From: Klebsiella planticola ATCC 33531
Lineage (GTDB): Bacteria > Pseudomonadota > Gammaproteobacteria > Enterobacterales > Enterobacteriaceae
Length of the DNA stretch: 64,000 nucleotides
Direction of reading: 5' to 3'
NCBI RefSeq assembly: GCF_000735435.1
Contig: NZ_JMPP01000003.1
Location: forward strand, 1 to 64,000
The number at the start of each line of letters is the position of its first letter. The first letter of the stretch is position 1. The notes beneath the pieces are model-generated. The model did no database searches. It had not been told where the DNA came from and saw only the letters and a program-made list of their open reading frames with translations. This document shows positions 1-64,000 of the stretch, one piece after another. Both the position numbers and the translations under genes were made by a program.

Positions 1-659
1 CGACTTCATCACCGCCGATGTCCGGTACGTGAACGTCTTTCGCGCCAGCTGCTGCCGCCGGTGCCGCGGCAGCGGCCGGAGCGGCTGCCTGTGCCGGGGC
101 CGCAGCAGGTGCTGCACCAGCCACTTCGAAGACCATGATCAGCGAGCCGGTAGACACTTTGTCGCCGGTGTTGATTTTGATCTCTTTCACGGTACCCGCG
201 AACGGCGCCGGAACTTCCATAGAGGCTTTATCGCCTTCTACGGTGATCAGGGACTGTTCAGCCGCAACGGTATCGCCCACTTTAACCTATGATCTCAGTG
301 ACTTCAACTTCGTCGCCGCCGATATCCGGTACGTGAACGTCTTTTGCCGCCGCTGCAGCAGGTGCTGCTGCCGGGGCCGCTTCTTTCTTCTCTTCTGCCT
401 TGGCAGGTGCAGCATCAGCTGCACCGTCGGCGGAATCGAAAATCATGATCAGTTTGCCGGTCTCAGTTTTGTCGCCGACAGAGACTTTGATCTCTTTTAC
501 GACGCCAGCCTGCGGAGACGGGACTTCCATAGAAGCTTTATCGCCTTCTACAGTGATCAGCGACTGTTCGGCTTCAACTTTATCGCCTACTTTGACCAGG
601 ATCTCGGTGATTTCAACTTCATCAGCCCCGATGTCCGGTACATTGATTTCGATAGCCAT
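1..659 (-). pseudogene. aceF: Dihydrolipoyl acetyltransferase (PDH E2), 5' part, frameshifted
   Basis: E2 core subunit of pyruvate dehydrogenase, transferring acetyl groups from lipoate to CoA. From the ATG at 659 the first lipoyl domain (about residues 1-75, lipoyl-lysine motif GDKASME) and an Ala/Pro linker are intact. The second lipoyl domain opens normally, but one extra T at about 288 (plus strand AACCTATG where AACCATG keeps frame) shifts the frame and gives a stop at 282-284. Past that base the correct frame continues through the rest of lipoyl domain 2, another Ala/Pro linker and the start of a third domain at the window edge. RBS AGAGGT precedes the start, 15 bases after aceE. The catalytic domain lies outside the window. 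It is either a real aceF mutation or a sequencing/assembly error; the latter seems more likely because no other gene here is broken. Confidence 0.93.
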
Positions 660-673
660 TATTCTTTTACCTC

Positions 674-3337
674 TTACGCCAGACGCGGGTTAACTTTTTC
701 TGCATCGATGTTGAATTTGATGATGGCATCTGCCACCACTTTCTTATCGATTTCGCCACGTTTAGCCAGTTCGCCCAGTGCCGCTACCACCACATAAGAA
801 GCATCAACTTCGAAGTGGTGACGCAGGTTCTCACGGCTGTCGGAACGTCCGAAGCCATCAGTACCCAGCACGCGGTAGTCGTCAGCCGGTACATAAGTAC
901 GGACCTGCTCGGCGAACAGTTTCATATAGTCGGTTGATGCTACAGCCGGAGCGTCGTTCATCACCTGAGCGATGTACGGAACGCGCGGAGTTTCCAGCGG
1001 GTGCAGCATGTTCCAGCGCTCACAGTCCTGACCATCACGGGCCAGTTCGGTGAAGGAGGTGACGGAGTACACGTCAGAGCCCACGCCGTAGTCTTTCGCC
1101 AGGATCTGCGCTGCTTCACGAACGTGACGCAGGATAGAACCGGAGCCCAGCAGCTGAACTTTACCTTTGCTACCTTCAACGGTTTCGAGTTTATAGATAC
1201 CTTTACGGATACCTTCCTCGGCACCTGCTGGCATCGCCGGCATGTGGTAGTTTTCGTTCAGCGTGGTGATGTAGTAGTAAACGTTCTCTTGTTTCTCACC
1301 GTACATACGCTCCAGACCATCGTGCATGATGACTGCAACTTCGTACGCGTAAGACGGATCGTAAGAGATACAGTTCGGAATAGTCAGAGACTGAATATGG
1401 CTGTGGCCATCTTCGTGCTGCAGACCTTCACCGTTCAGCGTGGTACGACCGGAAGTCCCGCCGACCAGGAAGCCGCGAGCCTGCTGATCGCCAGCCTGCC
1501 AGCACAGGTCGCCGATACGCTGGAACCCGAACATGGAGTAGTAGATGTAGAACGGGATCATCGGCAGGTTGTTGGTGCTGTAAGACGTTGCCGCCGCCAG
1601 CCAGGATGCGCCTGCGCCCAGTTCGTTGATCCCTTCCTGCAGGATCTGACCTTTTTCGTCTTCTTTGTAGTAAGCAACCTGCTCACGGTCCTGCGGGGTG
1701 TACTGCTGGCCGTTCGGGCTGTAGATACCAATCTGACGGAACAGGCCTTCCATACCAAAGGTACGCGCTTCATCGGCGATGATCGGCACGAGGCGGTCTT
1801 TGATGGACTTGTTCTTCAGCATCACGTTCAGGGCACGAACGAACGCGATAGTGGTAGAAATTTCTTTGTTCTGCTCTTCCAGCAGCGGAGCAAAATCTTC
1901 CAGGGTCGGCAGCTCCAGCTTCTCATCGAAGTTCGGCTGACGGCTCGGCAGATAGCCGTGCAGTTTCTGACGCTGAGCGTGCAGATAGGTATGCTCTTCG
2001 GAGCCTTCCGGGAAGGTCACGTACGGCAGTTTTTCGATATCCGCATCGGCAACCGGAACATTGAAACGATCGCGAACATAGCGAACGCCGTCCATGTTCA
2101 TTTTCTTCACCTGGTGAGCGATGTTTTTACCTTCAGCGGTATCGCCCATGCCATACCCTTTAATGGTATGTGCCAGGATAACGGTCGCTTTGCCTTTGGT
2201 CTCCTGCGCTTTTTTCAGTGCAGCAAAGACTTTCTTCGGATCGTGACCACCGCGGTTCAGAGCCCAGATCTGCTCGTCAGTCCAGTCGGCAACCAGCGCG
2301 GCGGTTTCCGGATATTTACCGAAGAAGTGCTCGCGAACGTACGCGCCATCTTTGGATTTGAAGGTCTGGTAGTCACCGTCAACGGTTTCGTTCATCAGCT
2401 GAATCAGCTTACCGCTGGTGTCTTTACGCAGCAGCTCATCCCAACGACCGCCCCAGATAACCTTGATAACGTTCCAGCCGGCACCGGCGAAGATACCTTC
2501 CAGCTCGTTAATGATTTTGCCGTTACCGGTGACCGGGCCGTCCAGACGCTGCAGGTTGCAGTTGATGACGAAGACCAGGTTATCCAGTTTTTCACGGGTC
2601 GCGATGGTGATAGCGCCTTTAGATTCCGGCTCGTCCATCTCGCCGTCGCCCAGGAAGGCATAAACGGTTTGTTTAGAGGTGTCTTTCAGACCGCGGTGTT
2701 CCAGATACTTGAGGAATTTCGCCTGATAGATAGCGCCGATTGGGCCCAGACCCATGGAGACGGTCGGGAACTGCCAGAATTCCGGCATCAGTTTCGGGTG
2801 CGGATAAGAGGACAGACCGTTACCGTGAACTTCCTGACGGAAGTTGTTCATCTGCTCTTCGGTCAGACGGCCTTCGAGGAACGCACGTGCGTATACGCCC
2901 GGAGAAATGTGGCCCTGGAAGTAAACCAGGTCGCCGCCATCCTGCTCGTTGCGCGCACGGAAGAAGTGGTTAAAGCACACTTCATAGAACGTTGCGGAGG
3001 ACTGGAAGGAAGCCATGTGGCCACCCAGTTCCAGATCTTTTTTCGATGCGCGCAGAACGGTCATGATGGCGTTCCAACGAATCGCAGAACGAATTCGACG
3101 TTCCAGATCCAGATTCCCCGGATATTCCGGTTCGTCTTCAACGGCAATAGTGTTGACGTAACTGCCTGTAGATGTGCCAGCAGCAACCTTCACCCCGCCT
3201 TTGCGGGCTTCAGAAAGGAGTTGGTCAATCAGATACTGAGCACGCTCAACACCTTCTTCACGGATGACCGATTCGATCGCCTGTAGCCAGTCGCGAGTTT
3301 CGATCGGATCCACGTCATTTGGTAAACGTTCTGACAT
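674..3337 (-). CDS. aceE: Pyruvate dehydrogenase E1 component
   Basis: Thiamine-diphosphate-dependent E1 subunit that decarboxylates pyruvate and acetylates the lipoyl domains of AceF. At 887 residues it matches the usual homodimeric enterobacterial E1 length. The ThDP/Mg motif is visible as GDGEMDEPE (GDG at residues 230-232) followed by [10 protein letters not shown] near 259-268. It starts with ATG ([10 protein letters not shown]) after a GGGGG-type RBS. It lies between pdhR and aceF on the minus strand, as in the pdhR-aceEF-lpd operon. The gap to pdhR is longer than I recall for E. coli because it carries an ERIC element. Control by PdhR is inferred from the operator upstream of pdhR. Confidence 0.98.
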
Positions 3338-3376
3338 GGGGGGTATTCCTTATCTATCTAATCGTTGATTAATCTG

Positions 3377-3546
3377 GAACCTGTCCCATTGCACTCTTTG
3401 TTCTTCATACTTCCGGCTGTATCTTTGTTGGCTGCGCTTCCTCATCCCTGTCACATAGTTCACTATGCTCCAGGGAATTCGCGCGCTTGCCGCCGCGATA
3501 CATCCAAAATTATTTTGAACAACTAAAAGTGCAATAAGACAGGTTC
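3377..3546 (-). repeat. Long inverted repeat in the pdhR-aceE leader, loop filled by ERIC
   Basis: The left arm, 3377-3399 (starting GAACCTGTC and containing ATTGCACT), is complementary to the right arm, 3525-3546 (AGTGCAAT, then GACAGGTTC), with about two mismatches in about 20 bp. On the minus-strand transcript this forms a hairpin just upstream of aceE. The ERIC element occupies its loop. From memory, E. coli K-12 has the same hairpin here with a short loop. The function is unknown; it could affect mRNA stability or termination between pdhR and aceE. Confidence 0.75.
3399..3524 (-). repeat. ERIC element (intergenic repeat)
   Basis: About 126 bp imperfect palindrome matching the Enterobacterial Repetitive Intergenic Consensus, read on the minus strand: TTCAAAATAATT end, GGCGGCAAGCG, a central AGCATAG...CTATGTGAC, then GCGCAGCCAAC and GAAGTATGAAG. 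It closely resembles the copy at 54697-54826. It is transcribed inside the pdh operon and nested in the inverted repeat described separately. Confidence 0.88.
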
Positions 3547-3578
3547 TGCGTTTAGTTGCCGCGCTCTAAAAATGGCGC

Positions 3579-4358
3579 TTAAGAACCGGAGTTCTCATCT
3601 TTCCGTTGCTGTAAACGACGCAGTGAGCGTTCTCGACGACTCTCCTCACGGCTACGATCCAGCAAAATTTCTTCAATGAACGCCAGGTGTCGATGCGACG
3701 CTTCACGCGCCTGCTCCGGCTCTCCGGCGATTATCGCCTCGAAAATACGAGTGCGATGATTGCTGACCTGCGGAAGCATCTCCCGACGGGCATACAACAA
3801 TTCAAAGTTCTGACGAACGTTTTGCGCGAGCATCGGCTCCATGCAGCGTAGCAGATGGAGCAGCACGACATTGTGCGCCGCTTCGGTGACGGCAATTTGA
3901 TACTGGACGACGGCGTCAGATTCGGCGTCAAGGTCGCCAGACTGCTGAGCCCGTTCGATAGCCTGATGCAGCTCGCGAATACGTTCGCGGTCAGCATCAT
4001 TGCTGCGTAGCGCCGCGTAATAAGCCGCGATGCCTTCCAGCGCGTGGCGGGTTTCCAGCAGATCAAATTGGGATTCAGGGTGATCGGACAGTAGCTCGAC
4101 CAGCGGGTCGCTGAAGCTCTGCCACAGGCTGCTCTGTACAAAAGTTCCACCGCCCTGGCGACGAAGCAACAAGCCCTTGGCTTCGAGGCGTTGAATCGCC
4201 TCACGCAGCGAGGGGCGGGAAACGTCGAACTGTTTGGCCAGTTCGCGTTCAGGCGGGAGTTTTTCACCGGGGCGTAAGGTCCCCTCAAGGATTAAAAACT
4301 CAAGCTGCTGCTCTATCACATCAGATAGTTTTGGTTGGCGGATTTTGCTGTAGGCCAT
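3579..4358 (-). CDS. pdhR: Pyruvate-responsive GntR-family repressor PdhR
   Basis: FadR-subfamily GntR regulator that represses the pdh operon and is released by pyruvate. The N-terminal winged helix covers about residues 10-75 ([10 protein letters not shown] and [13 protein letters not shown] are typical of the GntR helix-turn-helix). The rest is the all-helical FCD effector domain. The start chosen is ATG at 4358 ([10 protein letters not shown]), giving 259 residues against 254 recalled for E. coli, with a few extra residues at the C-terminus. A longer in-frame start at 4403 would run through the operator and is rejected. First gene of the pdhR-aceE-aceF operon. Confidence 0.97.
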
Positions 4359-4388
4359 ATTCCCTGTCTCTGCCATTAGCCCGTAGTC

Positions 4389-4405
4389 AATTGGTCTTAC
4401 CAATT
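4389..4405. promoter_or_regulatory. PdhR operator
   Basis: Perfect 17-bp palindrome AATTGGTCTTACCAATT, 30 bases upstream of the pdhR start. It matches the established PdhR box ATTGGTnnnACCAAT, which indicates autoregulation of the pdh operon. Confidence 0.92.
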
Positions 4406-5001
4406 CGCAGTTCGTAGCGGTAAAGTAACAAAGTATTCACCTTCTGTCCATACAGGTTTTGATTGAAATCAGGAAACCACGCACATTTTAACAACCTTAC
4501 AGAAATAACATTTCAGAATTGTAACTTCACACAAATGATGTGTTTACCCCATAAGAGGTAGCGTTAACGTTTATGAAACGAAAAATTAGGCTATCTGAAC
4601 CGATTCAACTCAGCAAAACTCAATTAATTATTCATAAATAGTGAATATCCAGCCACCTCAGGCGAATTGCTTTCACCGGCCTGCTATTTACAAATGGTTT
4701 CTTTTTGCTCGCTTCGTCATCATCCCTTCATAAAGCAGGTGCATTCACTCGCGCTTATCACTATTCTCGGTGAGACGAAAGGCCTTTTGGTGTTTTTATG
4801 TTTCGCCTTCCGTAAAGAAATCAATACGAAAACGGAATTTCGCAATTACACCACACAACAATATGTAAGCTGAATCAATCAGGACAGAGCTGACCAAAAC
4901 GCCCGTGAATTTAGATAGCTATGCTATCTGGCAGGGACAGACAACGAAGCAGTAGCCTGAAGGACGACGCGTATAAACATAATAACCACACACGAGGTTT
5001 C
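4406..5001. other. AT-rich pdhR-aroP divergent intergenic region
   Basis: About 600 bp between divergent pdhR and aroP. It must hold both promoters, but I could not place convincing -35/-10 pairs or TyrR boxes. A perfect 17-bp palindrome, AGATAGCTATGCTATCT, lies at 4913-4929 in the aroP leader. A 68-codon open frame at 4667-4873 has no recognisable features and is not called. Confidence 0.6.
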
Positions 5002-6375
5002 ATGATGGAAGGTCAACAGCATGGCGATCGGCTCAAGCGCGGCCTGAAAAACCGCCATATTCAGCTTATTGCTCTGGGCGGCGCTATCGGCACCGGCCTG
5101 TTTCTGGGCAGTGCATCCGTTATTCAGTCCGCCGGCCCCGGGATTATTCTGGGCTATGCGATCGCCGGTTTTATCGCCTTCCTGATCATGCGTCAGCTGG
5201 GTGAGATGGTCGTAGAAGAGCCGGTGGCAGGTTCATTCAGTCATTTTGCGTATAAATACTGGGGCGGTTTTGCCGGCTTTGCTTCCGGTTGGAACTACTG
5301 GGTACTGTACGTTCTGGTGGCCATGGCCGAGTTGACCGCCGTCGGGAAATATATTCAGTTCTGGTGGCCCGAAATCCCAACCTGGGTGTCCGCTGCGGTG
5401 TTCTTTATTGCCATCAATGCTATTAACCTGACCAACGTGAAAGTGTTTGGTGAAATGGAGTTCTGGTTCGCCATTATTAAAGTGGTGGCCGTTGTGGCGA
5501 TGATTCTGTTTGGCGGCTGGCTGCTGTTCAGCGGCAACGGCGGCCCGCAGGCAACCGTACGCAACCTGTGGGACCAGGGCGGGTTCCTGCCGCATGGCTT
5601 CACCGGGCTGGTGATGATGATGGCGATTATCATGTTCTCATTTGGTGGTCTGGAGCTGGTCGGGATCACGGCTGCTGAAGCGGATAATCCGGAACAGAGC
5701 ATCCCAAAAGCCACCAACCAGGTTATCTACCGTATCCTGATTTTCTATGTGGGCTCGCTGGCCGTTCTGCTTTCACTGCTGCCGTGGACGCGCGTCACCG
5801 CAGACACCAGTCCGTTCGTGCTGATCTTCCACGAGCTGGGTGATACCTTTGTGGCCAACGCCCTGAACGTCGTGGTACTGACCGCTGCACTGTCCGTGTA
5901 TAACAGCTGCGTATACTGCAACAGCCGCATGTTGTTCGGTCTGGCCCAGCAGGGGAACGCCCCGAAAGCGCTGATGAGCGTTGATAAGCGCGGCGTGCCG
6001 GTCAATACCATTCTGGTCTCTGCCGTGGTCACCGCGCTGTGCGTCCTGATTAACTACTTCGCACCGGAGTCGGCCTTTGGCCTGCTCATGGCGCTGGTGG
6101 TCTCCGCGCTGGTGATTAACTGGGCGATGATTAGCCTGGCGCATATGAAGTTCCGTCGCGCTAAGCAGCAGCAGGGTGTGGTTTCACGCTTCCCGGCGCT
6201 GTTTTACCCGGTCGGCAACTGGGTCTGCCTGCTGTTCATGGTGGCGGTGCTGGTGATTATGCTGATGACGCCGGGCATGGCGATTTCCGTTTACCTGATC
6301 CCGGTATGGATTGCGATTCTGGGTATCGGCTATCTGTTTAAACAGAAAAGCGCCAGCGCACTAAAAGCACAATAA
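5002..6375 (+). CDS. aroP: Aromatic amino acid permease AroP
   Basis: Inner-membrane proton symporter for Phe, Tyr and Trp, of the APC superfamily (amino acid transporter family). 457 residues from the ATG at 5002 (MMEGQQHGDR), the same length as in E. coli; an upstream in-frame start at 4921 is rejected. The conserved first membrane segment GGAIGTGLFLGSA is visible at about residues 22-34 and about 12 hydrophobic segments follow. RBS GAGG lies 5-8 bases before the start. Monocistronic, facing away from pdhR and followed by an inverted repeat. Confidence 0.97.
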   Translation: MMEGQQHGDRLKRGLKNRHIQLIALGGAIGTGLFLGSASVIQSAGPGIILGYAIAGFIAFLIMRQLGEMVVEEPVAGSFSHFAYKYWGGFAGFASGWNYWVLYVLVAMAELTAVGKYIQFWWPEIPTWVSAAVFFIAINAINLTNVKVFGEMEFWFAIIKVVAVVAMILFGGWLLFSGNGGPQATVRNLWDQGGFLPHGFTGLVMMMAIIMFSFGGLELVGITAAEADNPEQSIPKATNQVIYRILIFYVGSLAVLLSLLPWTRVTADTSPFVLIFHELGDTFVANALNVVVLTAALSVYNSCVYCNSRMLFGLAQQGNAPKALMSVDKRGVPVNTILVSAVVTALCVLINYFAPESAFGLLMALVVSALVINWAMISLAHMKFRRAKQQQGVVSRFPALFYPVGNWVCLLFMVAVLVIMLMTPGMAISVYLIPVWIAILGIGYLFKQKSASALKAQ

Positions 6376-6390
6376 TACATCTCCCTATTC

Positions 6391-6417
6391 TGTGCCCGTC
6401 CCGTCATGGCGGGCACA
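6391..6417 (+). terminator. Inverted repeat after aroP
   Basis: TGTGCCCG (6391-6398) pairs with CGGGCACA (6410-6417), 15 bases after the aroP stop. There is no T tract, so it may be a Rho-type or processing hairpin rather than a classical terminator. Confidence 0.5.
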
Positions 6418-6547
6418 GAGCATTGTTATCTGGTTCACACTTTCCCTTCCACAGTCGTTTTATCCATATCGTCGACCTGATACTGCAACGCATTTATCGG
6501 TGATTGCGCAAATAATTCTCTCCATACCGCAACGGGGAGATCTCCAG

Positions 6548-7954
6548 ATGGCAGGCAATAAACTTTCAGTGAGAGAAAAGATTGGCTATGGGATGGGCGA
6601 TGCCGGATGCAACATCATATTTGGCGCCATCATGCTGTTTGTTAACTACTTTTACACCGATATTTTTGGCCTCGCGCCAGCGTTAGTGGGCGTTTTGCTA
6701 CTCTCCGTACGCGTCATCGATGCTGTGACCGACCCGATCATGGGCGCCATGGCCGATCGTACGCGCAGTAAATATGGCCGCTTCCGTCCGTGGCTACTGT
6801 GGATGGCCTTCCCCTACGCGCTGTTCAGCGTCCTGATGTTCACCACGCCGGAATGGACCTATCACAGCAAAGTTATCTATGCCTTCGTCACCTACTTCCT
6901 GCTCTCGCTGACCTATACCGCGATTAACATTCCCTACTGCTCGTTAGGCAGCGTGATTACTAACGATCCGCAGGAGCGCGTCGCCTGCCAGTCGTATCGT
7001 TTTGTTATGGTCGGTATTGCCACGCTGCTGCTGTCGCTGACGCTGCTGCCGATGGCCGACTGGTTCGGTGGCGCTGATAAAGCCAAAGGTTATCAGATGG
7101 CGATAACCGTACTGGCTGCAATTGGTATGTGTATGTTTTTATTCTGCTTTTCCACCGTCCGTGAACGTGTGCGCCCGGCTGTGCAGACTCATGATGAACT
7201 GAAGCAAGACTTTAAGGACGTCTGGAAAAACGATCAGTGGGTTCGCATCCTGCTGTTAACGCTGTGCAACGTCTGCCCCGGGTTTATCCGCATGGCCGCC
7301 ACCATGTACTACGTGACCTGGGTCATGCAGCAAAGCACCCACTTTGCGACGCTGTTTATCAGCCTCGGCGTCGTCGGGATGATGATCGGCAGTATGCTGG
7401 CAAAAGTGCTGACCGATCGCTGGTGTAAGCTGCAGGTCTTCTTCTGGACCAATATCGCCCTGGCGATTTTCTCCTGCGCGTTCTACTTCTTCGACCCACA
7501 TGCCACCATGATGATTATGGTGCTCTACTTCCTGCTCAACATCCTGCATCAGATCCCGTCGCCGCTGCACTGGTCCCTGATGGCTGACGTCGATGATTAC
7601 GGCGAGTGGAAAACCGGCAAACGCATCACCGGGATCAGCTTCTCCGGTAATCTTTTCTTCCTGAAAGTCGGGCTGGCGGTAGCGGGCGCGATGGTCGGTT
7701 TCCTGCTCTCCTGGTACGGTTACGATGCCGGTGCTAAAGAGCAGAGCGCCTCGGCGGTAAACGGTATCGTGCTGCTGTTCAGCATCATTCCAGGTATTGG
7801 CTACCTGATTACCGCAGGCGTCGTGCGGATGCTGAAGGTCAACCGCGAGTTTATGTGCCAAATCCAGGCGGACCTGGAAAAACGTCGCGCTAACTATGAG
7901 GAACTCAATACCTGGCAGGATCTCAAAACCAGTGAACACATAAGGAAAGCTTGA
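6548..7954 (+). CDS. GPH-family sugar:cation symporter (XynT/YagG/YicJ-like)
   Basis: Predicted inner-membrane symporter of the glycoside-pentoside-hexuronide family within the MFS. 468 residues from the ATG at 6548 (MAGNKLSVRE), with GGGGAG as RBS. Family features include the N-terminal KIGYGMGDAGCN, the DAVTDPIMG segment, GRFRPWLLW at about residue 80, and about 12 membrane segments. It overlaps the GH43 gene by one base (TGATG), so the two are translationally coupled. The partner suggests uptake of arabinosides or xylosides. The substrate cannot be read from sequence. Confidence 0.9.
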   Translation: MAGNKLSVREKIGYGMGDAGCNIIFGAIMLFVNYFYTDIFGLAPALVGVLLLSVRVIDAVTDPIMGAMADRTRSKYGRFRPWLLWMAFPYALFSVLMFTTPEWTYHSKVIYAFVTYFLLSLTYTAINIPYCSLGSVITNDPQERVACQSYRFVMVGIATLLLSLTLLPMADWFGGADKAKGYQMAITVLAAIGMCMFLFCFSTVRERVRPAVQTHDELKQDFKDVWKNDQWVRILLLTLCNVCPGFIRMAATMYYVTWVMQQSTHFATLFISLGVVGMMIGSMLAKVLTDRWCKLQVFFWTNIALAIFSCAFYFFDPHATMMIMVLYFLLNILHQIPSPLHWSLMADVDDYGEWKTGKRITGISFSGNLFFLKVGLAVAGAMVGFLLSWYGYDAGAKEQSASAVNGIVLLFSIIPGIGYLITAGVVRMLKVNREFMCQIQADLEKRRANYEELNTWQDLKTSEHIRKA

Positions 7955-8904
7955 TGAGCAACTGGCCTAATCCGTTTATTGAACAACGCGCGGACCCCTA
8001 TATTCTGCGCCATCAGGATCACTACTATTTTATCGCCTCGGTCCCGGAATATGACCGGCTGGAGATTCGTCGCGCGGCGACGCTGGAAGGCCTGCGCGAA
8101 GCGCCGCCGGTGGTGGTCTGGCGTAAACCGGAGAGCGGCCCGATGAGCCAGCTCATCTGGGCACCGGAACTGCATGAAATTGACGGGAAATGGTATATCT
8201 ATTTTGCCGCCGCTCACACCCACGACCTGGACCAACTCGGGATGTTCCAGCACCGGATGTTTGTCCTCGAATGTGCCGACAGCGACCCGCTCAGCGGCCA
8301 GTGGGTTGAAAAAGGTCAGGTAAAAACGCCCTTCGATACCTTTGCGCTGGATGCCACCACCTTTCAGCATCAGGGCAGGCGGTGGTATCTGTGGGCGCAG
8401 AAAGCTCCACATATTGCAGGCAATTCCAACCTCTATCTGGCGGAGCTGGCAAACCCGTGGACGCTAAAAGGTGAGCCTGTAATGCTGAGCAAACCGGAGT
8501 TTGACTGGGAATGTCGCGGTTTTCGGGTCAATGAAGGCCCGGCGGTTCTGGTTCACGGGGAGCAGCTGTTTGTCAGCTATTCCGCCAGCGCGACCGATGA
8601 AAACTACTGCATGGGACTCTTGTGGATAGACCTGCTGGCCGACCCGCTGCGCCCGGAGAACTGGCATAAATCGCCGGAGCCCGTATTTCGCACCAGCGAT
8701 GAGAATCATCAGTATGGCCCCGGCCACAACGGTTTTACGCAAACGCCGGAAGGGGAAGATGTGCTGGTCTACCATGCGCGGAACTATACCGGGATTGAAG
8801 GCGATCCGCTGTACGATCCGAATCGCCATACGCGGCTCAAGCGGGTTCGCTGGCAAGAAAACGGGATGCCTGACTTCGGCATCCCGCCTGCCGATACGTA
8901 TTGA
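7954..8904 (+). CDS. Glycoside hydrolase family 43 (alpha-L-arabinofuranosidase-like)
   Basis: 316-residue single-domain five-bladed beta-propeller glycosidase without signal peptide, so probably cytoplasmic, acting on oligosaccharides brought in by the adjacent symporter. The expected GH43 triad is visible: Asp14 (RADPYI, base), Asp133 (ALDATTF, pKa modulator) and Glu194 (VNEGP, acid). The start is the ATG at 7954, overlapping the symporter stop, with RBS AAGGAAAG. The ending GHNGFTQTPEG/YHARNY pattern resembles exo-alpha-arabinofuranosidases more than xylosidases, but beta-xylosidase activity cannot be excluded. The pair interrupts the usual aroP-ampE adjacency. Confidence 0.88.
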   Translation: MSNWPNPFIEQRADPYILRHQDHYYFIASVPEYDRLEIRRAATLEGLREAPPVVVWRKPESGPMSQLIWAPELHEIDGKWYIYFAAAHTHDLDQLGMFQHRMFVLECADSDPLSGQWVEKGQVKTPFDTFALDATTFQHQGRRWYLWAQKAPHIAGNSNLYLAELANPWTLKGEPVMLSKPEFDWECRGFRVNEGPAVLVHGEQLFVSYSASATDENYCMGLLWIDLLADPLRPENWHKSPEPVFRTSDENHQYGPGHNGFTQTPEGEDVLVYHARNYTGIEGDPLYDPNRHTRLKRVRWQENGMPDFGIPPADTY

Positions 8905-8911
8905 TCCCCTC

Positions 8912-8933
8912 CCCCGCCCGGCGGCGGGCGGGG
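8912..8933. terminator. GC-rich hairpin between convergent GH43 gene and ampE
   Basis: CCCCGCCCG (8912-8920) pairs with CGGGCGGGG (8925-8933), loop GCGG. It lies in the 30-bp gap between convergent genes. It lacks a strong T tract on either strand. Confidence 0.6.
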
Positions 8934-8934
8934 C

Positions 8935-9789
8935 TTAAATCAAGGTACCGTAAATGGTGAGTAGCGCCATGATAACGACCACCACCAGCGACGTTTTTTT
9001 GGCCATTGAGACCGCCGCTTTAGGCGTCTCGACCTTATCCACATGCGGTTCGCGCGCCAGCGAAAACTGAGCCAGTCGGGTCAGAACCTGGTACTGCGAC
9101 GAGTGACGATCGCCCAAAGAAGCAAACCAGGCCGGCAACGCCCTTTCACCGTGCCCCACCAGCGCATAGACCACGCCGACCAGACGCACCGGCAGCCAGT
9201 CTACCACGTGCAGAATGGCATCAATCCCCGACTGTAGGCGATGGCGCGGCGTCTGATAACGTGCCAGCCACGTCTGCCAGGCGCGCAGCATACAGTAGCC
9301 AATCAGCGTAATGGGCCCCCATGGCCCGCCAACCACAAACCAGAACAGCGGAGCCAGGTAGTAGCGGTAGTTAATCCACAGCAGGGCATTTTGCAGTTCG
9401 CTCAGAAACTCGCGGTCGTCACAGCCTGGCGGCACGCCGTGAATCAGCGTCAGCTCGCTGGCCATTGCGTCGCAGGCATGACGATCGTTGCGTGATGCGG
9501 CTTTCAGATACGCATGATAGTGCAGCCGTACCCTGCCCGCGCCAATACACAGCAGGCCGAGCAAGATCCAGAAGACCAGCAGCGGGACGTTAAACAGCAC
9601 CCCGTGCAGCACGCGCTGAATAAGATAGACCACCGCCATGGCCAGCGCCGTCATCAACAGGGTCGCAGGGAGTGAAAAGTGTTTTACCCGGCGAAACAGC
9701 ACTTCCAGGCGGTGATCGAGCTGCCAGTGCTCACCCAGCTTAAACAGCCGCTCAGCGATGAGAACCAGCAGCGTAGTAAACAACGTCAT
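8935..9789 (-). CDS. ampE: Beta-lactamase regulator AmpE
   Basis: 284-residue inner-membrane protein, the length of E. coli AmpE, with about four hydrophobic segments (start [12 protein letters not shown], middle [15 protein letters not shown] and [11 protein letters not shown], end [15 protein letters not shown]). Genetically linked to ampD; proposed to act in sensing or signalling during AmpC induction, with no known enzymatic motif. Its start overlaps the ampD stop by 4 bases, so it is co-translated. Confidence 0.95.
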
Positions 9790-10349
9790 GGCATCTCCTT
9801 TTCTGACGAAGCGGCCAGCAGGCCGCGAAATTTTGCCCAGTCAAAAGCCGGACCGGGATCCGTTTTTCGGACTGGCGCAATATCGCTGTGGCCAGTCATA
9901 TGGTGTGCGATGGCCGGGTACAAAGCGATTAGCTGCCGCGTCACCGCCACCAGCTGCTGGTACTGCGCATCGGTATAGGCCAGCGTGTCGGTTCCTTCCA
10001 GCTCAATGCCGATAGAGAAATCATTGCAGCGTTCACGCCCGTGATAGCTGGATACCCCCGCGTGCCACGCGCGCTTATCAAAGGGAACATACTGCACAAT
10101 TTCGCCATCGCGACGAATAAGACAATGCGCTGAAACGCGCAGGTGCGCGATTTCCGCAAAGAAAGGATGAGCGTTGGGATCGAGCGTTCCGGTGAATAAA
10201 GCATCGATCCACGGGCCGCCAAATTCCCCCGGCGGCAGACTAATATTATGCACCACCAGTAAGGAAGGGGCTTCATCATCCGGGCGGCAATCATGGTGCG
10301 GCGAAGGAACCCGACGCGCATCCACCAGCCATCCCCCATTCAACTGCAT
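9786..10349 (-). CDS. ampD: 1,6-anhydro-MurNAc-L-alanine amidase AmpD
   Basis: Cytosolic zinc amidase of muropeptide recycling. It cleaves the peptide from anhydro-MurNAc and thereby keeps AmpR-controlled beta-lactamase uninduced. 187 residues. The Zn ligands His34 (VVHNISLP), His154 (TGHSDIAP) and Asp164 (KTDPGP), and Lys162, sit at the same numbers as in E. coli/Citrobacter AmpD. Divergent from nadC and translationally coupled to ampE. Nothing suggests loss of function. Confidence 0.97.
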
Positions 10350-10558
10350 GCGGAATCTCCTTTCGCTAACTCATGCTCCCGGGCCGCCCGTGGCCCAAAG
10401 GATGCTGATTATCATACACAAAATCGTTCAGCCTGCAGCCCAGCGACCCACAAATCATCGCTGAAAAGCAGAGACATAGCCGATACAGCGGTGCCCCGAA
10501 GCGCGAAGTCTGTATGGTGTAGAAACGCTGTTCAGGTTAGCATGTTTCCCACTGCTGA

Positions 10559-11476
<918 letters not shown>

Positions 11477-11481
11477 TCGCC

Positions 11482-11517
11482 CGCCCCGGGGCCGACAATG
11501 CGTCGGGGCGTTCTTTT
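11482..11517 (+). terminator. nadC terminator
   Basis: CGCCCCG (11482-11488) pairs with CGGGGCG (11504-11510), followed by TTCTTTT. It starts six bases after the nadC stop. Confidence 0.75.
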
Positions 11518-11656
11518 GCGAGACAGCAAGCATCTCTGACTCTCCTGCGTGCAAGAACACCAGAAAATCTGGAAGGTCGTTTCCCACCTCTTCATTTGCC
11601 ATTCGCCGCTGCCCCTCAAGCGCGTCACAGTGCTTCCTTAACCACAAGGAGCATAT

Positions 11657-12088
11657 ATGGACAGACAACGCGGATTTACCCTGATCGAGCTGATGGTGGT
11701 CATCAGCATTATCGCCATTCTGAGCGCTATCGGCATTCCGGCTTATCAGAACTACCTGCGCAAAGCGGCCCTGACCGACATGCTGCAAACCTTTGTCCCG
11801 TACCGCACGGCCATTGAACTATGCGCGCTCGAACACGGCGGGCTGACAAACTGTGACGCCGGCGCCAACGGCATCCCTTCTCCAGCGACCACGCGCTACG
11901 TCGCCACCATGAGCGTCGCGAGAGGTATTGTCACGCTGAACGGACAAGAAAGCCTGAACGGACTGAGCGTCACCCTGACGCCGTCCTGGGACAACGCAAG
12001 CGGTATCACCGGCTGGCAGCGCATCTGCAACATAGCCAGCAACAGTGCACTCCAGCAGGCCTGTGAAGATGTGTTCCGCATAAACTGA
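11657..12088 (+). CDS. ppdD: Prepilin PpdD (type IV major pilin-like)
   Basis: 143-residue type IV pilin precursor. A short basic leader (MDRQRG) is followed by the class III prepilin cleavage site before Phe7 and a hydrophobic N-terminal helix FTLIELMVVISIIAIL, including the conserved Glu at +5. Four Cys residues in the globular part, including a C-terminal pair around QQACEDVF, can form the pilin disulphides. First gene of ppdD-hofB-hofC; the RBS AAGGAG precedes the ATG. Prepilin peptidase and secretin would be encoded elsewhere. Confidence 0.96.
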   Translation: MDRQRGFTLIELMVVISIIAILSAIGIPAYQNYLRKAALTDMLQTFVPYRTAIELCALEHGGLTNCDAGANGIPSPATTRYVATMSVARGIVTLNGQESLNGLSVTLTPSWDNASGITGWQRICNIASNSALQQACEDVFRIN

Positions 12089-12098
12089 GGCCGCCACG

Positions 12099-13473
<1,375 letters not shown>

Positions 13474-13484
<11 letters not shown>

Positions 13485-14679
13485 CCGTCTCTGGCGCTGG
13501 CAAGGCGTGGATATGCAGGGCCAATTTTGTCAGGGGACACAGTGGAACCCTGGCCGACTGGAAGTATTCCAGGCGCTTCAGCATGAACGCATTATTCCAC
13601 TGGCCATTCGCCGCTGTGCGATCAAAAACACGCTCTGGCATCCGCGCTATGGCAGTCAGGTTGTTCGCCAACTGGCGGTGCTCCTTCAGGCCGGGCTTTC
13701 TTTAGCTGAAGGACTCGAGCTGCTGGCGCAGCAGCAACCGAGCGCGCAATGGCAGGCGCTGTTGCGCACACTGGCTCAGGATCTGGCGCAAGGGGTCTCG
13801 CTTTCTGCCGCGCTGGAAAAGTGGCCTCAGGCTTTTGCACCGCTTAGTCTGGCGATGATTCGTACCGGCGAACTCACCGGTAAACTGGATTTTTGTTGTC
13901 TTCAGCTGGCGCGTCAGCAGCAGGAACAGCAGCAGCTGGCGGACAAAGTGAAAAAAGCGGTGCGCTACCCGGCCGTTATTCTGGGCCTGGCCCTGATGGT
14001 GGTGGTGGCGATGCTGTGCTTCGTCCTGCCAGAGTTTGCGGCGATTTACCAAACCTTCAACACACCGCTACCGCTGCTGACGCGCCTGGTTATTCACGCC
14101 AGCGAGAGCCTTAGCTATGGCTGGCCAATGCTGATCCTGCCGATTGTGCTACCCGTAGTCCTTAACCTGATAGCCCGTCGCCGCCCGCACTGGCTGCTAC
14201 AGCGACAAAAAATGCTTCACGCGCTTCCGGTGGTGGGAAAACTAAAACGCGGACAGCGGCTTAGCCAGATCTTTACCGTGCTCGCACTCACCCAGAGTGT
14301 AGGTATTAGCTTTCTGCAAGGTCTGGAAAGCGTCGAGGATACGCTGAACTGCCCGCTATGGCGCCAGCGGATCCAGCAGGCGCATCTGCACATTAGCCAC
14401 GGAGTCCCCATCTGGCAGGCTCTTGAACGAAGCGGCGGTTTTACCACGCTATGCCTGCAGTTGATCCGTACCGGTGAAGCATCCGGATCGCTGGATACGA
14501 TGCTGGAAAATCTCGCCCGTCATCATAGCGAGCAGACGCATTATCAGGCTGAAAACCTGGCAACGTTACTGGAGCCGGCCCTGCTGTTGATAACCGGAAC
14601 AATTGTCGGTGTGCTGGTGGTGGCGATGTATTTACCCATCTTTCATCTGGGTGACGCCATTAGCGGAATGGGTGGATAA
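13474..14679 (+). CDS. hofC: Type IV pilus inner-membrane platform protein HofC (GspF/PilC family)
   Basis: 401-residue platform protein with two repeated GspF domains (about residues 60-180 and 265-390). Each contains the RTGE motif (MIRTGELTGKLD and LIRTGEASGSLD), and there are three hydrophobic segments (VILGLALMVVVAMLCFVLPEF, one in the middle, ALLLITGTIVGVLVVAMY). Start ATG at 13474 (MTANRLWRW) inside the hofB end; the longer frame from 13441 is rejected. Works with HofB and PpdD in pilus assembly. Confidence 0.94.
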
Positions 14680-14680
14680 G

Positions 14681-14703
14681 TGCTGGCGCGAAACGCGCCA
14701 GCA
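14681..14703. terminator. Hairpin between convergent hofC and guaC
   Basis: Perfect 10-bp stem TGCTGGCGCG / CGCGCCAGCA with loop AAA, in the 31-bp gap between convergent genes. Likely a bidirectional stop, though T tracts are weak. Confidence 0.6.
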
Positions 14704-14710
14704 TCTGACA

Positions 14711-15754
14711 TTACAGGCTGTTGAACACGCGGTTCTCTTGTTCCTGCACGCGAATGAAGGTCGTGCGCTTGGTCAGCTCTTTCAGGCGAGAGGCACCCAC
14801 ATAGGTGCAGGCAGAACGCAGGCCACCGAGGATATCACGAGCCGTGTTCTCTACCGGTCCACGCAGCGGCAACTTAACGGTTTTGCCTTCCGCAGCGCGA
14901 TACTGCGCAACGCCGCCAACGTGGCGCGTCATGGCGGATTCGGAGCTCATGCCGTAGAACAGCATGAATTTCTCGCCGTTTTCTTCAACGACGGTACCAC
15001 CGCTCTCTTCATGGCCGGCCAGCATTCCCCCCAGCATGACAAAATCTGCACCGCCGCCGAAGGCTTTCGCCACGTCACCAGGCATCGTGCAACCGCCGTC
15101 GCTGACGATCTGGCCACCCAGGCCATGCGCCGCGTCAGCACACTCGATAACGGCAGACAGCTGCGGATAACCGACGCCGGTCTTCACGCGAGTGGTACAT
15201 ACGGAACCCGGGCCGATGCCCACTTTCACAATATCAGCACCGGACAGAATCAGCTCTTCGCACATTTCGCCCGTAACAACGTTACCCGCAATAATGGTTT
15301 TCTGCGGCCAGGCGGCACGCGCTTTAGCGACGAACTGAACAAAATGTTCAGAATAACCATTCGCCACATCGATGCAGACGAAGCTAAGCTGCGGATTCTG
15401 AGAAAGGATCTGCTGGGTTTTTTCGAAATCGACATCCGAGGTCCCGGTGGACACCATGACGTATTTCAGCACCTCTGCGGACACCGACTGGACAAACTCC
15501 TGCCATTGTTCAACGGTATAGTGCTTGTGAACTGCGGTCAGAATACCGAAAGAGGCCAGCGCTTTCGCCATGCCAAACGTCCCGACGGTATCCATGTTAG
15601 CGGCAATGATCGGCACGCCAGACCAGGACAGGCCAGAATGTTTAAAAGTGAATTCACGTTCCAGCTGAACATCAGAACGGCTTTTGAGGGTAGAGCGTTT
15701 TGGGCGGATAAGAACGTCTTTAAAACCAAGCTTCAGATCTTCTTCGATACGCAT
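14711..15754 (-). CDS. guaC: GMP reductase
   Basis: NADPH-dependent conversion of GMP to IMP in purine salvage. 347 residues from ATG at 15754 ([10 protein letters not shown]), as in E. coli; the upstream in-frame start at 15820 is rejected. IMPDH/GMPR TIM-barrel motifs are visible: [12 protein letters not shown], the catalytic Cys in GPGSVCTTR (about residue 186), [12 protein letters not shown], and [14 protein letters not shown]. Monocistronic, convergent with hofC and divergent from coaE. Confidence 0.98.
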
Positions 15755-16099
15755 GTACGAATTCCTGGGGTTAATTGCATTATTGTGAGAGCACAACTCC
15801 AGTGACGTTATCATACGCACGAATCATGGCTGCGCAAGACTGCGATTTTCACTTTTTTTACGCTACAATCGTATAAATTTACCTGGTGAACAGTGAATGG
15901 CGCGCTCGCAATAATTGACGCCCGGCGTATCATTTTTAACCACTTGATTTATATATACAAAACAATCCAGTATATACTGTGATGGCCTTTTATTGGCCTG
16001 TAGCCACCTTGATGGATAGCGTTCGCCGGGTCGTGGTGCTTATCAAAACGGGCGCCTCTGAAGAGTAATGTGTATATGGTCAGTTCAGGATCGGAGCGT
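15755..16099. other. guaC-coaE divergent intergenic region
   Basis: 345 bp between divergent guaC and coaE; must contain both promoters. It includes AT-rich tracts (TTTATATATACAAAACAAT at about 15949-15967). No operator, hairpin terminator or repeat could be identified with confidence. Confidence 0.6.
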
Positions 16100-16720
16100 A
16101 TGAGGTATACGGTAGCGTTAACAGGCGGCATTGGCAGTGGCAAAAGTACCGTGGCCGATGCATTTTCCCGGCTTGGGATTAACGTTATTGACGCTGACAT
16201 TATCGCCCGCCAGGTTGTAGAACCCGGAACCACCGCGCTTCAGGCCATCGCCACTCACTTTGGTTCACAGATGCTCAATGATGACGGCACGTTGAACCGC
16301 CGCGCTCTGCGTGAAAAAATCTTTGCTCACCCTGAGGATAAAACCTGGCTTAACGGGCTATTGCATCCGCTCATTCAGCAGGAAACTCGCCGGCAGATGC
16401 TGGCCGCGAGCTCCCCTTATCTTCTCTGGGTCGTCCCCTTACTGGTAGAAAACCGGCTGGCCGCGAATGCCGATCGCGTGCTGGTCGTTGATGTTCCAAA
16501 AGAGACGCAGATCGCGCGTACGATGCTTCGCGATCGGGTCAGTCGTGAACATGCAGAACATATTCTTGCCGCCCAGGCGACGCGCGAACAGCGCCTTGCC
16601 GTTGCGGATGATGTCATTGAAAACATGGGCCCTCCGGATGCCGTCGCATCGGATGTTGCCCGCCTGCACGAAAAGTATCTAATGCTGGCATCGCAGGCCG
16701 CCTCACAGGAAAAATCGTAA
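16100..16720 (+). CDS. coaE: Dephospho-CoA kinase
   Basis: Last step of coenzyme A synthesis, ATP-dependent 3'-phosphorylation of dephospho-CoA. 206 residues from ATG at 16100 ([10 protein letters not shown]), the E. coli length. P-loop GGIGSGKS at residues 9-16; [13 protein letters not shown] and the LID-region [11 protein letters not shown] are conserved. Its TAA overlaps the zapD ATG (TAATG), so coaE-zapD-yacG form an operon. Confidence 0.98.
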
Positions 16721-17463
16721 TGCACACCCCCGTTCTGTTTGAACATCCACTCAACGAGAAAATGCGCACCTGGCTGCGTATTGAATTTTTGACTCAGCAA
16801 TTGTCCGTTCATCCGACAATCGCCAGCTACGCCGATGCACTCCATTTTTTCCGCAACGCGGGCGATCTTTTAGATGTACTGGAACGTGGAGAGGTCAGGA
16901 CGGACCTGCTAAAAGAGCTGGAGCGCCAGCAGCGGAAATTACAGTCATGGGTAGACATTCCCGGCGTCGATGGCGAACGTATTGACGCCTTGCGTCAGCA
17001 GTTGAAGCAGTGCGGCGCCACGCTGATGTCCGCGCCGCGCATCGGACAATTCCTGCGTGAAGACCGTTTGATTGCGCTGGTACGCCAGCGTCTGAGCATT
17101 CCCGGCGGCTGCTGCAGCTTTGATTTGCCCACGCTGCATATCTGGCTGCACATGCCGCAGGCATACCGTGACGAACAGGTCGGAGTCTGGATAGCCAGCC
17201 TTGCTCCGCTGACGCAATCTCTGGTGCTTATCCTCGATCTGATTCGTAATGCCGCCCCATTCCGTAAGCAGACCAGTCTCAACGGCTTTTATCAGGACAA
17301 TGGCGAAGATGCCGACCTGCTACGTCTGCGGCTGGGTATTGCCAGCCAGCTCTATCCTCAAATCTCCGGCCATAAGAGCCGTTTCGCTATCCGCTTCCTG
17401 CCGCTGGATAGCGAGCTCGGGGTCGTACCTGAGCGTTTTGATTTTGAACTGGCCTGTTGTTAA
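16720..17463 (+). CDS. zapD: Cell division protein ZapD
   Basis: 247-residue cytoplasmic Z-ring-associated protein (DUF1342) that crosslinks FtsZ filaments. Starts [20 protein letters not shown], with the family signature [13 protein letters not shown] coiled helical N-terminal half is followed by a beta-rich C-terminal half. The start codon overlaps the coaE stop by one base; yacG follows after 9 bases. Confidence 0.96.
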
Positions 17464-17472
17464 GGAGAAATA

Positions 17473-17670
17473 ATGTCAGAAGAGACGATCGTCAATTGCC
17501 CCACCTGCGGTAAATCCGTGGTCTGGAACGCACAGAGCCTGTACCGGCCCTTTTGCTCTAAACGCTGCCAGCTGATTGATCTGGGTGAATGGGCTGCAGA
17601 AGAAAAACGCATTCCCAGCGCGAGCGATCTGTCCGATAGCGATGGCTGGAGCGAGGAACAGCAACCGTGA
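17473..17670 (+). CDS. yacG: DNA gyrase inhibitor YacG
   Basis: 65-residue zinc protein. The four Cys ligands are visible at residues 9, 12, 28 and 32 (CPTC ... CSKRC), followed by the acidic tail with [10 protein letters not shown]. Known in E. coli to bind GyrB and inhibit gyrase. Last gene of the coaE-zapD-yacG unit, RBS AAGGAG. Confidence 0.96.
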
Positions 17671-17677
17671 CCGATTT

Positions 17678-17707
17678 CCGGACAAGGCAACATCACGCCT
17701 TGTCCGG
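17678..17707. terminator. Bidirectional terminator between yacG and mutT
   Basis: Perfect 11-bp inverted repeat CCGGACAAGGC (17678-17688) / GCCTTGTCCGG (17697-17707) between convergent yacG and mutT. Confidence 0.7.
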
Positions 17708-17717
17708 GAACGCTGAT

Positions 17718-18113
17718 TCAGGAAGCCGCCTGCACTAATTTGGTAATAATGGGTTCATTCGCCGGCGGAAACGCCTCAGGGACTAATGCCCGTTGCGCAA
17801 TCCACTGCCCGGGCTGCCCCTCTTTCCCCCACGGCTCGCCGGACCACTCTTCCACCAGCCAGAACCACAGGGTAATGTGGCGGTCCGGGAACTGATACTC
17901 CAGCTTATCAAACAGGCGGGATGAGCTTACCGTAATCCCCACCTCTTCCTGCAGTTCACGCACCAGCGCCTGTTCCGCAGATTCTCCGGCTTCAATTTTA
18001 CCGCCGGGAAACTCGAGTTTATTGGCCATATGGGCATCGGCGGCTCGCTGGGTGATAAAGATCTCCCCTTGCGGATTGCGGATAATACCCACGGAAATTT
18101 GCAGTTGTTTCAT
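17718..18113 (-). CDS. mutT: 8-oxo-dGTP diphosphatase MutT
   Basis: Nudix hydrolase that removes 8-oxo-dGTP from the nucleotide pool. 131 residues from ATG at 18113 (MKQLQISVGI). A start three codons upstream (18122) leaves no spacing from the GGA of the RBS. The Nudix box runs over about residues 37-59 (GGKIEAGES ... RELQEEVGI). Downstream of secM-secA on the same strand, separated by a terminator-like hairpin. Confidence 0.96.
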   Translation of the reverse strand: MKQLQISVGIIRNPQGEIFITQRAADAHMANKLEFPGGKIEAGESAEQALVRELQEEVGITVSSSRLFDKLEYQFPDRHITLWFWLVEEWSGEPWGKEGQPGQWIAQRALVPEAFPPANEPIITKLVQAAS

Positions 18114-18130
18114 CGTGATCATTCCATAAA

Positions 18131-18157
18131 AAAGGCGCAGATATCTGCGCCTTTATT
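18131..18157 (-). terminator. secA terminator (secA-mutT)
   Basis: AAAGGCGCAGATATCTGCGCCTTT is a perfect self-complementary stem at 18131-18154 between the secA stop and the mutT start. It is flanked by T-rich sequence on the plus side and by A/T on the other. It may attenuate rather than fully block transcription into mutT. Confidence 0.75.
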
Positions 18158-18171
18158 TTCATGCTCTGAGC

Positions 18172-20877
18172 TTAGTTCAGACGGCCGTGGCACTGCTTAT
18201 ATTTTTTACCGGAACCACACGGGCAAGGATCGTTACGCCCCACTTTCCGCTCGCCGGTTTCCTCAGCCAGCGCAGCCGCGGCGGCAGTATCGTCATCCTG
18301 ATGGCTAAGCTGTTGCATCTGCGCCAGACGTTCGGCTTCCTCGCGGCGCTGTTGCTCCATTGCCTCAACCTCTTCCGGCATCCGCACCTGAACCTTACTC
18401 AGTGTGCTGATCACTTCATACTTCAGTGATTCCAGCATCGCGGCAAACATGGAGAAGGACTCACGCTTGTACTCCTGCTTCGGATCTTTCTGCGCATAGC
18501 CGCGCAGATGAATACCCTGACGCAGGTAATCCATCGCCGCGAGATGCTCTTTCCACAGGGAGTCCAGAGTCTGCAGCATCACGCCCTTCTCGAAATGACG
18601 CATCATTTCGGCGCCAACAACTTCTTCTTTACGCTGATAGGTCTCAATTGCGCTCTGCAGAATACGCTCGCGCAGTGTCTCTTCATGCAGCTCCGGTTCT
18701 TTGTCCAGCCACTCTTTCAGCGGCAGCTCGAGGTCGAAGTCATTTTTCAGACGTTCCTGCAGACCTTCAACATCCCACATCTCTTCCAGAGACTGCGGCG
18801 GGATATGGGCATCGATGGTCGCTTTGAACACATCTTCGCGGATGCTGTTAATGGTTTCGCTGACATCAGAAACGTCCAGCAATTCGTTACGCTGACTGTA
18901 GATTGCGCGACGCTGATCGTTAGCAACATCATCATATTCCAGCAGCTGCTTACGAATATCAAAGTTGCGGCTTTCGACTTTACGCTGTGCGTTAGCGATG
19001 GCCTTGGTGACCCACGGGTGCTCAATCGCTTCGCCTGGTTTCATCCCCAGCTTGCGCATCATGCCGGAGACACGGTCGGAGGCAAAGATACGCATCAGGG
19101 CATCTTCCATCGACAGGTAGAAGCGAGAAGAACCGGCATCACCCTGACGACCAGAACGGCCGCGCAGCTGGTTATCGATACGACGGGATTCATGACGCTC
19201 GGTACCAATAATGTGCAGACCGCCCGCCGCCAGAACGGCATCGTGACGAACCTGCCAGTCGGCTTTAATCTGCGCGATTTGCTCCGGTGTCGGATCTTCC
19301 AGCGCAGCGACTTCGGCTTGCCAGCTCCCGCCGAGCATAATATCCGTACCACGACCAGCCATGTTGGTGGCGATGGTCACCGCTGACGGGTAACCCGCCT
19401 GGGCAACGATATCCGCTTCGCTGGCGTGGAACTTCGCGTTCAGCACGTTGTGCTTGATACCGGCCTTGGTCAGTTCATGGGAAACCACTTCCGATTTTTC
19501 AATCGAAATAGTACCGACCAGAACCGGCTGACCTGCGGCAGTGCGCTCTTTGATATCTTCGATGATCGCCTGAATTTTTTCCGCTTCGGTCATATAGACC
19601 AGATCCGCCATATCTTTACGGATCATCGGGCGGTTAGTCGGCACCACTACGGTATCCAGCTTGTAGATAGAGCTGAACTCGAAGGCTTCGGTATCTGCCG
19701 TACCGGTCATCCCCGCCAGCTTCTCATACAGACGGAAATAGTTCTGGAAGGTGATGGAGGCCAGCGTCTGGTTTTCATTCTGGATATCCACGCCTTCTTT
19801 CGCTTCAACGGCCTGGTGGAGACCATCAGACCAGCGACGCCCCTGCATCGTACGACCGGTATGCTCGTCGACGATGATCACTTCGCCATCTTTGACGATA
19901 TAGTCAACGTCACGGGTGAACAGCACGTGCGCGCGCAGCGCCGCCGTCACGTGATGCATCAGCATAATATTGGACGGCGAATACAGCGATTCGCCTTCGT
20001 CCATGATCCCTTCCTGCACCAGCAGCTCTTCGATCAGCACCAGACCGCGTTCGGTCAGGTTAACCTGGCGCGCTTTTTCATCAACGGAGAAGTGGCCTTC
20101 ACCGGTAAAGGTGTCGGAATCTTCTTTATCCTGACGAACCAGGTGCGGGATGATTTTGTTCACGCGCTTGTACATTTCCGAGCTGTCTTCTGCCGGACCG
20201 GAAATGATCAGCGGGGTACGCGCTTCATCGATCAGAATCGAGTCCACCTCATCCACCAGCGCATAGTGCAGTTTACGCTGAACGCGCTCTTCCGGGCTGA
20301 ACGCCATATTGTCGCGCAGGTAGTCAAAGCCGTATTCGTTGTTGGTACCGTAGGTAATATCCGCACCGTACGCTTCACGTTTGGCTGGCGCCGGTAAACC
20401 GGACATGTTGATCCCGACGGTCATACCGAGGAATTCAAACAGCGGACGGTTGTTTTCAGCATCACGCTGTGCCAGATAGTCGTTGACGGTAACCACGTGA
20501 ACGCCTTTACCGGACAATGCATTCAGGTAGGCCGGCAGCGTTGCGGTCAACGTTTTACCTTCACCGGTACGCATTTCCGCGATGCAACGCTGGTTAAGCA
20601 CCATACCGCCCAGCAGCTGGACGTCGAAGTGGCGCATACCAAATACACGTTTACTGGCTTCACGAACCACGGCAAAGGCTTCCGGGATCAGGCTCTCCAG
20701 GCTTTCGCCCTTTTCAAGGCGGGCACGAAACTCAGCGGTTTTACCTTTCAGCTCGTCATCGGAGAGCTTTTCCATCTCCGGTTCCATGGCATTGATGAGG
20801 CCAACGGTTTTGCGCATACGGCGCAGGGTACGATCGTTACGACTACCGAAAACTTTAGTTAATAATTTGATTAGCAT
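18172..20877 (-). CDS. secA: Protein translocase ATPase SecA
   Basis: Motor of Sec-dependent export. 901 residues, identical in length to E. coli SecA. Walker [10 protein letters not shown] (about residue 102), DEVDSIL DEAD-like box (about 208), [11 protein letters not shown] and [10 protein letters not shown] helicase motifs, and the C-terminal zinc/SecB-binding tail [14 protein letters not shown] are all visible. Downstream of secM on the same mRNA, so its translation is expected to respond to SecM stalling. Confidence 0.98.
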
Positions 20878-20936
20878 AATAAAATCTCAAACGCCCCGCG
20901 ATGCGGAGTCACAAAAAAGAATCATCCGTTTTTAGT

Positions 20937-21431
20937 TCAGCTGAGACGTTGAGGTCCTGCGCGAATCCCTGCCACCTGGCTAAGCCAGGCCGAGACAGAA
21001 AATGCAGAATGGGACGGGGTGTAAGCCGCCTGGCGAACGATCACCGGCGGTTTGCTCTCCTGCGTCAGCAGTGCGCTGAGCGTGTCAAGTAAAGCCAGAT
21101 GCTGCGCCTGGAATGGCGAAGGCTCTTCGGCAACCGGCAGCGCTTGCGGCGCCATCGCAAATGAGAGATGACGAATAACCGTGCGGATCGCATGCTGATG
21201 CCAGTAATCGACGGTAAAATTCGGTCGACGGCTGGCGTCAAGCAGCGCCAGCTGGGAGAAATTGACTTTATTCGGGCTGTGGTTGCTGGCCGTGGTTTTC
21301 GTCGGCGAGGCCGTTTCGTGGCTATTGCTCAGCGCAGGCAGGCCAAAGCTAGCCGCGACCATCCCCAACAGGAGATGCGGCCAGAAATACCGTCTGCCAA
21401 ACTGTCGCCAGCGCGTCAGCAATCCACTCAC
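20937..21431 (-). CDS. secM: Secretion monitor SecM (arrest peptide)
   Basis: Regulatory exported peptide whose ribosome stalling exposes the secA RBS. 164 residues from GTG at 21431 (GTG AGT GGA, RBS AAAGGT), against 170 for E. coli. Signal sequence: [12 protein letters not shown] then [18 protein letters not shown]. The arrest motif is present at residues 144-160, [17 protein letters not shown], keeping Phe, Trp and GIRAGP. It differs from the E. coli FSTPVWISQAQGIRAGP at several spacer positions. An upstream ATG at 21536 would destroy the signal peptide position and is rejected. Confidence 0.95.
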
Positions 21432-21611
21432 GTACGTTACCTTTAGTTGAAGCAACCCCAGGAAATATTTTTTGCGCCCAAATACTACCATTAATACTGC
21501 ACGACAGCAGCAGGAATGACGGTTGCGACAAGGCAAAAACGTTCAATAAATCAGCGAACGAACAATGAACAGCGCCGCAGAATCAGGGCAGAACCAGCAG
21601 GGGAAGGCAAA

Positions 21612-21663
21612 AAAAGAAAAAAGACTGGCTCCCTGGTCGGAGAGAGTACCAGGTTACCAGTCT
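21612..21663 (-). terminator. lpxC / dcw cluster terminator
   Basis: Nested inverted repeat just after the lpxC stop: AGACTGG (21622-21628) with CCAGTCT (21657-21663), and inner CTGGT (21633-21637) with ACCAG (21648-21652). On the minus strand it is followed by TTTTTTC. Confidence 0.8.
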
Positions 21664-21683
21664 GTTTTACTGAATGGTCAGGC

Positions 21684-22622
<939 letters not shown>

Positions 22623-22701
22623 CTATCCAACCGAAGTGTACAATACATTCGGGTGGGCAGTTTAGCACAAAGAGCGCTGATGCCCAACTTCCAGCCAATT
22701 C

Positions 22702-23853
22702 TTAATCAGCTTGCTTACGCAGGAACGCTGGGATATCCAGATAATCCGGCTCTTTCGCAGTTTGCGGTGTATTGTCGTTCACCACCTTGGCAACCGGTTT
22801 CTGCTCTTGAGTTAACGGAGCCATACCGTGCTGCTGGTAGCGATCCATGACCGGCTGCTGAACCTGTTTGTTGGTCACCAGGGTAATTTCCGGACGCTTG
22901 TCCATACCGATACCGGTGGCCACAACGGTAACACGCAGTTCGTCGTTCATATCCGGGTCAAGGGAAGTACCGATAACCACGGTCGCATTATCCGAAGCGA
23001 AAGCACGGATAGTGTTACCCACGGTTTCGAACTCATCCAGACGCAGGTCGAAGCCGGCCGTAATGTTGACCAGAACGCCGCGCGCGCCGGAGAGATCGAT
23101 ATCTTCCAGCAGCGGAGAAGAGATAGCCATTTCAGCCGCTTCTTCCGCACGGTCTTCACCGCTCGCCACGCCGGAGCCCATCATCGCATAGCCCATTTCG
23201 GACATTACGGTACGCACATCCGCAAAGTCGACGTTCATCAGACCCGGACGGGTAATCAGTTCGGCGATACCCTGCACTGCGCCTTTCAGCACGTCGTTTG
23301 CTGCGCCGAAAGCGTCCAGCAGAGAGATGCCGCGGCCGAGAACCTTCAGCAGCTTGTCGTTCGGAATGGTGATCAGCGAATCCACATGCTTGGACAGCTC
23401 AGTGATCCCCTGCTCGGCGAACGCCATGCGCTTTTTGCCTTCAAAATTAAACGGCTTAGTGACCACCGCAACGGTCAGGATGCCCAGGTCCTTCGCCACT
23501 TCAGCGACGACTGGCGCTGCACCGGTACCGGTGCCGCCACCCATACCTGCCGCGATAAACACCATGTCTGCACCATCAAGAGCAGCACGCAGCGCTTCAC
23601 GGTCTTCATCAGCCGCATTGCGACCGACTTCCGGGTTTGCACCGGCACCCAGACCTTTGGTAATACCGCTACCGATCTGAATTGTCTGGCCAACAGCCGT
23701 TTTACGCAGTGCCTGCGCATCGGTGTTCACCGCAAAGAATTCAACACCTTCGATGCGCTCGCGCACCATGTGCTCGACGGCATTGCCACCGCCGCCACCG
23801 ACGCCGATGACTTTAATCACCGCGTCGTTGGTCAGTTCCATAGGTTCAAACAT
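22702..23853 (-). CDS. ftsZ: Cell division GTPase FtsZ
   Basis: Tubulin-like GTPase forming the Z ring. 383 residues. The signature GGGTGTG lies at residues 105-111, the N-terminal glycine-rich loop at 18-25 and the NVDFADV/T7 region at about 207. The conserved C-terminal peptide [14 protein letters not shown] binds FtsA/ZipA/ZapD. Lies 62 bp after ftsA. Confidence 0.99.
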
Positions 23854-23915
23854 AGTTTCTCTCCGTTTTGTGCCTGTCGCCTGAGAACGCTAATTTTCTG
23901 CGTTCTCTTAAAAAA

Positions 23916-25178
23916 TTAAAACTCTTTTCGCAGCCAGCTATTAAGTCGCTTAATCCACGAGCCAACTGATGCAGTTACGCGTTTTTCTACTTCTGCTTCA
24001 CCACTGAGATGAGATTCCTTCCCGTAGTGCAGCAACCCAACCGCCGTCGAATAATACGGCTCCTGGGCATAATCCGTTAAACCGGTAATATTCAGCGGTG
24101 CGCCAATACGAACCTGCGTATGGAACACGCGCTGAGCACAGGCGGCAAGACCTTCGATTTGCGCGGCGCCGCCCGTTAAAACAATCCCTGCCGCCAGATG
24201 GTGTTTCACCCCTTGCTGGCGCAGCTGCTCTTGCAGTTGCAGAATCTCTTCATTCACCAGGTTGAGCAGCTCGGTATAACGCGGCTCAATCACCTCTGCC
24301 AGCGTCTGGCGCTGCAGACTGCGCGGCGGACGCCCGCCCACGCTCGGTACTTCGACGTTTTCGTCTTTACCGACAATAGAACCCAGCGCACAACCGTGGC
24401 GAACTTTAATCGCTTCGGCATCGCTCGGCGGCGTTCCGAAAGCGTAAGCGATGTCGCTGGTGACCACGTTGCCCGCGTACGGGATCACTTTGGTATGGCG
24501 CAGCGCACCGCCGGTATACACGGCGATATCCATTGTACCACCGCCGATGTCCACGACGCAGACACCCAGCTCACGTTCATCTTCCGTCAACACGGAATAA
24601 CTGGCCGCTAAACCGGCGAAAATGAGTTGGTCCACTTTCAGGCCGCAACGTTCCACCGCTTTAACAATATTTTTCGCCATATCGTTATGGCAGGTAATCA
24701 GATGGACTTTTGCCTGCATACGTACGCCAGACAGACCCACCGGGTTTTTAATCCCTTCCTGGTAGTCGATAGCGTATTCCTGCGGGATAACGTGCAGGAC
24801 ACGATGCTCATCGCGTACGCGGACCGATTTCGCGGTATGCACCACGTTCTCAACGTCGTCCAACGTGACTTCTTCTTCTGAAATCGGCACCATGCCAATT
24901 TCATTTTGACAGCTAATATGTTTACCTGAAAGCGCCAGATACACTGACGAAATCTGGCAATCCGCCATCAGTTCGGCCTGATCAATGGCGCGCTGAACGC
25001 ATTTCACCACGGATTCCAGGTCGTTAACCCCGCCTTTATCCATACCACGCGATGGGCAACTGCCCACGCCAATGATATTGACCACGCCGTCGGGCAGAAC
25101 TTCCCCTACTAAAGCGGCAACCTTCGCGGTGCCAATCTCCAGTCCAACTACCAGTTTTCTGTCCGTCGCCTTGATCAT
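23916..25178 (-). CDS. ftsA: Cell division protein FtsA
   Basis: Actin-like membrane tether for FtsZ. 420 residues. ATPase motifs: [15 protein letters not shown] at the N-terminus, [14 protein letters not shown] near residue 206, and [13 protein letters not shown] near 335. The C-terminal amphipathic membrane-targeting helix is visible ([14 protein letters not shown]). Its start overlaps the ftsQ end by 4 bases (ATGA), giving translational coupling. Confidence 0.98.
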
Positions 25179-26008
25179 TGTTGTTCTGCCTGTGCCTGAT
25201 TCTGTTGTTGATTAGTTTCCTCTGCGGGAGCAGGTACCCAACCCACCGCCGCGCCCGAGTCATAACGCAAATCAACGTAGCTTATCCGTTTGCCGTCGGT
25301 CTGCGCTTGCTGCTGTAGAACCGGGTAGAGTTCCATAAAGCGCTGAAGCCGTTTCATGGTATCGCCTCGGCCAAGGTTGAGCTTAATATCGTTATTCAGC
25401 GTCAACTGCCAGGAACGACGTGCGGTCATCGCCGCCACTTTCAACGTGAACTTATCCTTTGCCAGTACCTGCCCCATGTCGCGGTACCCCTGCAACACTT
25501 CGTTCTCACTGCCTTCCGGGCCGTACAACATCGGTAAATTCTGCTTATTGGTCCGATCCGCCGGGACGCTGAAGGAATTGCCTTCTACATCGACCATATG
25601 TTGATCATTCCAACGCGCAATCGGCACATATTCAACCAGATGAATCTTCAATTCGTCCGGCCACTGCTTTCTGACGCTCGCCTGCTTAATCCACGGCAGA
25701 CGCTCAATCTGACTCTGGATGATATTGACATCCTGGGTCATAAAGGTCCCCGGGGAACCCAGCGCCAGAATCGCCTGGCGGATATCATCATTACGCGTGT
25801 AGTGACGCTCACCGGTAACAACCATCCTGGACAGAGGCAAACGCTGTGCATCCTCCATCCAGCCCAGAACCATCCACCCGCTGACCAACACGGTACATAG
25901 CACCGTCAGCAGGAAGACAATCCCGGCCAGACGAGTTCCATTACTCCGACGCGAAGAAGAGGCTTCCTCTTCTTCGTGGTTCCGCGTATTCAGCGCAGCC
26001 TGCGACAT
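25175..26008 (-). CDS. ftsQ: Cell division protein FtsQ
   Basis: Bitopic divisome protein bridging FtsLB and FtsK/W. 277 residues from ATG at 26008 ([10 protein letters not shown]); the longer frame from 26041 runs into ddlB. One transmembrane segment ([21 protein letters not shown]) at about residues 25-46, a POTRA domain starting with [11 protein letters not shown], then the beta domain. The Gln-rich C-terminus is [12 protein letters not shown]. The ddlB stop lies one base upstream. Confidence 0.97.
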
Positions 26009-26009
26009 A

Positions 26010-26930
26010 TCACCCCGCCAGGTCCAGAATTCGAACAACAAGCTGCGAGAAGCTCATCCCGGCCTGACGCGCCGCCATCGGCACCAGGCTGTGGCTGGTC
26101 ATGCCAGGGGATGTATTTGCTTCCAGCAAATAAAACTGGCCATCGCTGTCCAGCATCACGTCAATACGTCCCCAACCTTTACAACCGAGAACATTCCAGG
26201 CTTTAACGACCAGGGCCTGAATTTCTGACTCGCGGGCAGGATCTTCACAACCAGGGCAGAAATATTGCGTCTCATCAGAGAGATACTTCGCCTCATAATC
26301 ATAGAAGGTTCCAGGCACCTGGATACGAATTGACGGTAAAATTTCTTCACCGACGATAGCGACGGTGAATTCAGGCCCACTAAGCCATTTCTCAATCAGA
26401 ACATCTTCATCATGCTGAAAAGCCAGCGTCAATGCATTATGTAATGCACAACTTTCGCTGACTTTCGACATGCCGACGCTAGAACCTTCGCAAGCCGGTT
26501 TAACAATCAGTGGCAGACCCAGTGCGGCAATCTGCTGTTCCACTTCAGCAGACAGGCCGGCATTGAACTGCGCACGCGTCAGCGCAACCCATGGAGCGAC
26601 CGGTAATCCCGCGCCCTGCCACAACAATTTGCTGCGAACTTTATCCATGGAGATCGCCGACGCCATCACGCCGCTGCCGGTGTAAGGCAACTGAATCAGC
26701 TCCAGCAGCCCCTGCAAGGTCCCATCTTCCCCACCGCGACCATGCAACGCAATAAACGCTTTCTTAAAGCCCAGCGCTTTCAGCTGGGTAACATCCACGT
26801 CGCGCGGATCGACAGGGTGCGCATCCACGCCAGCTTCACGCAGACCTGCCAGTACCGCAGTCCCTGAATTGAGCGACACTTCGCGCTCAGCAGAGGTACC
26901 GCCGAAAAGAACCGCGATTTTATCAGCCAT
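26010..26930 (-). CDS. ddlB: D-alanine--D-alanine ligase B
   Basis: ATP-grasp ligase making the D-Ala-D-Ala dipeptide for peptidoglycan. 306 residues from ATG at 26930 ([11 protein letters not shown]); the upstream start at 26996 is rejected. Conserved pieces: [40 protein letters not shown] and the metal-binding [12 protein letters not shown]. The start overlaps the murC 3' end by 8 bases. Confidence 0.98.
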
Positions 26931-28398
26931 GGCGCTCCTCCTCCGTTTTTTGCGGCACGAGTTTGATTTCAGCCAGGTGGCGGGCGATTTTTCCAATGTT
27001 TCCCGCGCCCTGCACCAGGATCAGGTCATTGCCGGTCAGCACCGATGCCAGCATCTGCGCTGCCTGTGCCGGATCGGAAAGCAGAATCGGATCTACCTTG
27101 CCGCGACCGCGAATCGTACGGCACAGCGAACGGCTGTCGGCGCCAGGAATCGGCGCTTCACCGGCGGAATAAACGTCCAGCATCAGCAGCGCATCAACCT
27201 GCGTCAGCACGTTAGCGAAATCGTCATACAGATCGCGCGTACGGGTGAAGCGGTGTGGCTGGAATAACATCACCAGATTTTTATCCGGCCAGCCGGCGCG
27301 CGCCGCTTTGATCGTGGCATCCACTTCTGTCGGGTGATGACCATAGTCATCGATCAGCATCGCGCTGCCGCTTTTGCCATTAACCTCTGCCAGCGGATAT
27401 TCACCGAGAAAATCAAAGCGACGGCCGGTTCCCTGGAAACTTTCCAGCGCCCGCAGGATCGCGCTGTCATCAATGCCCTCTTCCGTCGCGACCGCAACCG
27501 CCGCCGCCGCGTTCAGCGCGTTATGACGACCGGGCGCATTCAGGGTCACCTGCAGCACCTCTTTATCCTGACGAACCAGGCGGAAGTGGCCCTGGGCGCC
27601 AACCTGACGGTAATCCTCTACGCGCACGTCGGCATCTTCGCTAAAACCGTAGGTGGTTATCTGACGGCCAACGCGCGGCAGCAGTTCACGAATCACCGGA
27701 TCATCGACGCACATCACCGCGCGGCCATAGAACGGCAGGTTGTGCAGAAAGTTAATAAAGGTCTGCTTCAGATTCTCAAAGTCGCCATGATAGGTATCCA
27801 TGTGATCGGCTTCGATATTGGTCACAATGGCGACCATCGGCTGCAAATGCAGGAACGATGCATCGCTCTCATCCGCTTCCGCAATCAGATAGCGGCTATG
27901 CCCGAGGCGGGCGTGAACGCCTGCCGCTTTGACCAGTCCACCGTTGACGAAGGTGGGATCAAGACCTGCTTCCGCATAAATACTGGAGACCATCGCCGTG
28001 GTCGTGGTCTTGCCGTGGGTGCCGGCAATCGCGATGCCATGACGAAAACGCATCAGCTCCGCCAGCATTTCCGCGCGACGAATGACCGGAATACGCGCTT
28101 CATGCGCGGCAACAATCTCCGGGTTTTCCGCAGAGATTGCGCTGGAAACGACGACCACGCTCGCATCGCGAACGTTTTCCGGGCGATGATTGAAATAGAT
28201 CGTGGCGCCAAGTTGCGACAGCTGCTGCGTTACCGGATTCGGCGCCAGGTCGGAACCGCTAATCTGGTAGCCTTCGTTAGCCAGAACTTCGGCAATACCG
28301 CCCATACCGGCACCACCGATGCCAACAAAGTGAATATGCCGGACGCGACGCATCTCGGGCACTATGGAACGCAGTTTCGCCAGATCTTGTGTATTCAT
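26923..28398 (-). CDS. murC: UDP-N-acetylmuramate--L-alanine ligase
   Basis: Adds L-Ala to UDP-MurNAc. 491 residues. Rossmann motif [17 protein letters not shown] near the N-terminus, ATP-binding [11 protein letters not shown] at about residue 123, central HGDFENLKQ, and the Mur ligase motif [10 protein letters not shown]. In the dcw cluster between murG (47-bp gap) and ddlB (8-bp overlap). Confidence 0.98.
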
Positions 28399-28445
28399 TC
28401 TTTACGCCATCAACTTCTTTATACGGGCGGTGAGATTCACCGCGA

Positions 28446-29516
28446 TTAGCGCGCCAGTGCTGCAGCGCTCACTTCTTCTGCTACCCGTTCGGTAGCATCC
28501 GGAATCGAGGCTCTACGCGCTCGTTCCGCCATATCCAGCAGCGTTTCCCGATCCCAGCCAGCCAGCGTCTGCACGACGGCATCGACGGTGAACTGAGGCT
28601 GTTCGAGAATTTTCGCTGCACCCGCTTTCTCCAGCGGCAGTGCATTCCAGTACTGCTGACGATCCTTGTGCTGAAACGGCACAAACAACGCCGGTAAACC
28701 TGCTGCGGCAATTTCACTTACCGTCAGGGCACCGGAACGACACACAACAACATCGGCCCAGGCATACGCCGCCGCCATGTCATCAATAAATTCAGTCACT
28801 TTATGCTGCGGCTGCCCGGCATCCGCATAGGCCTGCTGCACCGTCTGCTGGCCGCCTTTCCCGCTTTGATGCCAGATAGTGACCGCCGCGCCCAGTTTCC
28901 CCGCCACCTGCGGCATCGTCTGGTTCAGCACGCGAGCCCCCTGCGAGCCCCCCACCACCAGCACGCGAATCGCCCCCTGGCGCCCGACCAGACGCTGTTC
29001 CGGTAACGGCAGCGCAAGCACATCAGTACGCACCGGGTTGCCCACCACGTCAGCATGCGGAAACGCACCTGGGAACGCCTGCAGCACCTTCTTCGCGATC
29101 TTTGCCAGCCATTTGTTTGTCAGGCCCGCAATGCCATTCTGTTCATGCAGCACCACCGGGATACCCAGCGACCAGGCCGCCAGACCGCCAGGGCCGGAAA
29201 CGTAACCACCCATCCCCAGCACAACATCCGGCTGGAAACGCTTCATGATCGCCCGCGCCTGACGCCAGGCGTTGAAGATCCGCACCGGTGCTAACAGCAG
29301 CGCTTTCAGCCCTTTACCGCGCAGGCCGGATATACGGATAAAATCAATTTCAATGCCGTGCTTCGGCACTAAATCCGCTTCCATACGATCGGCGGTACCG
29401 AGCCAGCGAACCTGCCAGCCCAGATCCATTAAATGGTGCGCGACCGCCAGCCCCGGGAACACATGTCCACCGGTACCGCCCGCCATCACCATTAGCCGCT
29501 TTTCCTGACCGCTCAT
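28446..29516 (-). CDS. murG: UDP-GlcNAc:lipid I GlcNAc transferase MurG
   Basis: Peripheral inner-membrane GT28 enzyme producing lipid II. 356 residues. The glycine-rich N-terminal loop [14 protein letters not shown] is at about residues 13-26, the donor-site loop [13 protein letters not shown] near 190, and [21 protein letters not shown] near 263. Start overlaps the ftsW stop by 4 bases. Confidence 0.98.
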
Positions 29517-30772
29517 CGAACACCCCGTGTAAACGCCTGGGCTTTTTCCAGACGCGTTTCATAATCAATTCGCAACAGCAACATGATGGCCGTCGACATA
29601 ATCAGCAAACTGGAACCGCCGTAACTGATAAGCGGCAGCGTCAGGCCTTTCGTGGGCAGCATGCCCGCCGCCGCCCCGACGTTAACCAGCGCCTGGAAGC
29701 TAAACCAGATTCCAATGGCGCAGGCCAGGAAGCCGGAAAAGCGATGATCAATCTCCAGCGCCTTACGCCCAATCGACATGGCGCGAAAGGCGACGAAGAA
29801 TACCATTAATAGGGCCAGTACCACACCGATATAACCGAGTTCTTCGCCGATAATGGCGAAGATGAAATCGGTATGCGCTTCCGGTAAATACTCCAGTTTC
29901 TGTACCGAGTTGCCTAAGCCCTGCCCCCACATTTCGCCGCGGCCGAAAGCCATCAGCGACTGAGTCAGCTGGTAACCGCTGCCAAACGGGTCGTCCCACG
30001 GGTTCCAGAAAGACGTTACGCGGCGAATACGGTACGGTTCGGCAAGTATCAGCAGCACCACCGCCGAGATCCCCATGCCGATAATGGCAATGAACTGCCA
30101 CAGCTTGGCACCGCCGAGAAACAGCATCGCCAGGGTGGTGACGAACAACACCACTACCGTACCGAGGTCCGGCTGCGCCAGCAGCAGAATGGCCAGCACG
30201 AAAATCACGCCCATCGGCTTTAAGAAGCCGCGCAGGTTATTCCGGACCTCATCGCCTTTACGCACCAGGTAGTTGGCGATGTAGCAAAACAGCGACAGCT
30301 TGGTAAATTCCGCAGGCTGAATACGCAGCGGACCCAATGCAATCCAGCGCGATGCCCCGTTTACCGAGCTACCGACAACCAGGACGATCAGCAACATGAC
30401 GATCGAGGCAATCAACATTGCCGTACTGTGCCGCTGCCAGAACTCCATCGGCAGACGCAGCGTCACGAGAGCCAGGCCCAGCGCCAGAAGAATGTATAAC
30501 CCGTCGCGCTTGGCGAACAGAAAAGGATCGTTGGCCAACCGCTGCCCTACCGGCATGGAAGCCGAGGTCACCATAATGAAACCTACGGCGGCCAGGCCAA
30601 GCGTCAACCACAACAGCATCCGGTCATACATAACCAGGCTATCGTTATCTTTCTGCCGCGAGCCCATCACCCAGCCTTTCAACGCCGCAAACAGCCAGGC
30701 GAAGATAAACATCCCCGGCAGGCGCGGCAGTCTCCACTGAGGCATTTTCAGGCGCGGGAGGGATAAACGCAT
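29513..30772 (-). CDS. ftsW: Septal peptidoglycan polymerase FtsW
   Basis: SEDS-family lipid II polymerase acting with FtsI. 419 residues from ATG at 30772, which overlaps the murD stop (TGATG). About ten membrane segments, with the SEDS signatures [42 protein letters not shown] and [11 protein letters not shown] visible. Slightly longer than the 414 residues recalled for E. coli, due to the N-terminus (QWRLPRLP). Confidence 0.97.
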
Positions 30773-32088
30773 CAACCTAACTCCTTCGCCAGGCGGGCAA
30801 AGACATCGCCCCGTTGTTCGAAACTCTTAAACTGATCGAGGCTGGCACAGGCTGGCGATAACAGCACCATATCGCCCGACTTTAGCAGCGGGGCAATCTG
30901 GCGCATCGCCTCTTCCATCGTCCCGGTTTGCGTCGCCACTTCCGGGCGCAGTGCCGCCAGCTGCTCGCCATCGCGACCGAAGCAGTACAGGCAGATATTG
31001 TCGCCTGCCAGATAACGCTTCAGCGGCGTGAAATCAGCGGATTTCCCATCGCCACCCAGCAGCAGATACAGGGTACCGTCCAGATGCAGCCCGTTCAGCG
31101 CCGCTTCGGTACTGCCGACGTTGGTGGCTTTGGAATCGTTGATCCAACGCACGCCGTTATGATCCAGCACCAGCTGGAAACGATGCGCCAGACCGGTAAA
31201 GGTGGTCAGCGCCTTGAGACTGCTGGCCCGCGGCAGACCGGCAGCATCAGCCAGAGCCAATGCAGCCAGCGCGTTGCTGTAGTTGTGTTGCCCGGTGATG
31301 TGCATCTCTTTGACGTTCAGGATCTTCTCACCTTTCACTCGCAGCCAGGTTTCTCCCTGCTGGCGGTTAAGGTGATAGTCGCCGACATCAACGCCGAAGC
31401 TGATGCAGCGCTCATCGGCGCCGCGTACCGGCATCGTCAGCCCATCATCGGCATTCACAATGCAGGTTTTCGCATTTTCATACACCCGCAGTTTGGCCGC
31501 ACGATACTGCTGCAGACCCAGCGGGTAACGGTCCATATGATCCTCGGTCACGTTGAGGATCGTTGCGGCCACCGCCCGCAGACTGGAGGTGGTTTCCAGC
31601 TGGAAGCTGGAGAGCTCCAGAACGTACAGTTCGCGGTCCGCATCGAGTAACATCAGCGCCGGCAGGCCGATATTGCCGCCAACGCCGACATTCATGCCGG
31701 CCGCTTTTGCCATCTCGCCTACCAGCGTCGTCACGGTGCTTTTCCCGTTCGAACCGGTAATAGCGATAATCGGTGCCTGCGCTTCGCGGCAGAACAGCTC
31801 AATGTCACCGACGATTTCCACGCCAGCATCCGCCGCTGCGCTCAGCGCAGGATGCGCCAGCGCGATACCAGGGCTTGCCACAATCAGATCCGCTGCCAGC
31901 AGCCAGTCTTCATTCAGGCCCCCCACGTAGCGTTCTACCTCTTCCGGTAGCTTCTCCAGCCCGGAAGGCGCGACGCGGGTATCCATCACGCGCGGCGTCA
32001 CGCCGCGCGCTATGAAAAAGTCCACGCATGACAGCCCGGTCATTCCCAGGCCAATAATGACGACTTTTTTACCCTGATAATCTGCCAT
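30772..32088 (-). CDS. murD: UDP-MurNAc-L-Ala--D-glutamate ligase
   Basis: 438 residues. N-terminal Rossmann [16 protein letters not shown] motif [13 protein letters not shown] at about residue 113, [11 protein letters not shown], and [17 protein letters not shown]. Cytoplasmic third step of stem-peptide assembly. Ends on the ftsW start codon and starts 2 bases after the mraY stop. Confidence 0.98.
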
Positions 32089-32090
32089 GA

Positions 32091-33173
32091 TTAACGTACC
32101 TTCAGCGTCGCCAGGCCAATCAGCACCAGCATCAGCGAAATAATCCAGAAGCGCACGATAACGCGCGGCTCCGGCCAGCCCTTCAGTTCATAGTGGTGGT
32201 GAATCGGCGCCATACGGAAGATGCGCTGACCGCGCAGCTTGAAGGAACCGACCTGCAAAATAACCGACAGAGTCTCCACCACGAATACGCCACCCATAAT
32301 CACCAGCAGGAACTCCTGACGCAGCAGCACGGCAATGATGCCCAGCGCGCCGCCGAGGGCCAGGGAACCGACATCGCCCATAAAGACCTGTGCCGGGTAG
32401 GTGTTGAACCACAGAAAACCGAGACCCGCGCCCACGATCGCCGTACAGACGATGACCAGTTCCCCGGCGTGGCGCAGATAAGGGATATGCAGATAGTTGG
32501 CAAAGTTCATGTTGCCCGTTGCCCACGCCACCAGCGCGAAGCCCGCCGCCACAAATACGGTCGGCATAATCGCCAGGCCATCAAGACCATCGGTCAGGTT
32601 GACCGCATTGCCGGTACCGACAATCACGAAGTAGGCCAGCAGAATGTACAACAGCCCCAGCTGAGGCATGATGTCTTTAAAGAACGGTACAACCAGCTGG
32701 GTCGCTGGCGTATCTTTACCGGCCATATACAGCGCAAACGCAACGCCCAGCGCAATCACCGACATCCAGAAGTACTTCCAGCGGGCGATCAACCCTTTGG
32801 TGTCTTTACGCACGACCTTACGGTAGTCATCGACGAAACCGATAATGCCGTAGCCTATCAGCACGGTCAGAACACACCATACGTAGGGGTTGGACGGATA
32901 GGCCCACAGCAGGACAGAGACCACAATGGCGGTCAGGATCATGATCCCGCCCATGGTTGGGGTGCCTTTCTTGCTGAAGTGCGATTCCGGGCCGTCGCTA
33001 CGAACGACCTGACCGAAGGAGAGTTTTTGCAGACGGGCGATCATGCGCGGGCCCATCCACAAAGAGATGAACAGCGCGGTCAGCAGGCTGACGATGGCGC
33101 GAAACGTCAGATAGGAAAAGACGTTAAAGCCGGAATAATATTTGACCAGATGTTCGGCCAGCCATACTAACAT
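32091..33173 (-). CDS. mraY: Phospho-MurNAc-pentapeptide transferase MraY
   Basis: Integral-membrane enzyme making lipid I from UDP-MurNAc-pentapeptide and undecaprenyl phosphate. 360 residues, about ten membrane segments. Catalytic signatures: [11 protein letters not shown] (about residue 114), [13 protein letters not shown] (about 190) and [11 protein letters not shown] near 324. Its 5' end overlaps murF by 7 bases. Confidence 0.98.
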
Positions 33174-34525
33174 GTTCCATTCTCCTGTAATGCGCGTACT
33201 ACCTCTTCCATGGCGGCACTACGTGAACCCTTCACTAAAATGGTGATGATCTTGTGTTCCGCCGTCAGCTCACGGAGCCGAGCCACCAGCGATGCTTTAT
33301 CGCTGAGATGCTCGCCCACGCCGCTGGCGCGGCTAATCTCTGCACTCAGCACGCCGGTGCTGAGTACGCGGTCAAGCCCTGCCGCTTTTGCCGCTTCGCC
33401 AACCTGACGATGGCACGCTGCGCTTTCCGTACCCAGCTCGGCCATATCGCCGACGACCAGCACCCGGTAGCCCGGCATCTCGGACAACACCTGCACCGCG
33501 GCGGTCATTGAACCGACGTTGGCATTGTAGGAATCATCAAGCAGCAGCTGATTTTCGGCGAGCGTAATGGGGAACAGCCGTCCCGGCACCGCTTTCAGCT
33601 GCGCCAGACCGGCTTTCACCGCATTTAAGTCGGCGCCCACCGCCATAGCCAACGAGGCAGCCGCCAGCGCGTTAGCGATATTGTGGCGACCCGGCAGCGG
33701 CAGCAGAACATCCACGTTCCCCATCGGGGTTTGCAGCGTAAATTCTGTCCCGTGGCTGGTAACATGAATCTGGGTAGCCGCAAAATCGCTGTTGGCCGCA
33801 TTCGGCGAGAAACGCCATACCTTGCGTGCGCCAATCACGCTTTGCCAGTTCAGCCAGTCGTTATTGTCCGCATTCAGGATGGCAATGCCGTTTTCCGGCA
33901 GGCCGGTAAAGATTTCGCCCTTCGCTTTCGCGACGCCCGCGAGGGAACCGAAGCCTTCAAGGTGAGCGGCAGCCAGATTGTTGACCAGGGCGGCTTCCGG
34001 GCGCGTCAGGCTGACGGTCCAGGCAATTTCGCCCTGGTGGTTCGCCCCAAGCTCGATAACCGCATACTGGTGCTCTTTGGTCAGACGCAGCAGCGTCATC
34101 GGCACGCCGATATCGTTATTCAGGTTGCCGGCGGTATAGAGCGTATTGCCGCACTGGCCGAGAATCGCTGCGGTCATCTCTTTGACCGAGGTTTTCCCGG
34201 AAGAACCGGTCAGCGCCACAACGCGGGTCGGCACCTGTTGGCGAACCCACGCCGCCAGCTCGCCAAAGGCCAGGCGGGTATCTTTCACCACTACCTGAGG
34301 TAAATCACACTCCAGCTGACGGCTGACCAGCAGCGCGCCGGCGCCGGCTTGTTTCGCCTGCTCCGCGAAATCGTGAGCATCAAAACGCTCGCCCTTTAAG
34401 GCAACGAACAGGCAGCCTGCCGTGATCTTACGGGTATCCGACGTGACCTCATCGATGGCCAGATCGCGACCCTGCAGTTCGCCACGCGTCACGTCGGCGA
34501 GCTGGCTTAACATCAAGCGAATCAT
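33167..34525 (-). CDS. murF: UDP-MurNAc-tripeptide--D-Ala-D-Ala ligase
   Basis: 452 residues. ATP motif [12 protein letters not shown] at about residue 107, [23 protein letters not shown] and the C-terminal [15 protein letters not shown]. Joins the dipeptide made by DdlB to the tripeptide nucleotide. Overlaps murE by 4 bases and mraY by 7. Confidence 0.98.
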
Positions 34526-36009
34526 GCTACCGCTCCCAGCAGACGGGCGACGGTGACGCGATCGGAGTAGTCAAGACGGCGATTGCCAACAATCTGGTAA
34601 TCCTCATGACCTTTGCCCGCGACCAGTACGACATCCCCCTCGGCAGCCTGCATCACGGCGTTCGTCACCGCTTCAGCCCGGCCTTCTTTGACCTTCGCAT
34701 GTCCGGCATCAACCATACCAGCGAGGATATCGTTGATGATGGCGCGCGGTTCTTCGGTACGCGGGTTGTCATCGGTCACGACAACAATATCGGCAAATTC
34801 TTCGGCGATGGCGCCCATCAGCGGGCGTTTGCCCTTATCGCGGTCACCGCCGCAGCCGAAGACGCACCACAGCTTGCCGTTACAATGCAGACGTGCCGCC
34901 TGTAACGCTTTTTCCAGCGCATCCGGAGTATGGGCATAATCCACCACCACGGTCGGTTTGCCCGGCGCGCTGAACACTTCCATACGGCCGCAGACCGGCT
35001 GCAGTCGAGCCGCGGTTTTCAGCAGCTCAGCCAGCGGATAGCCCAGCGCCAGCAGTGTGGCTAGCGCCAGCAGCAGGTTGCTAACGTTAAAGGCGCCCAT
35101 CAGACGGCTTTCAACTTCGCCCTTGCCCCAGCTGGAATCAAACTGAATGGTTGCCCCGCTATCGTGGTAGTTCACCGCCGTAGTCTTCAGCCAGCGGCCG
35201 TGACAGTTCGGGTTAATGTGATCTTCCATCGAGACGGCAACCGCGTCCGGCAGCTTCGCCAGCCAGCGGCGGCCCACTTCATCATCGGCGTTGACGATAG
35301 CCTGTCCGCAATGATGGGTGGAATAAAGCAGCCATTTTGCCGCTTCGTAATGTTCCATATCACCGTGATAATCCAGGTGATCGCGGCTCAGGTTAGTAAA
35401 GACCGAGGCGGCAAATTGCAGCGCCGCTACGCGGTGCTGAACCAGACCGTGGGAAGAGACTTCCATGGCCGCGAAGGTAGCGCCCTGCCCTGCCAGGCCA
35501 GAAAGCACGTGCTGGACATCGACTGCAGAACCGGTGGTATTTTCCGTCGGAATAACCTTGTCCAGCAGACCGTTGCCGACCGTTCCCATCACCGCACTGG
35601 TTTCACCAAGCAAGTTGGCCCACTGCGCCAGCAGTTGCGTGGTCGTGGTTTTACCGTTGGTACCGGTGACGCCAATCAGGCGCATTTGCCCGGAAGGCTG
35701 ATGGTAAAAACGCCCGGCCAGCGCGGATAAGCGCTCGTTGAGCTGGCTGAGATAAATGACCGGCACGCCGTGCATTTCACGGATTTCGCCGTCAGCAGCC
35801 TCATCTTTGGCCTCTGCAATAATGGCAGCAACACCTTGCGCTATCGCCTGCGGGATATAACGACGCCCGTCCGCCTGATGACCTAATACCGCGACAAAGA
35901 GATCGCCGGAAGCAGCCACCCGGCTGTCCAGCGTCATCTCTCGCAGAATTCGCTCCGGCGCATTTGGCACCCACGGAGCGAGAAGGTCGCGCAAATTACG
36001 ATCTGCCAC
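34522..36009 (-). CDS. murE: UDP-MurNAc-L-Ala-D-Glu--meso-DAP ligase
   Basis: 495 residues, starting at GTG 36009 ([10 protein letters not shown]), a non-ATG start that gives the family length and overlaps the ftsI 3' end by 14 bases. ATP motif [12 protein letters not shown] at about 113. The DNPRTEEP motif near 414 is the hallmark of meso-diaminopimelate specificity, as expected for a Gram-negative. Third amino-acid addition of the stem peptide. Confidence 0.98.
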
Positions 36010-37762
36010 CTGTTCCCTCGCCTTGATTAATCACAAATTCACTTTTTTCGCCCGTTGCCAACGCATCCGGCTCGATGTTCATGGTGCGCAGTACGCCGCC
36101 CATGATGGCACCGAAGACCGGAGCGGAAACGGCGCCGCCGTAGTATTTACCCGCCTGCGGGTCGTTGATCACCACCACCAGCGCAAAACGCGGGTGGCTG
36201 GCGGGCGCAACGCCTGCGGTGTAAGCAATATATTTGTTGATGTAGCGGCCATCTGGCCCCACTTTCTTCGCCGTACCGGTTTTGATCGCAATGCGGTAGC
36301 CTTTAATGGCCGCCTTCACGCCGCCACCGCCGGGCAGCGCCACGCTTTCCATCATATGCACGACGGTACGAACGAGAGGTTCCGGGAACACGCGCTCACC
36401 GGGAACCGGTGGATCAACTTTGGTAATCGACAGCGGGCGATAGATGCCATAGCTGCCGATCGTGGCATAGACTCGCGCTAACTGTAACGGCGTTACCATT
36501 AGCCCGTAGCCGAAAGAAAAGGTGGCCCTCTCTATGTCAGACCACCGTTGTTTTTGAGGATATAAGCCACTGCGTTCTCCGACCAACCCCAAATTGGTCG
36601 CTTTTCCCAGCCCAAAACGTGAGTAAGTATCTACTAACGCTGAGGACGGCATCGCTAACGCCAGTTTGGAGACACCGACGTTACTCGACTTCTGTAATAC
36701 CCCGGTCAGGGTCAATTCGCTATAGCGCGCCACGTCTTTGATCTCGTGGCCGTTAATACGGTAAGGAATGGTATTCAGCACGGTATTTTCGTTCACAATG
36801 CCGCGCTGCAGCGCCGTCATCACCACCATTGGTTTGACCGTCGAACCCGGTTCAAACACGTCGGTGATTGCGCGGTTACGCATGATGTCTTTCGCCGTAC
36901 CGGAGAAATTATTCGGGTTATAGGAGGGGCTGTTCGCCATCGCCAGCACTTCGCCAGTGCTGACATCGACCAGGACCGCACTCCCCGATTCCGCTTTGTT
37001 AAACGCCACGGCATTATTCAGTTCGCGGTAAACCAACGCCTGCAGGCGTTCATCGATACTCAACGCCAGATTGTGCGCGGCCTGGCTGTCGGTAGAGGAG
37101 ATATCTTCAATAACGCGGCCATAGCGGTCTTTACGCACGATACGTTCGCCGGGTTGGCCGGTCAGCCATTTATCAAAGCTCTTCTCGACCCCTTCAATCC
37201 CCTGGCTATCCACGTTCGTGAAGCCAATGAGGTGAGCGGTAACTTCACCTGACGGGTAGTAACGGCGCGACTCTTCGCGCATGTGTATCCCTGGCAGCTT
37301 CAGCTTCTTGATGTAATCCGCCATATCAGGGTTGACCTGACGAGCCAGATAGATAAAACGCATTCTCGGGTTGGTGTTGATGCGCGATGCCAGCTGATCC
37401 AGCGGCATGTTTAACGCATCGGCCAATGCCTTCCAGCGGTTATCGAGGGTCACACCGCCGGCATCATGCAGCTCTTTCGGATCCGCCCAGATAGCCTTCA
37501 CCGGCACACTCACCGCCAGCGGGCGGCCGGAGCGGTCAGTAATCATTCCGCGGGCGGTGGAGACTTCCTGCACGCGTAAAGAACGCATATCACCCTGACG
37601 AACCAGCATGTCCGGGCTGATCACCTGTAGCCAGGCCACGCGGCCCAGCAGGAAACACAGCGCGATTAAAATACACCCGCACAGCAACGCAAAACGCCAG
37701 CTAATAAAGCTGGCCTGTTCTTCCTGACGTTTTGGTTTTAGCGTTTTCGGCGCTGCTTTCAT
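35996..37762 (-). CDS. ftsI: Septal transpeptidase FtsI (PBP3)
   Basis: Class B penicillin-binding protein crosslinking septal peptidoglycan. 588 residues from ATG at 37762 ([10 protein letters not shown]); a TTG three codons upstream is not needed. Single N-terminal membrane anchor ([19 protein letters not shown]). Active-site motifs STVK (Ser at about 307), SSN (about 359) and KTGT (about 494) are intact. Ends [11 protein letters not shown] with the processed C-terminal tail. Positions often changed in beta-lactam resistance were not assessed. Confidence 0.98.
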
Positions 37763-37777
37763 GCGTCGCAATAATCC

Positions 37778-38143
37778 TTATTTTTGTACAACGATATTTT
37801 CTTGTGATGGATCGACGTGTTGCATCTGCAACTTCTCGGTCGCGATCCGCTCAACCCGACTATGATCGCCGAGCGCGTTCTCTTCGAGGATCAGGTTTCG
37901 CCATTCAATATCCAGCGCGTCACGTTCCAGAACCAGTTGTTCACGCTGCGCGGTTAACAGACGGGTATGGTGAGCCGTCGTCACCACGGTAATCGCCGTA
38001 ATGATGATGCAAATGAACAGGCAGAGTGGCAGCTTCCCAAACCGCAGAAGATCGTCCCCGATGACGCCAGGCAAGGCATGGCGCTCGTTGCTTCCTAACG
38101 ATCCTTTAACTTTGCTTAAGGCTTCTGTCACTCTGCCGATCAT
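37778..38143 (-). CDS. ftsL: Cell division protein FtsL
   Basis: 121-residue bitopic divisome protein. A short cytoplasmic N-terminus is followed by a membrane segment ([20 protein letters not shown], about residues 35-56) and a periplasmic leucine-zipper-like coiled coil. Forms the FtsQLB complex and activates FtsWI. Start overlaps the rsmH stop by 4 bases; 15 bases separate its stop from the ftsI start. Confidence 0.97.
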
Positions 38144-39081
38144 GCGTTCGTCCTCTCTGCAATGCGCAGAACTGAACTACGGGCCCGTGGATTCTCTGCC
38201 ACCTCTTCTTCGCCCGGCATCAACTTGCCTAGTGCTCGCAACTCACGGCCACCCAGTTTTTTGAGCTGCTCTTCGGTCATCGGTAACCCGGCCGGAACCT
38301 GCGGACCGCGGCTTTGCTCACGCATGAAGCGCTTCACAATACGGTCTTCCAGCGAGTGGAAACTGATGATCGAAAGCCGCCCGCCCGGGGCCAGCACGCT
38401 GAGCGAGCTTTTTAGCGCCTGCTCTATCTCCTCCAGTTCACTGTTCACCCAGATGCGCACCGCCTGGAAGGTACGGGTCGCGGGATGTTTGAATTTGTCC
38501 TTCACCGGCGTCGCCGCCGTCACCACTTCCGCCAGCTCTTTCGTGCGGGTCATGGGCTCGATACGGTTACGCTCGACGATGGCGCGCGCAATACGCTTAC
38601 CGAAGCGCTCTTCGCCGAAGGTTTTAATCACCCAGGCGATATCCGCTTCGTCCGCCGTCTGAAGCCACTCGGCGGCAGACTGGCCGCGTGTGGGGTCCAT
38701 ACGCATATCCAGCGGACCATCGCGCATAAACGAGAAGCCACGCTCTGCGTCATCAAGCTGAGGTGAAGAGACACCAAGATCGAGAAGAATACCGTCGATC
38801 TTGCCAGTTAGTCCGCGCTCACTAACATAATCAGCCAGCGCAGAGAAAGGTCCATGTACGATGGAAAAGCGAGGGTCATCGATGGTCTTCGCCACGGCGA
38901 TAGCCTGCGGATCGCGATCGATAGCCAGCAAGCGTCCTTCCGCTCCCAGTTGGGAAAGGATCAGGCGCGAGTGTCCACCGCGACCAAAGGTCCCATCAAT
39001 GTAGATACCATCCGGACGAATATTCAGGCCGTTAACCGCTTCATCCAGAAGTACCGTAGTGTGTTTAAAATTTTCCATCAT
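38140..39081 (-). CDS. rsmH: 16S rRNA m4C1402 methyltransferase RsmH
   Basis: 313 residues from ATG at 39081 ([10 protein letters not shown]); the upstream extension to 39192 overlaps mraZ and is rejected. SAM-binding [15 protein letters not shown] and [12 protein letters not shown], and the C-terminal [13 protein letters not shown] are visible. Methylates N4 of C1402 in the ribosomal P site. One base separates its start from the mraZ stop. Confidence 0.98.
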
Positions 39082-39082
39082 G

Positions 39083-39541
39083 TTATAGAGACAAATCCTG
39101 CAGACGCTCCGACAACGCGTCGGTAGACGACTGCTCAGCGTCGATATCTTCCTTGACCCGTTGATACCAGGTCGTTTCATCCCACAGTTCAAACTTATTG
39201 AACTGTCCGACCAGCATCACTTCTTTTGTCAGCCCGGCATGCTGCCGTAACACCGGCGCAATCAGGAGACGCCCGGCATTATCCATCTGACATTCGCTGG
39301 CATGACCCAAAAGCAGACGCTGGACGCGCCGCTCAACGGGATTCATGCTCGATAAACGCGACAATTTTTGCTCGATGATTTCCCATTCAGGCAAGGGGTA
39401 AAGCAGCAGGCACGGGTGATGAATGTCAATGGTACAAACCAGTTGACCGGAAGCGTCTTCGATCAGCCCGTCGCGGTAACGCGTCGGTACGGCCAGACGG
39501 CCTTTGCTGTCGAGATTGACTAACGTTGCCCCACGGAACAT
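39083..39541 (-). CDS. mraZ: Transcriptional regulator MraZ
   Basis: 152-residue AbrB-like DNA-binding protein with two MraZ repeats ([16 protein letters not shown] and [16 protein letters not shown]). First gene of the dcw cluster and repressor of its own promoter. ATG at 39541; the longer frame from 39577 crosses the MraZ boxes and is rejected. Confidence 0.97.
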
Positions 39542-39559
39542 GCCAGCCTCACCCCTTTT

Positions 39560-39584
39560 CGCCACTTTAACCCACAAATTCCCA
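39560..39584 (-). promoter_or_regulatory. MraZ boxes (three direct repeats)
   Basis: On the minus strand TGGGA (39580-39584), TGGGT (39570-39574) and TGGCG (39560-39564) repeat with exact 10-bp spacing. They match the established TGGGN-5nt operator of MraZ; the third copy is degenerate. Confidence 0.85.
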
Positions 39585-39592
39585 CCAGAAGG

Positions 39593-39622
39593 AGTTTACG
39601 GAGCGGAGGAAAAGCTTGTCAA
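39593..39622 (-). promoter_or_regulatory. dcw promoter Pmra
   Basis: On the minus strand -35 TTGACA (39617-39622) and -10 TAAACT (39593-39598), 18-bp spacer, directly upstream of the MraZ boxes. Confidence 0.8.
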
Positions 39623-40201
39623 GCCAGCACGAATACCAACGAAGCTCAAAAACCCATTATTTGCAGCCGATATTAGGCCTGATGAAATAATCATCAACAA
39701 ACGAGGCAAATTAACGCTATGAATACGTGTAAGAAAACAACCAACAAATTCGTAACAGTTAAAAGCAACAAAATATCTTCGGTGGGAAAATATAAAGTGT
39801 CAGTTTGCGACGCGAGCGGCATTTTAGGCGATTATGATGTCCGTTAACAGTGCCTGTTATCGTCAGAGAAGCACTCTTGTCGCGGGGTGCAGGGAGATGG
39901 CCGGGTGATGAGCCGTAAAATGAGTGTTAATTCAGCGATTAACTTAATGAATGTAACAAAATAATACAAATAAAGACTGATTTAACTTTTTTTATAGCTA
40001 ACGGGCGCCGGAAAGCGGCGACTCCAGAATAAAACAAAATAATGCGTAAAGAAGTTTAGGGATTTGTCTGAAAGCGATTCAAATTTACTTTTTTATGGTA
40101 ATTTGTACGGATTATCGCCAGACGACTTTCGTCTGGCGAGTCGTGCCACTCTTTTCCGGCTTTTTAACACACGCCGATGCGGCGATCGAAAGCCTGGCGC
40201 A
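39623..40201. other. mraZ-cra intergenic region
   Basis: About 580 bp upstream of Pmra and downstream of cra, AT-rich (for example 39921-40010). No gene is supported; small open frames at 39504-39722 and 40064-40255 lack RBS or similarity. A hairpin at 40115-40139 (TCGCCAGAC / GTCTGGCGA) follows cra and may be its terminator. Confidence 0.6.
40115..40139 (-). terminator. Hairpin downstream of cra
   Basis: Perfect stem TCGCCAGAC (40115-40123) / GTCTGGCGA (40131-40139), 62 bases after the cra stop on the minus strand. The following sequence is ATAATCC, so the U tract is poor. Confidence 0.5.
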
Positions 40202-41206
40202 TCAGCGACGGTTCAAACTTCCCCGGCGATACAAATTACGACGGATACGGCTTAACCCCGGTTTTGGCTTACGCGGCTCATCAAGGCTGGCGAGGACAAT
40301 TTCCAGCACGCGTTCCGCCACATCGCGGTGGCGCTGGGCCACGGCCAGTACCGGACACTGCAGGAAATCGAGCAGCTCATTGTCGCCGAAGGTCGCAATA
40401 GCCAGTTCGGACGGCAGCTTCCCTTCCCGACGCAGCGTCACATCCATCACCCCCTGCAACAGCGGAAATGAGGTTGTGAACAGCGCCTGCGGCATTGGAT
40501 GCGTTTCCAGCCATTTCTCAAACAGCTGCCCTGCCGCTTCGCGTTCAAAGCTGTTGGCGTACAGATACTGCACTTCACGCGGATCATCATGCCACGCGGT
40601 ACGGAAGCCCTGTTCACGCAGGAAACTGACCGACAGCTCCGGTAGCGCGCCAAGATACAGGACGTTTTCCCCCGGGAATTTGCGCAGTTCGGCGGCCAGC
40701 ATTTCGGCATCATCCTGATCGGCGCCAACAACGCTGGTGAAGTGCTCGCGATCGAGCGCGCGATCCAGGGCGACAATCGGGAAAGGATCGTTGGCCCAGC
40801 GCTGATAGAACGGGTGCTCAGGAGGTAATGACGTCGAGACGATAATGGCATCCACCTGGCGCTGTAGCAGATGCTCAATGCAGCGCATCTCGTTGTCAGG
40901 CTGATCTTCCGAACAGGCGATCAGCAGCTGATAGCCGCGCTGGCGCGCCTGACGCTCAAGATAGTTAGCAATACGGGTATAGCTGGTATTTTCCAGATCG
41001 GGAATCACCAGACCAATAGAACGCGTGCGTCCTGCACGCAAGCCAGCAGCGACCGCATTCGGATGGTAGTTGTGCTCACGAACGACGGCCATCACCTTTT
41101 CGACCGTTTTGTCGCTGACGCGGTACTGTTTCGCTTTACCGTTAATCACATAGCTAGCGGTGGTACGCGAGACACCGGCCAGCCGGGCGATTTCATCCAG
41201 TTTCAC
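40202..41206 (-). CDS. cra: Catabolite repressor/activator Cra (FruR)
   Basis: LacI-family regulator of central carbon flow, inactivated by fructose phosphates. 334 residues from GTG at 41206, the E. coli length and start type; the ATG at 41323 is too far upstream. The helix-turn-helix is at the very N-terminus ([19 protein letters not shown]), followed by the hinge region and the periplasmic-binding-like effector domain with [16 protein letters not shown] and [12 protein letters not shown]. Between the dcw cluster and ilvIH. Confidence 0.97.
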
Positions 41207-41334
41207 AATTGCCCCTTGGGTAATGAGTACAGAACATAACCTTTCTTCAGCTATGGATTCATTTTCATAACATCTAAACGCAGAATAGTTAGCGCAGCAA
41301 CCGGTTTTGTCTACAGTTCCCACCGATTTCGCAA

Positions 41335-41368
41335 AAAAATAACCCGACAGATTGTGTCGGGCTATTTT
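41335..41368. terminator. ilvIH terminator (bidirectional-looking)
   Basis: CCCGACA ... TGTCGGG stem flanked by A-rich and T-rich runs (AAAAAAATAACCCGACAG at the left, TATTTTTA at the right). It lies just past the ilvH stop; on the minus strand the stem is followed by TTATTTTTTT. Confidence 0.8.
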
Positions 41369-41386
41369 TACGTCAGTTTCAGGGAC

Positions 41387-41878
41387 TCAGCGCATGATTT
41401 TATCGCCGCGCGAGAGTCCTACCACACCGGAGCGTGCCACTTCGACAATCCGCGCAACGTCGCGTAACGAAGCAATAAAGGCGTCCAGTTTATCGCTGGT
41501 CCCGACCAGCTGGACGGTATACAGTGACGGCGTGACATCGATGATTTGCCCGCGGAAAATCTCCGTATTGCGCTTCACCTCTTCACGGCCAAAACCGCTC
41601 GCCTGGACTTTCACCAGCATGATTTCACGCTCAACGTGCGAATTCTGCCCCAGCTCGCTGACACGCAGGACATCCACCAGCTTGTGCAGCTGTTTTTCAA
41701 TTTGCTCGATCGCTTTCTCATCGCCAACGGTCTGGATAGTCATTCTCGAAAGCGTCGGATCGTCGGTGGGGGCCACCGTCAGGCTTTCAATGTTATACCC
41801 GCGCTGGGCGAAAAGGCCGATGACGCGTGATAAGGCGCCTGATTCGTTTTCCAGTAATACAGATAATATCCGGCGCAT
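41387..41878 (-). CDS. ilvH: Acetolactate synthase III small subunit
   Basis: 163-residue regulatory subunit of AHAS III conferring valine feedback inhibition. N-terminal ACT domain [23 protein letters not shown], with [12 protein letters not shown]; the C-terminal domain follows. ATG at 41878 is chosen over a frame from 41908 that overlaps ilvI. The ilvI stop is 2 bases upstream, giving coupled translation. Confidence 0.98.
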
Positions 41879-41880
41879 AA

Positions 41881-43605
41881 TCAGGTTCTCTCCGTTTTGC
41901 TCAACCACATCTCATCCATGCCGCCGCCGCGGATCTGCATGGGATACACATGCTCGCTGCCGTCCACCGTCACATCAACGAACACCAGACGATGATTACG
42001 CACCTGTTCCAGCGCTTCGGCCAGCTTAGACTCCAGCTCCTGCGGTTCGCTGATGCGAATCCCTACGTGCCCATAGGCTTCCGCAAGCCGGACGAAATCT
42101 GGTAGCGACTCCATATAAGATTGTGAATGGCGACCGGAATAGATCATATCCTGCCACTGCTTCACCATCCCGAGGTAGCGGTTGTTCAGATTCAACACCA
42201 GCACCGGCAGCTCATACTGCAGCGCAGTGGAAAGCTCCTGAATATTCATCTGGATACTGCCATCGCCGGTCACGCAAACGACCGTTTCTTCCGGCAAGGC
42301 CATCTTCACGCCGAGAGCAGCAGGCAAACCGAAGCCCATCGTGCCGAGACCACCTGAGTTAATCCAACGTCTTGGCTTGTCGAAAGGATAGTAAAGGGCG
42401 GCAAACATCTGGTGCTGACCCACATCGGAGGTGACGTAGGCATCGCCGTTGGTCAGGCGCCAGATAGTCTCGATGACGGCCTGCGGTTTGATCTTGCCGC
42501 TTTGCGTATCGTATTGCAGGCAGTGGCGCGCGCGCCACTGCTCGATCTGTTGCCACCAGTCGCGGATCTCATCCAGCGGCTGCTGCGCTTCTTCCTGCTC
42601 CAGCAGTTCAAGCATTTGATCCAGTACCTGACGCGCATCGCCGACGATCGGCACATCCGCCGGCACCGTTTTCGAAATAGAGGTCGGATCGATATCGATA
42701 TGCAGCACCGTCGCATTCGGGCAGTACTTCGCCAGATTGTTGGTTGTGCGATCGTCAAAACGCACGCCGACGGCAAAGATGACATCGGAGTGATGCATCG
42801 TCATGTTGGCTTCATACGTCCCATGCATCCCCAGCATACCTAACGCCTGGGAATGGGTGGCCGGAAACGCACCGAGCCCCATCAGCGATGACGCAACCGG
42901 CAGATTCAGTTTTTCTACCAGGGTGCGCAGCTGTTCTTCACATCCAGCGTTAATCGCCCCGCCGCCGACGTAGACCACCGGATGTTTTGCCGCTACCAGC
43001 GTCTGCAGAGCGCGTTTAATTTGCCCTTTATGACCACTGGTCGTCGGATTGTAAGAACGCATGCTGACGGTATCCGGCCACGCGTACGGCAACTTGTTCG
43101 CCGGATTAAGGATATCTTTTGGTAAATCAACAACCACCGGACCCGGACGCCCGCTGGCAGCCAGCCAGAACGCTTTTTTCAGCACGCCGGGAATATCTTC
43201 CGTCTGCTTGACCAGAAAACTGTGTTTCACCACCGGCCGGGAGATACCGACCATATCGCACTCCTGGAAGGCGTCATAACCAATCAGGGAAGTCGCGACC
43301 TGCCCGGAGAGAATCACCAGCGGAACAGAATCCATGTATGCCGTTGCAATACCGGTAATGGCATTGGTCGCGCCCGGACCCGAAGTCACCAGCACAACCC
43401 CTACTTCCCCGGTCGCTCGGGCAAGGCCGTCCGCCATATGCACCGCCGCCTGCTCGTGGCGCACCAGAATATGGTCGATACCCCCCAGGGTATGTAATGC
43501 ATCATAGATATCGAGGACCGCGCCTCCGGGGTAACCGAATACTTGCTTGACGCCCTGATCGACAAGCGATTGGACGACCATCTCGGCTCCTGACAACATC
43601 TCCAT
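41881..43605 (-). CDS. ilvI: Acetolactate synthase III large subunit
   Basis: 574-residue ThDP enzyme of branched-chain amino acid synthesis. N-terminal [15 protein letters not shown] and the glutamate that activates ThDP in [14 protein letters not shown] (about residue 49). The C-terminal ThDP motif is GDGSIQMN ... [12 protein letters not shown]. Forms the heterotetramer with IlvH. In E. coli it is activated by Lrp and LeuO; leuO lies immediately upstream here. Confidence 0.98.
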
Positions 43606-43962
43606 GGTTTGCCTCCAGGCTTATTGTTTCTAACGACAGCAGAATTCAATTTCCGCGCGTTCGCACAATGCCAGGAATCGGCTCCTGGCCATTGAGGTGA
43701 ATGGACTGCGTGCTCTTACCATAACTGCTCGCCAACGGGCAGGCAATTAGCGACCTCAGGCGTATGTGAGCCACCAAAAGAATAAAAGATAAGAATTTGA
43801 TATGAAACGTGGTTGAAAGCTTCATAAATAAGATGCGAGCGCTGAAATTACTCGGACAAATTGTCTGATGACAGAAATTCATCCATTTTTCACTTGCTGC
43901 ACGCGCAGGCGGAGAGCGGCAAACAGGATAAAATTCTATATTTTGTGGTTTTGATCACATAA
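43606..43962. other. ilvI upstream region
   Basis: About 360 bp upstream of ilvI, ending at the leuO terminator. It is expected to hold the ilvIH promoter and Lrp/LeuO sites, which I cannot assign base by base. A hairpin at 43667-43693 (AATGCCAGGA / TCCTGGcCATT) lies in the probable leader. Confidence 0.6.
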
Positions 43963-43984
43963 AGCGAGAGCGACCGCTCCCGCT
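43963..43984 (-). terminator. leuO terminator
   Basis: AGCGAGAGCG (43963-43972) pairs with CGCTCCCGCT (43975-43984) with one mismatch. It lies 15 bases after the leuO stop, followed on the minus strand by TTTATG. Confidence 0.65.
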
Positions 43985-43999
43985 CAGGCACAGCTATAT

Positions 44000-44965
44000 T
44001 TAGCGCTGGCAAATTCGCACCAGCAGATCTTGCATCCACTGATGACCTTTATCTCTTCCGGCAGCCTCATGCCAGGAAAGAAAACAGGTACGGTTATTCA
44101 CTTTTAGCGATAGTGGCAATAATTGCAGGTTCAGCTTTTCTGCATACTCACTCGCCAGCCAGCGCGGGGCAATGGCCACCATATGGGTTTGTGATACCAC
44201 ATTAAGTACGCTGACCATCGCATTCCCTTGATACGCAATTTGCGTCTGCTTATTGACAGAGCTGTACCAGGGCAGGCTAAACGAAGCATAGCGATCCAAA
44301 GCCACAACCGCATGTTCTTCGCGATAAATATCTGCTTCCGTTACCGGTCCGGAAATACGCGGGTGTTTACAGCTGGCGACTAATATCATTTCATCTTTAA
44401 ACAACGGCACACAGGCAAACTCGGGGCGGCGAAACTCCTCATAGCCAACCACAAACTCTATTTCCTGATAACGTAATTGATGTTCGGTGTTTTGATTAAG
44501 TGATGCTTTAAAAATTAAATGAATATTCGGTGCAACTTCGTTAACTTTGTTAAATATAACCGAAGTAAGATAGTTATCTAACGGGCTACAAATGCATAGA
44601 TTAAAAATGCGCTCGCTGCTTATCGGTTCAAAATCGGACCCCGGTAACTCATTTTGCACCAGCTGCAGCGCCTGGCGTATTGAGCCAAATAGCTGAAATG
44701 CACGCGCCGTCGGCTGGATCCCCCGCCCATAACGCACGAACAGCTCATCGTTAAACATCACTTTCAATCGTGCTACGGCATTGCTCACCGCGGGCTGAGA
44801 CATCCCCAGCGAATGCGCCGCCCGCGTAATATTTTGTTCCTGCATTACCGCATCAAAAACGGTAAGCAGATTAAGATCGACCGTTCTAAGCTGAGGTTTG
44901 GTGACCTCCTCACCGGAGGGGAGTGTCCTCTCAGAGTTTTCAATTATCATATCCAGCTCCACCAT
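44000..44965 (-). CDS. leuO: LysR-type regulator LeuO
   Basis: Global LysR-family regulator and H-NS antagonist, activating leu and other loci. The N-terminal helix-turn-helix is [20 protein letters not shown] ... [13 protein letters not shown], followed by the effector domain. From ATG at 44965 (AAGGGA RBS) it has 321 residues, against 314 for E. coli. A second good start at 44950 (MIIENSERT, preceded by GGAG) would give 316. The extreme N-terminus is unlike E. coli. Divergent from the leu operon. Confidence 0.94.
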
Positions 44966-45509
44966 CACGTTTAATTCCCTTTTAAAAATGCGGCAATCAA
45001 TAGAGGAAATATCATTTACCATACATATGTCATTTACAAAAGAGCAGGCGCGCATTTTAGGAATTTATCAAAATTATAAGTGAAGCCAGATCCGCTAAAT
45101 TATCGGGAAAATTCCTAACTCACTTAAACCCTATCCGTTACTTGATAATGTAAAGTGTACTCATAATTAGAAAAAACAAACAACACCCACCGCAATTAAC
45201 TTTAATTTAAGTATGATTAACACATTATTTCGCCGTCTGTTTTAAATGAATACTCTGTTATCATTGATGATTCACATGCTCTCAAGACAAAATGTTCATA
45301 AAATCAATAAATCTGGCGACTTCATTTCGATATACACTCCCACTTATTCACGTTTTTCCCCTCCCGGATGAAACAGAATAGCGGTGGCCCGTTTACTTTC
45401 ATTCCTGACAACTTCACCTCCTGATACTATCGTCGGCAAAAATGCGCGATCGCCAGCACAATTAGCTAATACCTCCCGACAGCAAACAGATGTTTTTCTT
45501 TATCAGGGG
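44966..45509. other. leuO-leuL divergent intergenic region
   Basis: About 545 bp of AT-rich sequence between leuO and the leu promoter. It resembles the H-NS/LeuO-controlled region of E. coli, but no specific operator could be placed. No ORF with an RBS is seen. Confidence 0.6.
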
Positions 45510-45538
45510 TTGACATCAAAACGCGTATCCAGTAACTC
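45510..45538 (+). promoter_or_regulatory. leu operon promoter
   Basis: -35 TTGACA (45510-45515), 17-bp spacer, -10 TAACTC (45533-45538), upstream of leuL. Confidence 0.8.
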
Positions 45539-45573
45539 TAAAAGCATATCGATTTCATCTGGAGCATGACGCA

Positions 45574-45660
45574 ATGATTCGCACCACTCGTTTCACCGGC
45601 CTACTACTACTAAACGCATCCACTATGCGCGGTAGGCTGTTGGGCGACGTTCAGCGTTAA
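45574..45660 (+). CDS. leuL: leu operon leader peptide
   Basis: 28-codon leader peptide that senses charged leucyl-tRNA. It starts MIRTTRFTG, then four consecutive CTA leucine codons, then NASTMRG and a further LL, ending GDVQR. The rare CTA codons make it a sensitive leucine gauge. RBS GGAG lies 10 bases upstream. The attenuator follows at 45684. Confidence 0.92.
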   Translation: MIRTTRFTGLLLLNASTMRGRLLGDVQR

Positions 45661-45683
45661 GTCATCTTCCAGCAAGACTATAA

Positions 45684-45710
45684 AACCCGCGCCATTGCGC
45701 GGGTTTTTTT
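45684..45710 (+). terminator. leu attenuator
   Basis: AACCCGCGC (45684-45692) pairs with GCGCGGGTT and is followed by TTTTTTT, about 24 bases after leuL. This is the classic leucine-controlled attenuator. Confidence 0.9.
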
Positions 45711-45756
45711 ATGCTCGTCAGCAAGGCGCCCAGGACACCGATTAAGGATCTAAACC

Positions 45757-48419
<2,663 letters not shown>

Positions 48420-48421
48420 TC

Positions 48422-49822
48422 ATGGCGAAGACCTTATACGAAAAGTTGTTTGATGCGCATGTCGTTTATGAGGCGCAAAACGAAACCCCGCTGCTGTATA
48501 TCGATCGTCATCTGGTGCATGAAGTGACCTCACCACAGGCCTTTGACGGCCTGCGCGCGCACAACCGTCAGGTTCGTCAGCCGGGGAAAACCTTCGCTAC
48601 CATGGACCATAACGTTTCCACTCAGACGAAAGATATCAACGCGTCCGGTGAAATGGCGCGCATTCAGATGCAGGAGCTGATCAAAAACTGCAAAGAGTTC
48701 GGCGTTGAGCTGTACGATCTGAACCACCCGTATCAGGGTATCGTCCACGTGATGGGGCCGGAACAGGGCGTCACCCTGCCGGGGATGACCATCGTCTGCG
48801 GCGATTCCCACACCGCCACTCACGGCGCGTTTGGCGCGCTGGCTTTCGGTATCGGCACCTCTGAAGTTGAGCACGTCCTGGCGACTCAGACCCTGAAGCA
48901 GGGCCGTGCCAAAACCATGAAGATTGAAGTTAATGGCAAAGCGGCGCCGGGCATCACCGCCAAAGATATCGTGCTGGCCATCATTGGCAAAACCGGTAGC
49001 GCCGGCGGCACCGGCCACGTGGTGGAGTTCTGCGGTGAAGCCATTCGCGATCTGAGCATGGAAGGTCGTATGACGCTGTGCAATATGGCCATCGAAATGG
49101 GTGCGAAAGCCGGTCTGGTCGCGCCGGATGAAACCACGTTTAACTATGTGAAGGGTCGTTTGCATGCGCCAAAAGGCCAGGACTTCGACGCTGCCGTTGA
49201 ATACTGGAAAACCCTGAAAACCGACGCTGACGCCACCTTTGATACCGTCGTGACCCTGCAGGCTGAAGAGATTGCCCCGCAGGTTACCTGGGGCACCAAC
49301 CCCGGCCAGGTCATCTCCGTCACCGAGATGATTCCCGACCCGGCCTCTTTTGCCGATCCGGTCGAGCGGGCGAGCGCGGAAAAAGCGCTGGCCTATATGG
49401 GCCTGAAGCCGGGTATCCCGTTAACCGACGTAGCGATCGATAAAGTGTTCATCGGCTCCTGTACCAACTCGCGTATTGAAGATTTGCGTGCCGCGGCCGA
49501 AGTCGCTAAAGGCCGTAAGGTCGCGCCGGGCGTACAGGCATTAGTGGTCCCGGGTTCTGGCCCGGTGAAAGCTCAGGCGGAAGCCGAAGGACTGGATAAG
49601 ATCTTTATCGAAGCCGGTTTTGAATGGCGCCTGCCGGGCTGCTCCATGTGCCTGGCCATGAACAACGATCGCCTGAATCCCGGCGAGCGCTGCGCATCAA
49701 CCAGCAACCGTAACTTTGAAGGCCGTCAGGGCCGCGGCGGACGTACCCACTTAGTCAGCCCGGCTATGGCCGCAGCGGCAGCCGTGACCGGCCATTTCGC
49801 CGATATCCGCGACATCAAATAA
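48422..49822 (+). CDS. leuC: Isopropylmalate isomerase large subunit
   Basis: 466-residue aconitase-like subunit carrying a 4Fe-4S cluster. The Cys ligands are visible in [11 protein letters not shown] (about 347) and [13 protein letters not shown] (about 407-410). [19 protein letters not shown] is also conserved. Interconverts 2- and 3-isopropylmalate with LeuD. Confidence 0.98.
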
Positions 49823-49832
49823 GGAGACCATC

Positions 49833-50438
49833 ATGGCAGAGAAATTTACCCAACATACGGGCCTGGTGGTTCCGCTGGATGCCGCAAACGTCGATACCGA
49901 TGCGATCATTCCTAAGCAGTTCCTGCAGAAAGTGACGCGCACCGGTTTTGGCGCGCATCTGTTCAACGACTGGCGTTTTCTTGACGATCGGGGACAACAG
50001 CCCAACCCGGAATTCGTCCTGAACTTCCCGGAGTATAAAGGCGCATCGATCCTGCTGGCGCGGGAAAACTTCGGCTGCGGCTCCTCCCGTGAGCATGCGC
50101 CGTGGGCATTAACCGATTACGGTTTTAAAGTGGTTATCGCCCCCAGCTTCGCCGATATCTTTTACGGTAACAGCTTTAACAACCAGCTGCTGCCGGTGAC
50201 GCTGAGCGATGAACAGGTCGACGAGATGTTCAAGCTGGTCCAGGCGAACCCCGGTATGACGTTCGAAGTGGATCTGGAATCCGAATTGGTGAAAGCGGGT
50301 GACAAAACCTACAGCTTTAAAATTGATGCCTTCCGCCGCCACTGTATGCTCAACGGACTTGATAGCATCGGCCTGACGCTGCAGCACGAAGAGGCGATTT
50401 CAGCCTACGAAAACAAACTGCCGGCCTTTATGAACTAA
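49833..50438 (+). CDS. leuD: Isopropylmalate isomerase small subunit
   Basis: 201-residue swivel-domain subunit. Contains [20 protein letters not shown] and the substrate-binding [14 protein letters not shown]. Ten bases after leuC, with RBS AAGGAG. Followed by a strong terminator that closes the leu operon. Confidence 0.98.
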
Positions 50439-50457
50439 CCACGCCGTTGATACCCGA

Positions 50458-50485
50458 GCCCGGTCCTGTGACCGGGCATTTTTTT
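50458..50485 (+). terminator. leu operon terminator
   Basis: GCCCGGTC (50458-50465) / GACCGGGC (50470-50477), loop CTGT, followed by ATTTTTTT. Confidence 0.9.
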
Positions 50486-50549
50486 AGCTTTTTTCGCGCG
50501 GATGATGACCCGAAATACGCCCGCCCGGCCCTGACCGATGGACCCTCAC

Positions 50550-51302
50550 ATGACGACAGCTGTCACCATTAAAAATATCACCTTTCAGGAAGGCGCTACG
50601 TTAATCTGCGTGCCGCTCATCGGCCAGACGCTCGATGAGCTGAAAGCCCATGCCCTTACGCTGGCGGAGGCCGGGGCCGATCTTATCGAATGGCGCGTCG
50701 ACCACTTTATCCGCGTCCATGACCAGCAGCAGGTCCTGCTGGCGCTGACGGAGATTCGCCGGCTGCTCACCGATATACCGCTGCTGTTCACGTTCCGTAG
50801 CCACAAAGAGGGGGGTGCAACGGAGCTCGGCGATGACGCGTACTTCGCCCTCAACCGCCTGGCCGTCGCCAGCGGGCTGGTGGACATCATTGATATTGAG
50901 CTCTTCAATGATGAAGCGCCGATCCGGGCGTTGATCGCCGAAGCTCATACTGCCGGGGTGAAAGTGATTATGAGCAATCATGATTTCCAAAAAACACCGC
51001 CGCAGGAAGAGATCATCGCCCGGCTACGCCGCATGCAGGAGCTGGGCGCCGATCTGCCGAAAATAGCGGTCATGCCTCAGTCGCCACAAGATGTGCTGAC
51101 ATTACTGTCCGCCACGCTGGTCATGAAAGAGCAGTACGCCACTCGCCCGTTAATCACGATGTCGATGGGCAAACTGGGCGGCGTCAGCCGGGTCACCGGG
51201 CGCCTGTTCGGCTCAGCGATGACGTTTGGCAGCGTGGGCCAGGCGTCGGCGCCCGGACAAATTGCCGTGCGTCAGCTGCGGGAAATGATGAATATTCTGT
51301 CC
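50550..51302 (+). CDS. Type I 3-dehydroquinate dehydratase (extra aroD homologue)
   Basis: 250-residue class I dehydroquinase, Schiff-base enzyme converting 3-dehydroquinate to 3-dehydroshikimate. All key residues align with E. coli AroD shifted by one: Glu47 in EWRVD, Arg83 in FTFRS, His144 in SNHDFQKTP, Lys171 in LPKIAVMP, and the SAPGQIAV loop. The start used is ATG 50550 (MTTAVTIKN) with a GGA at suitable distance; an ATG at 50538 has no RBS. It lies after the leu terminator and convergent with setA, whereas aroD of E. coli is elsewhere, so this is probably a second copy. Whether it serves shikimate synthesis or quinate use is unknown. The final stop is TGA just before position 51306. Confidence 0.9.
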
Positions 51303-51345
51303 TGAAAGCACGCCGCATCACAGCAGTCTGCGGTGCGGCGTCTGG

Positions 51346-52530
51346 CTAAATATCTTTGACTTTGCTGGTCAAAAACAGCGTCAGCAGCGAGATGGCGGCA
51401 ATGACCCAGTACACGCTGGCGTGGCCGTAGTTTTGCGACAACGCTCCCTGCAGCACGCCGGCGAGAATCACCCCGGTGGAAATACTGTTGGTAAACAGCG
51501 TCGTGGCCGCCCCGGCCCGCCCCGGCATCAGATCCTGGAACCACAGCATGCCAATCCCGGCGACAATACCGATAAAAATGGCGTTAAACAGCTGCAGCGC
51601 CAGCAGCGCGCTACGATCGTGAAACACGATCAGACCAAGATAAAACAGCACGCCGGCAGCCACCGCAGCGACCATCATTTTACGTTTACCCCAGCGCTTG
51701 ACGTAATACCCCGCCAGGATCATCGCCGGGATCTCCAGCCCGGCCGCCGTCCCCATCAGGATCCCGGCCAGACTATCCGGCAAGCCAAGATCGCTACTGA
51801 TCCACAGCGGCATATCGATGATATACATGGTGTTGCAGGTCCACATCAGCGTCGACGCGATAAACAGCATACGCACGTTTTTATCTTGCCAGCCGCCGGC
51901 CTGCGCTACGACGCCCGCCGCTTCCGTGGGCTGTTCCACCCGGGCAACCGACGGCAGCTTAACGGCAATTAACGCCAGGCTAATCACGAAAATACCGGCC
52001 GCAATCGCGAACATGGTGGTAAAGCCATAGTTCAGCGCCAGCATGAAGGCCAGCGGCGGCCCGATCACCCACGCCAGCGACAGCTGGGCACGCATGACCG
52101 AGCTGAACATCACCACTTCCCGCGCCGAACTATCGGCATATTCCCGCGCCAGGGCGAACAATTGAGGCATCGCGGCATTGGCAATCGACGCCAGCATCAC
52201 CCCGCAGGTGATCAATGTTAAGTAGTGACGGTTAAACGCAAACAGCAGCGCGTTGCCCACCGCCATCAGACAGCAGAACATGATCAACCGCCGACGATCC
52301 CCCCGGCTATCGGAACGTTTCGCCAGCGCCAGACTCACCAGAATACCGGCGATCGCGTTCACGGTATAAAACAGGCCGACCCAGAAAGGCTGTGCGCCCA
52401 CCTCGCGGCTGAGGAACAAGCTGAGGGTTGGCGCCTGCAGCGCGCCCGCAATACCCATCATAAAAGCGACCAGCATAAACGCCGCGTATACACCGTTAAG
52501 CCGCCGTCCCATCGTCATCAACCAGAGCAT
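51346..52530 (-). CDS. setA: Sugar efflux transporter SetA
   Basis: 394-residue MFS exporter with 12 predicted membrane segments, able to export glucosides/lactose in E. coli. Start MLWLMTMGRRLNGVY; conserved GALQAPTLSLFLSREVGAQPFWVG and MPGRAGAATTLFTNSIS are visible. It lies 30 bases after the SgrS terminator on the same strand, as in the E. coli sgrS-setA transcript, and belongs to the glucose-phosphate stress response. Confidence 0.97.
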   Translation of the reverse strand: MLWLMTMGRRLNGVYAAFMLVAFMMGIAGALQAPTLSLFLSREVGAQPFWVGLFYTVNAIAGILVSLALAKRSDSRGDRRRLIMFCCLMAVGNALLFAFNRHYLTLITCGVMLASIANAAMPQLFALAREYADSSAREVVMFSSVMRAQLSLAWVIGPPLAFMLALNYGFTTMFAIAAGIFVISLALIAVKLPSVARVEQPTEAAGVVAQAGGWQDKNVRMLFIASTLMWTCNTMYIIDMPLWISSDLGLPDSLAGILMGTAAGLEIPAMILAGYYVKRWGKRKMMVAAVAAGVLFYLGLIVFHDRSALLALQLFNAIFIGIVAGIGMLWFQDLMPGRAGAATTLFTNSISTGVILAGVLQGALSQNYGHASVYWVIAAISLLTLFLTSKVKDI

Positions 52531-52600
52531 GTCATGTCCTTAAAGCACGCGAAGAAAACGAAAAAAGCCAGCAGAAGTCATCTGCTGGCGGGTGATTTTA

Positions 52601-52685
52601 TACTCTATCTATTTCAAGTGACAGGCTGGCGACCGAAACGTTATGGCTCAGTCAACTGGCCTGGGTCTGAAAGAGGATAAGTACA
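52601..52685 (-). repeat. ERIC-like palindromic insert within sgrS
   Basis: 85-bp element with inverted-repeat ends: TACT...TTTCA...CAGGC...GACTGA on one arm, and TCGGTC...GCCTG...TGAAA...AGTA on the other. The end reading GAGTATA on the minus strand agrees with about 26 of 36 bases of the ERIC terminus as I recall it. The centre is unlike full ERIC, so it is a shortened or related element. Flanking TA suggests target-site duplication. Confidence 0.8.
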
Positions 52686-52718
52686 CACCAATACTCAGTC
52701 ACACATGATGTGGGCAAG

Positions 52719-52871
52719 TCAATGATCAGAGGTCTGTGACGTAACTCCCCACTGCATCAGCTCGCCAAGAATCTTCTGCTGTCTCCCTGCCATCAGGCGG
52801 GCCAGCCATGACGCGTCCTGCGTCGCAGAAAAGTAGCGTTGGTAGAACTGTTTCGCGGTAGACCTCATCAT
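52719..52871 (-). CDS. sgrT: SgrT, PtsG inhibitor peptide
   Basis: 50-codon ORF within SgrS, starting ATG ATG at 52871 after the RBS GAGGAGGT. The core KQFYQRYFSAT and the end GELMQWG match the E. coli SgrT pattern (RQFYQHYFTAT ... EGLMQWD). It is longer than the 43-residue E. coli peptide, with an N-terminal MMRSTA extension. SgrT inhibits glucose uptake by EIICB-Glc. The gene ends upstream of the base-pairing segment, and the palindromic insert does not touch it. Confidence 0.9.
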   Translation of the reverse strand: MMRSTAKQFYQRYFSATQDASWLARLMAGRQQKILGELMQWGVTSQTSDH

Positions 52872-52958
52872 ATTCACCTCCTCGCTTCATCGGAATGCAT
52901 TATTGGCCTAATATAGGGATTAATAAATTGCTGAGTTTTCATCAGGAGTTCCTCTTTT

Positions 52959-54614
52959 ATGTCTTCTGCTCGTCTGCAACAACAGTTCATCCGCTTATGG
53001 CAGTGCTGCGAAGGTAAATCGCAGGAGACAACCCTTAACGAACTGGCGGAGATGCTCTGCTGCTCGCGCCGCCATATGCGTACGCTGTTGAATATGATGG
53101 AAGAACGCGGCTGGTTAACCTGGGAAGCGGAAGCCGGGCGCGGCAAACGTTCAAAGCTGGCTTTCCTGTATACCGGCCTGGCGCTGCAGCAGCAGCGGGC
53201 CGAGGATCTGCTGGAACAGGATCGTATCGATCAGCTGGTCCAGCTGGTGGGCGATAAGGCCGCGGTTCGTCAGATGCTGGTCTCGCATCTGGGCCGCAGC
53301 TTCCGTCAGGGGCGGCATATTCTGCGCGTTCTCTACTACCGGCCGATGAAAAACCTGCTCCCCGGCAGCGCGCTGCGCCGCTCGGAAAACCATATCGCCA
53401 GGCAGATCTTTAGCGCCCTGACGCGGGTAAATGAGGAAAACGGGGAACTGGAAGCCGATATTGCGCACCACTGGCAGCAGCTTACGCCCACCCACTGGCG
53501 TTTTTTTCTCCGCCCCGGCATTCATTTTCACCACGGGAGAGAGCTGGAGATGGAGGATGTCATTGCTTCGTTGCAGCGCAGCAACAATCTGCCGCTCTAC
53601 TCACATATTGAACGTATTGCCTCCCCCACCGCCTGGACGCTGGATATACATCTGACGCAACCCGATCGCTGGCTACCGTGGCTGCTCGGCCAGGTGTCGG
53701 CCGTCGTCTTGCCGCGTGAATGGCAGTCGATGGAGAATTTCTCGGCAATGCCGGTAGGTACCGGGCCTTATGCGGTGGTGCGCAACAATCAAAACCAGCT
53801 GAAGATCCATGCTTTTGACGATTATTTCGGTTACCGGGCGTTAATTGATGAAGTTAACGTCTGGGTCCTGCCAGAGATTAGCGAAGAGCCCAACGGCGGC
53901 CTGACGCTACAGGGGACCACGCAAAGTGAGAAAGCGGTTGAGAGCCGGCTGGAGGAAGGGTGCTACTATTTGCTGTTTGATGCCCGCACTCCCCTCGGCA
54001 GCAATCTCGCGGTTCGCCAGTGGCTCAGCTATCTGCTACAGCCCGCCAATCTGCTGTATCACGCCGGTGAACAGTACCAGGGCAACTGGTTCCCGGCCTA
54101 TGGTCTGCTGCCCCGCTGGCACCACGCTCGCAGTCATGCCTGTGAAAAACCGCCGGGGCTGGAGTCTGTCACCCTCACCTACTATCGGGATCACGTCGAA
54201 CACCGCGTGATGGGCGGGATCATGGCAACACTGCTGGCGGAGCATCAGGTCAAGCTGGAGATTCAGGAGCTGGAATACGAAGAGTGGCACCGTGGCGAGG
54301 TGGTCAGCGATATCTGGCTAAACAGCGCCAACTTTACCCTACCGATTGATTTTTCTCTGTTTGCCTTACTGTATGAGGTCCCGCTGATACGACATTGTAT
54401 TCCTGTCGACTGGGAGCAGGATGCCCGTCGCTGGCACGCAGGCGAGCTCAACCCGGCGACCTGGAGCCAGCAACTGCTGGCCAATCAAACCATCGTGCCG
54501 CTGATCCACCACTGGCTGATGATCCAGGGGCAGCGCAGTATGCGTGGCGTAAGAATGAATACGCTCGGCTGGTTTGATTTCAAATCCGCATGGTTTGCGC
54601 CGCCGGATCCCTGA
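52959..54614 (+). CDS. sgrR: Transcriptional activator SgrR
   Basis: 551-residue activator of sgrS under glucose-phosphate stress. The N-terminal winged helix includes [21 protein letters not shown] (about residues 29-50). It is followed by a solute-binding-protein-like domain (SBP family 5) from about residue 160 that senses the sugar phosphate, ending [23 protein letters not shown] precedes the ATG. Divergent from sgrS, with the regulatory region between 52892 and 52958. Confidence 0.97.
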
Positions 54615-54677
54615 TAGCCCTCCCGGCAGGCGCTGAAGCGCTTTCCGTCAGTTCACAAAATCATTACACTATCGCCG

Positions 54678-54884
54678 TTCTCAACGGGGTGCTGATATAC
54701 GTACATAATCTCATTCGGGTTGCATCAAGACGGCAAGCAAGTGAATCCCCAGCAGCATAGAAAACTATGTGACTGGGGTGAACACGCGATGCTAACGCAG
54801 AGGCAGCGCGAAGGATGAAGTGTATAGGCTGAGAAAATACCCGTCGAACCTGATCCGGATAACGCCGGCGAAGGGATTTGAGGC
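54678..54884 (+). ncRNA. TPP riboswitch of thiBPQ, interrupted by ERIC in P3
   Basis: Thi-box aptamer. P1 is CTCAA (54680-54684) with TTGAG (54878-54882). P2 is GGGT (54687-54690) with ACCC (54839-54842). The conserved CTGAGA is at 54829-54834. AACCTGATC is followed by CCGG/CCGG P5 (54855-54868) and GCGAAGGGA. P3 begins at GCTGATATAC (54691-54700) and closes with GTGTATAGGC (54820-54829), but its loop is a 130-bp ERIC repeat. The pyrimidine- and diphosphate-binding core bases look intact. Confidence 0.93.
54697..54826 (+). repeat. ERIC element inside the TPP riboswitch
   Basis: About 130 bp from TATACG to GTGTATA. Contains the ERIC landmarks GACGGCAAGCAAGTGAATCC, the central AGCATAGaaaACTATGTGAC, GGGGTGAAC and AGCGCGAAGGATGAAG. 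The ends are complementary and extend riboswitch stem P3. Confidence 0.93.
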
Positions 54885-54930
54885 CTACTCAAAATCCTTT
54901 GCCCCCCCTTTGTTTATGAGGTGCAAAGTG
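54871..54930 (+). promoter_or_regulatory. Expression platform of the thiB riboswitch
   Basis: Two mutually exclusive stems. Stem A pairs 54871-54882 with CTCAAAATCCTTT (54888-54900) and uses the 3' strand of P1. Stem B pairs CTTTGC (54897-54902) with GCAAAG (54923-54928), which reaches the GTG start and encloses the GAGG RBS. P1 formation with TPP would free stem B and block translation; without TPP stem A leaves the start open. This is a sequence-based inference. Confidence 0.65.
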
Positions 54931-55911
54931 TTGAAAAAATTACTCCCGCTGCTGGCGCTGGTCGCCGCTCCCGCGTTTGCTAAACCTGTACTCACCGTCT
55001 ACACCTATGACTCCTTTTCGGCAGACTGGGGCCCTGGACCGGTAGTGAAAAAAGCCTTTGAAGCCGACTGCAACTGTGAACTGAAGTTCGTGGCGCTGGA
55101 AGATGGCGTTTCGTTGCTTAATCGTCTGCGGATGGAAGGTAAGAATAGCAAAGCCGATGTGGTACTCGGCCTGGATAACAACCTGCTGGAAGCGGCTACG
55201 CAGAGCAAATTGTTCGCCAAAAGCCAGGTACCGGCCAGCGCGGTCACGGTCCCGGGCGGCTGGGATAACGACACTTTTGTGCCGTTTGATTACGGCTATT
55301 TCGCCTTTGTCTACGACAAAAACAAGCTGAAAAACCCGCCGAAAAGCCTGAAAGAGCTGGTGGAAAGCGATCAAAAATGGCGCGTGATCTACGAAGATCC
55401 CCGCACCAGCACCCCGGGTCTGGGGCTGCTGCTGTGGATGCAAAAAGTGTATGGCAAGCAGTCGCCGGAAGCCTGGCAAAAACTGGCGGCGAAAACCGTC
55501 ACCGTCACCAAAGGCTGGAGCGAGGCCTACGGTCTGTTCCTTAAAGGGGAAAGCGACCTGGTTCTTAGCTACACCACATCGCCGGCCTACCACATCATTG
55601 AAGAGAAAAAAGACCAGTACGCGGCCGCCAGTTTCGCCGAAGGCCACTATCTGCAGGTTGAAGTCGCCGCGCGCACCGCCGCCAGCAAACAACCGGAGCT
55701 GGCGGAGAAATTCCTCAAGTTTATGGTATCTCCGGCGTTCCAGAATGCCATCCCGACCGGCAACTGGATGTATCCGGTCACCCAGGTTGCGCTACCCGCG
55801 GGCTTTGAGACATTACCGAAACCGCAAACCACGCTGGAATATACCCCGCAGCAGGTCGCCGCAGAACGTCAAAACTGGATTAATGCATGGCAACGCGCCG
55901 TCAGCCGCTAA
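54928..55911 (+). CDS. thiB: Thiamine ABC transporter periplasmic binding protein
   Basis: 327 residues from GTG at 54928 (GTG TTG AAA AAA), with RBS GAGG; the longer frame through the riboswitch is rejected. Signal peptide of about 18 residues (MLKKLLPLLALVAAPAFA) before KPVLTVYTYDSF. Binds thiamine, TMP and TPP in the periplasm. Conserved FVPFDYGYFAFVYDK and SYTTSPAYH line the ligand site. Its 3' end overlaps thiP by 25 bases in another frame. Confidence 0.97.
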   Translation: MLKKLLPLLALVAAPAFAKPVLTVYTYDSFSADWGPGPVVKKAFEADCNCELKFVALEDGVSLLNRLRMEGKNSKADVVLGLDNNLLEAATQSKLFAKSQVPASAVTVPGGWDNDTFVPFDYGYFAFVYDKNKLKNPPKSLKELVESDQKWRVIYEDPRTSTPGLGLLLWMQKVYGKQSPEAWQKLAAKTVTVTKGWSEAYGLFLKGESDLVLSYTTSPAYHIIEEKKDQYAAASFAEGHYLQVEVAARTAASKQPELAEKFLKFMVSPAFQNAIPTGNWMYPVTQVALPAGFETLPKPQTTLEYTPQQVAAERQNWINAWQRAVSR

Positions 55912-57497
55912 ATATCGGCTGGCTGGCGCCGGGTCTGACGGCCGCTGCGCTGCTGGTCGCCGTCGCACTGGCCGCATTCCTCGCGCTCTGGGGCAGTGCG
56001 CCGGAGGCGTCGTGGCGTTCGATTTTCAGCGACAGCTATCTGTGGCACGTTATCCGTTTCTCTTTCTGGCAGGCGTTTCTCTCCGCGCTCTTCTCCGTCG
56101 TACCGGCGATTTTTCTCGCCCGCGCCCTCTATCGTCGTCGCTTCCCGGGGCGTACGCTGCTGCTGCGCCTGTGCGCCATGACGCTGATTCTGCCGGTACT
56201 GGTGGCCGTCTTTGGTATTCTCAGCGTCTATGGCCGTCAGGGCTGGCTGGCGACACTGTTTAACGTCGTCGGCTGGCAGTGGGATTTCTCGCCGTATGGA
56301 CTGCAAGGCATCCTGCTGGCGCACGTTTTTTTCAATATGCCGATGGCAACCCGGCTGCTGCTGCAGGCGCTGGAGAATATCCCCGGAGAGCAGCGCCAGA
56401 TCGCCGCCCAGCTGGGCATGCGCGGCTACCACTTTTTCCGTCTGGTGGAGTGGCCCTGGCTACGGCGGCAAATTCCCCCGGTCGCGGCACTGATCTTTAT
56501 GCTCTGCTTCGCCAGCTTTGCCACCGTGCTGTCGCTCGGCGGCGGCCCACGGGCCACAACGATTGAGCTGGCAATCTACCAGGCGCTGAACTTTGATTAT
56601 GACCCGGCCCGTGCGGCGATGCTGGCGCTGATCCAGATGGTCTGCTGTCTTGGGCTGGTGCTTCTCGCCCAGCGCCTGAGCAAGGCCGTTGCTATCGGCA
56701 CCACGCAAGTTCACGGCTGGCGCGATCCGGACGATCGCCTGCACAGTCGCCTGAGCGATACCGCGCTGATCGTTCTCACGCTACTGTTACTGCTGCCCCC
56801 GCTGCTGGCGGTCGTGGTCGACGGTCTGAATAACAACCTGCTCAGCGTCCTGGCGCAGCCCGCATTGTGGCAGGCATTCTGCACTTCGTTACGCATCGCG
56901 GTTTCCGCCGGTCTGCTCAGCGTCATGTTAACGATGATGCTGCTGTGGAGCAGCCGTGAATTGCGTCTTCGTAAGCGACCGCTGGCGGGCCAGACGCTGG
57001 AACTCAGCGGTATGCTGATCCTTGCAATGCCGGGAATCGTGCTGGCGACCGGCTTCTTTTTATTGCTCAATAACAGTATTGGACTGCCGGCATCCGCCGA
57101 CGGGATTGTGATCTTCACCAATGCGCTGATGGCTATCCCCTATGCCCTGAAGGTGCTGGAAAACCCGATGCGCGATATTGCCGTCCGCTACGGTATGCTC
57201 TGTCACTCTCTGGGCATGAGCGGTTTTACCCGCTTGAGGGTTATCGAGCTGCGCGCATTAAAGCGTCCGCTGGCCCAGGCGCTGGCGTTTGCCTGCGTCC
57301 TGTCCATCGGCGATTTCGGCGCCGTGGCGCTGTTCGGTAACGAACAATTCCGTACGCTGCCGTTCTATCTGTACCAGCAAATTGGCTCTTATCGTAGCCA
57401 GGATGGCGCCGTCACTGCCCTGCTGCTGCTACTGCTGTGCTTTTTACTCTTTACCGTGATTGAGAGACTTCCGGGACGTGATGTTAAAACTGAATGA
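55887..57497 (+). CDS. thiP: Thiamine ABC transporter permease
   Basis: 536-residue fused permease with two binding-protein-dependent transport domains and about 12 membrane segments. Two EAA-type loops are visible ([23 protein letters not shown] near 180 and [23 protein letters not shown] near 450). Start MATRRQPLN inside the thiB end. Overlaps thiQ by 17 bases. Confidence 0.97.
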
Positions 57498-58182
57498 TGT
57501 GACCTGGCTTTACCAGCATCTGCCGATGCGCTTCACGCTCTCCGTCCAGCAGGGTGAACGCCTCGCCGTGCTCGGCCCCAGCGGCGCGGGCAAAAGCACG
57601 CTGCTCAATCTGATCGCCGGCTTTCTCCCCCCGGTGAGCGGCACGATTCTGATTAACGACCAGCCTCATACCACTACGCCGCCGGCCCGGCGTCCGGTAT
57701 CGATGCTGTTTCAGGAAAACAATCTCTTTCATCATCTTACCGTCCGCCAGAATATCGCTCTCGGGATGCATCCGGGGCTGAAGCTTAACCCGGTGCAGAC
57801 CGCCAGCCTGCAGACGATAGCCGGACAAATGAGCATCGATTCACTGCTGGACAGATTACCGGGCGAGCTCTCCGGCGGACAGCGCCAACGCGTGGCGCTG
57901 GCGCGCTGTCTGGTCCGGGAACAGCCGGTCCTGCTGCTGGACGAGCCTTTTTCTGCACTCGACCCCGCACTGCGCCAGGAGATGCTGACGCTGGTGAGCG
58001 ATGTCTGTCAGCGTCAGCATCTGACGCTGCTGATGGTGTCACATAGCGTGGAAGATGCCGCCCGCATCGCGCCGCGCTCGCTGGTGGTGGCCGACGGGCG
58101 GATAGCCTGGGACGGCGCGACCGAAACGTTGCTCAGCGGCAACAGCAGCGCCTCTCACCTGTTAGGTATTAGCGCGCGATAA
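57481..58182 (+). CDS. thiQ: Thiamine ABC transporter ATP-binding protein
   Basis: 233-residue ABC ATPase. Walker [10 protein letters not shown] (about residues 32-40), Q-loop LFQENNLF, signature [12 protein letters not shown] and Walker [12 protein letters not shown] are intact. The ATG at 57481 ([11 protein letters not shown]) lies inside the thiP end. Completes ThiBPQ; it overlaps the 3' end of yabI, which is convergent, by 14 bases. Confidence 0.97.
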
Positions 58183-58933
58183 CCTTGTGCAGAATATCGA
58201 GATAGACAGGCATCAGAGGATGGCGAATCACCAGGGTTAGCGCTGCGCCGGCGAGAACCACCGTCACCGGCGTCAGCCACAGCAGACGCGAGCGAGGTAA
58301 GAGCCGCGTCAGGCGATCGCGCATTTTCGCGCTGCGCCACAAGCGCCAGCACAGCCAGCCCGCCAGCCAAACCAGCAGCGCGGCAGCCAACAGCAGCCAC
58401 TTGAAGCTGCCGCTGTGCTCATTGGTGGGAATATCAATCGCCGCGCCGGCCAGAATACCCGGCAAGAAGTACAGCGGCGGCCACAGCAGGCAACCAATAA
58501 TATTGGGCAGAATAAACTTCGCCAGCGGGAGATCGAGCATGCCGGCGACCATCGGCACCAGCGGCCGCGTCGGGCCAACAAAGCGGCCGATAAGAATCGT
58601 GATCATGCTGTGTTGATGCAACGCATGTTCCGTTTTATCCAACAGCGCCTTGTTTTTCTTCATAAAAGACCAGCGATGGAGCGGTTTTTTAAACCGCCAG
58701 CCGAGCCAGAAAGAGATCCAGTCGCCGAGTAAACACCCGATAATCCCCGCCAGCCACGCCTGCCAGAAATTGACGTCTCCGCTGCCAATCAGCGCCCCCA
58801 GCCCGGCCATCATCACCGTTCCCGGTAATATCAGCCCCACCAGCGCCAGTGATTCAAGGAAGGCGACCAGCATCACGGCTATCAGGGAATAGACCGTAGA
58901 CTGGGTGATAAAATGTTCCAGCAATGCTTGCAT
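58169..58933 (-). CDS. yabI: DedA-family membrane protein YabI
   Basis: 254 residues from ATG at 58933 ([10 protein letters not shown]), the length of E. coli YabI; a start nine codons upstream is not needed. DedA/VTT features: [35 protein letters not shown], and [18 protein letters not shown] with the conserved Arg residues. Family members are undecaprenyl-phosphate or lipid flippases/proton-coupled transporters; the role of YabI itself is not settled. Confidence 0.95.
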
Positions 58934-59061
58934 AATGTGCCCGGTATCAAAACGAAGCACGGATTCTCCGGAGCCGTCGCGCCTTCGTCAAGTCATCAAT
59001 TGTCTGGATAGTTTACTGGTTGTGACAATTATCCGGCGCAACATTTCATTTTCTTTACGTT

Positions 59062-59907
59062 TTATTCACACCCGGCACGGAATTCACTGGGGCTGGCCCC
59101 GGTGCATTTCTTAAACACCCGCGAAAAGTAGAGCTGGTCTTCAAACCCGACGTTGCGCCCTACCGTGGCGATGGGCATACGCGTGGTGCTGAGCAGCAGC
59201 TTCGCCTGGCTGATGCGCTGATCTTCCCGCCACCCCAGCACGCTGATCCCCAGCTGCTGGCGGAACAGATGAGACAGGCGCGAAGGCGACAGGCAGACAT
59301 GCTGGGCGACGCTGGCGATATCGAAATGGCTATCCGCGAGGTGATCGCTGATGTACTGGCAGGCATCGCGCACGCGATTGTCCAGCGGCGGATGCAGAGA
59401 CTCATTAATCGCCTCCATGCGCCTTAACAGCAGCTGCTCGAGCAAATTGATCGCCAGCAGCTCCGAATAGCGTCCGGCCCCCTGACCCGCCTCAACGATC
59501 TGGCCAAACAGCTCGCAAAAACGCGCCTGCCACTGCTCATCAGGACGGAAAAAGCCGGTCTGGGCGAATATCGTCGGCCAGTTCAGCCATTCATGCCAGT
59601 AGGCGCGCGGCCGGAAGTAGACCCACTGGTGATACCATTCACGGGCATCGGGATGGCGGCCATAGTGATGAATTTCACCCGGCGGAAAGAGCAAAATATC
59701 CCCCGGACGGCAGATAAACTGCTCATCGTGATTGTTAATCACCCCTTCACCGCGCACCGTCAGGTTCAGAATATATCCCTTCATCCCGAGCGGACGGTCA
59801 ATAAAGAAATCCAGATAGCCATCGGCATCAATCGGCGTCAGCCCCGTCACCAGATGGGCATTAAACGAGTAGCCCGGCAGCAGCGGATCGTTTTGTGTTT
59901 CAGCCAT
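59062..59907 (-). CDS. araC: Arabinose operon regulator AraC
   Basis: 281 residues (E. coli 292). N-terminal arabinose-binding cupin and dimerisation domain with [19 protein letters not shown], then a linker near 170. The C-terminal AraC/XylS double helix-turn-helix includes [22 protein letters not shown] and [21 protein letters not shown]. Divergent from araBAD, with araO2 just upstream of its start. Confidence 0.97.
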
Positions 59908-59934
59908 AGGCTCAGCTCTCCTGGATATATTATG

Positions 59935-59952
59935 GAAACCAATTGTCCATAT
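59935..59952 (-). promoter_or_regulatory. araO2 operator
   Basis: GAAACCAATTGTCCATAT matches the E. coli araO2 half-sites. It lies about 210 bp from araI1, the spacing that allows repression looping. Confidence 0.82.
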
Positions 59953-60078
59953 TCAACATTGTACTGCTAACGCGGGTTGCCGTACTGGGACGGCGGTTGA
60001 AATTTCGATCAAAACCCGCCTCGTCACAGCAAAAATCGATGATAGCGCACAATGAAAGCACTTTTATCGCATAACAGA

Positions 60079-60112
60079 AGTGTCTATAAATACGGCAGAA
60101 AAGTCCACATTG
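60079..60112. promoter_or_regulatory. araO1 operator region
   Basis: Includes AGTGTCTATAA, ACGGCAGAAA and AGTCCACATTG, nearly identical to E. coli araO1. It overlaps the araC promoter and allows autoregulation. Confidence 0.75.
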
Positions 60113-60116
60113 AATA

Positions 60117-60132
60117 TTTGCACGGCGTCACA
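60117..60132. promoter_or_regulatory. CRP site of araBAD/araC
   Basis: On the minus strand TGTGACGCCGTGCAAA, a CRP box between araO1 and araI1 as in E. coli. Confidence 0.8.
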
Positions 60133-60145
60133 CTTTGCGATGCAA

Positions 60146-60209
60146 TAGCAAAATAGTCCATAAGATTAGCGAATACGGCCTGACGGTTTTTGGCGTGAAT
60201 ATCTACTGT
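60146..60209 (+). promoter_or_regulatory. araI1-araI2 and araBAD promoter
   Basis: araI1 TAGCAAAATAGTCCATA (60146-60162) and araI2 TAGCGAATACGGCCTGA (60167-60183) are followed by -35 CTGACG (60180-60185, overlapping I2) and -10 TACTGT (60204-60209). The spacer is 18 bp. The arrangement matches the AraC-activated E. coli promoter. Confidence 0.88.
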
Positions 60210-60244
60210 TTCACCATGAATGGTTTTCTGCATGGAGTAACAGC

Positions 60245-61954
60245 ATGGCAATTGCGATTGGCCTCGATTTTGGTAGTGATTCCGTACGCGCACTGGCAGT
60301 GGAATGCGCCACCGGCGAGGAGCTGGCCACCAGCGTAGAGTGGTATCCGCGCTGGCAGGAGGGGCTGTTTTGCGATGGCCCGAATAACCGGTTTCGCCAC
60401 CATCCGCGCGACTACATTGAATCGATGGAAGCCGCGCTGAAAAGTGTGTTGGCATTGTTAAGCGCCGAACAGCGTGCCGGGGTCGTGGGTATCGGCGTCG
60501 ATAGCACCGGCTCAACGCCGGCGCCGATCGATGCCGACGGCAACGTGCTGGCGCTGCGCGAAGAGTTTGCCGATAACCCCAACGCCATGTTCGTGCTGTG
60601 GAAGGACCACACGGCGGTCGAAGAGGCGGAAGCCATTACTCGCCTGTGCCATCAGCCGGGTAAAGAGGACTACTCCCGCTACATTGGCGGCATCTACTCC
60701 AGCGAGTGGTTCTGGGCCAAAATACTCCACGTCACCCGTCAGGACAGCGCCGTCGCCGAGGCAGCCGCTTCGTGGATTGAGCTGTGCGACTGGATTCCCG
60801 CCCTGCTTTCCGGCACCACCCGCCCGCAGGATATTCGTCGCGGCCGCTGCAGCGCCGGCCATAAATCACTGTGGCACGAAAGCTGGGGCGGACTGCCGCC
60901 GGCCAGCTTCTTCGATGAACTCGATCCGATTATCAACCGGTACCTGAGCTGGCCGCTGTTTAGCGACACCTGGACCGCCGATGTACCGGTCGGCACCCTC
61001 TGCGCCGAATGGGCGCAGCGCCTGGGCCTGCCGGAAACCGTCATTCTGTCCGGCGGCGCCTTCGACTGCCATATGGGCGCAGTCGGCGCCGGCGCGCAGC
61101 CTAACGCCCTGGTCAAAGTCATCGGCACCTCCACCTGCGACATTCTGATCGCCGATAAACAGAGCGTGGGCAATCGCACGGTCAAGGGGATCTGCGGCCA
61201 GGTCGATGGCAGCGTCGTCCCTGACTTTATTGGTATGGAGGCCGGACAATCCGCCTTTGGCGATATCTACGCCTGGTTTGGCCGTATTCTCGGCTGGCCG
61301 CTGGAACAGCTGGCACAGCAGCATCCGGAGCTGAAAACACAGATTGCTGCCCAGCAAAAACAGCTGCTGCCATCGCTGACCGAAGCCTGGGCCAAAAACC
61401 CGTCGCTGGAACATCTGCCGGTGGTTCTGGACTGGTTTAACGGCCGTCGCACCCCCAATGCCAACCAGCGCCTGAAAGGGGTCATTACCGATCTGAATCT
61501 CGCCACCGATGCGCCGGCGCTCTTTGGCGGTCTGGTGGCGGCCACCGCCTTCGGCGCACGCGCCATTATGGAGTGCTTCACCGAACAGGGTATCCCGGTT
61601 AACAACGTGATGGCGCTGGGCGGTATTGCGCGGAAAAACCCGGTCATTATGCAGGCCTGCTGTGACGTGCTGAACCGGCCGCTGCAAATCGTCGCCTCCG
61701 ATCAGTGCTGCGCGCTCGGCGCGGCTATCTTCGCTGCCGTCGCCGCAGGCGTACACCAGGATATCCCGACCGCCCAGCACAGCATGGCAAGCGAGGTCGA
61801 AAGCACCCTGCAGCCGCGTCCTGCCCAGGCTCAACGCTTTGAACAACTTTATCAGCGCTACCAGCAGTGGTCGGTCAGCGCCGAGCAACAGTATCTCCCT
61901 TCGGCTGCGAAGGCGGACAAAGCCCCGCTTTCTCAGGCAGCTCTCACCCATTAA
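60245..61954 (+). CDS. araB: L-ribulokinase
   Basis: 569-residue FGGY-family kinase phosphorylating L-ribulose at O5. N-terminal phosphate loop [28 protein letters not shown] near residue 80, [14 protein letters not shown] near 275 and the C-terminal FGGY-type [13 protein letters not shown] near 460. ATG follows GGAG at a normal distance. First gene of araBAD; araA starts 10 bases after the stop. Confidence 0.97.
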
Positions 61955-61964
61955 GGACACCAAA

Positions 61965-63467
61965 ATGACGATTTTTGATAACTACGAAGTATGGTTCGTG
62001 ATTGGCAGCCAGCATTTGTATGGCCCGGAAACGCTGCGTCAGGTCACGAAGCATGCCGAGCATGTGGTGAACAGCCTGAATGCGGAAGCAAAGCTGCCGT
62101 GCAAGCTGGTGTTAAAGCCGCTGGGCACCACGCCGGATGAGATTACCCATATCTGCCGCGACGCTAACTATGATGATAAATGTGCCGGCATGATGGTGTG
62201 GCTGCATACCTTCTCTCCGGCCAAAATGTGGATTAACGGCCTGACTATCCTCAATAAGCCGCTGCTACAGTTCCACACGCAATACAACGCGTCGCTGCCG
62301 TGGGACAGTATCGATATGGACTTTATGAACCTGAACCAGACCGCGCACGGCGGCCGCGAGTTCGGCTTCATCGGCGCGCGCATGCGCCAGCAGCACAGCG
62401 TAGTCACCGGCCACTGGCAGGACCAGAGCGCCCATCAGCGCATCGGCTCCTGGATGCGCCAGGCGGTTTCTAAGCAGGATACCCGTCATCTGAAAGTCTG
62501 CCGCTTCGGCGACAACATGCGTGAAGTCGCGGTCACCGATGGCGATAAAGTTGCCGCCCAGATCAAATTCGGTTTTTCGGTCAATACCTGGGCGGTGGGC
62601 GATCTGGTTCAGGTGGTCAACAGCATCAGCGAGGGGGAGATCAGCGCGCTGGTTGATGAGTATGAAAGCAGCTATCGCCTGACCCCGGCGGCGCAAATCC
62701 ACGGTGATAAGCGGCAGAATGTGCTCGATGCCGCGCGCATTGAGCTGGGGATGAAACGCTTCCTTGAACAGGGCGGTTTCCATGCTTTCACCACCACCTT
62801 TGAAGATTTGCACGGCCTGAAGCAGCTCCCGGGCCTCGCCGTACAGCGTCTGATGCAGCAGGGCTATGGCTTTGCCGGCGAAGGCGACTGGAAAACCGCC
62901 GCCCTGCTTCGCATCATGAAGGTGATGTCAACCGGTCTGCAGGGCGGCACCTCCTTTATGGAGGACTACACCTACCACTTCGATAACGGCAACGATCTGG
63001 TGCTGGGCTCGCATATGCTGGAAGTGTGCCCGACTATCGCCACGGCAGACAAACCGATCCTCGACGTTCAGCCGCTGGGCATCGGCGGTAAAGCCGATCC
63101 GGCGCGCCTGATCTTCAATACGCAGACCGGCCCGGCCCTCGTCGCCAGCCTGATCGATCTTGGCGATCGTTTCCGCCTGCTGGTTAACACCGTAGAAACG
63201 GTACCGACGCCGCACGATCTGCCGAAGCTGCCGGTTGCCAACGCGCTGTGGAAAGCCCAGCCGGATCTGCGCACCGCGTCTGAAGCCTGGATCATCGCCG
63301 GTGGCGCGCATCACACCGTCTTTAGCCACGCGCTGACGCTCGATGATATGCGTCAGTTTGCCGAGCTACAGGATATCGAACTGGCGGTAATCGATAACGA
63401 AACCCGTCTGCCGTCCTTTAAAGACGCGCTGCGCTGGAACGAAGTTTATTACGCTGCAAAACGTTAA
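61965..63467 (+). CDS. araA: L-arabinose isomerase
   Basis: 500 residues from ATG at 61965 ([10 protein letters not shown]), RBS AAGGA; the frame from 61839 lies inside araB and is rejected. Mn-site residues Glu306 (GFAGEGD), Glu333 (FMEDY), His350 (GSHMLEV) and the His in GGAHHTVFS near 450 are at the E. coli positions. Converts L-arabinose to L-ribulose. Confidence 0.98.
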
Positions 63468-63482
63468 CCACGGCAGCTAATT

Positions 63483-63553
63483 GCCCGGCGGCACTTCGTT
63501 TGCCGGGCCTACAAACTGCGGTTTGGTAGGCCGGGTCAGGGAAGCGCCATCGG
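63483..63553. repeat. REP pair (BIME) between araA and araD
   Basis: Two inverted REP-type units. The first is GCCCGGCGGCACTTCG followed by CCGGGCCTACA (63483-63513). The second, less perfect, runs GTAGGCCGGGTCAGGGAAGC to CATCGGC (63526-63553). The second unit ends 14 bases before the araD start, next to its RBS. E. coli also has REP sequence here, from memory. Confidence 0.8.
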
Positions 63554-63566
63554 CAAGGAGAACGCA

Positions 63567-64000
63567 ATGCTCGAAGCCTTAAAGCAGCAGGTGCTTGACG
63601 CTAACCTGGCCCTGCCGAAACACAATCTCGTTACCCTCACCTGGGGCAACGTTAGCGCCGTCGATCGCGAGCACGGCGTGCTGGTGATTAAGCCATCGGG
63701 CGTCGACTACAGCGCGATGGGCGCCGACGATATGGTGGTGGTGAGTCTTGAAAGCGGCGAAGTGGTCGAAGGGAAAAAGAAACCCTCTTCAGATACACCG
63801 ACCCATCGCCTGCTCTACCAGGCCTTCCCGTCATTGGGCGGGATTGTCCATACCCATTCGCGCCACGCCACCATCTGGGCGCAGGCCGGGCAAGCGATTC
63901 CGGCGACCGGTACCACCCATGCTGATTATTTCTATGGCCCGGTGCCCTGCACCCGCCTGATGACCGATGAGGAAATCAACGGCGAATATGAGTGGGAAAC
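63567..64000 (+). CDS. araD: L-ribulose-5-phosphate 4-epimerase (5' part)
   Basis: The first 144 codons are visible; the gene continues past the window edge (expected about 231 residues). [35 protein letters not shown] and SSDTPTH (Asp76) are conserved, and the zinc ligands His95 and His97 (VHTHSRHAT) are present. RBS AAGGAG precedes the ATG. Converts L-ribulose-5-P to D-xylulose-5-P, completing the araBAD pathway. Confidence 0.97.

Follow-up and report, generated by a model that had tools for sequence, protein, structure and literature searches.

The window considered here, meaning the whole stretch of 64,000 nt of Klebsiella planticola ATCC 33531 that was analysed, carries sgrR, the thiB leader and thiBPQ in that order. 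A TPP riboswitch adjoins the thiamine genes thiB, thiP and thiQ (named with NCBIfam) on their upstream side. In this leader, CTCAACGGGGTGC (54680-54692) is followed by GCTGATATAC, an ERIC element and GTGTATAGGC, and from CTGAGA an ordinary TPP aptamer extends to 54882, with ACCTGATCC...GCGAAGGG reaching 54875. The core letters of the aptamer (GGGGTGC, CTGAGA, ACCCG, CCTGATC and GCGAAGGG) are unchanged, and partners are present for P1, P2, P4 and P5. A first-pass annotation had placed an ERIC between the two halves of the thiBPQ aptamer and had stated that all conserved aptamer parts remain; both statements are borne out, the element measuring 127 bp with P3 strands on both sides. The features of the locus are as follows.

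54680..54684, + strand: 5' strand of P1, CTCAA, with its partner TTGAG at 54878-54882 (sequence)
54685..54692, + strand: 5' strand of P2 and beginning of P3, CGGGGTGC (in the window aptamer, P2 pairs with a mean probability of 0.91)
54691..54700, + strand: 5' strand of P3 continuing into the ERIC, GCTGATATAC (sequence, RNAfold)
54700..54826, + strand: ERIC, a 127-bp MITE extending P3 (model match 54696-54827, 136.5 bits)
54771..54780, + strand: ERIC-internal GACTGGGGTG, a mimic of the P2 5' strand that misleads the Rfam model
54820..54829, + strand: right end of the ERIC and 3' strand of P3, GTGTATAGGC (sequence, RNAfold)
54829..54834, + strand: conserved J3-2, CTGAGA (sequence, alignment to RF00059)
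54839..54843, + strand: 3' strand of P2, ACCCG (sequence, RF00059 alignment)
54848..54875, + strand: P4/P5 and pyrophosphate side, ACCTGATCCGGATAACGCCGGCGAAGGG (RF00059 alignment)
54867..54903, + strand: predicted anti-P1 hairpin with a putative role in the TPP-free state (RNAfold)
54878..54882, + strand: 3' strand of P1, TTGAG (sequence)
54897..54928, + strand: putative helix CTTTGC(C)CC / GG(T)GCAAAG sequestering the ribosome-binding site (from the letters)
54928..55911, + strand: thiB (TIGR01276, E 7.9e-175), with a probable GTG start at 54928 judged from GAGG spacing
55887..57497, + strand: thiP (NCBIfam)
57460..58182, + strand: thiQ (NCBIfam; listed ORF, true start probably further in)

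The ERIC of the thiB leader occupies approximately 54700-54826, its canonical ends being set by alignment with other copies. Folding and the covariance model describe the element as an imperfect palindrome of about 127 bp with complementary ends, and its length, terminal inverted repeats and many copies are shared with the ERIC/IRU/RU-1 elements. Used as a BLAST query, 54696-54830 gives 15 matches within its own genome, itself included, and a covariance model built from 12 own-genome copies yields 74 matches there at E<=1e-3 and 37-93 in five other genomes. Tandem ERICs also occur in the same genome at C67:121168 and 121293. The Rfam family V_AS5 (Vibrio RNA AS5) aligns along the ERIC with 33-52 bits against a cut-off of 96 (window 54698-54822; L023, L035, L063), which suggests that V_AS5 is itself an ERIC-type repeat. 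Reported roles of ERICs concern mRNA stability and gene fusions (PMC2229807, PMC10969869), and riboswitch formation by such repeats has been deemed conceivable (PMC10969869); the thiB copy differs from these published roles in being part of an aptamer arm.

Pattern scans of the leader (54560-54960) returned no promoter-like sequence with a promoter consensus and no intrinsic terminator, the latter result fitting translational control. Upstream, at 52560-52891, an SgrS match contains about 85 extra nt before its terminator, and the one in K. pneumoniae (L035 536-946) exceeds it in length.

Folding and detection of the leader

In the RNAfold prediction for 54676-54945 (-88.3 kcal/mol, z -3.36), P3 runs straight into the ERIC stem, GCT 54691-54693 pairing with GGC 54827-54829 and ATATAC 54695-54700 with GTGTAT 54820-54825. 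The earlier claim that the inserted ends pair and that P3 continues into the element thus holds for the window, but it does not extend to most relatives: the predicted P3-base probability is at most 0.07 in 19 of 24 ERIC-bearing thiB relatives (the exceptions being L023, L066, L067, L086 and L100), a low value ascribed to a 5' bulge. On these predictions, the straight run of the window allele is atypical among ERIC-bearing thiB relatives.

The minimum-energy fold of the whole leader lacks P1 and P2, since GGGG 54686-54689 pairs with CCCC 54904-54907 and TCAAC pairs with GTTGA 54930-54934. With both helices absent, this fold resembles a ligand-free state; RNAfold ignores TPP. Folded alone, the window aptamer shows predicted pairing probabilities of 0.91 for P2 and 0.85 for the P3 base. 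Across thiB aptamers, the mean P2 probability is 0.83 in nine full-ERIC alleles, 0.80 in 16 deleted alleles and 0.91 in 55 without ERIC, and the corresponding RNAfold means for the P3 base are 0.19, 0.15 and 0.41. P1 stays at about 0.10 in all three groups, so that the folding tool by itself is insufficient to show an aptamer. A decoy P2, in which GGGGTG of the ERIC would compete for ACCC, was considered and rejected, because folding predicts almost no competition (about 0), with scarcely any pairing between the ERIC and the P2 3' strand.

The anti-P1 hairpin (54867-54903) together with the next hairpin folds with -25.6 kcal/mol (z -3.59) and overlaps P1 and P4. The sequestering helix CTTTGC/GCAAAG is absent from the predicted fold of the downstream leader region. 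For E. coli, published work describes an anti-P1 stem as well as a pause close to the start of thiB (PMC5234074).

The ERIC also affects detection of the riboswitch. The RF00059 match to the thiB leader (E 1.5e-8) reaches 48.1 bits against a cut-off of 54.3 and starts at the misplaced position 54764, inside the ERIC, because the model takes GACTGGGGTG as a P2 strand; at the Rfam gathering cut-off the window has no TPP match. This cut-off is a detection threshold and not a property of the molecule. Among the alleles tried, seven with a full ERIC score 37.1-50.3 bits with the start misplaced, and four stub alleles score 68.0-73.5. Among 40 TPP matches from 12 further genomes, ten score under the cut-off, and by position all ten are leaders with an ERIC-derived P3, before thiB (6) or thiC (4). 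The Rfam TPP model thus misses or mis-delimits ERIC-bearing switches, which matters for annotation and for constructs cut at Rfam borders.

ERIC-derived P3 arms in related thiB and thiC leaders

The genome of the window has four TPP riboswitches (RF00059), located before thiB, thiC, thiM and a tenA-like gene, the last scoring 119.4 bits with the tenA model against its cut-off of 130. A check for an ERIC-free thiB aptamer elsewhere in the genome found no second one. The thiM and tenA-like leaders have short P3s. The thiC riboswitch also holds an ERIC in P3, arranged as GGAGTGCC, ERIC, GGCTGAGA in the same orientation. The earlier annotation, which had proposed an alignment of related thiB leaders, had described one case; the pattern recurs, and in two riboswitches, thiB and thiC. 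ERIC-derived P3s, either full-length or as stubs with complementary ends, occur in thiB or thiC leaders of Klebsiella, Raoultella, Citrobacter, Kluyvera, Kosakonia and others.

For thiB, 80 named loci (the best 80 of 271) were compared, of which 79 have a readable aptamer. An ERIC-derived P3 is present in 24 of these 79 leaders, full-length in eight and internally deleted in 16. The motif pair CTGAGA...CCTGAT is retained in 79 of the 80 loci, including all 24 with ERIC; a leader without it would escape the ERIC reading, L032 being the one such case. In L032, a Pluralibacter MAG contig, the 5' half of the aptamer is missing and only the 3' end is kept, through either loss or an assembly chimera. 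R. ornithinolytica ATCC 31898 (L023) carries two tandem ERICs in the thiB P3 (2640-2901), joined at GTGTATACAC, a junction compatible with TA target duplication. The full-length thiB ERIC of L093 carries a further insert; it and the gcvH-gcvP ERIC of L247 contain a similar, palindrome-rich extra insert of about 70 nt (compared by eye), as if a second repeat had nested at one ERIC site.

On the thiB/thiP tree, the ERIC label needs 8 changes, compared with a shuffled mean of 21.6. It is found in 10 of 11 rows of the Klebsiella/Raoultella group (window counted), in 9 of 11 rows of one Citrobacter group, in three Kluyvera rows and in L072, L086 and L099. R. ornithinolytica L023 stands nearest to the window in that tree, with 96% across 2600 columns. 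The record behind L072 bears the title Chryseobacterium sp. 18061, but its place in the tree is within Enterobacteriaceae, so the label is probably wrong. The thiB leaders of K. grimontii and C. youngae ATCC 29220 have a short P3 with no recognisable ERIC and yet lie inside ERIC-bearing groups, which shows the thiB arm to be dispensable. A single origin of the thiB inserts was considered; the label changes 8 times on the thiB/thiP tree, and an element-core tree (p-AU 0.084) neither shows nor rejects such an origin. The search turned up no recent empty site of the thiB insertion, and no place covering >=80% of the window leader was found in 5,426 E. coli genomes.

For thiC, an ERIC-derived P3 was found in 28 of 54 leaders, with 13 full or nearly full elements, two part-deleted ones and 13 stubs. 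This set is enriched, as nine of the 28 positives come from the own genome or from genomes of the pattern scan, and thiB cases guided the choice of the remaining 45 genomes; among those 45 named genomes, 19 are positive. A less biased figure comes from a family scan with an exact pattern and a gap of 105-135 nt, a design blind to stubs and other lengths: 18 of 295 genomes matched, 11 of them with an ERIC, while the remaining seven loci gave no ERIC match to a profile. The stubs differ in what they retain. That of K. pneumoniae (L122) reads TTTTCCA...GTGGAAAA with a short loop resembling the right part of ERIC, Citrobacter stubs keep part of the left interior, and K. oxytoca-type and R. ornithinolytica stubs are reduced to a 7-bp hairpin. 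Since the window genome carries a full thiC ERIC that clusters with those of other thiC leaders, deletion is the best explanation for the R. ornithinolytica stub.

In the element-core tree, 12 thiC ERICs, from Klebsiella/Raoultella, Citrobacter, Kosakonia and further genomes, lie on one side of a branch (62/84), and ten of them are grouped at 99/96, values that rest on few columns with an unsettled bootstrap. A common origin of the thiC inserts fits. The thiC ends, TTTCCAC/GTGGAAA, differ on both sides from the usual TATACAC/GTGTATA. A strict pattern for these ends was found in 4 of 16 genomes, with one match each and always beside the thiC aptamer; the outer TTTTCC/GGAAAA pairs may be either altered ERIC ends or part of an older P3. 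Together, these data point to a recurrent pattern, apparently of old date, in which two TPP riboswitches use a mobile repeat as their P3 arm.

Tolerance, selection and insertion preference

Very likely, the thiB leader functions as a TPP off-switch, with a mobile ERIC lengthening its P3 arm. It shares with TPP riboswitches of the thiB/thiC type of Enterobacteriaceae (THI element, RF00059) the core letters, the place upstream of thiBPQ and, presumably, the P1-based off-switch logic, and it differs from usual RF00059 members in the 127-bp mobile element within P3 and in being under-scored and mis-delimited by Rfam. The ERIC sits in the P3 loop and leaves P1, P2, P4, P5 and both binding motifs unaltered in sequence. 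Its complementary ends are predicted to prolong the P3 helix, and the insert would form a single long arm directed away from the binding pocket. Binding of TPP would close P1 and block the anti-P1 hairpin, and the freed CUUUGC may then cover the thiB ribosome-binding site. The ERIC arm itself would be mainly tolerated cargo. Its interior is lost over time in relatives, where the ends persist as a short P3 hairpin, and such a hairpin could then influence ligand response, judging from published K. pneumoniae thiC data combined with the ERIC origin assigned here. The findings are thus best read as a P3 that tolerates the ERIC in a switch that still works, with the element eroding into a P3 hairpin able to tune the ligand response.

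It is rather unlikely that the ERIC arm has been co-opted for regulation (ligand discrimination, folding time or RNase access) and is kept by selection. The placement of thiC ERICs of several genera on one side of the tree makes that insert look old, and its ends are altered on both sides. Two-sided changes occur in 7 of 45 pairs in the thiB set (nine sequences; shuffled mean 4.1, as high in 3/500 shuffles) and in 3 of 41 pairs in the thiC set (13 sequences; shuffled mean 1.2, as high in 20/500), with 98.3% and 97.7% of cells paired, respectively. All 13 hand-grouped deletion events leaving >=22 nt spare both ends, with a chance product of 2.8e-4; this test assumes uniform break points, and deletions in palindromes may spare the ends for mutational reasons.

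The same measures were applied to a control ERIC outside any riboswitch, sought in 26 genomes (L225-L250) and flanked by genes taken to be gcvH and gcvP. This element is common to several genera, shows internal deletions and may itself be an intercistronic hairpin. In nine full copies, it has 96.5% paired cells and two-sided changes in 5 of 38 pairs (shuffled 3.1, 50/500), and its two-sided cells number 11 against a shuffled 3.8 (0/500). Several measures lie above shuffles in the thiB and thiC sets, but the same is true of the control, so covariation, a feature of ERICs more widely, was rejected as proof of selection specific to the riboswitch. The control deletions, again hand-grouped, spare the ends in three events (L230/L232, L231 and L241) and hit them in two (L226-L229, with mismatched outer ends, and L246, with one end lost), a pattern less strict than in P3 but drawn from few events. 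Because this contrast is weak (13/13 against three sparing and two not), the deletion pattern was likewise rejected as proof, and no proof of selection is claimed. A free measure of end pairing, based on the best 7-nt window, was dropped because many registers make high values expected by chance. ERIC-wide covariation, few deletion events and the dispensable thiB arm of K. grimontii and C. youngae ATCC 29220 together favour tolerance with later tuning.

A further structured place with an ERIC, the third, lies in the window at 3342-3575, where an Rfam tp2 hairpin has the element between the arms CCTGTC..TTGCACT / AGTGCAA..GACAGG, in a gap flanked by what are presumably pdhR-like and aceE-like ORFs. 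This hairpin and the tandem ERICs in the R. ornithinolytica thiB P3 are what would be expected if ERICs favoured apical hairpin loops, so that the P3 cases would reflect target choice and not tolerance. Such a preference is nevertheless unlikely, because scanning 40 other ERIC regions (20 own, 20 from five other genomes; some representing the same site in two genomes) against Rfam at the gathering cut-off placed none of the ERICs within an RNA family match. A symR match lies immediately next to an ERIC (L189 1628-1705, R. ornithinolytica genome), and the thiM and tenA-like leaders keep short P3s. This check covered Rfam families, with an own-genome share of about 20 of 74 ERIC matches besides thiB, thiC and tp2. 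Finally, a decaying riboswitch damaged by the ERIC, leaving thiBPQ constitutive or silenced, would accommodate the sub-threshold Rfam scores of full-ERIC alleles, the GGGGTG decoy and the minimum-energy fold without P1 and P2, but it is highly improbable given the conserved CTGAGA...CCTGAT, the near-zero decoy pairing with P2 retained in the aptamer fold, the persistence of the arrangement across genera and the reported function of the K. pneumoniae thiBPQ switch (PMC12632268).

Ligand response and the origin of P3 arms

The reading of a tolerated ERIC with later tuning draws on published work in K. pneumoniae, where Kp01 (thiBPQ) and Kp04 (thiC) are reported to be thiamine-responsive (PMC12632268). 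Together with the relatives that keep the arrangement, this supports the earlier suggestion that the switch may still work, although the Kp01 construct may not have included the whole ERIC. Kp04 has an extended P3 of 24 nt, UUccaUgcgcaggcUaacgUggaa (Hubenthal et al. 2025, PMC12632268), at the same aptamer place as the ERIC of the window; the window allele differs in carrying a full-length element before thiB instead of a stub before thiC. The L122 stub contains these 24 nt without a single mismatch, and the stub can be aligned with the termini of thiC-P3 ERICs. Deletion of nt 42-48 reportedly weakens the thiamine response and confers a pyrithiamine response, which the single deletions of G42, U43 and A46 each also produce (PMC12632268). 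By the assignment made here from sequence, nt 42-48 would correspond to the right end of ERIC, the named bases fitting GUGGA in the ERIC-derived 3' strand. Such effects of P3 deletions would also suit a co-opted arm, but moving the K. pneumoniae thiC stub into an E. coli switch did not transfer the phenotype (PMC12632268). The word ERIC does not occur in the main text of that study, which describes two insertions and leaves their origin unnamed in the sections seen.

Comparable arrangements are known from other systems. In Rickettsia, palindromic elements lie in tmRNA and RNase P RNA genes (Ogata et al. 2002, via PMC2229807), likewise a palindromic mobile element within structured RNA, but with another element, other RNAs and no ligand switch. 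Riboswitch "variable insertions" have been described as long stem-loops at tolerant sites, including an optional P3a in TPP aptamers (Barrick and Breaker 2007, PMC2258182); they resemble the present insert, but a mobile-element origin is unmentioned in the part of that account seen. Literature searches of titles and abstract starts returned no earlier description of an ERIC in a riboswitch, the Yersinia ERIC paper, the 2006 study by Wilson and Sharp and the 2002 paper on thiamine genomics lying outside their scope.

It can be proposed, tentatively, that riboswitch arms can arise from mobile palindromic repeats: ERICs would have entered at least two TPP P3 loops, their ends would have replaced or extended P3, and their remnants would help to set ligand choice, as in K. 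pneumoniae thiC. This would give a concrete origin for riboswitch "variable insertions", in which a mobile repeat with its own stem fits an arm and leaves the sensor unbroken, and a proposed origin for the K. pneumoniae P3 extension already known to change ligand discrimination. The full, tandem, trimmed and absent forms at one site also constitute a natural series for testing the role of P3.
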